Shown here one piece after another: positions 1 to 43,280 of a stretch of 43,280 nucleotides of DNA. Below the pieces are notes generated by a model. It was not told the DNA's origin. It saw only the letters and a program-made list of their open reading frames with translations, and ran no database searches. The stretch is from Nitrososphaerales archaeon. Lineage in GTDB: Archaea > Thermoproteota > Nitrososphaeria > Nitrososphaerales > Nitrososphaeraceae. The position numbers and the translations under genes are program-made. How positions within the stretch are numbered: position 1 is the stretch's first letter; each line of letters begins with the position of its first letter. Where the stretch lies: NCBI GenBank assembly GCA_029237525.1, contig JARBAU010000003.1:1-43280 (forward strand), in the 5' to 3' direction.

Positions 1-1
1 A

Positions 2-1306
2 GCAACAGCAATAGTATCAGCAGGTGCATCTGCATCAGCCGCAGCCGCAGCCGCTTCGGCAGCATCTAGTGCTGCAGCAAGTGGAGCATCGGCAGCAGGT
101 ACAGCCGCAGCCGCAGCCGCAGCCGCTTCAGCAGCAGGTGCGTCTTCTGGTGGTGTAGCCGCAGCCGCAGCCGCAGCCGCAGCATCATCCGTAGGTGCTT
201 CTTCAGCAGCAACTGCAGCTGCTGCTTCAGCAGCCGCAAGTGCAGCAGCAAGTGGAGCATCTGCATCTGGAGTTGCATCGGCTGCAGCAGCCGCAGCAAC
301 AGCAGCAGGTGCATCCTCAGCAGCCGCATCTGCAGTATCTTCCTCAATTTCTTCGTCGGCCGCAGCCGCTTCAGCAGCATCCTCTGTGTTGAAATCGCCG
401 ATTTCGTCAGCAGCAGCTACCGCCGCAGCTACAGCCGCATCCTTTGCCGCTCAAAATGCGGGGGCATCTGCATCAGCAGCAGCAGCAGCCGCTTCAGCAG
501 CATCTAGTGCTGCAGCTAGTGGTGCATCTGTCGCCGGTACTGCAGCCGCAGCCGCAGCAGCCGCAGCGGCCGCTGGAGCTTCGAGTGGAGGAGTTGCAGC
601 TGCAGCCGCAGCCGCAGCAGCCTCAGCCTCAGGTGCGTCATCGGCGGCTTCAGTTGCAGCCGCAGCCGCAGCCGCAGCCGCAGCAGCAAGTGGAGCATCT
701 GCATCTGGAGTTGCCTCTGCAGCCGCTTCAGCCGCTTCAGCCGCAGGTGCCTCGCCGGTTGCAGCCGCAGCCGCAGCAGCATCAGCTGCTGGTGGTGGAG
801 CAGCTGCAGCAGCTGCAACAGCAGCGTCAGCAGCTGGTGGTAGCTCTGCAACTGCTTTGGCTGCAGCTAACGCGGCTTCCTCAGCAGTAGCTGCAGGGTC
901 CTCAGTTGGTGGAGTAGCAGCTGCAGCAGCTTCCGCTGCTTCGACCGCTGGTGGATCTCCTAGCGCAGCAGCTGCAGCAGCTGCAGCAGCTGCAGCTACT
1001 GCAGCAGGTGCCTCGCCAAAAGGCGCCGCTGCAGCCGCAGCAGCAGCGTCTAGTGCAGCAGCAGGTGGATCTTCAACAGGAGGATCAACAGGTATATCCG
1101 CAGCCGGAGCCGCAGCCGCAGCCGCCACTGCCGCAGGTGCCTCACCAGCTGCAGCTGCAGCCGCAGCCGCAGCCGCATCTAGTGCAGCAGGAAGTGGGGC
1201 AGCATGTTCAAACGTTGCAGCTGCCACTTCAGCTGCAGCTTCATCTGCTGGAGCTTCACCAGCCGCAGCCGCAGCCGCAGCCGCAGCAGTCGGATGTTCA
1301 AAATAA
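2..1306 (+). CDS. Alanine-rich silk-like repeat protein (5' partial)
   Basis: One reading frame stays open from base 2 to the stop at 1304-1306 (434 codons), so the start lies left of the window. About 60% of residues are Ala; nearly all the rest are Ser, Gly and Thr. The sequence is built from modules of about 18-20 residues: a cap such as GASP, GASA, GGSS or GSSVGG followed by 8-12 alanines. Two Cys occur near the C-terminus (GAACSN and VGCSK); no membrane anchor is visible. Ala codons switch among GCA, GCC and GCT while their first two bases are fixed, which favours this frame as the coding one, and a terminator follows on the same strand. GC content (about 60%) is far above the flanks. 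Function is unknown: a structural, fibre-forming or surface role is inference. Frames giving poly-Gln or poly-Leu here are shadows. Confidence 0.7.
   Translation, partial: ATAIVSAGASASAAAAAASAASSAAASGASAAGTAAAAAAAASAAGASSGGVAAAAAAAAASSVGASSAATAAAASAAASAAASGASASGVASAAAAAATAAGASSAAASAVSSSISSSAAAASAASSVLKSPISSAAATAAATAASFAAQNAGASASAAAAAASAASSAAASGASVAGTAAAAAAAAAAAGASSGGVAAAAAAAAASASGASSAASVAAAAAAAAAAASGASASGVASAAASAASAAGASPVAAAAAAASAAGGGAAAAAATAASAAGGSSATALAAANAASSAVAAGSSVGGVAAAAASAASTAGGSPSAAAAAAAAAAATAAGASPKGAAAAAAAASSAAAGGSSTGGSTGISAAGAAAAAATAAGASPAAAAAAAAAASSAAGSGAACSNVAAATSAAASSAGASPAAAAAAAAAVGCSK
26..768 (+). repeat. 438-bp (146-codon) imperfect tandem duplication inside the Ala-rich gene
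   Basis: Landmarks in the first copy recur exactly 438 bases later without gaps. GCATCTGCATCAGC at 26 recurs at 464, the GGTGC cap at 194 at 632, AGTGGAGCATCTGCATCTGG at 251 at 689, and the GGTGC at 308 at 746. The spacing is a multiple of three, so frame is kept. Differences are mostly third-position changes or Ala/Ser/Thr swaps. The limits are approximate because low-complexity sequence surrounds them. Confidence 0.75.
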
Positions 1307-1327
1307 AACTCTAAAATATGCCAATAT

Positions 1328-1361
1328 TAGAACAAAATGTGTTCTAAACTTATTTTTTTAT
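1328..1361 (+). terminator. Hairpin terminator after the Ala-rich gene
   Basis: TAGAACA (1328-1334) and TGTTCTA (1340-1346) form a perfect 7-bp stem with a 5-base loop, followed within 5 bases by a T-rich run (1351-1359). It lies about 20 bases after the stop codon, which supports plus-strand transcription of the Ala-rich gene. Between here and the S3Ae promoter at about 1607 there is only AT-rich sequence with short repeats of AATTTCAG, and no gene. Confidence 0.6.
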
Positions 1362-1606
1362 TAAATCCTTATAAGCCGAGATTGTAATCCTTTTATATTC
1401 AGATATATAGAATTTTCGTGAATTCTCGTTGCTAGCACTTTAGCACTTTAGGGGTATAGCTGTTTCAATCATTGAATCCAATTTCAGAAAATTTCAGAAT
1501 ATTTCAAGCCCAATTTCTTTTACGATGGATTGAAATTGAAAACTTTTATCTTCTTTAATATTCAGTCTCTTAAACCTTGCCGCTTATGTCGACTTTTTCC
1601 AAGAAC

Positions 1607-1615
1607 TTATATTTT
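1607..1615 (+). promoter_or_regulatory. TATA box of the S3Ae / RNase P cluster
   Basis: TTATATTTT is centred about 26 bases before ATG 1636, the distance expected for a leaderless archaeal transcript. It is too close to ATG 1618 for that codon to be transcribed with it, which is why 1636 is preferred as the start. Confidence 0.45.
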
Positions 1616-1635
1616 GGATGCAAAATGTAAATTTG

Positions 1636-2307
1636 ATGGTAAAGGGAGGTAAAAGAGGAGGTCGCGTTAGGGATAAATGGCGCGATAAACAGTGGGTAAT
1701 CGTTAATTCACCTTCTGCATTTGGTGGTAGTGCGCTTAATTACGTTCCAATAACTGATCATAATAGTGCTAAGGGTAGAATACTTGAAAATACCATGTTC
1801 GATGTATTGAAGCAGGACCCAACCCAGCATCAAACAAAGGTGTTTGTTCAAATAGAAAATATCGCTGAAGGTACAGCTACTACGGTATTCAAAGGTCATG
1901 AGTATGCAAAAGAATTCTTGAGGAGTTTAGTTAGGAGAGGCAGCTCAATGATCACTTTTGTGCACGACTACACAACAGCAGATGGATATATTTTCAGAGT
2001 CGAGGTAATTGCATTTACTCAGAGAAGACTCAACTCTTCGAAAAAACATCAAATCCGTATGGTTGCACATAATTTATTGACTTCAAAGGTAGGGAAATTG
2101 ACAATTGACCAATTTGTGCAAGAGGTAACGATTGGAAAAATTGGCGCTGACCTATTGGTGGATGCCAAAAAGATCGCATCGCTTCGCCATATAGGAATAA
2201 AGAAATCAAAGTTGATTTCAACGCCCCAATCAAGACAGATCGAAGAGGCCAAGCAAATCCAGGTAACGACTGAACCTAACGAACAAACCGCTGATGCTGC
2301 GGCATAA
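1636..2307 (+). CDS. rps3ae: 30S ribosomal protein S3Ae (eS1)
   Basis: This is the archaeal/eukaryotic ribosomal protein eS1 of the small subunit. The N-terminus is basic and Gly-rich (GGKRGGRVRDKWRDKQW), followed by typical family stretches such as KVFVQIENI and the arm around RRGSSMITFVHDYTT. From ATG 1636 the product is 223 aa, close to the family norm. ATG 1618 in the same frame would add six residues but sits on the presumed transcription start. It is the first gene of a four-gene co-directional RNA-processing cluster; the next gene begins 29 bases downstream. The C-terminal tail is polar and probably disordered. Confidence 0.93.
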   Translation: MVKGGKRGGRVRDKWRDKQWVIVNSPSAFGGSALNYVPITDHNSAKGRILENTMFDVLKQDPTQHQTKVFVQIENIAEGTATTVFKGHEYAKEFLRSLVRRGSSMITFVHDYTTADGYIFRVEVIAFTQRRLNSSKKHQIRMVAHNLLTSKVGKLTIDQFVQEVTIGKIGADLLVDAKKIASLRHIGIKKSKLISTPQSRQIEEAKQIQVTTEPNEQTADAAA

Positions 2308-2336
2308 TGATTTAGCTTTAAGGACATTCAAATCTG

Positions 2337-2795
2337 ATGGCTAGCAAACCTGAAGGGGATATCAATATCTTTTCAGGTGCTGAAATCAGCTGCATTGTAC
2401 ATGCAACCGAAGATGAGAACATCGTACTGAAATTTGCTTCAGAAGCATTTTCTATTTCTAAAGACAGATTTTATTTCAGACGCTTAGAAGGCCATTGGGG
2501 AAATTCAATATCATATCTAATTGCTGAATTGGATGGTAGAGAGGCAAGCACAGTGGCCGCTAAAATTATCAAATCCCTAAGCCCCCTGGATAAAAATAAC
2601 TTGAAAGAGTCGATTCGCAATTTAGTAGACCAAAAAGGTAACATCTATTTAAGAATAGATAAACAAGGACTGTGTAGAGGCAGAATAAATCTTAGCGAAT
2701 ATGATTCGGTGAGAGTAAAGCTCAGGCCAATAAGGACATTTAGGAAAATAACAAGTTTGCCAGATTACAAGGTGATACTGCCATTAGGCGAATAG
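2337..2795 (+). CDS. Exosome-associated RNA-binding protein (COG1325 / PF01877 family)
   Basis: Predicted 152-aa RNA-binding protein of the archaeal family named as an exosome-associated subunit with a dsRBD-like fold. Recognisable signatures are the VHATEDE start of the domain (about residues 21-27), the EGHWGNSI segment (about 50-57; GHHGNP in most relatives) and IYLRIDKQ (about 101-108) followed by a Gly. The gene sits between S3Ae and the two RNase P protein genes, a neighbourhood consistent with the archaeal exosome/RNase P superoperon described in comparative genomics. Its stop codon overlaps the proposed ATA start of the next gene (ATAG), which suggests translational coupling. Its biochemical role is not established by the sequence. 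Confidence 0.8.
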   Translation: MASKPEGDINIFSGAEISCIVHATEDENIVLKFASEAFSISKDRFYFRRLEGHWGNSISYLIAELDGREASTVAAKIIKSLSPLDKNNLKESIRNLVDQKGNIYLRIDKQGLCRGRINLSEYDSVRVKLRPIRTFRKITSLPDYKVILPLGE

Positions 2796-3334
2796 ATCTA
2801 AATGTTAGGCTGTCAAACTCTGAGCAATACAATGAGATTACTAGCTCAATCGGAATAGATATTTTCGGCACTACTGATTTTCTCATGAAAGTTGATGGGC
2901 TACTAATATATAGGTGTCAAAAATCAACTAAACGAAAATATCCATTTCTTGTTACTAGCGATAAGATTAGTGATCTTACTACTACATCAACAATTGATAT
3001 AATTTCACTAAACGCTATCTATCTTAGATTCGAAGATAGAAGGAAGCTTCCTAGTGGAATCGGATTGGAAATAAATGTATCAGATTTGAGACGTGCTGAT
3101 GGAAAGAACCTCGGCAGGTGGATCGCTGACATATCGTCACTTTACAACTATTGTAAACATATTGGAATCCAGTTTATATTATCTAGCGGTGCTACTTCGA
3201 TATGTGAATTGATTTCTGGACGGTGCTTTGATTCTTTACTCAAAACCTGTGATATTGAGCCTATGTCTTATTGGAATGACCTTGACTCTTGGTTACAGAG
3301 TAGATTACTAAAGAGGCGAATTATTCTTGCTTAG
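2792..3334 (+). CDS. rnp3: RNase P protein component 3 (Rnp3, p30 / Rpp30)
   Basis: Protein subunit of archaeal RNase P, which removes 5' leaders from pre-tRNAs. The body shows the Rpp30 pattern: GLEINVSDLRRADG in the middle and FILSSGATSICELISGR about 35 residues later. The first ATG is at 2885, but the 31 upstream codons in frame read IDLNVRLSNSEQYNEI and onward, which matches the beta-strand that opens this family (usually M/F-x-DLN). No ATG, GTG or TTG lies between the in-frame stop at 2741 and 2885, so the likely initiator is ATA 2792, overlapping the previous stop as ATAG; ATT 2783 and CTG 2810 are alternatives. From 2792 the protein is 180 aa. The family call is firm; the start is inference. 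Confidence 0.8.
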   Translation: MDLNVRLSNSEQYNEITSSIGIDIFGTTDFLMKVDGLLIYRCQKSTKRKYPFLVTSDKISDLTTTSTIDIISLNAIYLRFEDRRKLPSGIGLEINVSDLRRADGKNLGRWIADISSLYNYCKHIGIQFILSSGATSICELISGRCFDSLLKTCDIEPMSYWNDLDSWLQSRLLKRRIILA

Positions 3335-3716
3335 GAGAAGAAGCAAAAGAAGATACATAGCAATCAGATGCGACAAATTCAAGTCTGAAAACGGACATGG
3401 AATCTCCAATTCAGGATTTGCATCTCTAATAACTAGAAGAGTATCTGAGCTCTTCGGTTATATTGTCGCACAGAAGTCTTCAATAAGGGATATTGGTAAC
3501 AGTAGGAATAGCATCTTTGTTATCAGATGTAATCTTAACTTTTTGCCAATTGTACTTTCAGCGATTTCCCTCATGAATCCGCCATCTTTGGTTTTACTTA
3601 TTTCTGGTACAATTAAGCGTCTTAGAATTAATCTTCAAGAGCCCAATTACCTTCTGTTGGTAAATTCAAACAATAACCAGATTGATAATCAATTTAGGGA
3701 ATTCAATTTTCTTTAG
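3327..3716 (+). CDS. rnp2: RNase P protein component 2 (Rnp2, Pop5/Rpp14 family)
   Basis: Pop5-like subunit of RNase P that pairs with Rnp3 in the enzyme. Family features are RRRYIAI-like RRYIAIRCD near the start, SELFGYIVAQKS, and the hallmark LISGTIKRLR near residue 92. The product is 129 aa from TTG 3327. The start overlaps the end of rnp3 by 8 bases, so the two RNase P proteins are probably made by coupled translation from one mRNA. No ATG is available near the domain start, which supports TTG. It is the last gene of the cluster. Confidence 0.85.
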   Translation: MLRRRSKRRYIAIRCDKFKSENGHGISNSGFASLITRRVSELFGYIVAQKSSIRDIGNSRNSIFVIRCNLNFLPIVLSAISLMNPPSLVLLISGTIKRLRINLQEPNYLLLVNSNNNQIDNQFREFNFL

Positions 3717-3907
3717 GTATACGATTTCTTGTTGGTTCATGAATCTGTAATATCGAAAATTTAGCTGAATTTCAGGGAAGTATACATTTTTCAGCGTAGA
3801 CTCATTTTCGTGGAGAAATAATAGCCACTTTACTAAGAAAATCTGACCTTAACGATATTTACTGTATTCTACTGTCACGATAGTATTTGATTTGTTTACA
3901 GGAATTA

Positions 3908-4075
3908 TCCCGCGGGCAGGATTTACTCCAAAGCCACGCTTTTGGTAGTTTTGTTTGAGCCTGCGACTCTTCGGTAACTGCACAGTGTATGCCCGATAGG
4001 CTGTTTACGCGGTCAGCTTCACAAATCAAGCCAACTTCTACAGCCGAAAGCTCTACCAGGCTGAGCTACCGCGGG
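3908..4075 (-). tRNA. tRNA-Tyr (GTA) with two introns
   Basis: Read on the minus strand, the acceptor CCCGCGG (4075-4069) pairs with CCGCGGG (3915-3909), with discriminator A at 3908. C1-G72 is the archaeal tRNA-Tyr identity pair. The D-arm is GCTC/GAGC; the anticodon stem TTCGG pairs with CCGAA and the loop CTGTAGA carries anticodon GTA. A 62-base intron (3976-4037) sits at canonical position 37/38. The T-stem GCAGG (3964-3960) and CCTGC (3920-3916) are split by a 32-base insert (about 3922-3953) inside the T-loop. That insert folds as a hairpin (CCAAA-AGC with GCTTTGG, closed by ACT/AGT). Removing both leaves 74 bases. CCA is not encoded. Confidence 0.9.
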
Positions 4076-4100
4076 ATATTTTCGTAATCTGAATGAATGG

Positions 4101-4107
4101 TATATAA
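4101..4107 (-). promoter_or_regulatory. TATA box of tRNA-Tyr
   Basis: TTATATA on the minus strand lies about 26-32 bases upstream of the first tRNA base (4075), the usual archaeal spacing. Confidence 0.5.
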
Positions 4108-4332
4108 TTGTGACTCATTCTGAAACAAAAGGTGACTGATATCGATGAGTTGAAAACTAATATATGCGCAATTGCATAATCACTTGGACAAGCTGAACTT
4201 CAGTACTAGGAATATTATTTATTGTGACCTTCGTATGACCAAAATTTCGTGTCTGCTTGCGTCTTTCGTCATTTCAACGAAAACTCCCAAAGTGCATTTG
4301 TCAGTTCGCCAAAGATTCATTGTGGTTTATCA

Positions 4333-5313
4333 CTAGGCCATAAAATTTGCAATGTCTAAAGCTGCGTACGTAATAATCTTGTCTGCACCAGCTCTTTTGG
4401 CCGATGCGATAGTTTGAACTATCCATTCTGACTCGTCGATCCATTTCTGTTGAGCAGCTGCCTTAATCATCGCTGTTTCTCCGGATACTAATTGTATAGC
4501 AATTGGAAAATCACCTATGTTCTCTCTAATCATCAAAATCAAATCCAAATAAGTAAGAGTTGGCTTTATCATGACTATATCAGCGCCTTCATTAATATCA
4601 ACGACAATCTCCCGTAATGCTTCGCGTCGATTGCTGAAGGAGATTTGGTAAGTTGATTTATCGATGTAAGGTTTGCCTCGGAGTTTGCTGTTAAAAGCTA
4701 TTGCTCTAAAAGGTGCATATAAATTAGAAGAGTGTTTCACAGAGAAAGGCATTACCTTCACTTTGCTAAATCCATTACCATTTAGCAATTTACGTATACG
4801 AGATACCTGACCATCCATCATAGACGACGGAGAAACAATGTCTGCGCCAGACTGAGCATGACTTAAGGCAATTTTTGATAATAAGTGTGTGGTAGGGTCA
4901 TTCTCTACTTGGTTACCGACATAATTGGTAATTCCACAATGTCCACTCTCGTTGTATTGGCATACACAGACATCTGTAATTATTTGTACTCGACTTCCAA
5001 ATTCATCGCGAATCTTTCTAGTTGATCGTTGCACTATTCCTTGGTTCATCAAGGCTCTGCTTCCTTTCGAATTACGAATCATTGGAATTCCAAATAACAT
5101 GAATGAATCTATTCCAACATCAAGACCGTCATACACGGCCTGAAATATCTCGTTTTTGCAATCTGAGACCGCACCTGGCATCATTCCATCTCCTTTAACC
5201 CTTCTTTTTTCATGAATGATAATTGGCATTATCAATTGATTCTTTTTGAAGCCAGCCTCATTGAGGATGCTCTCCAGGAACTGCTTATTCTGGTAAATCC
5301 TACCCGGTCTCAC
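4333..5313 (-). CDS. hemB: Porphobilinogen synthase (delta-aminolevulinate dehydratase)
   Basis: Cytosolic enzyme that condenses two 5-aminolevulinate molecules to porphobilinogen in tetrapyrrole synthesis. Both Schiff-base lysines are visible: K193 in VMPFSVKHSSNLYAPFR and K250 in IVMIKPTLTYLDLI. The zinc-site cysteines C116, C118 and C126 lie in DVCVCQYNESGHCG, so this is the zinc-type enzyme. The length of 326 aa is normal. The start is GTG at 5313. It is divergently oriented from the glycosyltransferase at 5381 and shares a 67-base promoter region with it. No other heme gene is in the window, so it is probably a single-gene unit here. Confidence 0.95.
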   Translation of the reverse strand: MRPGRIYQNKQFLESILNEAGFKKNQLIMPIIIHEKRRVKGDGMMPGAVSDCKNEIFQAVYDGLDVGIDSFMLFGIPMIRNSKGSRALMNQGIVQRSTRKIRDEFGSRVQIITDVCVCQYNESGHCGITNYVGNQVENDPTTHLLSKIALSHAQSGADIVSPSSMMDGQVSRIRKLLNGNGFSKVKVMPFSVKHSSNLYAPFRAIAFNSKLRGKPYIDKSTYQISFSNRREALREIVVDINEGADIVMIKPTLTYLDLILMIRENIGDFPIAIQLVSGETAMIKAAAQQKWIDESEWIVQTIASAKRAGADKIITYAALDIANFMA

Positions 5314-5380
5314 TTCGAATTACTCTACTTTTCAAACTAATATCAACATTAATACTTTAACGCTTAAAAATCAGACCTAT

Positions 5381-6328
5381 GTGATATTTAGCAAGGATAT
5401 GGGTGGAGTAACCATTGGGATCCCTTCCTATAATGAACAGGGTAATATAATAAATCTGTTAAAGTCGATTATTTCATCCAAAGCCAGTGGCATTAATATT
5501 GATAATGTAATAATTTCGGATGATTCAACAGATTCAACTCCTGGACTAGTGGAAGAATTCATCGAGCGTAATCATTCACTAAACATCGCGTTTTACCATC
5601 ATGATATTAGAAGAGGAACAGCTGCTGCCTGGAATGAGATATTTGACTCAGCATCAGGAAGCATTATTATTCTATTCGATGCTGATGTTATTATTGATAG
5701 AAACTGCATATCAGAATTAGTGGGGTCGCTGACAAATAATGAACATGTCGGCCTTTGTGCTACGAATCAAATTCCTATCGATTCGGAGGGTCTCAGCGGC
5801 AAGGCATGTGTGTTTATTATGGAATGGCTCAGATCGCTTAGGAAGAGAGGACTTTCCAAGTACACCGTTATGGGACGCGCTCTGTCTATCCGGTCAAACA
5901 TTGCGAAAGGAATCAAAATCCCTGAAGAGATCATAGCTGTAGATCTTTATCTCCAGTGTGCTGTAATTAAGAAAGAGTTTGAAGTCGTTTACAATGACAA
6001 GGCTAAAGTATACTTTAAGCCACCTACAAATTTGCAAGATTTCTCCTCTCAAGTCATTAGAGCCAATAATGGGCATAAACAGGTGAAAAATCTGCCGATT
6101 GAACTTGGTTTGGAGCCAACACTAAGGTCATTGTTCTTCAGTATAATAAGATCAGCATGTTCAAGACCATTAGAAGCGGCTGCGGCGGCGACTTCTTTTA
6201 TGAGCGTACCGTACTTTTCCAGGAAATTAGATGATACCAACGATGCGAAATGGAATACGTCTAATTCTACCAAGATAATTGATTATGATGAATTTGTTTC
6301 TAAACAGAACACGGAAGATAATTCGTAA
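5381..6328 (+). CDS. Family 2 glycosyltransferase
   Basis: GT-A fold glycosyltransferase that probably moves a sugar from a nucleotide-sugar donor. Visible motifs are VTIGIPSYNEQGNI (residues 10-23), the acidic IISDDSTDSTP (about 47-57), and the metal-binding LFDADV (about 96-101, the DXD equivalent). The domain ends at about residue 230; the tail has a short hydrophobic patch rather than a clear multi-pass membrane domain. The start is GTG 5381 or ATG 5399; the second still includes the whole first beta-strand. The acceptor cannot be told from sequence. The gene downstream (6390) is co-directional and unknown. Donor and product are unassigned. Confidence 0.85.
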   Translation: MIFSKDMGGVTIGIPSYNEQGNIINLLKSIISSKASGINIDNVIISDDSTDSTPGLVEEFIERNHSLNIAFYHHDIRRGTAAAWNEIFDSASGSIIILFDADVIIDRNCISELVGSLTNNEHVGLCATNQIPIDSEGLSGKACVFIMEWLRSLRKRGLSKYTVMGRALSIRSNIAKGIKIPEEIIAVDLYLQCAVIKKEFEVVYNDKAKVYFKPPTNLQDFSSQVIRANNGHKQVKNLPIELGLEPTLRSLFFSIIRSACSRPLEAAAAATSFMSVPYFSRKLDDTNDAKWNTSNSTKIIDYDEFVSKQNTEDNS

Positions 6329-6389
6329 AATATATTCCTGTGTATTGCCTAGTTAGGTATTAATATATACAAGTGGTATCAGTTTTAGT

Positions 6390-6992
6390 TTGGAATATTC
6401 CTGGCCACTATCATCTGGCTATATTTGTACACCACATGAAAGTCGCTATGATGAGATAATTGATTACTGGAAGAACTGCCCAGATATAGTCAACATGTAC
6501 TTCGTTACTGCTACTTTTTCTGAGGAAATTTTGCCATATTTTCCCAACAAGGCTAATCACTATATTCTAGCCTCTTTCGTTAACCATTCATCGATACTAG
6601 GCATGATAAAAGAAGGAAGTGATAACAAATTAACTTTTATTTTCAATATCAGCAGCTCAATTTTTGAAAAGGCATTTGACAAACTTAACTATATTTCGAT
6701 TTACTTTATGAAATATATGTATGGTAATAATGAAATAAGTGATATAGCTAACATCCTTGCTAAACGTGATCGAGTAAGTAAGGCCAGTCTAGCAAATATT
6801 CAACTACTCCATTCTAACCATCTGAGGTTTGCGTTCCCATATTCAAAAAATATTCTGGTTCTTGAAGTCGATGGCGAGAAAACACATCAAAGCGACCAGA
6901 AATATTGTGAACGTACTAGAAGAGATGTAGCAAGAAGGGGGATTGCTTTATCTAATCTGATTAGTTTATCAATACTTGAAAAGTTAAAATAG
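6390..6992 (+). CDS. Unknown protein between GT2 and aIF5A
   Basis: Not recognised. The 200-aa product from TTG 6390 is predicted soluble, has many aromatic residues in its first half (MEYSWPLSSGYICTPHESRYDEIIDYW), and ends with a basic segment (KYCERTRRDVARRG) and a hydrophobic helix. There is no signal peptide, membrane segment or metal-binding Cys cluster. It follows the glycosyltransferase by about 60 bases and precedes aIF5A by about 50, all on one strand. A TATA-like TTAAATAT at 7005-7012 suggests aIF5A has its own promoter, so function cannot be inferred from context. Confidence 0.6.
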   Translation: MEYSWPLSSGYICTPHESRYDEIIDYWKNCPDIVNMYFVTATFSEEILPYFPNKANHYILASFVNHSSILGMIKEGSDNKLTFIFNISSSIFEKAFDKLNYISIYFMKYMYGNNEISDIANILAKRDRVSKASLANIQLLHSNHLRFAFPYSKNILVLEVDGEKTHQSDQKYCERTRRDVARRGIALSNLISLSILEKLK

Positions 6993-7041
6993 AAATCAGA
7001 ACTGTTAAATATGAAATCCAGTGCGCTAAGCATGATAGATC

Positions 7042-7434
7042 TTGAGCAAACCTATGGATTTAGGCAGTTTGAAGGTTGGATCTTATATCGTTATAGATGG
7101 AGAGCCTTGTAGAATAGTTTCATATGATCATAGCAAACCAGGTAAACACGGTTCTGCAAAGGCCAGAGTAGCCGCAATAGGAGTATTTGACGGTTCAAAA
7201 CACAGTCTAGTGTCTCCAGTATCAGCTAACATGGAAGTTCCGATAATTGACAAGCGAAGCGGTCAGGTCATTTCTATCTCAGGTCAAACTCTACAGATTA
7301 TGGATTTAGAAACTTTCGAGGTCTTTGAAACTTCCTCTGTTGAGGATGAGGTTAAGGATAAAATTAGACAAGGCGGAGAAGTAGAATATTGGAAGGTTTT
7401 GGAAAGGATTAAAATAGTAAGGGCAAAGGGATAG
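7042..7434 (+). CDS. eif5A: Translation factor aIF5A
   Basis: Archaeal IF5A/EF-P homologue that binds the ribosome and relieves stalling at difficult peptide bonds. The hypusine/deoxyhypusine loop is intact: HSKPGKHGSAKAR, modified Lys = K35 counting from TTG 7042. The N-terminal SH3-like domain (about residues 1-68) and C-terminal OB domain (70-130) are both complete; 130 aa is normal. The start is TTG 7042 (SKPMDLG) or ATG 7054 (MDLGSLKVG). The TATA-like TTAAATAT at 7005-7012 is about 33 bases before the TTG and allows either. No deoxyhypusine synthase gene is in the window. Confidence 0.96.
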   Translation: MSKPMDLGSLKVGSYIVIDGEPCRIVSYDHSKPGKHGSAKARVAAIGVFDGSKHSLVSPVSANMEVPIIDKRSGQVISISGQTLQIMDLETFEVFETSSVEDEVKDKIRQGGEVEYWKVLERIKIVRAKG

Positions 7435-7553
7435 GAACAATTAAAGCTAGATGTGATTTGGGTCAACTAATTACCTCATTCGGCTTACACATTTGCATCA
7501 GGATTTCTTGACAATAGACAGACATATATAGCGTAAGTAAATACTAAAAATAT

Positions 7554-7697
7554 ATGAAGAGTGCCCAAGATAGAAATATTCCAGTGTGCTTTTCCTCAGA
7601 TAACTTAAACATTATAAAAGAATATGCAAGAACAAAGGGCATGATCAGTTATGAGCAAGCTGTAGATGAACTGATCAATAACCTTGACGAGGAATAA
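7554..7697 (+). CDS. Small ribbon-helix-helix-like protein (47 aa)
   Basis: This 47-codon ORF starts at ATG 7554 and reads MKSAQDRNIPVCFSSDNLNI then IKEYARTKGMISYEQAVDEL and a short acidic tail. The pattern, one short strand (NIPVCFS) followed by two helices with the second opening at SYEQAVDELI, resembles the RHH/CopG-type fold of small archaeal DNA-binding proteins. CATATATAG at about 7522-7530 lies 25-30 bases before the ATG, as expected for a leaderless transcript. This makes it the only supported gene in the 470-base gap after aIF5A. The assignment to RHH is a fold guess, not a motif match. Confidence 0.5.
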   Translation: MKSAQDRNIPVCFSSDNLNIIKEYARTKGMISYEQAVDELINNLDEE

Positions 7698-7905
7698 TTG
7701 AAGTTTTTGCATGGTTGAATATTCAGATAATTCGGGTATATTGAGGATAATCGTAGAATTACGATTTTTACTAAGGTGCTGCAAATCTTAAATATATTGG
7801 TAGTTTATTTTCATAGCGAAATCTCGGTAATTTTACTTTCGTTGATCAGCGCTGAATCATAAAATGGCATGGCAAATCAACAGCTTGTTACTATTTTACA
7901 AGATT

Positions 7906-8250
7906 CTATACCTGGTCTTCGCCCCTTCTTCTAGAACCGATATCAACTGCATCTTCAACATCTGATACGAATATTTTACCTTCTCCAGCCAAGCCCGTGC
8001 TAGTGCTCTCTACAAGAGCGTCTACTACGTTTTGCAGTTGTGTGTCTCTTATCACAACAACAATGGTAGAATTTACGTTAAACTCTGGGACATATGTCGA
8101 TGTACCTCTTCCTGATTGTATTCTAGGGATAGGATTTTGACCTCTCCCTTTAGATTCATAATATGTGAGGCCACCAAGACCTAATTCCTTCAATGCTGCT
8201 AGTGCCAGGTCTAATCTAGCGTGTGGAACAACTGCTTCGATTTTCTTCAT
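7906..8250 (-). CDS. glnK: Nitrogen regulatory PII-family protein
   Basis: Small trimeric signal protein that senses ATP/ADP and 2-oxoglutarate and controls nitrogen-related targets. MKKIEAVV opens the first strand, the T-loop spans about residues 36-56, and GKIFVSDVEDAVDIGSRRRG is the C-terminal PII signature. The length of 114 aa is typical. No Tyr aligns with the Tyr51 uridylylated in E. coli; the T-loop is rich in Gly, Ser, Thr and Pro (SGRGTSTYVPEF) instead. No amt transporter or glutamine synthetase gene is adjacent, so this is a stand-alone PII and its partner cannot be read from context. Confidence 0.92.
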   Translation of the reverse strand: MKKIEAVVPHARLDLALAALKELGLGGLTYYESKGRGQNPIPRIQSGRGTSTYVPEFNVNSTIVVVIRDTQLQNVVDALVESTSTGLAGEGKIFVSDVEDAVDIGSRRRGEDQV

Positions 8251-8516
8251 AATAGCGTATTCTAATGGAAACTATTATGTAATCCTTTTTGTCGTAAATT
8301 GACAAATGGCTTGACTAAGCTAGGTAAATCTTGAGATACTGCCCAAATTACTTGTTCAAAGTCCACAATCAAGCCGTCCTTGAAAATGATTCTGTCCTAC
8401 ATGTTACAATTAAACAATAGGTTACATTCATCAATAATTATCCCAAATTCTATACGTACACTAACACTGTATTCGATTATAAAGGATAAAATAACCAACT
8501 GGGTATGAAGATATGA

Positions 8517-8771
8517 ATGACTAAAACGTGCCTCAAATGTGGCAAGAATTTTGATGAAAAGGAGATTGACGATCCTGCTGCTGACAAATTTCCTTCGTGT
8601 ATTGAATGTTGGAACGAATGGAAAAAATATGCCATCATGGTAATGAATGAGATGAGATTAGATATGTCAATGCCAGAACATAGAAAAGCATTGAGAAAGT
8701 ACGAACGAATGTTCTTTGGATTAGAAAAACCCGAGGGCGAATTTCAAAAGAATCCTGATCAAAAAACTTAG
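8517..8771 (+). CDS. Zinc-ribbon protein with YggX-like (Fe(II)-trafficking) C-terminus
   Basis: This 84-aa protein has two parts. Residues 5-31 hold CLKC and CIEC (C5, C8, C28, C31), a zinc ribbon. Residues about 32-70 (WNEWKKYAIMVMNEMRLDMS then MPEHRKALRKYERMFF) resemble the core of bacterial YggX, which reads WxxWxxxQTxLINExxLNxxxxEHRK. YggX is linked to iron trafficking and protection of Fe-S clusters from oxidative damage. The ribbon is not part of bacterial YggX. The similarity is by eye; the function is inferred and could be something else, for example a structural zinc protein. Confidence 0.6.
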   Translation: MTKTCLKCGKNFDEKEIDDPAADKFPSCIECWNEWKKYAIMVMNEMRLDMSMPEHRKALRKYERMFFGLEKPEGEFQKNPDQKT

Positions 8772-8778
8772 TCCTCTC

Positions 8779-9252
8779 TCATAATTGTGAATCTAATGTC
8801 CTGAGGTAATCTACTGCAAATTCGGGTATTGTTGATACCAATCTCTGTCTCTGAGAGTGCAACAACAAAGCCTCAAAATAACAATCAAACAACACATGCT
8901 TTTGTTTGCTACTGAGAGTATTTAAGACTTCAATTATTGGCTGAAGGTCTAATGCTTGTAGAATTTCTGGATGTGCCAAGATTATATCGAAATAAATGCA
9001 GAATGTTTTAACAATCAGACGAATATCCTGATTTGAAACTATCCCGAAACTGGTTGTTAGCATAGGTTTCAAACTGGTCATATCTAGGCTGCAATAACCG
9101 TCAAGGACAGATTGAATAGTTTCAGATTTAAGTTCATTACTCATTTCGGAAAACTCGAGAATCTTGTTAATAATAATGGATTTTCTTAAATGCTCAGGAA
9201 CACCAGATATTATTCTTAGTATATTACCAGACGTCGAGTTACCTGGGTGCAT
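8779..9252 (-). CDS. Unknown helical protein divergent from purA
   Basis: Not recognised. The 157-aa product is predicted almost entirely alpha-helical, with repeated amphipathic segments (LRKSIIINKILEFSEMS, PEILQALDLQPIIEVLN). There is no signal peptide or metal site; its few cysteines are scattered. It ends 8 bases from the convergent YggX-like gene and starts head-to-head with purA. If purA starts at 9342 the two share an 89-base promoter region. A scaffold or regulatory role is possible but unsupported. Confidence 0.6.
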   Translation of the reverse strand: MHPGNSTSGNILRIISGVPEHLRKSIIINKILEFSEMSNELKSETIQSVLDGYCSLDMTSLKPMLTTSFGIVSNQDIRLIVKTFCIYFDIILAHPEILQALDLQPIIEVLNTLSSKQKHVLFDCYFEALLLHSQRQRLVSTIPEFAVDYLRTLDSQL

Positions 9253-9341
9253 TAATGGAAATTGATTTTAGCGATATAAAGACGTACTTGAATAATTGCG
9301 CCGATGGCAGACTTAAATATAGAAGACAGACAGGAGATTAT

Positions 9342-10352
9342 ATGACATGTACCGTCATTGTTGGTGGGTTTTACGGTGATGAAGGTAAAGGAAAACTCAT
9401 CGCATATCTTGCTCAAAAAGATAAGATATCAATAGCAGTTCGGGGAGGTGTGGGACCAAATGCTGGACACACTTTTGCATTTAATGGCAAGAAATACAAA
9501 GTCAGAATGTTGCCTAGTGCTGGTCTGAACATGAATACTAAACTATTCATAGGACCAGGGGTTCTAGTTGATCCTGCTATATTACAATCAGAGATCAAGG
9601 CATTCGATTCTCAAGATAGAACATTTATTGATCCGAATTGTGCTATAATAGAGAAAAAACATGTTGACAAGGATAGTTCACTTGATCATCTTGCCCAAAA
9701 GGTAGGAACAACCGGAACTGGTACTGGGCCAGCGAATGCGGACAGGGCATTGAGGATAGCTAAAATAGCCAAGAATATTCCTGAACTCGCAGTCTATTTG
9801 GAGGATGTCAGTGAAGCTGTCAATAGAGCATTAGAGAACAACGAAAATGTTTTAGCTGAGGGTACTCAAGGAACATATCTATCATTATATCATGGAAATT
9901 ATCCCTACGTGACTTCTAAAGACGTAACTGCGTCCGCAATTTGTTCTGACGTAGGAATCGGTCCTAAGAGCGTTAATGAGGTTCTGGTAGTATTTAAGTC
10001 ATATGTAACTAGAGTAGGTCAAGGACCGTTGAATGAGGAATTGACCTCTGACGAGACGGGGAATAGAGGTTGGCAGGAATTCGGCAGTGTGACAGGTAGG
10101 CAGAGAAGAGCAGCTCCATTTGACCTAGCCCTTGCAAAAAAGGCAATCAAATTAAATAGCGCATCTCAATTAGCGGTGACTAAACTCGATATATTATATC
10201 CGGAATGTGCAGGACGAAAAGACTATGCGAATTTACCAAATAAGGCTAAGCAATTTATCGAAAATATCGAAAATCAAACTGGAAAACCAGTTACTTTAAT
10301 AGGTACAGGAGAAGATCTGAACGAAGTTATCGATAGGCGAGATCAGATTTGA
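9342..10352 (+). CDS. purA: Adenylosuccinate synthetase
   Basis: Catalyses GTP-dependent joining of IMP and aspartate to adenylosuccinate, the first committed step to AMP. The P-loop GFYGDEGKGK follows the start at once, GPNAGHTF carries the catalytic His, and GTTGTGTGPANADRA plus the C-terminal KLDIL segment (GTP base binding) are present. ATG 9342 (MTCTVIVGG) is chosen over ATG 9255 because an AGGAG at 9332-9336 sits 5 bases before it, a TATA-like TTAAATAT lies at 9313-9320, and the 29 extra residues are unlike the family. The product is 336 aa, normal for archaeal PurA. purB is not nearby. Confidence 0.94.
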   Translation: MTCTVIVGGFYGDEGKGKLIAYLAQKDKISIAVRGGVGPNAGHTFAFNGKKYKVRMLPSAGLNMNTKLFIGPGVLVDPAILQSEIKAFDSQDRTFIDPNCAIIEKKHVDKDSSLDHLAQKVGTTGTGTGPANADRALRIAKIAKNIPELAVYLEDVSEAVNRALENNENVLAEGTQGTYLSLYHGNYPYVTSKDVTASAICSDVGIGPKSVNEVLVVFKSYVTRVGQGPLNEELTSDETGNRGWQEFGSVTGRQRRAAPFDLALAKKAIKLNSASQLAVTKLDILYPECAGRKDYANLPNKAKQFIENIENQTGKPVTLIGTGEDLNEVIDRRDQI

Positions 10353-10762
10353 TTGTAGAAGTGGATTACACACTTTGAACTTCCACGTCACTAATTTCAC
10401 TTAATATTAGCACTATTACGTAATTGTTTCATGCCAATTATCTGCAAGTTTAAGCCGTGGCAGTATTTACAATTACTTGATATCAAAGAAATTAAGCAAA
10501 AAACAATTCATGAATATCTATCATATGTAGAAATGAACGGAACTTAACAAACTCTCATTAAGAGCAATTGATATCTCTGTCCTGATATGGGGTAATTAAA
10601 TCATTTAATGTTACAAAAAAACTAAACCAAATTTGTAAGTTCACCACAAATAATATTGATTTTATTTGTTATTACACGCTACATTGTGTGATCTTGAGTC
10701 TAAAGTGCACTTTGAAGTCATCAAAGGACATTAATACTGACACAATCTGAACTAATAGATAA
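10353..10762. other. 410-base gap after purA
   Basis: AT-rich. The only open frame of note is 10431-10547 (38 codons, MPIICKFKPWQYL and onward), with no promoter or start signal I trust. No tRNA fold, long dyad or tandem repeat is seen. Confidence 0.4.
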
Positions 10763-11446
10763 TTGCGTACCAAGTGTCCCTATTATATAGAATTGTCTGA
10801 TCTAAATGACTTTGGAAGGATGGCTTGTGCTTTCGAGCCTATTCCACTAGTCTCTCTATCCCTTGATATGAGAAATGAGCGAGTGTTAGCTCTGGAAGGC
10901 GATTTCGTGTTCGGGAGGCCCATAATATTTTATGTAAAAAATAGAAAAGAACAGTTTGGAGAATATTTGGCGTATAGGGTTAACGGCGTACAGGAAGAAG
11001 TATCTATAGTCGATCATATATCTAGTCCAACTTTTAGTTATTCCCCAATAATAAATATCGATAGTTTTCCATTTCCTGTTACGCCAAAGGCTAAGACCAA
11101 ACTGAGATCCAAATTTAAAGTAACCAAACTTAGAGATTTGACAAGCCTGGTCAAAGTCTGTGCTTACAAATCTTATGATGAACCGCCAATTCCATTACTT
11201 CTTTTTGAGGATTCAAAAACGAAAAGAATTATTTTGGGAGCAGCTGCTACTTTTAGCGAATCTGATGATTTTTATAGTTTTTATTATATCCATCTTGAAA
11301 CTATACCATCTAGCTACTTTGTGAGATATGCTAGTCAAAGAACGGATCAGCCTTTTTTTTCGAATAAGCTAGATGAACATGGGTGCATCTACCTGAAAGT
11401 GATTAGATTGGCATCAGGTCATCCACTGGTGAGTTTAGATGAATAG
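10763..11446 (+). CDS. Unknown protein coupled to pyrF
   Basis: Not recognised. It is 227 aa from TTG 10763, predicted soluble and beta-rich (VLALEGDFVFGRPIIFYVKN, PLLLFEDSKTKRIILGAAAT). It opens with RTKCPYYIELSDLNDFGRMACAFEP, in which two cysteines are 16 residues apart. Its end overlaps the start of pyrF by 8 bases, so the two genes are probably translated together, but nothing in the sequence ties it to pyrimidine synthesis. The start is uncertain because no ATG lies near the N-terminus. Confidence 0.6.
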   Translation: MRTKCPYYIELSDLNDFGRMACAFEPIPLVSLSLDMRNERVLALEGDFVFGRPIIFYVKNRKEQFGEYLAYRVNGVQEEVSIVDHISSPTFSYSPIINIDSFPFPVTPKAKTKLRSKFKVTKLRDLTSLVKVCAYKSYDEPPIPLLLFEDSKTKRIILGAAATFSESDDFYSFYYIHLETIPSSYFVRYASQRTDQPFFSNKLDEHGCIYLKVIRLASGHPLVSLDE

Positions 11447-12206
11447 CATCATTTCTTACCGGAAGAGAATAGAATCTTGTTCATCTAATAAGGATAGCAG
11501 AATAATCCTTGCATTAGATCCCATGGTTGGCAACGACATTTTTGGATATGTTAATGAAAGAATCGATCTGCTCCAAGGAGAGGTCTGTGCCATCAAGTTC
11601 AACTTTCATGTTATACTACCATTGTCCAACGAGGAGCTAATCAATATCAATAGTAAAGTTCATTCATATGGATTACAATCGATAGCCGACATAAAGTTGA
11701 ATGATATATCTTCAACCAATCTTGTTGTCATCGATCACCTTGTAAATATGGGTTTTGATGCCGTGATTCTCAATCCTATAATAGGCATGGACGAGCTAAG
11801 ACGGGTAGTTGTCCCTTCACATGGTCGTCATCTTGGAGTCCTAGCCTTGGTATATATGAGCCATTCAGGAGCAAGAGAGGGCTTCGGTCTCAGCGTTATA
11901 GATGAATTTTGTCAACCAGTTCGTCAATTACCGCTTTACCTAAAACTGTTGGAATATGCAGAAGCTTGTGACACGGACGGCATAATAGTCGGTGGGACAA
12001 AACTAGACATCATAACTAGCGTTTCAAGAGAAAAAAAATTGCCTATATATTCTCCAGGTCTAGGGGTCCAGGGTGGGGATCCCAAAATAGCGGCTAAGGC
12101 CGGGACTGATTATTTCATCATTGGAAGATCGATAACACAGTCAAAAGACCCTTTGAAAAGCGCCAGAATCGTAAGAAAGGAAATAAATTCCCTCAAAAAT
12201 GATTAA
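11439..12206 (+). CDS. pyrF: Orotidine 5'-phosphate decarboxylase
   Basis: Converts OMP to UMP, the last step of de novo UMP synthesis. The catalytic tetrad is visible: K53 in AIKFN, and D84, K86 and D89 in ADIKLNDI. The phosphate-binding end is IYSPGLGVQGGDP followed by YFIIGRSI. The length of 255 aa is slightly above most archaeal OMPDCs because of an insertion around GFGLSVIDEFCQPVRQLP. The ATG start lies inside the preceding unknown gene. No other pyr gene is in the window. Confidence 0.93.
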   Translation: MNSIISYRKRIESCSSNKDSRIILALDPMVGNDIFGYVNERIDLLQGEVCAIKFNFHVILPLSNEELININSKVHSYGLQSIADIKLNDISSTNLVVIDHLVNMGFDAVILNPIIGMDELRRVVVPSHGRHLGVLALVYMSHSGAREGFGLSVIDEFCQPVRQLPLYLKLLEYAEACDTDGIIVGGTKLDIITSVSREKKLPIYSPGLGVQGGDPKIAAKAGTDYFIIGRSITQSKDPLKSARIVRKEINSLKND

Positions 12207-12437
12207 TGCTATTCTGTTCTCTTTGACTCCTCAAAACTATAGATGTATGCGTAGAGAGAATTTGATCGTAATGTGATGAAGTAGTATCTTGTTGATGGAT
12301 CATCGATTTTACGATTTGGTCCACTAGTTATCAAATAAAAGTAATTGCAATTCAGCTCGTCTTAGTCTACATCTTTTCGAGAATTCGCGGAACACTATCA
12401 TTACTTGTTAACTTGTGATGATAAATGTAATATCGAA

Positions 12438-13253
12438 TTATTTCCCGTATTTTCGTATTCTGTTCTGATATGTCCTGATTGCTCTCATTAGATCTATCTT
12501 TCGAAATTCGGGCCAGAATACATCCATAAATACCAACTCACTATAAGCACTCTGCCAAATCAGAAATCCACTCAATCTCTTCTCGCCAGATGTACGTAAA
12601 ATAAGATCAGGCTCCGGCTGTGGTAGGTGAGATGTGTACAAATAGGACTCAATAAGCTTCTCGTCTATTTTGTCTATTTCTAGCTTGCCGCATTTGGTAT
12701 CAAGAGCAATTTTTTTTATTGCCTCAACTATCTCTTTTTGTCCGCCATATGCTATTGCAATATTCAAAAACATAGAATTGTATTCCATGGTTACCGTTTC
12801 CAATTTGAAAAGGATGTCCTGTAGGCTTTGTGGAAGAATTGAGAGGTTTCCTATTGCCTTTATTCTCATCTTTAGTCGGTGAATCCTAGAATCCTCAAAC
12901 AACTTTTCTAATTTTATCTGTAAAAGTCTGTATATATTTTCTAATTCATGCGTCTCACGGTCTAGATTTTCATTAGATAATACATAGAGAGTCGTTATTT
13001 TAATCTCTAGGTCCTGAATCCAAGTTAATAACTCTTCGGCCTTGTCGGCTCCTGCAAAATGACCTGTTGACTCACGTATGAGATTTGTCTTAGCCCATCT
13101 TCTGTTGCCGTCCAAAATGATGGCAATATGGCTTGGAAGGGGGTATTTGATAATCTCAGATTCTAAACGTCTTTCGTAGAGTATATACAGGCCGCTCCGT
13201 TTGAATATGGCATCTCCTAGTGCCCGTTTATTAATATTGAATAGAAAATTCAT
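12438..13253 (-). CDS. uppS: cis-Prenyltransferase (UppS / DHDDS family)
   Basis: Makes long-chain Z,E-polyprenyl diphosphate, the lipid carrier for N-glycans and surface sugars, by adding isopentenyl diphosphate units. HIAIILDGNRRWAK (residues 42-55, catalytic Asp D48) starts the domain. GHFAGADKAEELL follows, and the C-terminal IPP-binding part reads PDLILRTSGEKRLSGFLIWQSAYSELVF with FWPEF. The 271-aa length is normal. A basic extension of about 35 residues precedes the domain, as in several archaeal members. The gene lies 75 bases downstream of, and co-directional with, the DUF373 gene. Confidence 0.94.
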   Translation of the reverse strand: MNFLFNINKRALGDAIFKRSGLYILYERRLESEIIKYPLPSHIAIILDGNRRWAKTNLIRESTGHFAGADKAEELLTWIQDLEIKITTLYVLSNENLDRETHELENIYRLLQIKLEKLFEDSRIHRLKMRIKAIGNLSILPQSLQDILFKLETVTMEYNSMFLNIAIAYGGQKEIVEAIKKIALDTKCGKLEIDKIDEKLIESYLYTSHLPQPEPDLILRTSGEKRLSGFLIWQSAYSELVFMDVFWPEFRKIDLMRAIRTYQNRIRKYGK

Positions 13254-13328
13254 TGCTATCGCTTAAATAATTTTAATGGGATAATTTTCTTAACCCGTAT
13301 TAAGATATGCCTCCAGTGACCGATTTTA

Positions 13329-14504
13329 TCAATGCTTAAGTTCCTCGCCACCCTTTCTGTTTCTAAAATATTGAAACAAGAAGGTAGCCGCTATTAACGT
13401 TATCGCAAGTCCTATCAATAGTGAAGAAATAAGTGAAAACGGATTAGTTCTCTCTATAAGAACTGAAGTAAATTGCAGAATGGGAATATACAATAGGGCT
13501 AGTATGACTAATCTGAGTATATCTGACATCGTGGTAATGCTTCCCTTGAACCAGTTACTAAGCAACGAACCAGCCAATATCGTAGCCAGTCCGATCCAGA
13601 GTAAGGTTATGGTGCCATGGATAAAACTCCCTAAGATTATTCTATTTGTGACTATGCTGAATATACTTTGATGTTGTGACACTAGATCGACGGGAACATT
13701 CGAAAGTCCATTTACAATTGAAACCAAGATGATTAGCACACCCGCGAATACAGAAAAGATTCTAATAAAACCGGAGGGTGTAGGCCTACCTAGAGAGCTT
13801 ATTGCCTTATCCAGGTCAAAGGCTCTAATAATGAAAGCTACGCCAAGTATGCTCAATACCAAAGCTACTGCCTCTTTAGTTAGCCCAAAAATGGTAGAAA
13901 TTCCTGCAACTACGAGAAGTGCACCTGGCACACCTAAGAAAAACTTCGAATATCGCGGATCATACACGAGCATCTTGATGTATCTGCCAAGAATGGCGTA
14001 TGAGTATTCTACACTGCGGCTGTGTCGAATAATAACACGTTGGACCGAAATTATTGGTAAGATTGTATGAATAACAGGAATGATAGTTTCGTCATCCTCT
14101 CCATCAGATACTATCACTGCTCCGTCGGCTGCATAAATCTCCAGGATAGACTGTATTTCGGACCCTATTTTCTCGTCCGCGGCTATGCCACGGTTCATCT
14201 TGCCTGCGACCAAAGCCACTTCAGAGTCATAACCTTTTGACAGAAGATCTTGATGAATTTTTATTGCGCCAAATATAGTGTTGGCATCAGCGTCTTCTGG
14301 GTCTTCTAAAGCTAAACTTATTCCAGCATTTATGCAAGATTCTTTTCCTATAATTGGCGTAGCCAATCCACCCTTAGAACCTATATCATCATCGCGATCA
14401 ATGCACAGTACGAGAATTCTGTTATGAACAAGTGAAGAATCTGGGATTACGTCTCGCCCAGATTCCATCTTCTGATAATCACCTGATTTATACGCTCTCG
14501 ACAT
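13329..14504 (-). CDS. DUF373 family membrane protein
   Basis: Conserved archaeal protein of unknown function (COG2237). The N-terminal cytosolic domain has the family start RILVLCIDRDDDIGSKGG, an acidic DGEDDETIIPVI segment and the VIIRHSRSVEYSYAILGRYIK motif. From about residue 180 there are five or so hydrophobic helices (GVPGALLVVAGISTIFGL onward), ending in a basic tail. Length 391 aa. It is upstream of uppS on the same strand, and the association with polyprenyl synthesis may be positional only. Confidence 0.9.
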   Translation of the reverse strand: MSRAYKSGDYQKMESGRDVIPDSSLVHNRILVLCIDRDDDIGSKGGLATPIIGKESCINAGISLALEDPEDADANTIFGAIKIHQDLLSKGYDSEVALVAGKMNRGIAADEKIGSEIQSILEIYAADGAVIVSDGEDDETIIPVIHTILPIISVQRVIIRHSRSVEYSYAILGRYIKMLVYDPRYSKFFLGVPGALLVVAGISTIFGLTKEAVALVLSILGVAFIIRAFDLDKAISSLGRPTPSGFIRIFSVFAGVLIILVSIVNGLSNVPVDLVSQHQSIFSIVTNRIILGSFIHGTITLLWIGLATILAGSLLSNWFKGSITTMSDILRLVILALLYIPILQFTSVLIERTNPFSLISSLLIGLAITLIAATFLFQYFRNRKGGEELKH

Positions 14505-14736
14505 GACCTATAGCGCACATTTCCAAAGTACTATACCAACTAATTAATTAATCTCAAGATAGGAAGATAAAAATTTACTATCATGATAAAGACATTAATA
14601 CTTCAAATATATGATATTATTGTCCAATCTTACTATCACATATTGCTATTAATTATCCTGAATTTTACACTTGATTATCAGCATCCATAAATAAGAAATT
14701 GCCGATTAGATAGCAAGCGAGATTGGAGTCCTAATT

Positions 14737-15072
14737 TTGTTCGAGCACAGGGAATCTTGGGTCAGTAAATTTGCACTGAGAAGTATAAAATATGAGAGGT
14801 CGGTTATCTCAAATATATGCGACTTTGAACTTGTTGGTAAGGAGATAAGAAATGGTGAACACATTATTTCATTAAGTCGTGAGTACTTTCTCGAAGAGCT
14901 TATCGGCCAGTCAGAAGCGAAAAATATTCTGCAGGCATCGTCGATGTTAAACTTAGTTGGAAATAGGATAGTAAATCTAGCAATAGAAATGCGGTTGGCG
15001 AAACGAGCGACTGTTAGGAACATTCAGGGGGTGCCTTTTCTCATGATTTTCAAATTTAGACATTTTGAATAA
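14737..15072 (+). CDS. DUF424 family protein
   Basis: Small conserved archaeal protein (COG2412) of unknown function, found near translation genes in other archaea. The pattern matches: LVGKEIRNGEHIISLSREYF, then LNLVGNRIVNLAIEMRLAK and the final IQGVPFLMIF (IKGVPHAQ in most relatives). The 111 aa is read from TTG 14737; no ATG precedes the domain and an in-frame stop is at 14707. It is followed after about 130 bases by the Dim2-like KH gene on the same strand, consistent with a ribosome-related role. Confidence 0.75.
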   Translation: MFEHRESWVSKFALRSIKYERSVISNICDFELVGKEIRNGEHIISLSREYFLEELIGQSEAKNILQASSMLNLVGNRIVNLAIEMRLAKRATVRNIQGVPFLMIFKFRHFE

Positions 15073-15202
15073 GCATTCTAACCCTGCCCTACTACAAATT
15101 ACAATTATCAAGCTAATATACAAATAAGAGGACAGAATCATCGAAGTAGAGATAATTCAGTCTTGTGTGCAATATGTCTTGTGCGGAGGATTTTAAGCTA
15201 AA

Positions 15203-15817
15203 ATGAGCTTTCAACAGGCGGTAAAGGTCCCAAATGACAGGATTGGCGTCATTATAGGCAAAGATGGAAGGATTAAAAACGAAATAGAGACTAAATGCAA
15301 CGTATTAATCAGAATCGATAGCGAAAGCGGTAGTGTTATAATATCCCCTCGTGACCCGTCTCAGATAGAACAAGCTTTTAAAGCAGTTGAGATAATATCC
15401 GCCATTTCAAGAGGGTTTTCACCAGAACGTTCCTACAGGTTGCTAGGAGAAGATGTACTTCAAGTAGTAGATCTGAATGAATACGTAGGTAGATCACAAA
15501 ATCAGATAACTAGGCTAAAGGGAAGATTAATCGGAGAAAGGGGGAAATCTCGGAAGACGATTGAAGATCTAACAAACACTGCCATTTCAATCTACGGACA
15601 CACAGTGGCAATAATCGGCAATTTTGAAGATATAAAACTTGCGAGCGATGCAATACTTCACCTGGTAAGAGGTAGATCACATAAAATGGTATATAATTTA
15701 TTACAAGAAAAACGTAGACGAGACAAAATCGACAGACTCTATCTATGGGAAGAGTCTAATTTGCAACACAATAACAGCACAGTTAATTCACCGAACTCTA
15801 TCCAATCAAGAGAATAA
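15203..15817 (+). CDS. KH-domain rRNA-processing protein (archaeal Dim2/Pno1)
   Basis: Archaeal Dim2-type protein with two KH domains that binds the 3' end of 16S rRNA during small-subunit assembly. The first KH has VIIGKDGRIKNEIE with GKDG (about residues 19-22). The second has RLIGERGKSRKTIEDLT with GERG (about 111-114) and continues TAISIYGHTVAIIG. The 204-aa length fits. The tail is polar and Asn/Ser-rich. Upstream is the DUF424 gene; no Rio kinase or aIF1A gene is next to it here, unlike in some other archaea. Confidence 0.9.
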   Translation: MSFQQAVKVPNDRIGVIIGKDGRIKNEIETKCNVLIRIDSESGSVIISPRDPSQIEQAFKAVEIISAISRGFSPERSYRLLGEDVLQVVDLNEYVGRSQNQITRLKGRLIGERGKSRKTIEDLTNTAISIYGHTVAIIGNFEDIKLASDAILHLVRGRSHKMVYNLLQEKRRRDKIDRLYLWEESNLQHNNSTVNSPNSIQSRE

Positions 15818-16219
15818 ATTAAGGGGAATATGGACGTTGCAAATTAGTCGTGTCGGATAGATCAAACTATCTCAACTTTAAGAAATATTCAGAGTTGAGG
15901 TAATCTGAGACGACCGCATATTATGTAAAAAACGAGGACCGGTAGATTAAATATCTTCTGCATATGGTCAAAAGAATGATGTCAATGGAGATAGAACTAA
16001 AGGTGATGACCATTATTTATATTTAGAATCTCCAAGACAATTCAGTAGCTGTATACATAATCCTGCACAGAAAATTTCATAGTTCCAGGCCATGTCTTTC
16101 AAAATCTATGGTTGCACGTAAAACCCAATGACCAATTGTTACTTTTAAAAGGAAATTCCTTTACTATGTATTTCCTTGCTTGATAGTTCAGATATTCATT
16201 TTCTTGGCCGGATGGAAAT
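15818..16219. other. 402-base gap between the KH gene and ubiX
   Basis: AT-rich sequence between two convergent genes. No ORF over about 20 codons with support, no tRNA fold and no strong terminator is seen, apart from short A/T-rich dyads around 16150-16180. Confidence 0.4.
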
Positions 16220-16777
16220 TCACATCCCTGACCAGCGACGGAAAAGATTGTGGCTTATAGAGAATTGATCCAAAACCTTCCCAACGATGTGGGATACCAT
16301 ATCGTCAATCGTTTTAGGCTTTTGATAGAAGCCAGGTGTCGCTGGTAATATGATTACTCCTGCATTAACCAGGGTTCTCATATTTTCAATATGAATTTTG
16401 GATAAGGGAGTCTCTCTTGGCACAAGAACTAACTTGCGTGATTCTTTAATACAAACACTTGCTGCTCTTGAGATCAAGCTGTCATCATAACCGTTAGCAA
16501 TACTAGAGAGTGTCTTCATACTACACGGAACTATGCTCATTCCGTCGGTTTTGAAGGAACCACTTGAAATGGCAGCTGCCATGTTCTTGCTGTCGTAGCA
16601 GGCGGTCGCCAGTCCTTTCACATATTCGACGCTTTTTTCTGTTTCCATTTCTATATTTTTCTGACCCCATTCGCTCAAGACTAAATGCGTCCTTATTTCT
16701 AAATCCCTAAGACATTCAAGCATTTTAATACCATAAATTACTCCCGAACTGCCGGTGATGGCCACTATTAAATTCAT
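16220..16777 (-). CDS. ubiX: Flavin prenyltransferase (UbiX/Pad1 family)
   Basis: Attaches a dimethylallyl group to FMN, making prenyl-FMN for UbiD-type decarboxylases. The FMN-binding start is IVAITGSSGVIYGIK; SIVPCSMKTLSSIANG and LVPRETPLSKIH are the usual core motifs, and ILPATPGFYQKP closes the active site. The 185-aa length is typical. It is divergent from the PfkB gene with a TATA-rich shared promoter (GTATATATATAAC, about 16801-16813). No ubiD gene is in the window. Confidence 0.94.
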   Translation of the reverse strand: MNLIVAITGSSGVIYGIKMLECLRDLEIRTHLVLSEWGQKNIEMETEKSVEYVKGLATACYDSKNMAAAISSGSFKTDGMSIVPCSMKTLSSIANGYDDSLISRAASVCIKESRKLVLVPRETPLSKIHIENMRTLVNAGVIILPATPGFYQKPKTIDDMVSHIVGKVLDQFSISHNLFRRWSGM

Positions 16778-16853
16778 AGGTTAATGACAGTTTCACTAAA
16801 GTATATATATAACTGTCCATATTTCAATTGACTTTAGGGTATAGAATATAACA

Positions 16854-17747
16854 GTGCTAAGTATATTTGGAAGTGTTGCATTAGATACTACAAGGACCCC
16901 GTTTAATACTGAAGAAAAAATTTTGGGTGGAGCGGCAACCTATGCTTCCCTATCTGCCTCATACTTTGTTGAGACTTCTCTTATTGGAATAGTAGGCACA
17001 GATTTTCCCCCAGAATATCGGTCAATACTTCAAGGGAAGTTAGATCTACAGGGATTAAGTACGAAACAAGGGAACACATTTCACTACGATTCATCTTTCG
17101 ACTATGCTCTATCGCATAGGACTACAAATAAGACTGAACTAAATGTCGCTGCTGATTTTGAACCAGTTTTACCTCCAGGATATCCTACCCCTAGACATCT
17201 TTATCTTGCAAATAATGATCCTATTCAAAACATTCGACTATTGTCTAAATTCTTGTCGCCTGTGATCACGATGTGCGATACGATGGAATACTGGATTCGT
17301 GATAAGCGGGATCAGGTAATAAGGATGATGAGTAAAGTTGAAGGTGTTGTCGTAAATGACGAGGAAGCTAGATTGCTTTGTGGATCTGCGAATCTTATCA
17401 AATGTGCAAGAATGATTTTGTCGTTCGGCACAAAATTTGTCATTATTAAGAAGGGAGAGCATGGTTCAATTCTGTTACATAATGACGTACTGTTTCCGAC
17501 ACCTGGTTATCCATTAGAAGAAGTGGTAGATCCTACGGGGGCTGGTGATTCTTTTGCAGGAGGATTTTTAGGATACCTTGCTGCAAAGAATAGTACTGAC
17601 ACTCATACTATGAGACAAGCAGTGATATATGGGAATATAATGGGCTCTTTCGCTGTAGAAGACTTTGGTGTGAGACGACTACTCAAGTTAACAAAAGAAG
17701 AGATTGAGTTAAGATACAATAAGTATCTCGAACTCGTGAGGCTTTGA
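16854..17747 (+). CDS. PfkB-family carbohydrate kinase
   Basis: ATP-dependent sugar or nucleoside kinase of the ribokinase family. The N-terminus is SIFGSVALDTT, the Gly-rich GGAATYAS is at residues 25-32, and the anion-hole and catalytic motif DPTGAGDSFAGGF is at 226-238 (catalytic Asp D232). The 297-aa length is normal and the start is GTG 16854. The substrate is not readable; adenosine, ribose or another sugar are all possible. It is a single gene with a 110-base gap before the DNA glycosylase. Confidence 0.9.
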   Translation: MLSIFGSVALDTTRTPFNTEEKILGGAATYASLSASYFVETSLIGIVGTDFPPEYRSILQGKLDLQGLSTKQGNTFHYDSSFDYALSHRTTNKTELNVAADFEPVLPPGYPTPRHLYLANNDPIQNIRLLSKFLSPVITMCDTMEYWIRDKRDQVIRMMSKVEGVVVNDEEARLLCGSANLIKCARMILSFGTKFVIIKKGEHGSILLHNDVLFPTPGYPLEEVVDPTGAGDSFAGGFLGYLAAKNSTDTHTMRQAVIYGNIMGSFAVEDFGVRRLLKLTKEEIELRYNKYLELVRL

Positions 17748-17858
17748 TCCTTATTATACTTTGTTCTTTACAAGCGCCAGTTACCTCGTTCACAAAAAAT
17801 TTTATTAATAGGTCTTAGAAATAAATGTGTTGCCGGTCCACTTTAAAATACTAATTTG

Positions 17859-18491
17859 ATGGCTCCAACAGTTCTGGATATTTTAGATCGTACATTTTAT
17901 CATCAGCCGACATTCTACGTAGCTAAAAACTTGTTAGGTAAGAAGTTGGTACGTCTGCTTTCCGGTAAATCAATACACAAATTGAGCGGATTAATTGTCG
18001 AGACCGAAGCCTACGGGTCAACTGATGATGAGGCAAGCCATGCGTTTAGGGGCAAAACCTCAAGAAATTCTATGATGTTCGGACCTCCGGGGATAGTTTA
18101 TATGTACCTTTCGTACGGAATACATTTTTGTCTCAATATAACTGCTTATTCGAATGAGCAACACGCGGGAGCTGTACTTATCCGAGCAATTCAACTTTTA
18201 GAAGGAATACCAACAATGAAACTCCTTCGTGGTACTAATGATCGGTTCCAAATTGCAAGCGGTCCAGGACGCCTGACAAAAGCGTTTGACATCGGGCTAA
18301 ATGCTAACGGCATGGATGTAACCATTCCTAATTCAATAACTGTAGAGGGCGGAATCACCCCCCGAGCTATTCTTGTCTCCTCAAGGGTAGGGATAAACAA
18401 GGCAAAATATAAGCCGTGGAGATATGTCATTGCAGAGGTGGATCATACTGGTCTGCTTACTTGTAGTAAATACGCTTCAATGAATAGGTGA
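17859..18491 (+). CDS. 3-Methyladenine DNA glycosylase (AAG/MPG type)
   Basis: Base-excision repair enzyme that removes alkylated and deaminated purines. The active-site segment GLIVETEAYGSTDDEASHAF (about residues 44-63) includes the general-base Glu, and GPPGIVYMYLSYGIHFCLNI is the DNA-intercalating and binding region. ASGPGRLTKAFDI follows, all in family order. ATG 17859 is preferred over the adjacent TTG 17856, giving 210 aa, close to the family norm. This eukaryote/Bacillus-type glycosylase is patchy in archaea, but nothing here shows recent transfer. Confidence 0.93.
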   Translation: MAPTVLDILDRTFYHQPTFYVAKNLLGKKLVRLLSGKSIHKLSGLIVETEAYGSTDDEASHAFRGKTSRNSMMFGPPGIVYMYLSYGIHFCLNITAYSNEQHAGAVLIRAIQLLEGIPTMKLLRGTNDRFQIASGPGRLTKAFDIGLNANGMDVTIPNSITVEGGITPRAILVSSRVGINKAKYKPWRYVIAEVDHTGLLTCSKYASMNR

Positions 18492-18586
18492 ATTCACCAA
18501 AAACTGATGGTACAGATAAGTCGGAATCGTATGTAATCTGTTCTCGCAAAGACTCATTCTAAGTATAATTTTAATACTGAATTTAT

Positions 18587-18620
18587 GTAGAAAGCAGATG
18601 AAGTGTAATCTGCTTTCTAC
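18587..18620. promoter_or_regulatory. Perfect 13-bp inverted repeat upstream of the 18658 gene
   Basis: GTAGAAAGCAGAT (18587-18599) and ATCTGCTTTCTAC (18608-18620) are perfect complements around an 8-base spacer. It starts 96 bases after the glycosylase stop and ends about 8 bases before TTTTAAAT (18629-18636), the presumed TATA box of the next gene. No T-run follows, which argues against a plain terminator; an operator beside the promoter is the favoured reading. Confidence 0.6.
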
Positions 18621-18657
18621 CCTTACAGTTTTAAATCCTAAGATGTAACAATTTTTG

Positions 18658-19266
18658 ATGGCTTCACAGAAGCTTTTCTTCATATACGTATCGAAATACG
18701 ATGAGTGGAAAGAAAGAGAGGCAACAGATTGGGATTATGTTTATTCTATGGCAAGGTTTTTTCATTGGTGGTCGAAACGTCTTTTTAATATTGATTTTAA
18801 CCTTCAAGCAGATATTTTGCCAGTCATCCCTGGCAAGCTTTTCGACAGAATGTCGATTGCATACCTCATGAGAGATCATAAAGAAAGAGGCAGTAAGGTA
18901 TATCACTTTTATCTCGCCTACTTCAAGCCATTTTGGACTGATTGCGGAACTGAAGGTTACTGTACAGACTATTTCAGTATGGTCGAATGGAAGAGACCTA
19001 ACAAGACTTTAATGGATTCGGCGCGAACAAAATATTTTGCCGACATAAATTGTCCTAAAGTTTCTCATCTACTATCTCACGAAGTCCTTAGAGCTAAGGG
19101 GAATAAAAGAAAGGAGTATTTTGATTCAGTTCACAAATTATGGAACCGGCATCTGCACGATGGATTGCCATACGTTTACTATAATGAGCGCTTTGCTGAA
19201 GTTTCAAAAGATAGCGCATACAAATTTGTTACGTTAGATATAAAACAACTGAAATCGCTGATATGA
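18658..19266 (+). CDS. Unknown protein with a His-rich possible metal site
   Basis: Not recognised. It is 202 aa from ATG 18658 (TTG 18655 adds one residue), soluble and rich in aromatic residues and Trp (FFHWWSKRLF, YFKPFWTDCGTEGYCTDYF). In the second half, SHLLSHEVLRAKG followed 11 residues later by VHKLWNRHLHDG places four to five His and one Glu close together, reminiscent of zinc-dependent hydrolases but without a classical HEXXH. Two Cys sit in the DCGTEGYC segment. The perfect dyad at 18587-18620 suggests regulated expression. Function unknown. Confidence 0.65.
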   Translation: MASQKLFFIYVSKYDEWKEREATDWDYVYSMARFFHWWSKRLFNIDFNLQADILPVIPGKLFDRMSIAYLMRDHKERGSKVYHFYLAYFKPFWTDCGTEGYCTDYFSMVEWKRPNKTLMDSARTKYFADINCPKVSHLLSHEVLRAKGNKRKEYFDSVHKLWNRHLHDGLPYVYYNERFAEVSKDSAYKFVTLDIKQLKSLI

Positions 19267-19301
19267 ATCTGGGAAATAAAGATTAGGATGTGAACATATG
19301 A

Positions 19302-19565
19302 ATGAATTTAGGACTAATCATCAAAATTGGCGTCATCTTTTCTTCTGTAGGAATTAGTTTGTTTGCAATACTTATAGCTATACTCCTGGCGTTCCCTGTG
19401 GTAAAACAATGTATTCCGATATCCAGATGCACATTTTCTTCGACAGCGCCTGAGCCATTTTTGGTACTTGTAAACCCAGGTTATGCGTCTATTTCTCTTT
19501 CCTGCATTGCTATCGGTGTGTTGATGTTCAGGCTGGGAATATATTTCAGGGACAAAAGGGATTAA
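19302..19565 (+). CDS. Small two-helix membrane protein
   Basis: 87 aa. Residues about 4-33 (LGLIIKIGVIFSSVGISLFA onward) and about 62-80 (SISLSCIAIGVLMFRLGIYF) form two membrane helices joined by a loop that contains two Cys (KQCIPISRC). The tail is charged (RDKRD), so the C-terminus is probably cytosolic. It lies 35 bases after the 18658 gene on the same strand and may be co-transcribed with it. No family recognised. Confidence 0.55.
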   Translation: MNLGLIIKIGVIFSSVGISLFAILIAILLAFPVVKQCIPISRCTFSSTAPEPFLVLVNPGYASISLSCIAIGVLMFRLGIYFRDKRD

Positions 19566-19626
19566 CGTTGTATTCAGAATTGTAAGAGATTTGGAGTAAC
19601 AGCTGCCGTAGATTTAGATTAGTCAA

Positions 19627-19709
19627 CCCCACAATCACTAAACTATAGGCCTTACGGGATTCAAGTTTGGCAGAACTTTGAACCATGGGTAGACGCAATC
19701 TACGTGGGG
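19627..19709. ncRNA. Possible structured RNA with a three-way junction
   Basis: Outer arms CCCCAC (19627-19632) and GTGGGG (19704-19709) pair over 6 bp. Inside, a hairpin from 19657 to 19684 pairs GG, TTCAA and GTT with AAC, TTGAA and CC (10 bp, two single-base bulges, loop TGGCAG). GTAGA (19689-19693) pairs with TCTAC (19699-19703) around CGCAA and stacks directly on the outer helix. The layout recalls a tRNA, but there is no proper D-arm or T-loop. The strand is unclear because the complement folds equally well; an A-run follows on the plus strand. The rest of 19566-19981 holds no gene I can support. Confidence 0.3.
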
Positions 19710-19981
19710 AAAAAAAATAGAGTTGTTGTTGTCATAGCCAACTGTCAACCTTAATTAGTATCGCTTCCACAAATCGATATATCGGCAGTAGTACTATATA
19801 CTTAATTGTAGTTTTGGAAACGCATTAATAAGAATAATTCTCTCCTACCTCTGACTGAACCGGCAGTTCAAAACTAGAAGGACTTTCTCATAACTTTTAG
19901 TCGCTTATTTGTACTCAGTTTTAAACCGAGATTTACTAACAAGCATTACGTAAACTATGTCCTACGAGGGATCATAAACTA

Positions 19982-20119
19982 TGGGGCCGAAGGGAAATGT
20001 TCTAAATAGGTACGTTACCATATTTACTTGAACCCCTGATCCACGGGTTTCCTCGATTCAAGACCAGCCCTAGTCTAAGATCTGGAGCCCGTTGCGATGC
20101 CTGACTTCGCTACGACCCC
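19982..20119 (-). tRNA. tRNA-Trp (CCA) with two introns
   Basis: Read on the minus strand, the acceptor GGGGTCG (20119-20113) pairs with CGGCCCC (19989-19983), with discriminator A at 19982. The D-arm is GCGA/TCGC around AGTCAGGCA; the anticodon stem ACGGG pairs with CCCGT and the loop CTCCAGA gives anticodon CCA. A 33-base intron (20049-20081) sits at 37/38. The T-stem AGGGG (20037-20033) and CCCTT (19994-19990) enclose TTCAA plus a 31-base second intron (about 19996-20026). Removing both leaves a 74-base tRNA. A minus-strand CTTATAC at about 20156-20162 could be its TATA box. The segment 20120-20299 otherwise holds only the promoter of the next gene. Confidence 0.87.
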
Positions 20120-20299
20120 ACGTGGCATCGATCTAGGTTACGAAAGGATATCTGTATAAGTCTTACTCGAATGCGAATAACTAGTTCTCGTCTGAACAGT
20201 TTTGTAGAATTCTCGTTATGAAGAATTCGAGGTATGATAAACTAATGGGCTTTGCACAAGCTAGAAACAGATATATAATTTCAAGATATAACATCGATA

Positions 20300-20962
20300 T
20301 TGACTGGAGAAACACAATTGCGAGCCAGGCGTACACGGCTTAAGATATTGAGGGCGATTGCAGGAAGTGAAGGTTCTGCGGGTTTCTCGGAGATTAGAGA
20401 TGCAACAGGTCTCTCTACCGGTTCTATTTACTACCACTTGGAGAGAATGGGCAAATATGTGGTTAAGGATTCTAAGCAATACCTAATTACGCAGGATGGG
20501 TGGGAACTTCTTAGAGAAATTGACACTAAAACTCCTGATGTCAATAGGGAAGAAAGTTCAGAATCGAGTGATAAGCAGGCAAATCCCGATCCGCGTCCTA
20601 AACTCATAAAGCTCGATGTAAAAAACTCAGTTTTGAAATTTCTGCGTGAAAATTTGTTTATCTTACTTACGACTTCGATTGTGGTATCTGTTTCAGTCGG
20701 TATCTATTCTCAGTCATATATTGTGTTTCCAGGAATATCATACGCAGGAAAAATGATTGCGAATGCTACCATGATTTCTTCCTTGTCAATAGCAGCTCTT
20801 TTATCACTATCATTCTTACTGATGTTGAGAAGACAGATGATGCCTAAGGGATATAGAGTAATAATGATATCGTCTCTGACTGTCATTTCTGTTATTCTCG
20901 TAAATATCTTAATCTTCACCGGCCTTGGCACACAGATTGGAAGTGGGCAGATAACCTATTAG
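20300..20962 (+). CDS. Membrane-anchored winged-helix (ArsR-like) regulator
   Basis: 220 aa from TTG 20300. Residues about 10-72 form a winged helix: RLKILRAIAGSEGSAGFSEI then RDATGLSTGSIYYHLERMGK (recognition helix) and the wing YVVKDSKQYLITQDGWELL. A charged linker (EESSESSDKQ) leads to three membrane helices (about 113-133, 146-166 and 178-203). A DNA-binding head on a membrane anchor suggests direct membrane-to-gene signalling, but the signal is unknown. The TATA-like GATATATAAT at about 20270-20279 is 21-30 bases before the TTG, consistent with a leaderless start. Confidence 0.75.
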   Translation: MTGETQLRARRTRLKILRAIAGSEGSAGFSEIRDATGLSTGSIYYHLERMGKYVVKDSKQYLITQDGWELLREIDTKTPDVNREESSESSDKQANPDPRPKLIKLDVKNSVLKFLRENLFILLTTSIVVSVSVGIYSQSYIVFPGISYAGKMIANATMISSLSIAALLSLSFLLMLRRQMMPKGYRVIMISSLTVISVILVNILIFTGLGTQIGSGQITY

Positions 20963-21275
20963 GTAATAATTTGAATCTAGCAATATTTTTATGTCAATCA
21001 CAGAAATATTGTTGTAATGTGAGCTGCCTGACATAATTTTCTCAATGTAAACAGCAGTCAAAATTTATAAAAAATCGCTAAAAAGTTAAGTTCTGAAACT
21101 ACATACTTTTCTAATGTGTCTTGTAATGGTGCAGATTGGGCATATATAGCATGTTTGACTACCGTCTCTACAATGAATATAAAATAATATAGTACATCTT
21201 TGTAACTTTCGCCTTATCTTAGCAGTAGCTTTATACATGCAGTAATGCAGAATAATAGAACATACTAAAGAAACA
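20963..21275. other. 313-base gap between the two regulators
   Basis: No ORF or RNA fold is supported. CTTTATAC at about 21229-21236 is a possible TATA box for the TrmB-like gene, followed by ATGCAG repeated 8 bases apart (21236 and 21244), which could be an operator. Confidence 0.4.
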
Positions 21276-21620
21276 ATGAATGACGAGTCACGAGTTCTAA
21301 AGACACATTTGGGATTATCTGAAAACGAAGTGGCGTTATTTGTTTACTTGATTAAAAACGGCCGTAGAAGTATTGATCAAATTGAAACAGACCTGGATTG
21401 CACCAGCAACGAAGCAGCTCAAACAGCACGTGCATTGGTTGATAAAGGTATGGTCGTTCAAATATCTAAACTCATATACACACCATTGCATCCTAAATTT
21501 GCAATTGTCAACAGATATAGGGAAAAATGCCGAGAAGACAATATCCAGTTTCATAAAAACGCGTTGATAGATAGTATTGGGAGTAGAATGGAAAAATACT
21601 TTGAACATACCAATGTCTAA
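21276..21620 (+). CDS. TrmB-like winged-helix transcription regulator
   Basis: 114 aa. It matches the TrmB N-terminal DNA-binding domain: LGLSENEVALFVYLIKNGRR, then IDQIETDLDCTSNEAAQTAR and the wing GMVVQISKLIYTPLHPKFAI. There is no sugar-binding C-terminal domain, only a short helical tail (HKNALIDSIGSRMEKYF) that may dimerise. Single-domain TrmB proteins are numerous in Thaumarchaeota. The two unknown genes follow after 30 bases on the same strand and may be its targets or partners. Confidence 0.8.
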   Translation: MNDESRVLKTHLGLSENEVALFVYLIKNGRRSIDQIETDLDCTSNEAAQTARALVDKGMVVQISKLIYTPLHPKFAIVNRYREKCREDNIQFHKNALIDSIGSRMEKYFEHTNV

Positions 21621-21650
21621 ATAGGTAATATTGTTTGAACTATCATAAAG

Positions 21651-22073
21651 TTGTCCGACCTTGATCAAAACAGATCAGATAAAGTGGTTTATTTTGGCAT
21701 AACTAACCTACTTGAGAATAATCGACTTATTGGAGCTGTAGATATTTGGCGAAGTGTTGTAACTAAAGAGTTGTTCTGTGAGGAAAAACGACTTGGAATT
21801 TTAGATATAGGGGAAAAAATAGGAATGCCTAATAGTTCTAAAAATAAAAAGTGGGCTGTGGCCATTAATAGAGAGAGGATAGGAAAGGACAAGTGGAATC
21901 TCGTAACAATAGGTAAAGATGGTGAGGATAGATTCGCTGACCAGCTAGATGAGCGAGATGTAACAGTTCAAGTTAAAGATTACACAGTAGTGGATAGCAA
22001 ATGGTGGAGCTTTCTCATAGAGCGTAATATTAATAGAAATGTCGATATAACTAGAGAGGGTAATGCAAAGTGA
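21651..22073 (+). CDS. Unknown protein, first of a coupled pair
   Basis: Not recognised. 140 aa from TTG 21651, soluble and mixed alpha/beta, with many charged residues (EEKRLGILDIGEKIG, DRFADQLDERDVTVQVKDY). No Cys cluster, signal peptide or membrane segment. Its stop overlaps the start of the next gene as GTGA, so the two are likely translated together and may form a complex. It lies 30 bases after the TrmB-like gene. Confidence 0.55.
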   Translation: MSDLDQNRSDKVVYFGITNLLENNRLIGAVDIWRSVVTKELFCEEKRLGILDIGEKIGMPNSSKNKKWAVAINRERIGKDKWNLVTIGKDGEDRFADQLDERDVTVQVKDYTVVDSKWWSFLIERNINRNVDITREGNAK

Positions 22074-22378
22074 CAATATCTCCAGATGCAAGTGATAATT
22101 TGCCAATTGATGTAATTGTTAAATCTGCAAGAGGAGGAAATATTGCTAGCAAGCTAACTGGAGCGTTCTTCCTCAGAGGTAAAGAGTTTAAGTTCAGAGC
22201 ACTTGCATTTGGCAGAATCGGCGGCCATAATATTAGTCTAAATATCTCGAAATCTGCATTAGAGGAAATCAAATCAATGGGATTGGATTCAGATATGATA
22301 TATTTGAGAATACAGAGAAAACTAATTGAAGGGGATGTAGAACTTAGGCAGAAGCTTCCTGATAGTCAATCCATCTAA
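22070..22378 (+). CDS. Unknown protein, second of a coupled pair
   Basis: Not recognised. 102 aa from GTG 22070 (TISPDASDNLPIDVIVKSAR and onward), basic and beta-rich in the middle (GGNIASKLTGAFFLRGKEFK) with a helix after it. The GTGA overlap with the upstream gene indicates coupled expression. Its stop overlaps by 4 bases with the stop of the convergent MTA phosphorylase gene. Confidence 0.55.
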   Translation: MTISPDASDNLPIDVIVKSARGGNIASKLTGAFFLRGKEFKFRALAFGRIGGHNISLNISKSALEEIKSMGLDSDMIYLRIQRKLIEGDVELRQKLPDSQSI

Positions 22379-23175
22379 AGCACTGAATTTTCTAGCGAAT
22401 GACCACAATTGCATTGTTTTCTTTCCGCAGGAATTCGCGATATCAAATCTGTAATGATTTCTTTTGTTTTTGAGACATTATCTTTAAGGGTTTTGATAAT
22501 ATCTTTGGAGTTTACTGGTTGTTCGGTCCAGACATCATAATCTGTGATTGTTGACAGAGAAACATAACATATTTCTGCCTCTCTCGCTAGAACGCATTCT
22601 GGAATCAATGTCATCCCAATAATATCCGCATTTATGACGTCTCTGTAATATTTCGATTCAGCCTTTGTCGAAAATCTTGGACCCTCTATGCATATATAAG
22701 TCCCATTAATGTGATGTTCAGAGGACAAATCTTTTAAACTGCATTGTGCAATATTGATTAGTTCAGGACAGAATGGTTGTGCCATAGAAATATGACAAAC
22801 TTTTCCACCCTCATAAAATGTAGAATCTCTACGTTTCGTTAGATCAATGAATTGGTCTGGGATAACCATATCACCTGGCTTATAATCAATCTTTAAGCTA
22901 CCTACTGCTGAAGGTGCAAGAATTCTAGTGACACCCAAGCTTTTTAGTGCCCAAATATTCGCACGATAGTTTATTCTATGTGGTGGTATTCTATGGTCTT
23001 TACCATGTCTAGGGATGAAAGCTACTGATTTTTTAAAATATTTTCCAATGAACACGTTGTCTGAGGTGTCACCGAAAGGTGTATGTACCTTTATTTCAGT
23101 TACATCACTAAAAATTTCTGCATTGTATAGTCCAGTTCCTCCAATTATACCTATTTCAGCTGAAATTGGACCCAC
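22375..23175 (-). CDS. mtnP: S-methyl-5'-thioadenosine phosphorylase
   Basis: Cleaves methylthioadenosine to adenine and methylthioribose-1-phosphate, recycling the by-product of polyamine and related synthesis. Family motifs in order are IGIIGGTGLY, HTPFGDTSDNVF, IPRHGKDHRIPPHRINYRAN, ICIEGPRFSTKAESKYY, DIIGMTLIPECVLAREAEI and the C-terminal TDYDVW. Length 266 aa, start GTG 23175. It begins 3 bases after the stop of apt on the same strand, so adenine released here can be captured by Apt: a compact salvage operon. A Cys-rich tail (KQCNCGHS) near the C-terminus is unusual. Confidence 0.93.
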   Translation of the reverse strand: MGPISAEIGIIGGTGLYNAEIFSDVTEIKVHTPFGDTSDNVFIGKYFKKSVAFIPRHGKDHRIPPHRINYRANIWALKSLGVTRILAPSAVGSLKIDYKPGDMVIPDQFIDLTKRRDSTFYEGGKVCHISMAQPFCPELINIAQCSLKDLSSEHHINGTYICIEGPRFSTKAESKYYRDVINADIIGMTLIPECVLAREAEICYVSLSTITDYDVWTEQPVNSKDIIKTLKDNVSKTKEIITDLISRIPAERKQCNCGHSLENSVL

Positions 23176-23178
23176 GGA

Positions 23179-23715
23179 TCAGTCATACACCACTAACGAA
23201 TTAACTTCATAACCCGAATCCCTCAGTATCCTTGCACCCTGCAGCTGGCCAAGTTCAACGGCGAAGGCAAACCCAGTGATTCTACATCCCGCTTGCTCTA
23301 AAATATTTGCTGATGCTATAGCTGTGCCACCAGTGGCAATTAGATCATCTGCGACTAAAACATCAGGATTCTTGCCAAGTACACCAATTTGCACTTCAAT
23401 TTTATCACTTCCATACTCAATTTTATACGAGTTCCTTATCGTTTTTCCTGGAAGCTTTCCTGCTTTACGAATTAGAACCAATCCAATTTGGAATAATAGT
23501 GCAATAGCTGTGGCTATTATGAACCCTCTAGATTCGATACCAACTACAAGATCAATCTTACGTCCACTAAGTCTATTTTTAAATTCTTCTGCCATATATT
23601 TTAGTGCTCCCGGGTTACGAAGGACAGGATTAATGTCCCTGAACAAGACACCTGGAATCGGGAAATTGGGATACTCTTTGATCAATTTGCGAATATCTAA
23701 TTGCGTAGTTACCAT
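23179..23715 (-). CDS. apt: Adenine phosphoribosyltransferase
   Basis: Joins adenine to PRPP to give AMP. It has IPGVLFRDINPVL, GIESRGFIIATAIA, the GKLPGKTIRNSYKIEYG flexible loop and the PRPP motif VLVADDLIATGGTA. ATG 23715 (MVTTQLDIRKL) is preferred over the longer frame from 23757, because the extra 14 residues (REYFLCLPLTHIY) are not family-like and an AATATTTTTTAT box lies about 25-35 bases upstream of the ATG. The product is 178 aa, normal. It is followed 3 bases later by mtnP. Confidence 0.93.
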   Translation of the reverse strand: MVTTQLDIRKLIKEYPNFPIPGVLFRDINPVLRNPGALKYMAEEFKNRLSGRKIDLVVGIESRGFIIATAIALLFQIGLVLIRKAGKLPGKTIRNSYKIEYGSDKIEVQIGVLGKNPDVLVADDLIATGGTAIASANILEQAGCRITGFAFAVELGQLQGARILRDSGYEVNSLVVYD

Positions 23716-23964
23716 ATAGATGTGTGTAAGAGGCAAACATAAAAAATATTCTCTCAAAACAAAACTAAGAGACTATGAAATTTATGGAATCAAACTTTGG
23801 AAGAAAGATCAGTAACTACTATAATAACTTTATGCTTTATGGCATATATAAGCTGGTATGAGGATACATATAATTTGTTAAGCTGATATCTCAATTGTTA
23901 ATAACCGAGTCAAAATTTGAGTTACCAATCAGGAAATTCCTGGTCAGACATACCTCCAAAAAGG

Positions 23965-23972
23965 TATAAATA
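23965..23972 (+). promoter_or_regulatory. TATA box of the AbfD gene
   Basis: TATAAATA is centred 29 bases before ATG 23998, which marks that ATG as a leaderless start. The longer frame from TTG 23917 would place this box inside the coding region. Confidence 0.6.
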
Positions 23973-23997
23973 TTATCTCAGGCATAATTCCATTATT

Positions 23998-25503
23998 ATG
24001 CCTATTAAAAACGGGGCAGATTATATTAGAAGCCTACGTGGGAGAAATTTGAAGGTCTATTTGTTCGGCGAACTTGTTAAAGAACCTGTTGATCATCCTA
24101 TGATCCGGCCATCTATAAACGCTGTGGCTGAAACATACGATCTGGCCGAAAGGGATCCAGACTTGGGATTAGCCCATTCTTCGTTATCTGGTATTAAAGT
24201 AAATAGGTTTCTTCATATTACAGAAAGAGAAGGCGATCTCGTAAATCAGAATAAAATGCAGCGAAAGTTGGGCCAGTTGACTGGAACTTGTTTTCAACGA
24301 TGCGTGGGGATGGACGCGTTAAACTCCCTATATTCGACCACTTATGAAATTGACTCCAAATATAATACTAATTATCAAAAGAAACTAATTGAATTTATTA
24401 AAATGATTCAGGAGGAGAATTTGGTTATTGGTGGAGCTATGACAGATGTAAAGGGAGATCGAAGTCTTGCCCCGTCGCAACAGGAAGATCCAGATATGTT
24501 TGTACATGTTGTGAAGGAAGACCAAAAAGGCGTTTATATTAGCGGAGCCAAAGCGCATCAAACAGGTTGCATAAATTCGCATTGGATTATAATCATGCCC
24601 ACTATGCGATTGCGACCTGAAGATAAGGATTATGCGATAGTTGGTGCCATCCCTGCTGATGCAGAAGGTGTCACCTATATCTACGGAAGACAATCTTGCG
24701 ATACACGAAGTATGGAGGACGGTACTCTTGATGCGGGAAATGCAAAGTTTTCAGGTCAGGAGGCCATGATTATTTTAGATAACGTATTCATCCCAAATGA
24801 ATTAATCTTCATGCGAGGAGAGGTCGAATTCGCCTCCATGCTAGTAGAGAGATTCACTTGTTATCATAGGAGAAGTTACGTATGCAAAACAGGCTTGGGG
24901 GATGTTCTAATTGGTGCGGCGGCTGCAGCTGCTGATTATAATGGAGTTGCGAATGCATCGCATATAAAAGATAAGCTCGTTGAAATGACACATTTAAATG
25001 AGACTATTTACGCTGCTGGCATAGCTTCTTCGTACCAATCCCACAAGACTTCATCCGGGAATTATCAAAACGATGATATGCTCGCAAACGTTTGTAAGCA
25101 TAACGTCACACGTTTTCCATATGAATTAGGAAGATTAGCTCAAGATATTGCAGGTGGTCTAATGGTAACTATGCCTTCGGAAAAGGATTTCAGAAGTCCA
25201 CATACTGGGCCGTTACTTGAAAAATATCTTAAGGGCAAAAAGGGAGTATCAACCGAGAATAGGGTAAGAATACTGCGATTAATAGAAAATATGACAATGG
25301 GCAGGAATGCTGTTGGCTACCTCACTGAATCTATGCACGGAGCCGGTTCTCCGCAAGCCCAAAGAATACAAATAGCTCGTCAAATGCAACTAGAATACAA
25401 GAAGAAGTTAGCAAAAAACCTCGCTAATGTTTCTGAGGGTGAAACAATGGATCTGACGAAGGAACAATCTGATTATTTTGATAAAATATTTGTGACGCTT
25501 TAA
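23998..25503 (+). CDS. abfD: 4-Hydroxybutyryl-CoA dehydratase (with vinylacetyl-CoA isomerase activity)
   Basis: Fe-S flavoenzyme that dehydrates 4-hydroxybutyryl-CoA to crotonyl-CoA, a key step of thaumarchaeal CO2 fixation. It begins PIKNGADYIRSLRGRNLKVY, as this family does. The [4Fe-4S] ligands map to C98 and C102 in TGTCFQRCVG and to H290 and C296 in YHRRSYVCKTG (ATG 23998 numbering). The 501-aa length matches the family. The TATA box at 23965-23972 supports this start; TTG 23917 would add 27 atypical residues. It is a single-gene unit; no other cycle enzyme is adjacent. It is the best marker of lineage in the window. Confidence 0.95.
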   Translation: MPIKNGADYIRSLRGRNLKVYLFGELVKEPVDHPMIRPSINAVAETYDLAERDPDLGLAHSSLSGIKVNRFLHITEREGDLVNQNKMQRKLGQLTGTCFQRCVGMDALNSLYSTTYEIDSKYNTNYQKKLIEFIKMIQEENLVIGGAMTDVKGDRSLAPSQQEDPDMFVHVVKEDQKGVYISGAKAHQTGCINSHWIIIMPTMRLRPEDKDYAIVGAIPADAEGVTYIYGRQSCDTRSMEDGTLDAGNAKFSGQEAMIILDNVFIPNELIFMRGEVEFASMLVERFTCYHRRSYVCKTGLGDVLIGAAAAAADYNGVANASHIKDKLVEMTHLNETIYAAGIASSYQSHKTSSGNYQNDDMLANVCKHNVTRFPYELGRLAQDIAGGLMVTMPSEKDFRSPHTGPLLEKYLKGKKGVSTENRVRILRLIENMTMGRNAVGYLTESMHGAGSPQAQRIQIARQMQLEYKKKLAKNLANVSEGETMDLTKEQSDYFDKIFVTL

Positions 25504-25543
25504 AGACTATAGAATTGGAATAGCAGACACGATATGATAATGC

Positions 25544-26158
25544 ATGCGGAATTCGTCCCAAATGAAACTAACCGATGCAAGAAGAGATTTTTATCGTAAG
25601 CTTGCCAAGAATGTTGGCTTTAGAAGTAGATCTGCATACAAGTTATTACAATTAAACAAATCTTATCATATTATAAGACATGGAGATAGGGTTGTAGACA
25701 TTGGCTCCTACCCTGGTGGCTGGTTGCAGGTAGCTAAAGATTTAGTTGGCAAAGACGGCCTCGTTATAGGAACAGATATCAAACAAATAGATAAACTTGA
25801 AGGCGTGTTATGCCTAAATTACTCGATCGAAGATCCTGAGTTACAGGCCTATCTAACAAGACATATTGGAAGGGTTGATGTGGTACTGTCTGACCTTTCT
25901 CCCAATATTAGTGGAATATGGGAGGTCGATCATTTTACTCAGATTAATCTTAGCCGCATGGCCTTTAATCTTGCATCTGTGGTTCTGAGGGGTAATGGAT
26001 CATCAATCTACAAAGTATTTGATGGTGATACGCTAAGTGCATTTGTTAAGGAAGTGTCTACCCAATTCCATCGTGTGAAAATAAGCAAACCAGCTGCGAG
26101 CAGGCAGTCAAGTAGTGAAAGCTATCTTGTTTGTTCTGGATTCCGAGAACAAAGTTGA
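25544..26158 (+). CDS. rlmE: RlmE/FtsJ-type rRNA 2'-O-methyltransferase
   Basis: SAM-dependent ribose methyltransferase. The K-D-K-E catalytic tetrad is complete: K33 in RSRSAYKLLQL, D117 in LSDLSPNISG, K157 in SIYKVFDGD and E192 in SSSESYLV. The SAM motif is VVDIGSYPGGWLQVA. 204 aa from ATG 25544; the in-frame ATG 25562 is also possible. The likely substrate is 23S rRNA by analogy with RrmJ, but tRNA cannot be excluded. It follows abfD by 40 bases. Confidence 0.9.
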   Translation: MRNSSQMKLTDARRDFYRKLAKNVGFRSRSAYKLLQLNKSYHIIRHGDRVVDIGSYPGGWLQVAKDLVGKDGLVIGTDIKQIDKLEGVLCLNYSIEDPELQAYLTRHIGRVDVVLSDLSPNISGIWEVDHFTQINLSRMAFNLASVVLRGNGSSIYKVFDGDTLSAFVKEVSTQFHRVKISKPAASRQSSSESYLVCSGFREQS

Positions 26159-26280
26159 TATAGCTGCTAATAGTGAGCTAATCTTAAACTCTAGATGATT
26201 TTGTCGCAATAGGACATATTGTTAATAATAAACGAGGTATTTATTGTTCTGACTGTGGAATATAGTATGAATAAGATGTA

Positions 26281-27132
26281 CTAGTCTCCATCAGTATAAA
26301 GTAGCTTCAGTTCTTCAAAACTCAGTTTTGATCCCGAATCCAGCTTTCTTTTTGCCTCTTCTTTCACTTTAAGTATCTCATTATCACTGACTCGTTGCCC
26401 GGGCAAATGTAGGTGTTGTCTCCTGACCTTTGCAACCTTATCCATCTGTAAATTTATCAATTCCAATTTTTCGAGAGAAGCATTATATACGTCTAACAAA
26501 GTACCTCGCTCAGACCACGACTTCCGTCTTTCGTTATATAAAACATCTACTGCGAGCCTGCAGTTATTCAGTCTGTTGTCCAGATCCAAAATTTCCTGAT
26601 TTAGAATTCTGATATCCTGTTTAAAGGTATCGGCTTGTTGATTAAGCTGATCGAGCCCCTGCTTAATGGTCTTTACAGCCTTGATTGCCTCCATGTTCAT
26701 AGATTTATCCTTCAATTCCTGAGCTATTCTATTTCTCTCGCTCTCTGTTCCATAATGTTTCCCGTCAATCCTATCAGTTAGAATTTCTATAGACCGAACT
26801 ACTTTCTCTTCTGACTCGTCAGATAATCTCGATTCCATTGTAATCAAAAAGTCTTTTGACTGAGAAATTTTTTGGCTTATTGTTAAAAATTCAGAATTTT
26901 TGGCTTTAATGGAGCTTCGAACTTCTCTAGACTTGTTCAGAAGCAATTTGAGTTCGTCGCCACTTGTATGAATCTTGTTATTTAAGGTTTGTATCTTTGA
27001 CCTTTCGATCTCAATTATTTTGTTACTCGTTTCTTTCAAGAATGAAGACAAACTATGCTTCAAATTCAGTAGCTCATTCCAATTCAATGATTCCACGTCT
27101 TTTTCAGCGAAATTTTGATCAGCCGAATGCAA
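26281..27132 (-). CDS. Archaeal coiled-coil protein (COG1340-like)
   Basis: Long coiled-coil protein of unknown function. Heptad-rich helices run for most of its length (LKHSLSSFLKETSNKIIEIE through DILDLDNRLNN-like stretches), broken near IDGKHYG, and it ends with the conserved-looking KLSFEELKLLYTDGD. The frame opens at 27258, but its first 42 residues include an odd hydrophobic stretch and a minus-strand TATTATATC (about 27168-27176). I therefore prefer TTG 27132 (LHSADQNFAEKDV), giving 283 aa. It is sometimes misannotated as a phosphatase or SMC fragment; no ATPase motif is present. Confidence 0.7.
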   Translation of the reverse strand: MHSADQNFAEKDVESLNWNELLNLKHSLSSFLKETSNKIIEIERSKIQTLNNKIHTSGDELKLLLNKSREVRSSIKAKNSEFLTISQKISQSKDFLITMESRLSDESEEKVVRSIEILTDRIDGKHYGTESERNRIAQELKDKSMNMEAIKAVKTIKQGLDQLNQQADTFKQDIRILNQEILDLDNRLNNCRLAVDVLYNERRKSWSERGTLLDVYNASLEKLELINLQMDKVAKVRRQHLHLPGQRVSDNEILKVKEEAKRKLDSGSKLSFEELKLLYTDGD

Positions 27133-27396
27133 TCCCCAGTATTTACCCTCGGGTTTGTAGACGCACTGATATAATAAAAGTATAATGCAAATCTGGTACT
27201 TGGAAAGTTCAACAAATTTCGGGCTACTTTCAATTATCATTACTCTGCATTCAATCATAGAAAGTATTGGTTATTTAGGAAGTGCAATATCTAGAAAGCT
27301 ACTAGAAGTTATTATGAAATATTGTGGCAAAAATAGAAAATATCAAATTGATCGAGTTAATATGCAATTTCTATCCTCAACAAGAAATGATGACTT

Positions 27397-28485
27397 TCAT
27401 AGTTGTTGCCTAATGCCTAATTCATTCTCAACCTCTTCTAGTCTTCGTGCTTGTCCACAACGGTCAATCAATTGATAGAGTTTACTCCTCGCTTTGCCCT
27501 CTATTATGGACTTTCTCGCAAGGTCTATTCCATCTCCAATATCACGAACTTTATCTGCAACAACTAAAACTGCAGCAGCATTCAATTCGACTATCCCGAG
27601 CAGTTCTCTTTCTGCATGGCCATAAATACATTCTAACGTAGTCTTTATCGATTGTTTCTTAGTCTTCATCTTGATTGCATCAATACTAGCAGATTTTATG
27701 TTCACATCCTTAGGATCTAGCTGAATTCTTTTGAGCTGTTTGCCATCTTTCAATGATATATCGTTTGGTCCTGTATTGGACAACTCGTCGATGTTTTCAT
27801 GAGCATGTACTACCATTACATTTCTCAAGCCAAGATTTAGACTAGCAGTTGAAATTTTTTCGAAGAGTAATGGATCTGTGACACCGATCACCTGTCCTGC
27901 AAGATTTGTACATGGATTGCTAAGTGGGCCAATAATATTAAATACAGTTCTTGCACCAATCAATTTGCGAGCAGCTGCTACTGTTCCCATACTCGGATGA
28001 AACATCGGGGCATAGATGAAGCCAATACCTATTTTCTCTATAGAGGACAATATGGTCGATAAAGGACTCCCAAGATCGAATCCGATATGTTCCAAAAAAT
28101 CTGCGCTACCACATAGTCCAGACATTGATCTGTTACCATGCTTTGCAACACAAACACCGCTACCCGAAGCGACAACGGCTGCAGCAGTACTGATATTAGG
28201 AGTATTGATAAAGTCACCTCCAGTTCCGCAAATGTCTACTATTGGTGAATTATGTTTCGGTGTAAGCCGTACAGAACGTTTCCTGACGGATCGAACAAGA
28301 CACTGAATCTCGTTAGGTGTCTCCTTCTTCATGGCAAGGGCAACTAAAAAGGCGGCAATCGATGCGACTGACAGCTGCCCTTTAGAAATTAAATCAACTG
28401 ACGTTTCAATATCTTCTTCTGTCAAATCTTCTCTTAACATTAGCTTTTTTATGAAAGGTCGAAATTCAAAATCTTGGAAATTCAT
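27397..28485 (-). CDS. trpD: Anthranilate phosphoribosyltransferase
   Basis: Transfers phosphoribosyl from PRPP to anthranilate in tryptophan synthesis. The motifs DICGTGGDFINTPNISTAAA (PRPP binding), VAKHGNRSMSGLCGSADFLE, MFHPSMGTVAAARKLIGART and GPLSNP are all intact. 362 aa. Its ATG overlaps the stop of trpG (ATGA), so the pair is translationally coupled. No trpE lies upstream in this window, so the large subunit of anthranilate synthase is encoded elsewhere. Confidence 0.96.
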   Translation of the reverse strand: MNFQDFEFRPFIKKLMLREDLTEEDIETSVDLISKGQLSVASIAAFLVALAMKKETPNEIQCLVRSVRKRSVRLTPKHNSPIVDICGTGGDFINTPNISTAAAVVASGSGVCVAKHGNRSMSGLCGSADFLEHIGFDLGSPLSTILSSIEKIGIGFIYAPMFHPSMGTVAAARKLIGARTVFNIIGPLSNPCTNLAGQVIGVTDPLLFEKISTASLNLGLRNVMVVHAHENIDELSNTGPNDISLKDGKQLKRIQLDPKDVNIKSASIDAIKMKTKKQSIKTTLECIYGHAERELLGIVELNAAAVLVVADKVRDIGDGIDLARKSIIEGKARSKLYQLIDRCGQARRLEEVENELGIRQQL

Positions 28486-29072
28486 CGTTTTATCATTGAA
28501 AGAAAATTCATTAATATTTTTGGTCCTTCTGAAGTCATGACGGATTCTGGATGGAATTGAACTCCCTCGACTAGATATTTCTTATGCTTTAGTGCCATTA
28601 TCTCGCCATCGTCATCAGCCAAGGCAGTCACCTCAAGACAATTTGGTAATTGGGTCGAATCTGCGACTAGTGAATTGTATCTTGTAGCATAGAAAGGGTT
28701 ATCTACATTTTCAAATAACCTGCTAGAGTGATTATGTCTTATCATACTGGTTTTGCCGTGCATAACATACTTTGCGTTTACTACCTTTCCCCCAAATGCG
28801 CTTGCTATACCTTGATGACCTAGACATACTCCTAATACAGGCAATTCTGGGCCAAGTTCCGTTATTACGCTATTGCAAATTCCAAAGTACTTGGGATCTT
28901 GAGGATTTCCTGGGCCAGGAGAAAGGATTACTGCGTCAGGATGCATCCGGTTGATATCTCGCATGGTGATGCTATTATTCCTTCGCACTACCGGCTCTAC
29001 CCGATGTTCTCCGAGAATCTGGACGATGTTGTATACGAACGAATCATAATTATCTATAACAAGAATTTTCAT
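28482..29072 (-). CDS. trpG: Anthranilate synthase component II (glutamine amidotransferase)
   Basis: Supplies ammonia from glutamine to TrpE. Class I amidotransferase triad: C83 in LGVCLGHQGIA, H174 and E176 in VQFHPESVM. The oxyanion strand reads SPGPGNP. 196 aa. It is the first gene of a two-gene trpGD unit read leftward. In some organisms PabA has the same sequence pattern, but coupling to trpD supports the tryptophan role. Confidence 0.95.
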   Translation of the reverse strand: MKILVIDNYDSFVYNIVQILGEHRVEPVVRRNNSITMRDINRMHPDAVILSPGPGNPQDPKYFGICNSVITELGPELPVLGVCLGHQGIASAFGGKVVNAKYVMHGKTSMIRHNHSSRLFENVDNPFYATRYNSLVADSTQLPNCLEVTALADDDGEIMALKHKKYLVEGVQFHPESVMTSEGPKILMNFLSMIKR

Positions 29073-29253
29073 TGGATATCCACCATTATCACTGATTTAT
29101 GATCAAATATCTCACTTTGTTTGCTCGGAATGCCTACCAGATTAACCATCATATCAGTTCTTCACATAATTTGTATTTATGGTTAGATGTTTTCTGAACT
29201 TTGATATCTCTGCTTAGATGAGCAGTGAATATCCACAACGAGAAAGAAAAATG

Positions 29254-29260
29254 TATATAA
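29254..29260 (+). promoter_or_regulatory. TATA box of the GAPDH gene
   Basis: TATATAA lies 40-46 bases before TTG 29300, giving a predicted leader of about 15 bases. It is the strongest-looking box A in the window, preceded by an A-rich stretch. Confidence 0.5.
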
Positions 29261-29299
29261 TATCCTCAAGTTGAATTAGAAATTAAAAAGCGACATTAA

Positions 29300-30343
29300 T
29301 TGGTAAAATTATTCATAAATGGATATGGTAATATTGGCAAACGTCTTGCGTCCGCTGTATTTATGGACAATGAAATTGAATTAGTAGGTATCGCAAAATA
29401 TACCCTAGACGAAAAAATACAGGAAGCTCTAGACAATGATTATAAGGTCTATGTTCCAGAAAATAAGATTGGTCAGTTCAAGGATAAGGGGTTTCCAATA
29501 GCAGGAACGATTGATGAGGCATGTAACAAGAGTGATCTTATTATAGACGCCGCCAAGGAAGGTGGCGGTTTCGAAAATAAAGTAAAATTTTACGAACCAT
29601 TGCAAAAACCAGCGATATTTCAAGGAGGAGAAGACAGAAATGGTAGATACAGTGTAGCAGAAATGATACATAATTCTAGAGTAAATTATGAGAAGGCATC
29701 TGGAAAAAAATACGTAATTCAAGGCAGCTGCAATGTTTCTGGAATGGGAAGACTCATGCAACCATTAATAGAGAGATTTGGAAATCAGATAAAACGATTC
29801 GATGTGACATTGATTAGAAGATGGGCCGACTTAGAAGATTCAAAGGAGGTCAAGGATTCTATAGAATGGGACAAAAATCCTCATCATCAGGAAGACGTTA
29901 AGGATTTTATCCCTGACGCAAACTTATTTGTTGACGCGCTTAAGGTTCCTTCTAGAATGATGCATGTTCACCAAATGATAATACGCTTTGATAACAAAGC
30001 TCCATCCAAGGATACATTACTGGAATTATTTAGGGATGAGTTTGGAGTCGCGTTATTCAGTTCCGCAAAGGGTACTGCTGATGTTAGAAAGAGGGCCATT
30101 GAATTGGGATATCCTCACGGAGATACCCATATGGTACACATACATCAGGAAGTCCTTAGAGTTCAAGATGATGTTGCTAAAATAACCTATTCGGATGATC
30201 AAACCGGAATGGTAATTCCTGAAAATTATCTACTTGTTCAGTCTATGTGCTTCAAAAGAGCCAGATCGGACGCTATTAAAAGAGCTGATAGAATATTCCA
30301 AATGACCAGAAGAAAGAAAGAACTCGAAGAGGTTTTCAAGTAA
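29300..30343 (+). CDS. gap: Archaeal (type II) glyceraldehyde-3-phosphate dehydrogenase
   Basis: Phosphorylating GAPDH of the archaeal family, probably gluconeogenic in an autotroph. The cofactor loop INGYGNIGKR is at residues 6-15 and the nucleophile C144 is in QGSCNVSGMGR. The MMHVHQMIIRF segment and the C-terminal VIPENYLLVQ are typical of this class and not of bacterial GapA. 347 aa from TTG 29300; no ATG fits the N-terminus. It is a single gene, divergent from trpG. Confidence 0.94.
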   Translation: MVKLFINGYGNIGKRLASAVFMDNEIELVGIAKYTLDEKIQEALDNDYKVYVPENKIGQFKDKGFPIAGTIDEACNKSDLIIDAAKEGGGFENKVKFYEPLQKPAIFQGGEDRNGRYSVAEMIHNSRVNYEKASGKKYVIQGSCNVSGMGRLMQPLIERFGNQIKRFDVTLIRRWADLEDSKEVKDSIEWDKNPHHQEDVKDFIPDANLFVDALKVPSRMMHVHQMIIRFDNKAPSKDTLLELFRDEFGVALFSSAKGTADVRKRAIELGYPHGDTHMVHIHQEVLRVQDDVAKITYSDDQTGMVIPENYLLVQSMCFKRARSDAIKRADRIFQMTRRKKELEEVFK

Positions 30344-30401
30344 TCTTTGGAATGCTAATTTGAATTTAGAAGGCTTGAAGCCTTTGATGCAGGCTACGGC
30401 A

Positions 30402-30446
30402 AGACTAAAAAGCCGTCGTAATAATTATCTTTAACATTTTTAGTCT
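30402..30446. terminator. 10-bp inverted repeat after the GAPDH gene
   Basis: AGACTAAAAA (30402-30411) and TTTTTAGTCT (30437-30446) pair perfectly around 25 bases. Just before it, AAGGCTTGAAGCCTT (about 30370-30384) is another short dyad. Together they could act as a transcription end for the GAPDH gene and, from the other side, for the small gene at 30564-30770. No gene is supported between 30344 and 30563. Confidence 0.35.
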
Positions 30447-30563
30447 GGTTGTAAAGGACTGAACTGCTCGATACACTATATTATTACAAGATTAATGCTA
30501 TGCAACGTCCCAAATCAAAGACAGATTTTATTCAGGATATTTGCATATTCAGAAAAGGTTACT

Positions 30564-30770
30564 CTAATTATTATTTTGTGTTTTTTTCCAGAGTTGAATT
30601 TGACCTCCGTACACCTCGTTATTGTAAACAAAGGAAGGAATTTGAGCATAGTAACCATGTCTTCCAGAACTAAACACTTTTGGCGGCATAGCGATTTCAT
30701 GATCCTTACCGTCAGGCATTCTTATTATCGCATAAGCAAATTTTGTATTAGGATTTTTATCTTCGCTCAA
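30564..30770 (-). CDS. Small conserved-looking protein (68 aa)
   Basis: Not assigned to a family. The sequence is balanced and protein-like: MSEDKNPNTKFAYAIIRMPD, then GKDHEIAMPPKVFSSGRHGY and YAQIPSFVYNNEVYGGQIQL, with a basic end. The pattern of strands, Pro and Tyr/Gly suggests a small beta-rich fold. No Cys. The opposite-strand ORF at 30495-30773 has a much poorer composition and is taken as its shadow. The shape (MPDG, MPPKVF, SGRHGYYAQIP) looks like a conserved short archaeal protein, but no homologue was checked. Confidence 0.55.
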   Translation of the reverse strand: MSEDKNPNTKFAYAIIRMPDGKDHEIAMPPKVFSSGRHGYYAQIPSFVYNNEVYGGQIQLWKKTQNNN

Positions 30771-31206
30771 TGATTGTCAAATGAACTTAGAATTGATTCA
30801 ATATAAAAGATATCGGTCTTACCGTGAAAAATACTGCTCTACAAATTGATTAAATTAAGATTCGAATCTCATTTAATTGCTCGATTATTTTGTTCACGTT
30901 ACTAGTATTTGGTTGAAATAGACAATTCAGAAAACTTTCTATTAAATTTTATCATTTTGGAATATTTATAATATATAAGAAGCTATCTAGATTTATTTGG
31001 GATAAATTGGACATCAACTATGTGGAATTAGATTATGAAATCCGCTGACAGGAGAATTCAGATTTGGGTGAATGGTCTGATTCGGTCCTAATTATCCCCG
31101 TCAATTAGAAGAAAGAGGATGACTTAAACATACAACAAAATCTGCAATATCTGAAAAACGGGCTTTTCAGGACAACTACTTTACGGCAAAAAAGTAGGAA
31201 ATGATG
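30771..31206. other. 436-base gap left of tRNA-Pro
   Basis: AT-rich. No open frame over 18 codons with a start signal, no tRNA-like fold other than the tRNA-Pro to the right, and no long repeat. ATATTTATAATATATAAG at about 30962-30979 resembles promoter DNA, but no gene follows it. Confidence 0.35.
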
Positions 31207-31280
31207 CGGGGTCGGCCGGATTCGAACCAGCGGCCTCCAGCGCCCAAGGCTGGCATCATACCATGCTAGACAACGACCCC
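31207..31280 (-). tRNA. tRNA-Pro (TGG)
   Basis: On the minus strand GGGGTCG (31280-31274) pairs with CGACCCC (31214-31208), with discriminator G at 31207. The anticodon stem CCAGC/GCTGG closes the loop CTTGGGC, anticodon TGG. The T-arm is GCTGG TTCGAAT CCGGC. It is 74 bases, intron-free, and CCA is not encoded. It contrasts with the two intron-bearing tRNAs in the window. Confidence 0.95.
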
Positions 31281-31376
31281 TTTTAACCTGCTTTTTGAAT
31301 TCTCTATCGGTGGATAATTTTAAGTTTGTTAACTATATATTTCTAAATATGACGTAGATCTAGGAGATTCTCATTC

Positions 31377-32273
31377 ATGAACTATCTAGAGTGCTACCAG
31401 AGAGCTGGCAAAATAGCATCTGAAGTTAGGGAAAATACGAAAAAAAAACGTCACGTTGGCAGATCGCTTTATGAAATATGTGAGTCAGTTGAGCAGGAAA
31501 TTAGGACTCTAGGTGGAAGCCCGGCCTTCCCAGTGAATGTTAGCTTGAATGATATCGCAGCTCACTATACGGCCGAGCCTAATGATATGAGTATTGTCAA
31601 AGATGGTGACGTATTAAAAATCGATATAGGAGTACACATTGATGGCTTCGTTGCTGATACTGCTTTAACGGTTTGTTACGATCAAAAGTACGATTCTCTT
31701 GTTCAGGCTGCAGAAAGAGCACTCGATGAGGCAATACGAATAACAAGAGCTAATACAAGAGCTACTGACATCGGAAGGGTTATAGAATTAAGTATTTCAC
31801 AAAAAGGGTTTAAGCCTATTCAAAATCTAAGTGGTCATTCACTTGAACAGTTTACAATTCACGCAGGTAAATCAATTCCTAATATAAGGACATTAGGGTC
31901 GTCGATATCATTAGCTGCGAATCATGCCTACGCTATAGAGCCATTCTTAACCACCAAAGATGGTCTAGGTATTGTCTACGAAGGCAAAACATGTAACATA
32001 TTTAGCGTGATCTCGAGAAAACCTTTGAAGGAAAAGGCTGGTAACGATTTGCTTCAGAAAATCTGGACCAGATACAAAACTCTTCCCTTTGCAGCTAGGT
32101 GGTTAACTGACGAATATGAAATTGATGAATTAATACCTTTAATTAATACACTGCGAAAAAAAAGAAATCTTCATGGCTATCCAATTCTGGTTGAAGGAAA
32201 TAGCAAAATAGTAGCCCAAGCTGAACACACATTGATACCATCTGAGAATGGAGCTGACGTAATTACCCTATGA
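31377..32273 (+). CDS. map: Methionine aminopeptidase, type II
   Basis: Removes the initiator Met from new proteins. Metal ligands are visible as D83 and D94 (KIDIGVHIDGFVADTALTV), the His in SGHSLEQF, the Glu in AIEPFLTT and the final Glu in AQAEHTLIPSENG. The helical insertion before the last part (RYKTLPFAARWLTDEYEIDE) marks the type II archaeal/eukaryotic enzyme. 298 aa, ATG 31377. Monocistronic. Confidence 0.96.
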   Translation: MNYLECYQRAGKIASEVRENTKKKRHVGRSLYEICESVEQEIRTLGGSPAFPVNVSLNDIAAHYTAEPNDMSIVKDGDVLKIDIGVHIDGFVADTALTVCYDQKYDSLVQAAERALDEAIRITRANTRATDIGRVIELSISQKGFKPIQNLSGHSLEQFTIHAGKSIPNIRTLGSSISLAANHAYAIEPFLTTKDGLGIVYEGKTCNIFSVISRKPLKEKAGNDLLQKIWTRYKTLPFAARWLTDEYEIDELIPLINTLRKKRNLHGYPILVEGNSKIVAQAEHTLIPSENGADVITL

Positions 32274-32445
32274 TTGATGCATAAATTGATAGGCATAGTA
32301 TCCAAAGTTATTCAATTTGGATAGACGATTAACTATTAATGTTAAGATATCATTTCTTCTAGTACCATGCCTTAATATGTTACAACTGCTAATATCAGAA
32401 GTCTATTAGGTTAAAAAAAGGCAATGTACGGCGAACTAGTACAAA

Positions 32446-32679
32446 TTATCGACTAATTATATAGTTCCTTTTTGAAACAGCAACTTTCATGACACTATGA
32501 CAAATAGGGCATTCTGCCCATTTTCGTCCTCCGAAATACTTCCACGTGTATCCACATCTATCGTATGTACATTTGATCAATATGCCCTTTGTTCCTCCCT
32601 TTGGCCAATTGTCTTGAAGAGGCTTACGGGTTCTTCTTGCAGACCGCGGTGCTCTTCTGTACGTGAGCTTCAATATCAA
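32446..32679 (-). CDS. Small zinc-ribbon protein
   Basis: 77 aa with a basic N-terminal third (YRRAPRSARRTRKPLQ) and one zinc ribbon: C37 and C42 in KCTYDRCGYTW, and C57 and C60 in ECPICHS. A basic arm plus ribbon suggests RNA or DNA binding, perhaps ribosome- or transcription-linked. No specific family recognised. It is transcribed away from map. Confidence 0.6.
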   Translation of the reverse strand: MILKLTYRRAPRSARRTRKPLQDNWPKGGTKGILIKCTYDRCGYTWKYFGGRKWAECPICHSVMKVAVSKRNYIISR

Positions 32680-32857
32680 TCACTAGAGTCTTATATATTT
32701 AAAGACCTTTGGATTATCTGAAATCTACAGATTTAACTAATTCCCAATAATGCATTCGAATAAGTCATAATTAGTTATTATGCCTGATCCTTTTTTCCTA
32801 AGTATTCAATTATATTGACTATTAATCTTTTGTAACCTCAATTAAAGTCAGCTTTGC

Positions 32858-33166
32858 TTGACTAAGCGCCAGTTCATAATAGATACCGGATATGACAAAA
32901 TACCTGTGGAAGGTCAGATTCACAAAAATGTAGCGTTAAAGTATTTAATGAAGAGGAGGAGGAGTTTATTGATGACTCGTGATCCAGGAAAAGTAGAAAC
33001 GTTGTATTCACAATTGCCGCATGAGATTCGAATAATTGGTAAATCAATTGCAAAAACGTATACCATAAGTTGGCATAAGCAGGGGTTGGAACAGTTTCAA
33101 GGGTCTAGATTCACATTTGAGTTAGATAATGAACGTATTCTAAAGATTGATAACTTGTTTACTTGA
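32858..33166 (+). CDS. Unknown basic protein (102 aa)
   Basis: Not recognised. Read from TTG 32858 (TKRQFIIDTGYDKIPVEGQI), basic, with KYLMKRRRSLLMTRDPGKVE in the middle and a beta-rich C-terminal half (SRFTFELDNERILKIDN). No Cys or membrane segment. It lies about 190 bases before the RPA-like gene with its own AT-rich upstream region. A nucleic-acid role would fit the charge but is not shown. Confidence 0.5.
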   Translation: MTKRQFIIDTGYDKIPVEGQIHKNVALKYLMKRRRSLLMTRDPGKVETLYSQLPHEIRIIGKSIAKTYTISWHKQGLEQFQGSRFTFELDNERILKIDNLFT

Positions 33167-33356
33167 GATTTATGGAATGTTGCTAGATGAATGGATCACG
33201 CCTCTAAAAAATATAATGCAAAATATCGGTATTATGAAGCAACCTCTAGTTGACAGCTATTGGTCAAAATATATAGGCGGGTTGAGTATGACATTAAATA
33301 TATGATATTGAGAACTTATTGGAGGTTTTTTAACTATATCTACGGATTTTGAAAGA

Positions 33357-34781
33357 ATGCTTCAGTATTTGACCCAACAAAGAAGTGATTTGACAATTGA
33401 TAAGTTAAGATCCTTGATTGATGCAAAAAAAAGAAAAATAGGGGCAGGCTATCTGACTGAACAAGGTGCACTATTTCTTGTAGCGGCAGACTTGGGCATA
33501 TCTTTTGATCAGAAAAAATCGCCTGTGCAGATTGCTGATCTGTATATCGGAGCAAAAGATGTGACTCTATATGGAAGGATACTCACTATTTATTCTCCTC
33601 GGGAATTTGCAAAAAGAGAAAGTGTCGAAACGATCACGAATCGTACGTTGGTGATCTATGACGGTCAATCAACGATAAAGCTAAGATTATGGAATGACAT
33701 GGTTCGATTACCAGATCAGATGGGACTTCAACCGGGAGATTTAGTAAAAATAAGCAAGGGTTATGTGAAGTCAGGTCTTGACGGAAAACCATTTGTTAAT
33801 GTAGGTATGGATTGTCAACTAGAAAAAACTGACGAGGCACCCTTTGAAATTCCGCTTCTAGACAAGATGACGAGGACCATAGATAGCATAGATTCGCCAA
33901 TTGAAAACGTTGTGTTAGAAGGCTACGTCGAATCTAATCCCCGAATGATTGATTACCGCGATTCGCGAGGTGGTATGAGTAAATCGCTCCAACTAGATCT
34001 ATATAATGAAGACAGAACGAAATCATTTCGTACTATAATTTGGAATGTTTCTGAAACTAGACTACCAAGAGTCTTCAGAATTGGATCGAAGATACGGTTA
34101 ATTGGAGTCAGAATCAAACCTGGAAATCCCCAGTATGGTAGTGGGGAATTTGAAATCCACGGAGATGAAGGAACCATAGCTTCAACCTTAAATGAAGAGG
34201 CAGATATTGAAGCAATGAGTTTAAGAATAATATCAATAGGGTCCGGTACAGAAGAAGACAGATTAATTACTTTAGGTCTTTTGGCAGATCGTAAAGTGGT
34301 TTCGATCATAGTTGACAAAGCACTGGTGCCTAACAATTTGATTTCAGGTTCACTTATCGAATGTGTCCCAAGCAGAATACTTGGCACTAGTTTAACTCTA
34401 ACCATGAACGACTCTTACGTTAGGTTGCTTGAGGATAGCACTTCCTTCCCAAGTGCAGTTGACTGTCAAACCAAGATCAACGAGATTGTGCCTTCAAATG
34501 TGCCATACATCATAGAGGCAATAGTATTACAGAATCCGAATACTACACAAGTTACAACCAGAAATAATGAGACCATAGAAATGACAGACACCTTGATTGG
34601 AGATGACTCCGGAGAAATACGACTTATAGGTTGGCGAGACCTAGGATCAGGCATAAAATCCCTGTCATTAGGTGACCGGGTTAGAATAATAGGAGTAATT
34701 GCTACTAGTGGCTTGCAAGGTTCTCCTGAAGTTACATTGAAACCATTTTCGTCAGTAACAAGAATTAATTCAAAAATTTAA
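33357..34781 (+). CDS. rpa: RPA-like single-stranded DNA-binding protein (multiple OB folds)
   Basis: Replication protein A homologue that coats single-stranded DNA in replication and repair. After a helical start of about 60 residues (SLIDAKKRKIGAGYLTEQGA) come at least three OB-fold domains. They open at VTLYGRILTIYSPREF (about 68), VVLEGYVESNPRMIDY (about 183) and a C-terminal one containing ETIEMTDTLIGDDSGEIRLI and GWRDLG (about 405-440). No C-terminal zinc finger is visible. 474 aa, ATG 33357. It converges on lhr, leaving only 18 bases between the stops. Confidence 0.88.
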   Translation: MLQYLTQQRSDLTIDKLRSLIDAKKRKIGAGYLTEQGALFLVAADLGISFDQKKSPVQIADLYIGAKDVTLYGRILTIYSPREFAKRESVETITNRTLVIYDGQSTIKLRLWNDMVRLPDQMGLQPGDLVKISKGYVKSGLDGKPFVNVGMDCQLEKTDEAPFEIPLLDKMTRTIDSIDSPIENVVLEGYVESNPRMIDYRDSRGGMSKSLQLDLYNEDRTKSFRTIIWNVSETRLPRVFRIGSKIRLIGVRIKPGNPQYGSGEFEIHGDEGTIASTLNEEADIEAMSLRIISIGSGTEEDRLITLGLLADRKVVSIIVDKALVPNNLISGSLIECVPSRILGTSLTLTMNDSYVRLLEDSTSFPSAVDCQTKINEIVPSNVPYIIEAIVLQNPNTTQVTTRNNETIEMTDTLIGDDSGEIRLIGWRDLGSGIKSLSLGDRVRIIGVIATSGLQGSPEVTLKPFSSVTRINSKI

Positions 34782-34799
34782 AGGATAGTGACTCTAATA

Positions 34800-37625
34800 T
34801 CAATCTGCCCAGAACCCTCTCGTCATTACGTATGATCTCTCGGCTTGATAAATATTCTTATACAGCTCAATTTCACTGACATAGTCTCGCAAAATTCGAG
34901 CCGCAGTGTCTGGGCCAACTCCATGACCTGCTAGGACTTTAAATGCACTAGTCCCAAACGTATTGATAAGAGATGCTGTCTTCCAAACTTTATCGAATTG
35001 CTTTTTCTCTTCAGGTGTCAATTTCAAACCCTGTAACCTAGTTGTAATTATTTTGGAAAGAGTATCATTAGCCCAGAAGGTTGCTCCAATTAGTCTAGAT
35101 CTACAGCGTGGGCAGGATATACTCTCTGGTATTTCACGTGTTTCCATAATTCTTTCCCATTTCCCGCAGCGCATACAGATTAGTCTCTGACGCGTCTTTT
35201 CTAACCTCTCCTTCATAAGTTCAATGATACCACTCTCCGTGGACAATGGATGCGATGAAAATCTAGTTGCATGATCCGTGATTGGTTTTGCCAGATCGGA
35301 AAAATCATCAACCTCCTGCCAACAAATTTCAATATTGCCAGATCGCACTTTCGTAATTATATCTTTGCTTCCCTGAAAATCGAACTTGTCATGACTGATT
35401 TCCCTTATAGCCTCTTTGGCTAGCACAGTATCAAAGTATCTGTCATAAAGCATTCTTGCTATCTTCTTATCATAAATTGCCTCGCGACTAATCATTCCGA
35501 ACCTTTTGGCTACTGACCATATCTTCCAATTTGTATTGGGAGTCCCAGCTAAAGATGCAACAATCACGTTTTCAATTTCATATTTATCTGTTAAAACATT
35601 TCGAATATTTTGCTCGCTGATTCGTGCAATAGATTTAAGAAAGATTCTGTAGGCATCAGATTTTGCTTCGACAGAATACCCCAGCTTTGAGGATAAGAAA
35701 GTCGAAAGCAAGGCAGCTAATGTATTATTTATTTTAGTTCCGAAAACTGAATGTAACACAACTGCATTCAATTGTGATGATCTTTCGATTACAATGCTAT
35801 CTGCAGTAGGTATGATTTTCAATTCCTTGTGGGCTTTGTATATAGTTTCTCCATTCAGGATCTTATTGCTTACTGACTCCCTTCTGATCTTTCCTACATA
35901 TCGTGCAGTGAGGGGATCAATCGGAATCACTTCTCCCACCCAGTAAGGAACGTTCAGCGTACCTACTTGCAGTGGTTCGACATTTATGATCATACGTTTT
36001 TCCTCAATAGAAATTATTTTCCATTGCGACCCTTTTAGCACAAAGACATTACCTTGCTCTCCATAGTCTCCCACAAACTGTTGATCCAAAGTACCAATTC
36101 TACGCTTGTTTATGCAGTCAAAAACTTCAAACTTTAGAACGGTAGGGATTGTTGAGATATTCTCAAAATAATATTTGTAAGCCTTTCTCATTCTGGTATA
36201 AGTTTGGTCAATAGTGTTGTATCTAATAATCTTGTTAGTTTGAAGAAGTTCCATGCAGCCATAGAAATCATCAATATTGATATCCACAAATGGATATGCT
36301 TTTTTGATGATACTAAAGGCAGATTCGACTTTCACATTGTCCTTAGTTTGTAAGCATAGTCCTACAATATGATGTGCAAGAACGTCTAAAGCTCCAAAGT
36401 GGACAGGCTGCACTTCAACACTTCCATTTTTCATAACACGAATAATTGCCAACGCTTCAGCCTCATCATCGGGTATGTTTGTTACGATTAATCCCTTGGC
36501 AGAGAGATCCTGTCTGTGTCTGCTTCTTCCAATTCTCTGCAATAGTTTAGTTACCTGCCGTGGAGATCCATAATGTATTACCAGGCTCACTGACCCTAAA
36601 TCTAGTCCAAGTTCCAGAGATGAGGTACATACAACTATGCCTGCAGATCCCTGCCTCAATCTCACCTCTGTTTCTTCTCTGTTTTCTCTTGATAAAGAGC
36701 CATGATGCACATCAACAGGCATTGACCCATTGTTTTTCAGTACCGTCCCTATGTACTCAGCTTCGTCTCTAGTATTGGTAAATAGCAGGACCGATCCGCT
36801 ATCGGCAGGATTAGCCTGCGTTCGTACATAATTTATAACAAATGATGCAACATTATTTATTGATCCTTTTAAGAATTTGACATCTACATCATAGGATCTT
36901 ATAGACTTATCGACTAAGATTGCGCTTTTTCTATCGGATCCAGCAATGAATTTCGCACCTTCACGTACATTTCCTATGCTTGCTGACATACCGACTCTTG
37001 TAATAGGATAATTAGATGCGAATTGTAACCTTTCCAAACTAATCGAAAGATGTGAGCCTCGTTCTGTTGAAAGCAGTTCGTGGACTTCATCAATAATTAC
37101 CCATTTAAGACCAGTCAAGTGATTTATCAATCTTTCATTCACAAGGATAATTGCTAGCGATTCGGGAGTGGTAATGAGCAAGTCAGGCGGGGACATCATT
37201 ATTCTCTTTTTTTCTTTAGCGGATGTATCGCCATGTCTTATTTGTGCAGTCAGGTTTTCAGATTCTGCATATTTTATAATTCTTCTAAATACATCATTAT
37301 TCAATGCCCTGAGCGGGGTGATATATATTGCTTTTATTCCTTTGTTTTCAGTTTTTGTCTGATTGGTCTGATTGTCCCTGGTAAGCATTGAAAGTATTGG
37401 TATGATAGCAGCTTCAGTCTTACCTGAGCCAGTAGGGGCAACGATTAATGTATTTATTCTTCTAGCAATAATTGGTACGGATTTTTTCTGGATAACTGTT
37501 AAAGATTTAAAGCCTTCTCTATGAAATTTCTCATAAATGTAAGTCTCTTCTTCATAGTTTTTATTGGTTGGAAGAAATTCCTTTATCTTCGTGATACTGT
37601 TTTGTGCTAGCGGAAGATTTTTCAT
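34800..37625 (-). CDS. lhr: Lhr-type superfamily 2 DNA helicase
   Basis: Large helicase-related protein for repair or replication fork remodelling. Q-motif region FKSLTVIQKKSVPII (39-53), Walker A APTGSGKTEAA (63-73), TPLRALNND, DEVH in VIIDEVHELL, the SASIGN motif III, and the RecA2 part with LLFTNTRDEAE, GSAGIVVCTSSLELGLD and QRIGRSRHR. The long C-terminal Lhr region follows, including a zinc site CMRCGKWERIMETREIPES to CPRC. 941 aa is typical for archaeal Lhr. The 5' end overlaps a possible small gene (37561-37713). Confidence 0.94.
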   Translation of the reverse strand: MKNLPLAQNSITKIKEFLPTNKNYEEETYIYEKFHREGFKSLTVIQKKSVPIIARRINTLIVAPTGSGKTEAAIIPILSMLTRDNQTNQTKTENKGIKAIYITPLRALNNDVFRRIIKYAESENLTAQIRHGDTSAKEKKRIMMSPPDLLITTPESLAIILVNERLINHLTGLKWVIIDEVHELLSTERGSHLSISLERLQFASNYPITRVGMSASIGNVREGAKFIAGSDRKSAILVDKSIRSYDVDVKFLKGSINNVASFVINYVRTQANPADSGSVLLFTNTRDEAEYIGTVLKNNGSMPVDVHHGSLSRENREETEVRLRQGSAGIVVCTSSLELGLDLGSVSLVIHYGSPRQVTKLLQRIGRSRHRQDLSAKGLIVTNIPDDEAEALAIIRVMKNGSVEVQPVHFGALDVLAHHIVGLCLQTKDNVKVESAFSIIKKAYPFVDINIDDFYGCMELLQTNKIIRYNTIDQTYTRMRKAYKYYFENISTIPTVLKFEVFDCINKRRIGTLDQQFVGDYGEQGNVFVLKGSQWKIISIEEKRMIINVEPLQVGTLNVPYWVGEVIPIDPLTARYVGKIRRESVSNKILNGETIYKAHKELKIIPTADSIVIERSSQLNAVVLHSVFGTKINNTLAALLSTFLSSKLGYSVEAKSDAYRIFLKSIARISEQNIRNVLTDKYEIENVIVASLAGTPNTNWKIWSVAKRFGMISREAIYDKKIARMLYDRYFDTVLAKEAIREISHDKFDFQGSKDIITKVRSGNIEICWQEVDDFSDLAKPITDHATRFSSHPLSTESGIIELMKERLEKTRQRLICMRCGKWERIMETREIPESISCPRCRSRLIGATFWANDTLSKIITTRLQGLKLTPEEKKQFDKVWKTASLINTFGTSAFKVLAGHGVGPDTAARILRDYVSEIELYKNIYQAERSYVMTRGFWAD

Positions 37626-37713
37626 ATACCAATACCCCGAGCAAACCTACAATGAAGAGCCCCAATGCTCCCCAAACATATACGTCAAAGTTCGCGATAG
37701 CTTCAAAGACCAT
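37561..37713 (-). CDS. Possible small membrane protein overlapping the lhr start (50 aa)
   Basis: A 50-codon ORF starts at ATG 37713 and reads MVFEAIANFDVYVWGALGLF then IVGLLGVLVYEKSSA and a polar tail, so it is one membrane helix with a cytosolic C-terminus. Its last 65 bases overlap the first codons of lhr in another frame. The clean hydrophobic span with aromatic flanks is more ordered than chance reading would give. The lhr start cannot be moved downstream without losing its Q-motif region, so if real the overlap is genuine. Confidence 0.4.
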   Translation of the reverse strand: MVFEAIANFDVYVWGALGLFIVGLLGVLVYEKSSASTKQYHEDKGISSNQ

Positions 37714-37899
37714 CTTAATCAGTCAATGCTCATCATGAATATATTCGTTGGTAAACGATTCAAATTAATACCCTCATGAATTAGATGAACGAGGTCAGTT
37801 ATCAAACGGCTGATACATGAAGATTGCACTACTAGATGTTGTTCGGAATCAATATGATTATATGTCTTTTCTTTCTTGGAACAATTGTTGAAATAATTA

Positions 37900-38928
37900 A
37901 TGCCGACAGATGATACCAAAGTACAGAAAAAGAAAGCAGTGGCATTGTTATCCGGTGGGCTGGATAGCAACTTGGCGGTAAGAATTATGCGCGAACAAGG
38001 CGTTGAAGTTGAAGCGGTGTCTATCAAAACGCCGTTTTGTGACTTCGACTGTGGTAGGGGCTGTGGGCATAATCTAAAGGAAGTCGCATCTGATTTGGGA
38101 ATCAAGCTGAAGACAATATACCTGGGAGAGGAATATTTGAAGATGGTTATGAAGCCGAAATACGGATATGGTTCTGGTATGAATCCTTGCATAGATTGCA
38201 GAGCTATGATGTACAAGAGTGCAAAGACACATATGGATGAAATTGGAGCCGACTTTTTGATTACCGGGGAAGTGCTTTCTCAACGTCCAATGAGTCAGAA
38301 TAAACGAGCATTGCAACTGATAGAGCAGAGTGCTGCGATGGAGGGAAAAGTCGTTCGGCCATTGTCTGCTCGAAATCTTCCTAGTTCTGATCCAGAAAAA
38401 TCAGGATTGATAAAACGTGAAGAACTTTATTCAATATCTGGCAGGTCCAGGAAAGAACAGCTAAAGCTTGCGAAGCGCTATGGAATATTTGATCCGCCAA
38501 ACGCTGCTGGAGGCTGCTCGTTAACTGATAAAAGCTTTTCCAATAGACTCAAAGACCTTATCACCAACGGAGATCTTAATCCAACGTTGAACGATGTGGA
38601 ACTTTTGAAGGTTGGCAGACACTTTAGACTGTCTAGTACTGTGAAATTAATTGTAGGTAGAAATGAAGAAGAAAATGAGATTGTAACAGGCCTTGCAATA
38701 GCTAACGATCTTTTATTGGAATCTATTCAATATAAAGGACCTGTTGGTATGATAAGGGGCAACAATCTAGGGCCCGTATTGGATACAGCTGCAGCCGTGG
38801 TCAATAGGTATTCTGATGCACCGAGGGGTTGTGCTTCACCAGTGAGCGTATATATGGGTACTCGAGACCTACAAAGTATAAATTCAATTCCATGTGATGA
38901 TTCATTACTTGATAAGCTGAGAATTTGA
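37900..38928 (+). CDS. PP-loop tRNA thiolation-type protein (MnmA/ThiI-related)
   Basis: ATP-pyrophosphatase of the kind that adenylates tRNA or another acceptor before sulfur transfer. The PP-loop is ALLSGGLDSNLA (residues 15-26). A Cys-rich stretch PFCDFDCGRGCGHN follows, then GMNPCIDCRAMMYKSAK and GGCSLTD. These six cysteines could hold an Fe-S cluster or form the catalytic pair, as in Fe-S-dependent thiouridine synthases. The C-terminal part (about 230-342) is not recognised. 342 aa, ATG 37900. The target base is unknown. Confidence 0.8.
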   Translation: MPTDDTKVQKKKAVALLSGGLDSNLAVRIMREQGVEVEAVSIKTPFCDFDCGRGCGHNLKEVASDLGIKLKTIYLGEEYLKMVMKPKYGYGSGMNPCIDCRAMMYKSAKTHMDEIGADFLITGEVLSQRPMSQNKRALQLIEQSAAMEGKVVRPLSARNLPSSDPEKSGLIKREELYSISGRSRKEQLKLAKRYGIFDPPNAAGGCSLTDKSFSNRLKDLITNGDLNPTLNDVELLKVGRHFRLSSTVKLIVGRNEEENEIVTGLAIANDLLLESIQYKGPVGMIRGNNLGPVLDTAAAVVNRYSDAPRGCASPVSVYMGTRDLQSINSIPCDDSLLDKLRI

Positions 38929-39446
38929 TCAAATATATTTTTGATGCTTAACAAAGCAATCTTTTGGTTAGATGCAGAGTCTAAATAGACGGATCAGATA
39001 TGATCGGTATTGTTACGCATATTCAAGAAATTTGAATGTAGAAAGTATTATAAGATAGGAAGTTGGATCAAAGGACTAGAAAAGTTAACTGTCTTATTAT
39101 CTAAAAATAAGTTTTCATACTTAGTAACTACAATTTCAAGTAATCTAGTAAAATAATACAAAAAGAATCATGGGACTTGATCAGTGTTAGCGCTGAAGAA
39201 TAAGATTTTAGGTGCTAATTTAGCAAATAAAGTAGAAATAGATCTAATAATTATTCGGGATGCTGTACTACAGCTGGACTGAATATTCTCGATGACAACC
39301 ATCATGACAAAAGTCCTTTTTGAACCGTCACTTATGCAAGATTAGAAAATACTGTAATCCATATTCGTTTCGAATACGACCAGATGTTACACTTGGGATG
39401 ATACCAATCATGAGCAACACCTGAATAGCATTTTTTTAATTATGAT
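38929..39446. other. 518-base gap between the PP-loop and CPSF-like genes
   Basis: Both flanking genes end here (convergent). AT-rich with no supported ORF. Small dyads are present, for example TATTCG TTT CGAATA at about 39362-39376, but nothing resembles a tRNA or a known RNA. It may hold transcription ends only. Confidence 0.4.
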
Positions 39447-41327
39447 TCAGATAAGTCGAACAGACTCTTCAACCAAAGGATACTGAGTTTGGATTTTATA
39501 GATCTTATTGACAGAATTTGCCAGGTTCTGGACTCTTGTTTTTTCTCCATGGTTTATGAGTACTCGCCTTAGCTTTTGTTTCATTCTGCTTATGTATGCC
39601 AAAGACTGATTATAATCATTATGAGAAGATAGGCCGTTTATCGTCTCTATCTGCAGGTCCAAGTCATATACATCCTCCTCGATTATCCTACGCGTTAGCG
39701 CGTCTTGTATATTTTTTCCAAGTGTTCCAGGCATTTGATATGATGTAAAAATTACTTTATTTATGGTCGAAGTACAAATTTGCTTCAGGTAGTACACAGA
39801 GGGACCACCGGTCAACATGGATGAAGGAGAAAGAATAATTGAAGGCTCGTCATCTAAACTTGAAGAATCAATTACTTCAAGATTTCCCGGTCTTAGGGGA
39901 TTTTCATTAGTGCTGGAAAATACTGTTTGTAAGTCTTTTGACAAGTACTGTATGTTACTCTCATATACGGACGTAGTTTCTGCAATAACTTTCTCAATCA
40001 AAATTTTCGAGTGTTTAAGTCTTCCTATTGCCATATTTTGATTTATAGTAAATATCAGTTCTTGGGGAAGGCCGACCGGAGGAACTGGTAACAAAACCTT
40101 TCCCTTTTGGGTTATTGTATCGTTTAAACTCCCGATCAGATTAGCATCCGCTTCATCCCTATGAGGAAAGACATCTTGCCTTCCACCGTAGGTCCCTTCA
40201 ATTAAAAGTGTCTCTACTCTTGGGAAATTCCAGATAGCATTATCGAGGGTGTAAGTTTTACCAAACTTCAAGTCTCCAGTGTAAACTAGGTTGTGGTCAC
40301 CATTACCGATGTGAATATGAACTAAAGAAGAACCTATGATATGACCAGAGTTGCCAAGAGTAATTTTAATGTCAGGAGATATATCCGTAACACTACCATA
40401 TGGTAATGGAATTGTATGAAGTATCATGTTCTCTATATCGTTTAATGAATAAAGTGCAAGAGGTCCAGATGCATTAATGTAACGCTTGTGCAATATATAC
40501 ATAAGATGCGAAGTGGGATCCGAACAGTAAACGGGACCAGAATAGCCATACTTAAATAATGCAGGTAAAAAACCTGTATGGTCTAGGTGAGCATGACTCA
40601 CAACAACTGCATCTATGTCATACATTTTCAAGCCCAAGATATCAAATCTGGGAATTGAACTAGTTTTATCTCGAGAATAAGGATTGATGCCACAATCAAA
40701 TAAGACTTTGCTTTCGTCAGTAACCAACAAAAAGCATGACCTTCCTACCTCGCCAAATCCCCCTAAGGCAACTATGCTTGCCTCAACTGCTCTGCTCAAT
40801 TTTGACCTAAAAATTTTTTCGCCAACTATTTTATAAAATTGGGCACGTTCTTCTGTACCCCTTTTCAAAATACCATTAATTTCCTTAGTCGTTGTAAATA
40901 TTTCAGGACTTCTTACAATTATTGGCTTCCAACCTGTTTTTTTTAGAATTTCGCCACCGATTTCATTATTATAAGAAGACAATATGCTACTAGGAAGCCA
41001 TACCTTGACTTCTCCTAGTGCGTCATCAAAAAGAATCTCTTCAATACCATTCGGGATGGGTATCATTTGTCGGAGGATTTTAGTAGATTCTTTTTCAGGC
41101 AATCTAATGGATTCATCTGTGCGAATGATTATCCTCTTTTTTAGTATACTTACCATTTTGGAAATTATTTGCGCATCATTCATGATGAACTCAACGTTTT
41201 TTGCATATAGAGCAATTCTGGGACCTTCATAAACAATCTTAGTAAGTCCAGAATCAGCTGGTATGTTATTCAAAATACTTGCCATGATATTCTGTTTTGA
41301 AGATTCACTGCCTGCAGAGCTTTGCAT
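39447..41327 (-). CDS. Divergent aCPSF1-like beta-CASP ribonuclease
   Basis: Archaeal CPSF-type metallo-beta-lactamase nuclease, a family that trims 3' ends and terminates transcription. N-terminal KH-like region (about 20-145), metallo-beta-lactamase core with SHAHLDH (H245, H247, D249, H250), H329 and D352 (YTGDLKFG), and beta-CASP motifs A (E377), B (H569 in SSHND) and C (H593 in INHGEK). 626 aa, normal. It is odd in two ways. The second KH repeat lacks the GXXG loop (SSILSSYNNEIGGE where relatives have IGKNG), and the beta-CASP AVGRSQE segment reads PVGLPQE. This suggests a diverged paralogue with intact catalysis but altered RNA binding. Confidence 0.85.
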   Translation of the reverse strand: MQSSAGSESSKQNIMASILNNIPADSGLTKIVYEGPRIALYAKNVEFIMNDAQIISKMVSILKKRIIIRTDESIRLPEKESTKILRQMIPIPNGIEEILFDDALGEVKVWLPSSILSSYNNEIGGEILKKTGWKPIIVRSPEIFTTTKEINGILKRGTEERAQFYKIVGEKIFRSKLSRAVEASIVALGGFGEVGRSCFLLVTDESKVLFDCGINPYSRDKTSSIPRFDILGLKMYDIDAVVVSHAHLDHTGFLPALFKYGYSGPVYCSDPTSHLMYILHKRYINASGPLALYSLNDIENMILHTIPLPYGSVTDISPDIKITLGNSGHIIGSSLVHIHIGNGDHNLVYTGDLKFGKTYTLDNAIWNFPRVETLLIEGTYGGRQDVFPHRDEADANLIGSLNDTITQKGKVLLPVPPVGLPQELIFTINQNMAIGRLKHSKILIEKVIAETTSVYESNIQYLSKDLQTVFSSTNENPLRPGNLEVIDSSSLDDEPSIILSPSSMLTGGPSVYYLKQICTSTINKVIFTSYQMPGTLGKNIQDALTRRIIEEDVYDLDLQIETINGLSSHNDYNQSLAYISRMKQKLRRVLINHGEKTRVQNLANSVNKIYKIQTQYPLVEESVRLI

Positions 41328-41979
41328 ATCTTATTATTTCACTATTAACTCTTATTCTAATCCATAAACCTACGCTTAATTATAGTTTAGGTCCTTGAAT
41401 GGCCATTCAAAGGTGTTTCGTAATGTAAGACGTGATATCCTCCATAATGCTGTATGCGGTAGCATTACGTTGAAATAGTGCACGGATTATTGTACGATAC
41501 TGATAGTATTTGGACATTACTAGTGCCTGTTTTACTATAGGATACTTAAGTCTACTAGCGCACATTATGAGGATTAGATTCAACTTAGAATCACTTTCTG
41601 GTCTGTACAACTCGATATATGATAATGACAGTCAATATTCAGGTGGTATGAATATCAAGGAAATATTGTTTGAAAAACCTTGCCAGTGAAGGTGACCTTA
41701 TGCGAAACGAAACTTGGACAGTTTATGGAACCAGTCGTATTCTTTAACCTTATAACTGAAACTAACACAATGCCAACGATATCAAGTTTAGTATTTGCTA
41801 AGATCAGACGTAATTTGGCTCGGTCGTTTAAATATATTACATGACAATCTATGAGTATATTTGACGACTGGAAACAATATTAAGACTCTTCCATATAGGT
41901 TTATGAAAATTGTTTGATTCTTGCACTTTCTTCAGTCTCCTAAATAGCTGCAATAACAGCAGCGGGAAGTGGTTATTTT
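41328..41979. other. 652-base region between the CPSF-like gene and egsA
   Basis: Mostly non-coding. It contains a 16-bp palindrome at 41395-41410, a weak minus-strand ORF at 41407-41610 (67 codons from TTG, MCASRLKYPIV inside), a hairpin TAATGCT/AGCATTA at 41445-41467 within it, and the promoter region of egsA. From 41650 to 41979 nothing recognisable is seen. Confidence 0.4.
41395..41410. promoter_or_regulatory. 16-bp perfect palindrome upstream of the CPSF-like gene
   Basis: TTGAATGGCCATTCAA is a perfect dyad with no spacer, 68 bases upstream of the start of the minus-strand CPSF-like gene. It could be a binding site for a dimeric regulator. Confidence 0.35.
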
Positions 41980-43047
41980 ATGGGTTCTGATTCACCACAT
42001 TTGATGGAATTTCCAAGAAAAATACTGATTGGCCCGAATGTGATTCAAAATTTGGGACCTTTTCTGACTGCATTGAACAACAATTTCGTGAACCTTGCAA
42101 TCGTGACAGGAAAGAATGTAAAACCTAGAGTTCATCCCTTGTGTCAATCATGTCTAACTGATTATTCATTCCGTGATTCATGGTATGTGGTCAACGCTGC
42201 GACAATGGATTCTGTGAGATCACTCGAAGAATCTATGACTTCTTATTTACCAGATGCTATACTTGGTTTTGGCGGCGGTCGATCGGTAGATGTAGCAAAG
42301 ATGGTCGCATTTGACCTAAGAAGACCTTTCATAAGCGTACCTACTTCTGCTTCACATGATGGCATTTCGAGTCCATTTGTATCAATAAGAGGCATAGATA
42401 AGCCTTTTTCGGTTCAAGCTAATACTCCTTTAGCTGTATTAGCTGACACAAAGTTACTTTCTGAAGCGCCGAAGCGCCTTCTGTCTAGTGGATGTGGTGA
42501 CCTTGTAGCTAAAGTTACCGCAGTAAAGGATTGGCAACTCGCGAAAGAAGAAACCAACGAGTATTATGGAGCATATGCAGCCAACCTTGCCTACATGAGT
42601 GCTAAGATAATAATAGACATGTTTTCAGGTGAGAAATATGAAGACACGCAACGTGAAATCCGTACAGTCATTGAAGCATTGATAAGTGCAGGAGTTGCCT
42701 CTTGTATTGCTGGAAGTAGTAGGCCATGCTCTGGTGCAGAACACTTGTTTAGTCATGCTGTTGAGTATGTTGCAGGTCATGGCTTTGGACTCCATGGTGA
42801 AAGGGTCGGACTTGGAACTATAATGATGGCAAAACTTCATGGGCTCGATTGGGAAAAAGTAGTGAATACGCTACGAAATGTTGGTGCTCCCACAACTGCC
42901 AAGGAACTGGGACTAAACGATCAACAGATAGTCTCATCATTAGTCATGGCAAGATCACTCAGACCAGATAGGTATACCATTCTTGATGAAGTAAAACTTG
43001 ACCACTCATCAGCCCTCAATCTGGCACGATCAGTCTCGGTTATTTGA
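41980..43047 (+). CDS. egsA: sn-Glycerol-1-phosphate dehydrogenase
   Basis: Makes the archaeal lipid backbone sn-glycerol-1-phosphate from dihydroxyacetone phosphate with NAD(P)H. The Rossmann part has ILGFGGGRSVDVAKMVA; PTSASHDGISSPFVSI carries the substrate and metal-contacting residues, and the zinc-binding His residues lie in the helical half (SGAEHLFSHAVEY and GFGLHGERVGLG). 355 aa, ATG 41980, normal length. A hallmark gene of archaea. Confidence 0.96.
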   Translation: MGSDSPHLMEFPRKILIGPNVIQNLGPFLTALNNNFVNLAIVTGKNVKPRVHPLCQSCLTDYSFRDSWYVVNAATMDSVRSLEESMTSYLPDAILGFGGGRSVDVAKMVAFDLRRPFISVPTSASHDGISSPFVSIRGIDKPFSVQANTPLAVLADTKLLSEAPKRLLSSGCGDLVAKVTAVKDWQLAKEETNEYYGAYAANLAYMSAKIIIDMFSGEKYEDTQREIRTVIEALISAGVASCIAGSSRPCSGAEHLFSHAVEYVAGHGFGLHGERVGLGTIMMAKLHGLDWEKVVNTLRNVGAPTTAKELGLNDQQIVSSLVMARSLRPDRYTILDEVKLDHSSALNLARSVSVI

Positions 43048-43128
43048 ATTCTTGAATTGGATAGAATTCAAATATGATATAAATTAATAACAAAAGTCAA
43101 CAAAATTACAAATTAAGGGCTAAATACC

Positions 43129-43280
43129 CTAGTCGGTCTTATTATTCGAGGAAGCAGGTTCTTTCTTGTCTGACTCTTTCTTGTCTGACTCTTTCTTGTC
43201 TGACTCTTTCTTGTCTGACTCTTTCTTGTCTGACTCTTTCTTGTCTGACTCTTTCTTGTCTGACTCTTTCTTGTCTGACA
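43129..43280 (-). CDS. C-terminal fragment of a protein with SDKKE repeats (5' partial)
   Basis: Read leftward from the window edge, the frame gives repeated SDKKE pentapeptides and then PASSNNKTD before a TAG stop at 43131-43129. Only the last 49 codons are inside the window. The tail is strongly charged, with no hydrophobic residue, and is presumably disordered. The protein's identity is outside the window and cannot be stated. Confidence 0.75.
   Translation of the reverse strand, partial: SDKKESDKKESDKKESDKKESDKKESDKKESDKKESDKKEPASSNNKTD
43160..43279 (-). repeat. Eight perfect copies of a 15-bp tandem repeat
   Basis: The unit TCTTTCTTGTCTGAC (plus strand) is repeated eight times without a single change from 43160 to 43279 and may continue past the edge. 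In the minus-strand frame each copy encodes SDKKE. Identity at synonymous sites points to recent expansion by slippage or unequal exchange. Confidence 0.95.

Follow-up and report, generated by a model that had tools for sequence, protein, structure and literature searches.

A poly-alanine protein with a silk-like layout in a soil ammonia-oxidising archaeon of the Nitrososphaeraceae

What does the alanine-rich open frame at the edge of this archaeal contig encode, and what could such a protein do? The window, which is the whole stretch of 43,280 nucleotides analysed here, comes from a Nitrososphaeraceae MAG of 3.7 Mb (400 contigs, 93.7% complete, 2% contamination), and its positions 1-1306 are the 5' end of contig C31. 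The contig is archaeal, because the neighbouring gene (1618..2307, + strand) encodes a ribosomal protein S3Ae (Pfam PF01015) with Nitrososphaeraceae relatives. The genes on the 3' side of the frame are S3Ae, an RNA-binding protein and ALAD, and RNase P p30 and Rpp14/Pop5 are also found downstream as weak matches under the Pfam cut-offs.

The open frame and its coding strand

The 3' part of a poly-Ala/Ser/Gly protein gene (2..1306, + strand) is formed by a single open frame of 434 codons (2-1303) and a TAA stop codon (1304-1306), and it runs off the 5' end of the contig. A frame of at least 434 codons with about 60% Ala, as proposed by a sequence-only reading of this DNA, is borne out: Ala accounts for 57.8% of the residues, followed by Ser (20%), Gly (9.9%), Val (3.7%) and Thr (3.5%). 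No base-shuffled version of the region reached an open run of this length (maximum of 364 codons in 500 shuffles). The encoded part has three Lys and no Arg, Asp or Glu residues, contains no strongly hydrophobic segment (hydropathy maximum of 1.44) and has no match among Pfam, NCBIfam and PDB sequences; its AlphaFold2 model, made without an alignment, has an uninformative pLDDT of 38.

The protein has 18 Ala runs of 4-11 residues, 15 of them of at least six residues and nine of at least eight, which lie between Gly/Ser/Pro/Thr caps. The modules of 18-20 residues with Ala blocks of 8-12 that had been described are an approximation, since the runs are spaced by 18-22 residues over much of the length, but the spacing ranges from 13 to 39 residues (mean of 24) and is not regular throughout. 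Residues 7-30 recur exactly as residues 153-176, a repeat of 24 residues, while the longest one in 200 residue shuffles had 15, and arrays of the hexamer CAGCCG in the DNA are a sign of slippage. The two Cys residues noticed close to the end are present and are the only ones of the protein: C402 (1205..1207, + strand) and C432 (1295..1297, + strand).

The GC content is 63% in the first kb and about 38% in the rest of the window, which agrees with the earlier remark that it lies far above the flanks. By codon position, GC is 0.73/0.93/0.24 in the frame and 0.42-0.48/0.37-0.38/0.34-0.37 in four neighbouring genes. Because the third-position value is below that of the neighbours, the high GC of the frame comes only from Ala, Gly and Ser codons, at their first and second bases. 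Ala codons are mixed (GCA 137, GCC 58, GCT 48, GCG 8).

An internal duplication of 100 codons (20..319 and 458..757, both on the + strand, 76% identical) allows dN/dS to be compared between repeat units. The copies differ at 10 first, 5 second and 58 third codon positions, which gives an omega of 0.066 on the + frame, an illustrative and biased estimate because the duplication was picked as the best internal match. This supports the claim that third-position changes back real coding, although third-position variation alone leaves the strand open, because poly-Ala DNA reads as poly-Ala on both strands. An antisense poly-Ala ORF of 258 residues (451..1227, - strand) was rejected as a gene: a (GCN)n array gives GCN again when its complementary strand is read in a shifted frame, so this ORF is a by-product of the repeats, and omega between the duplication copies is higher in it (0.129). 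The + strand is preferred because of its lower omega, because the stop codon and a hairpin lie on it, and because its Gly/Ser/Thr caps are like those of the related proteins, whose strand is fixed by their signal-peptide N-termini. The hairpin (1327..1357, + strand), which has an 8-bp stem (-6.8 kcal/mol) and is followed by a T-run, is a possible terminator; its presence on the same strand was correctly noted, but it is only modestly better than shuffled sequences (z of -2.5 for a 41-nt piece and -1.2 for 77 nt). The frame codes for a genuine protein under purifying selection.

The missing 5' part was sought in the MAG by DNA, by a signal-peptide profile and by the poly-Ala pattern and was not found, nor was a second long poly-Ala piece. 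Repeats are found at the break points of both contig ends, and the opposite end of the contig (43160-43279) is made of eight copies of a perfect 15-nt tandem repeat, TCTTTCTTGTCTGAC. Presence of the gene in sister genomes is not supported at this locus, as the S3Ae neighbourhoods of relatives, about 690 kb in all, gave no ortholog 5' of S3Ae; in the same-genus genome G001 (CRAIB_MAG63) the contig is broken inside S3Ae.

Poly-alanine proteins of related genomes

Proteins of similar style are found in the same genus and in a second genus of the family, g9, which includes TH5896 (G016), TH5895 (G023) and Dino_bin45 (G009) and is presumably the genus called TH5896 in PMC12625717, whose name is carried over here. 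In that floodplain study, no other Nitrososphaeraceae genus was as abundant as TH5896 (PMC12625717). The long TH5896 proteins have from 428 to at least 818 codons and signal-peptide-like N-termini such as LKRNSVQSYILIAIALGAIMLHIVPTTQVFA, as judged by eye in all analogues, and blocks of 7-9 Ala with GG, GS or GGS caps start directly after the signal peptide, without a folded domain. Three of them leave their contig at the 3' side, as repeats would predict. Tandem APEGG and VPPGGE motifs, which recall elastomeric repeats, are found at contig ends in G016:C107 (L191), G084:C163 (L193) and G084:C542 (L194). Between G016:C107 and G084:C542, 755 aligned codons show 84% protein identity and 75/67/291 differences by codon position. 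Omega is 0.177 for this pair, with few gaps but perhaps somewhat low since low-complexity alignment favours matches, and 0.169 for a neighbouring gene of 274 residues. The alignment gives good grounds to regard long poly-Ala proteins of this style as genuine products under constraint in the Nitrososphaeraceae.

The own genus of the MAG has shorter proteins, encoded in the same genome at C292:496-771 and C235:722-1033 (minus strand), which have a signal-peptide-like N-terminus, a His-rich linker and (A)7-8-G repeats. G001:C115 is their counterpart, and omega of the repeat part of these three proteins is 0.10-0.13. Another protein of the same genome (L038; G000:C328, 3-629), whose 5' end is off the contig, has His-rich and Ala-Ser repeats at its end.

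The TH5896 and own-genus proteins are like the window protein in their Ala blocks, Gly/Ser caps, AT-rich third positions and host family, and they differ in having known, signal-peptide-like N-termini, that of the window protein being unassembled. TH5896 proteins are also richer in Gly and have charged or PEGG tails. Compared with five TH5896 proteins, the window protein gives scores only about 0.5-2.2 sd from those of its own module-shuffled versions, while the same test gives 15-17 sd when the long TH5896 orthologs are compared with one another and 5 sd when one TH5896 subfamily is compared with another. Common descent is thus unsupported beyond composition and module style, because the scores are mostly no better than those of module-shuffled versions; the window protein may be convergent with the TH5896 proteins or too diverged from them. 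At an E-value of 1e-12 in an evenly sampled set of 398 genomes from the phylum, the sole match was its own genome, and no TH5896 genome is among the matches listed. The window protein is no lone oddity, since proteins of its kind are present in at least two genera.

Other candidates were set aside. Ala-rich matches in other families of the order are of a different kind, being Ala/Glu/Lys linkers of cupredoxin-like proteins or tails of ribosomal proteins, and many poly-GCN matches of genus g2 appear to be simple CAG repeats in other frames. In the cupredoxin-like proteins of f9 genomes (L156, L158, L160), a hydrophobic segment at the N-terminus is followed by long Ala/Glu/Lys linkers that vary in length, and a transposase-like ORF (L157; G011:C12, 1340-2377) has repeated ATA tripeptides in an internal run.

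In TH5895 (G023), two poly-Ala genes are each the last gene of an exopolysaccharide-type cluster, which contains glycosyltransferases, epimerases (C165) or an aminotransferase (C468), a flippase-like protein (with a Pfam match in C468 only) and a weakly PsbP-like protein. A membrane-type protein of about 670-690 residues without a Pfam match adjoins both poly-Ala genes (L196, G023:C165, 13588-15663; L197, G023:C468, 13999-16002); among 70 genomes of the family, 20 encode it, and it was not found in the MAG of the window. The remaining poly-Ala copies are lone genes amid housekeeping genes, and so is the window gene; the exopolysaccharide context belongs to the TH5895 copies and not to the window locus.

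Possible role of the window protein

The explanation that we favour, with a probability of roughly 0.55, is that the gene encodes a poly-Ala protein that is secreted and serves in a matrix or as a fibre. The soil ammonia-oxidising archaeon would build an insoluble or fibrous extracellular material from it, such as a matrix, sheath or coat. Export is deduced from the analogues because the 5' end of the window gene is missing, and self-assembly and a matrix role are likewise what we infer for the protein. The short Ala blocks would pack together, either in stacked beta-sheets or as short helices, the Gly/Ser/Pro/Thr caps would act as turns and linkers, and C402 and C432 could link chains. Genes of this type probably grow through slippage of GCN repeats and through duplication, with selection holding the amino acids while synonymous sites would drift. 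A broader proposal is tentative and somewhat doubtful: soil ammonia oxidisers of at least two genera might have a set of several genes, shared or independently evolved, for secreted poly-Ala proteins with a silk-like layout, and these proteins would self-assemble into extracellular fibres or sheaths with exopolysaccharide.

It is rather unlikely that the window stretch is instead a low-complexity stalk or linker, which would space or anchor a folded surface or enzymatic domain at the missing N-terminus. The absence of the 5' end leaves room for such a domain, related archaea have Ala-rich linkers on folded domains, such as those of the f9 cupredoxin-like proteins, and Dino_bin45 (G009, L062) has a protein with a domain and poly-Ala. 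Against this, the repeats of the long TH5896 proteins follow the signal peptide directly, and the window stretch, with more than 434 nearly uncharged residues, is unlike the charged linkers that were found.

Ice binding or protection from desiccation, in which Ala-rich helices would bind ice or shield surfaces, is improbable. The type I fish antifreeze protein is an Ala helix with about 60% Ala and a Thr every 11 residues, so its Ala content is similar to that of the window protein, and the soil habitat presumably undergoes freezing and drying. The window protein, however, is far longer, has helix-breaking Gly/Pro caps between its Ala blocks and has no 11-residue Thr repeat, with a single Thr pair at spacing 11 among its 15 Thr.

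Neutral expansion of a GCN repeat without a working protein has little to recommend it: the hexamer arrays that mark slippage and the lack of a detected ortholog would fit, but the mixed Ala codons, the omega of the duplication and the analogues of two genera, which are conserved and under purifying selection, argue against it. An assembly chimera, in which the first 1.3 kb would come from another organism, such as a eukaryote or a high-GC bacterium, is very improbable in spite of the contig end, the repeats and the 63% GC, as the third-position GC of 0.24 suits an AT-rich host and is matched by TH5896 poly-Ala genes (0.21-0.37), and proteins of the same style are found on other contigs of the MAG.

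If the matrix or fibre reading is true, silk-type protein materials would exist in archaea, among the commonest soil nitrifier groups, and proteins could underlie the aggregation and drought tolerance of soil ammonia-oxidising archaea, besides being a new source of poly-Ala materials. Such genes also reveal a blind spot, as short-read assemblies break at them and no protein family matches them. In the open-access literature, nothing was found that links Nitrososphaera-type names to polyalanine or ammonia-oxidising archaea to alanine-rich secreted proteins, a weak test that covers few subscription journals; within it, this kind of protein seems to be undescribed in archaea.

Comparison with known silks

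Spider major ampullate spidroins and the fibroins of Antheraea-type wild silkmoths have runs of 6-12 Ala that alternate with Gly/Ser-rich linkers. The window protein shares with them poly-Ala blocks of at least six residues (15 runs) and Gly/Ser linkers. Of their motifs, it has eight GGX, no GPG (and thus no GPGXX) and no GAGAG (and thus no GAGAGS). No spidroin terminal domain was matched in Pfam or NCBIfam by the 434-residue part, which includes the true C-terminus, the N-terminal end being outside the contig. The description as a silk-like poly-Ala/Gly protein of an AT-rich archaeon therefore holds for the protein itself, for which codon statistics and the conserved, secreted analogues of the family speak, but not for homology with silks, as both the database matches (Pfam, NCBIfam, PDB) and the GPGXX and GAGAGS motifs are lacking. 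The window protein belongs to no silk family and would at most work like silk, and because its host is archaeal, convergence is the only sensible relation behind the likeness.
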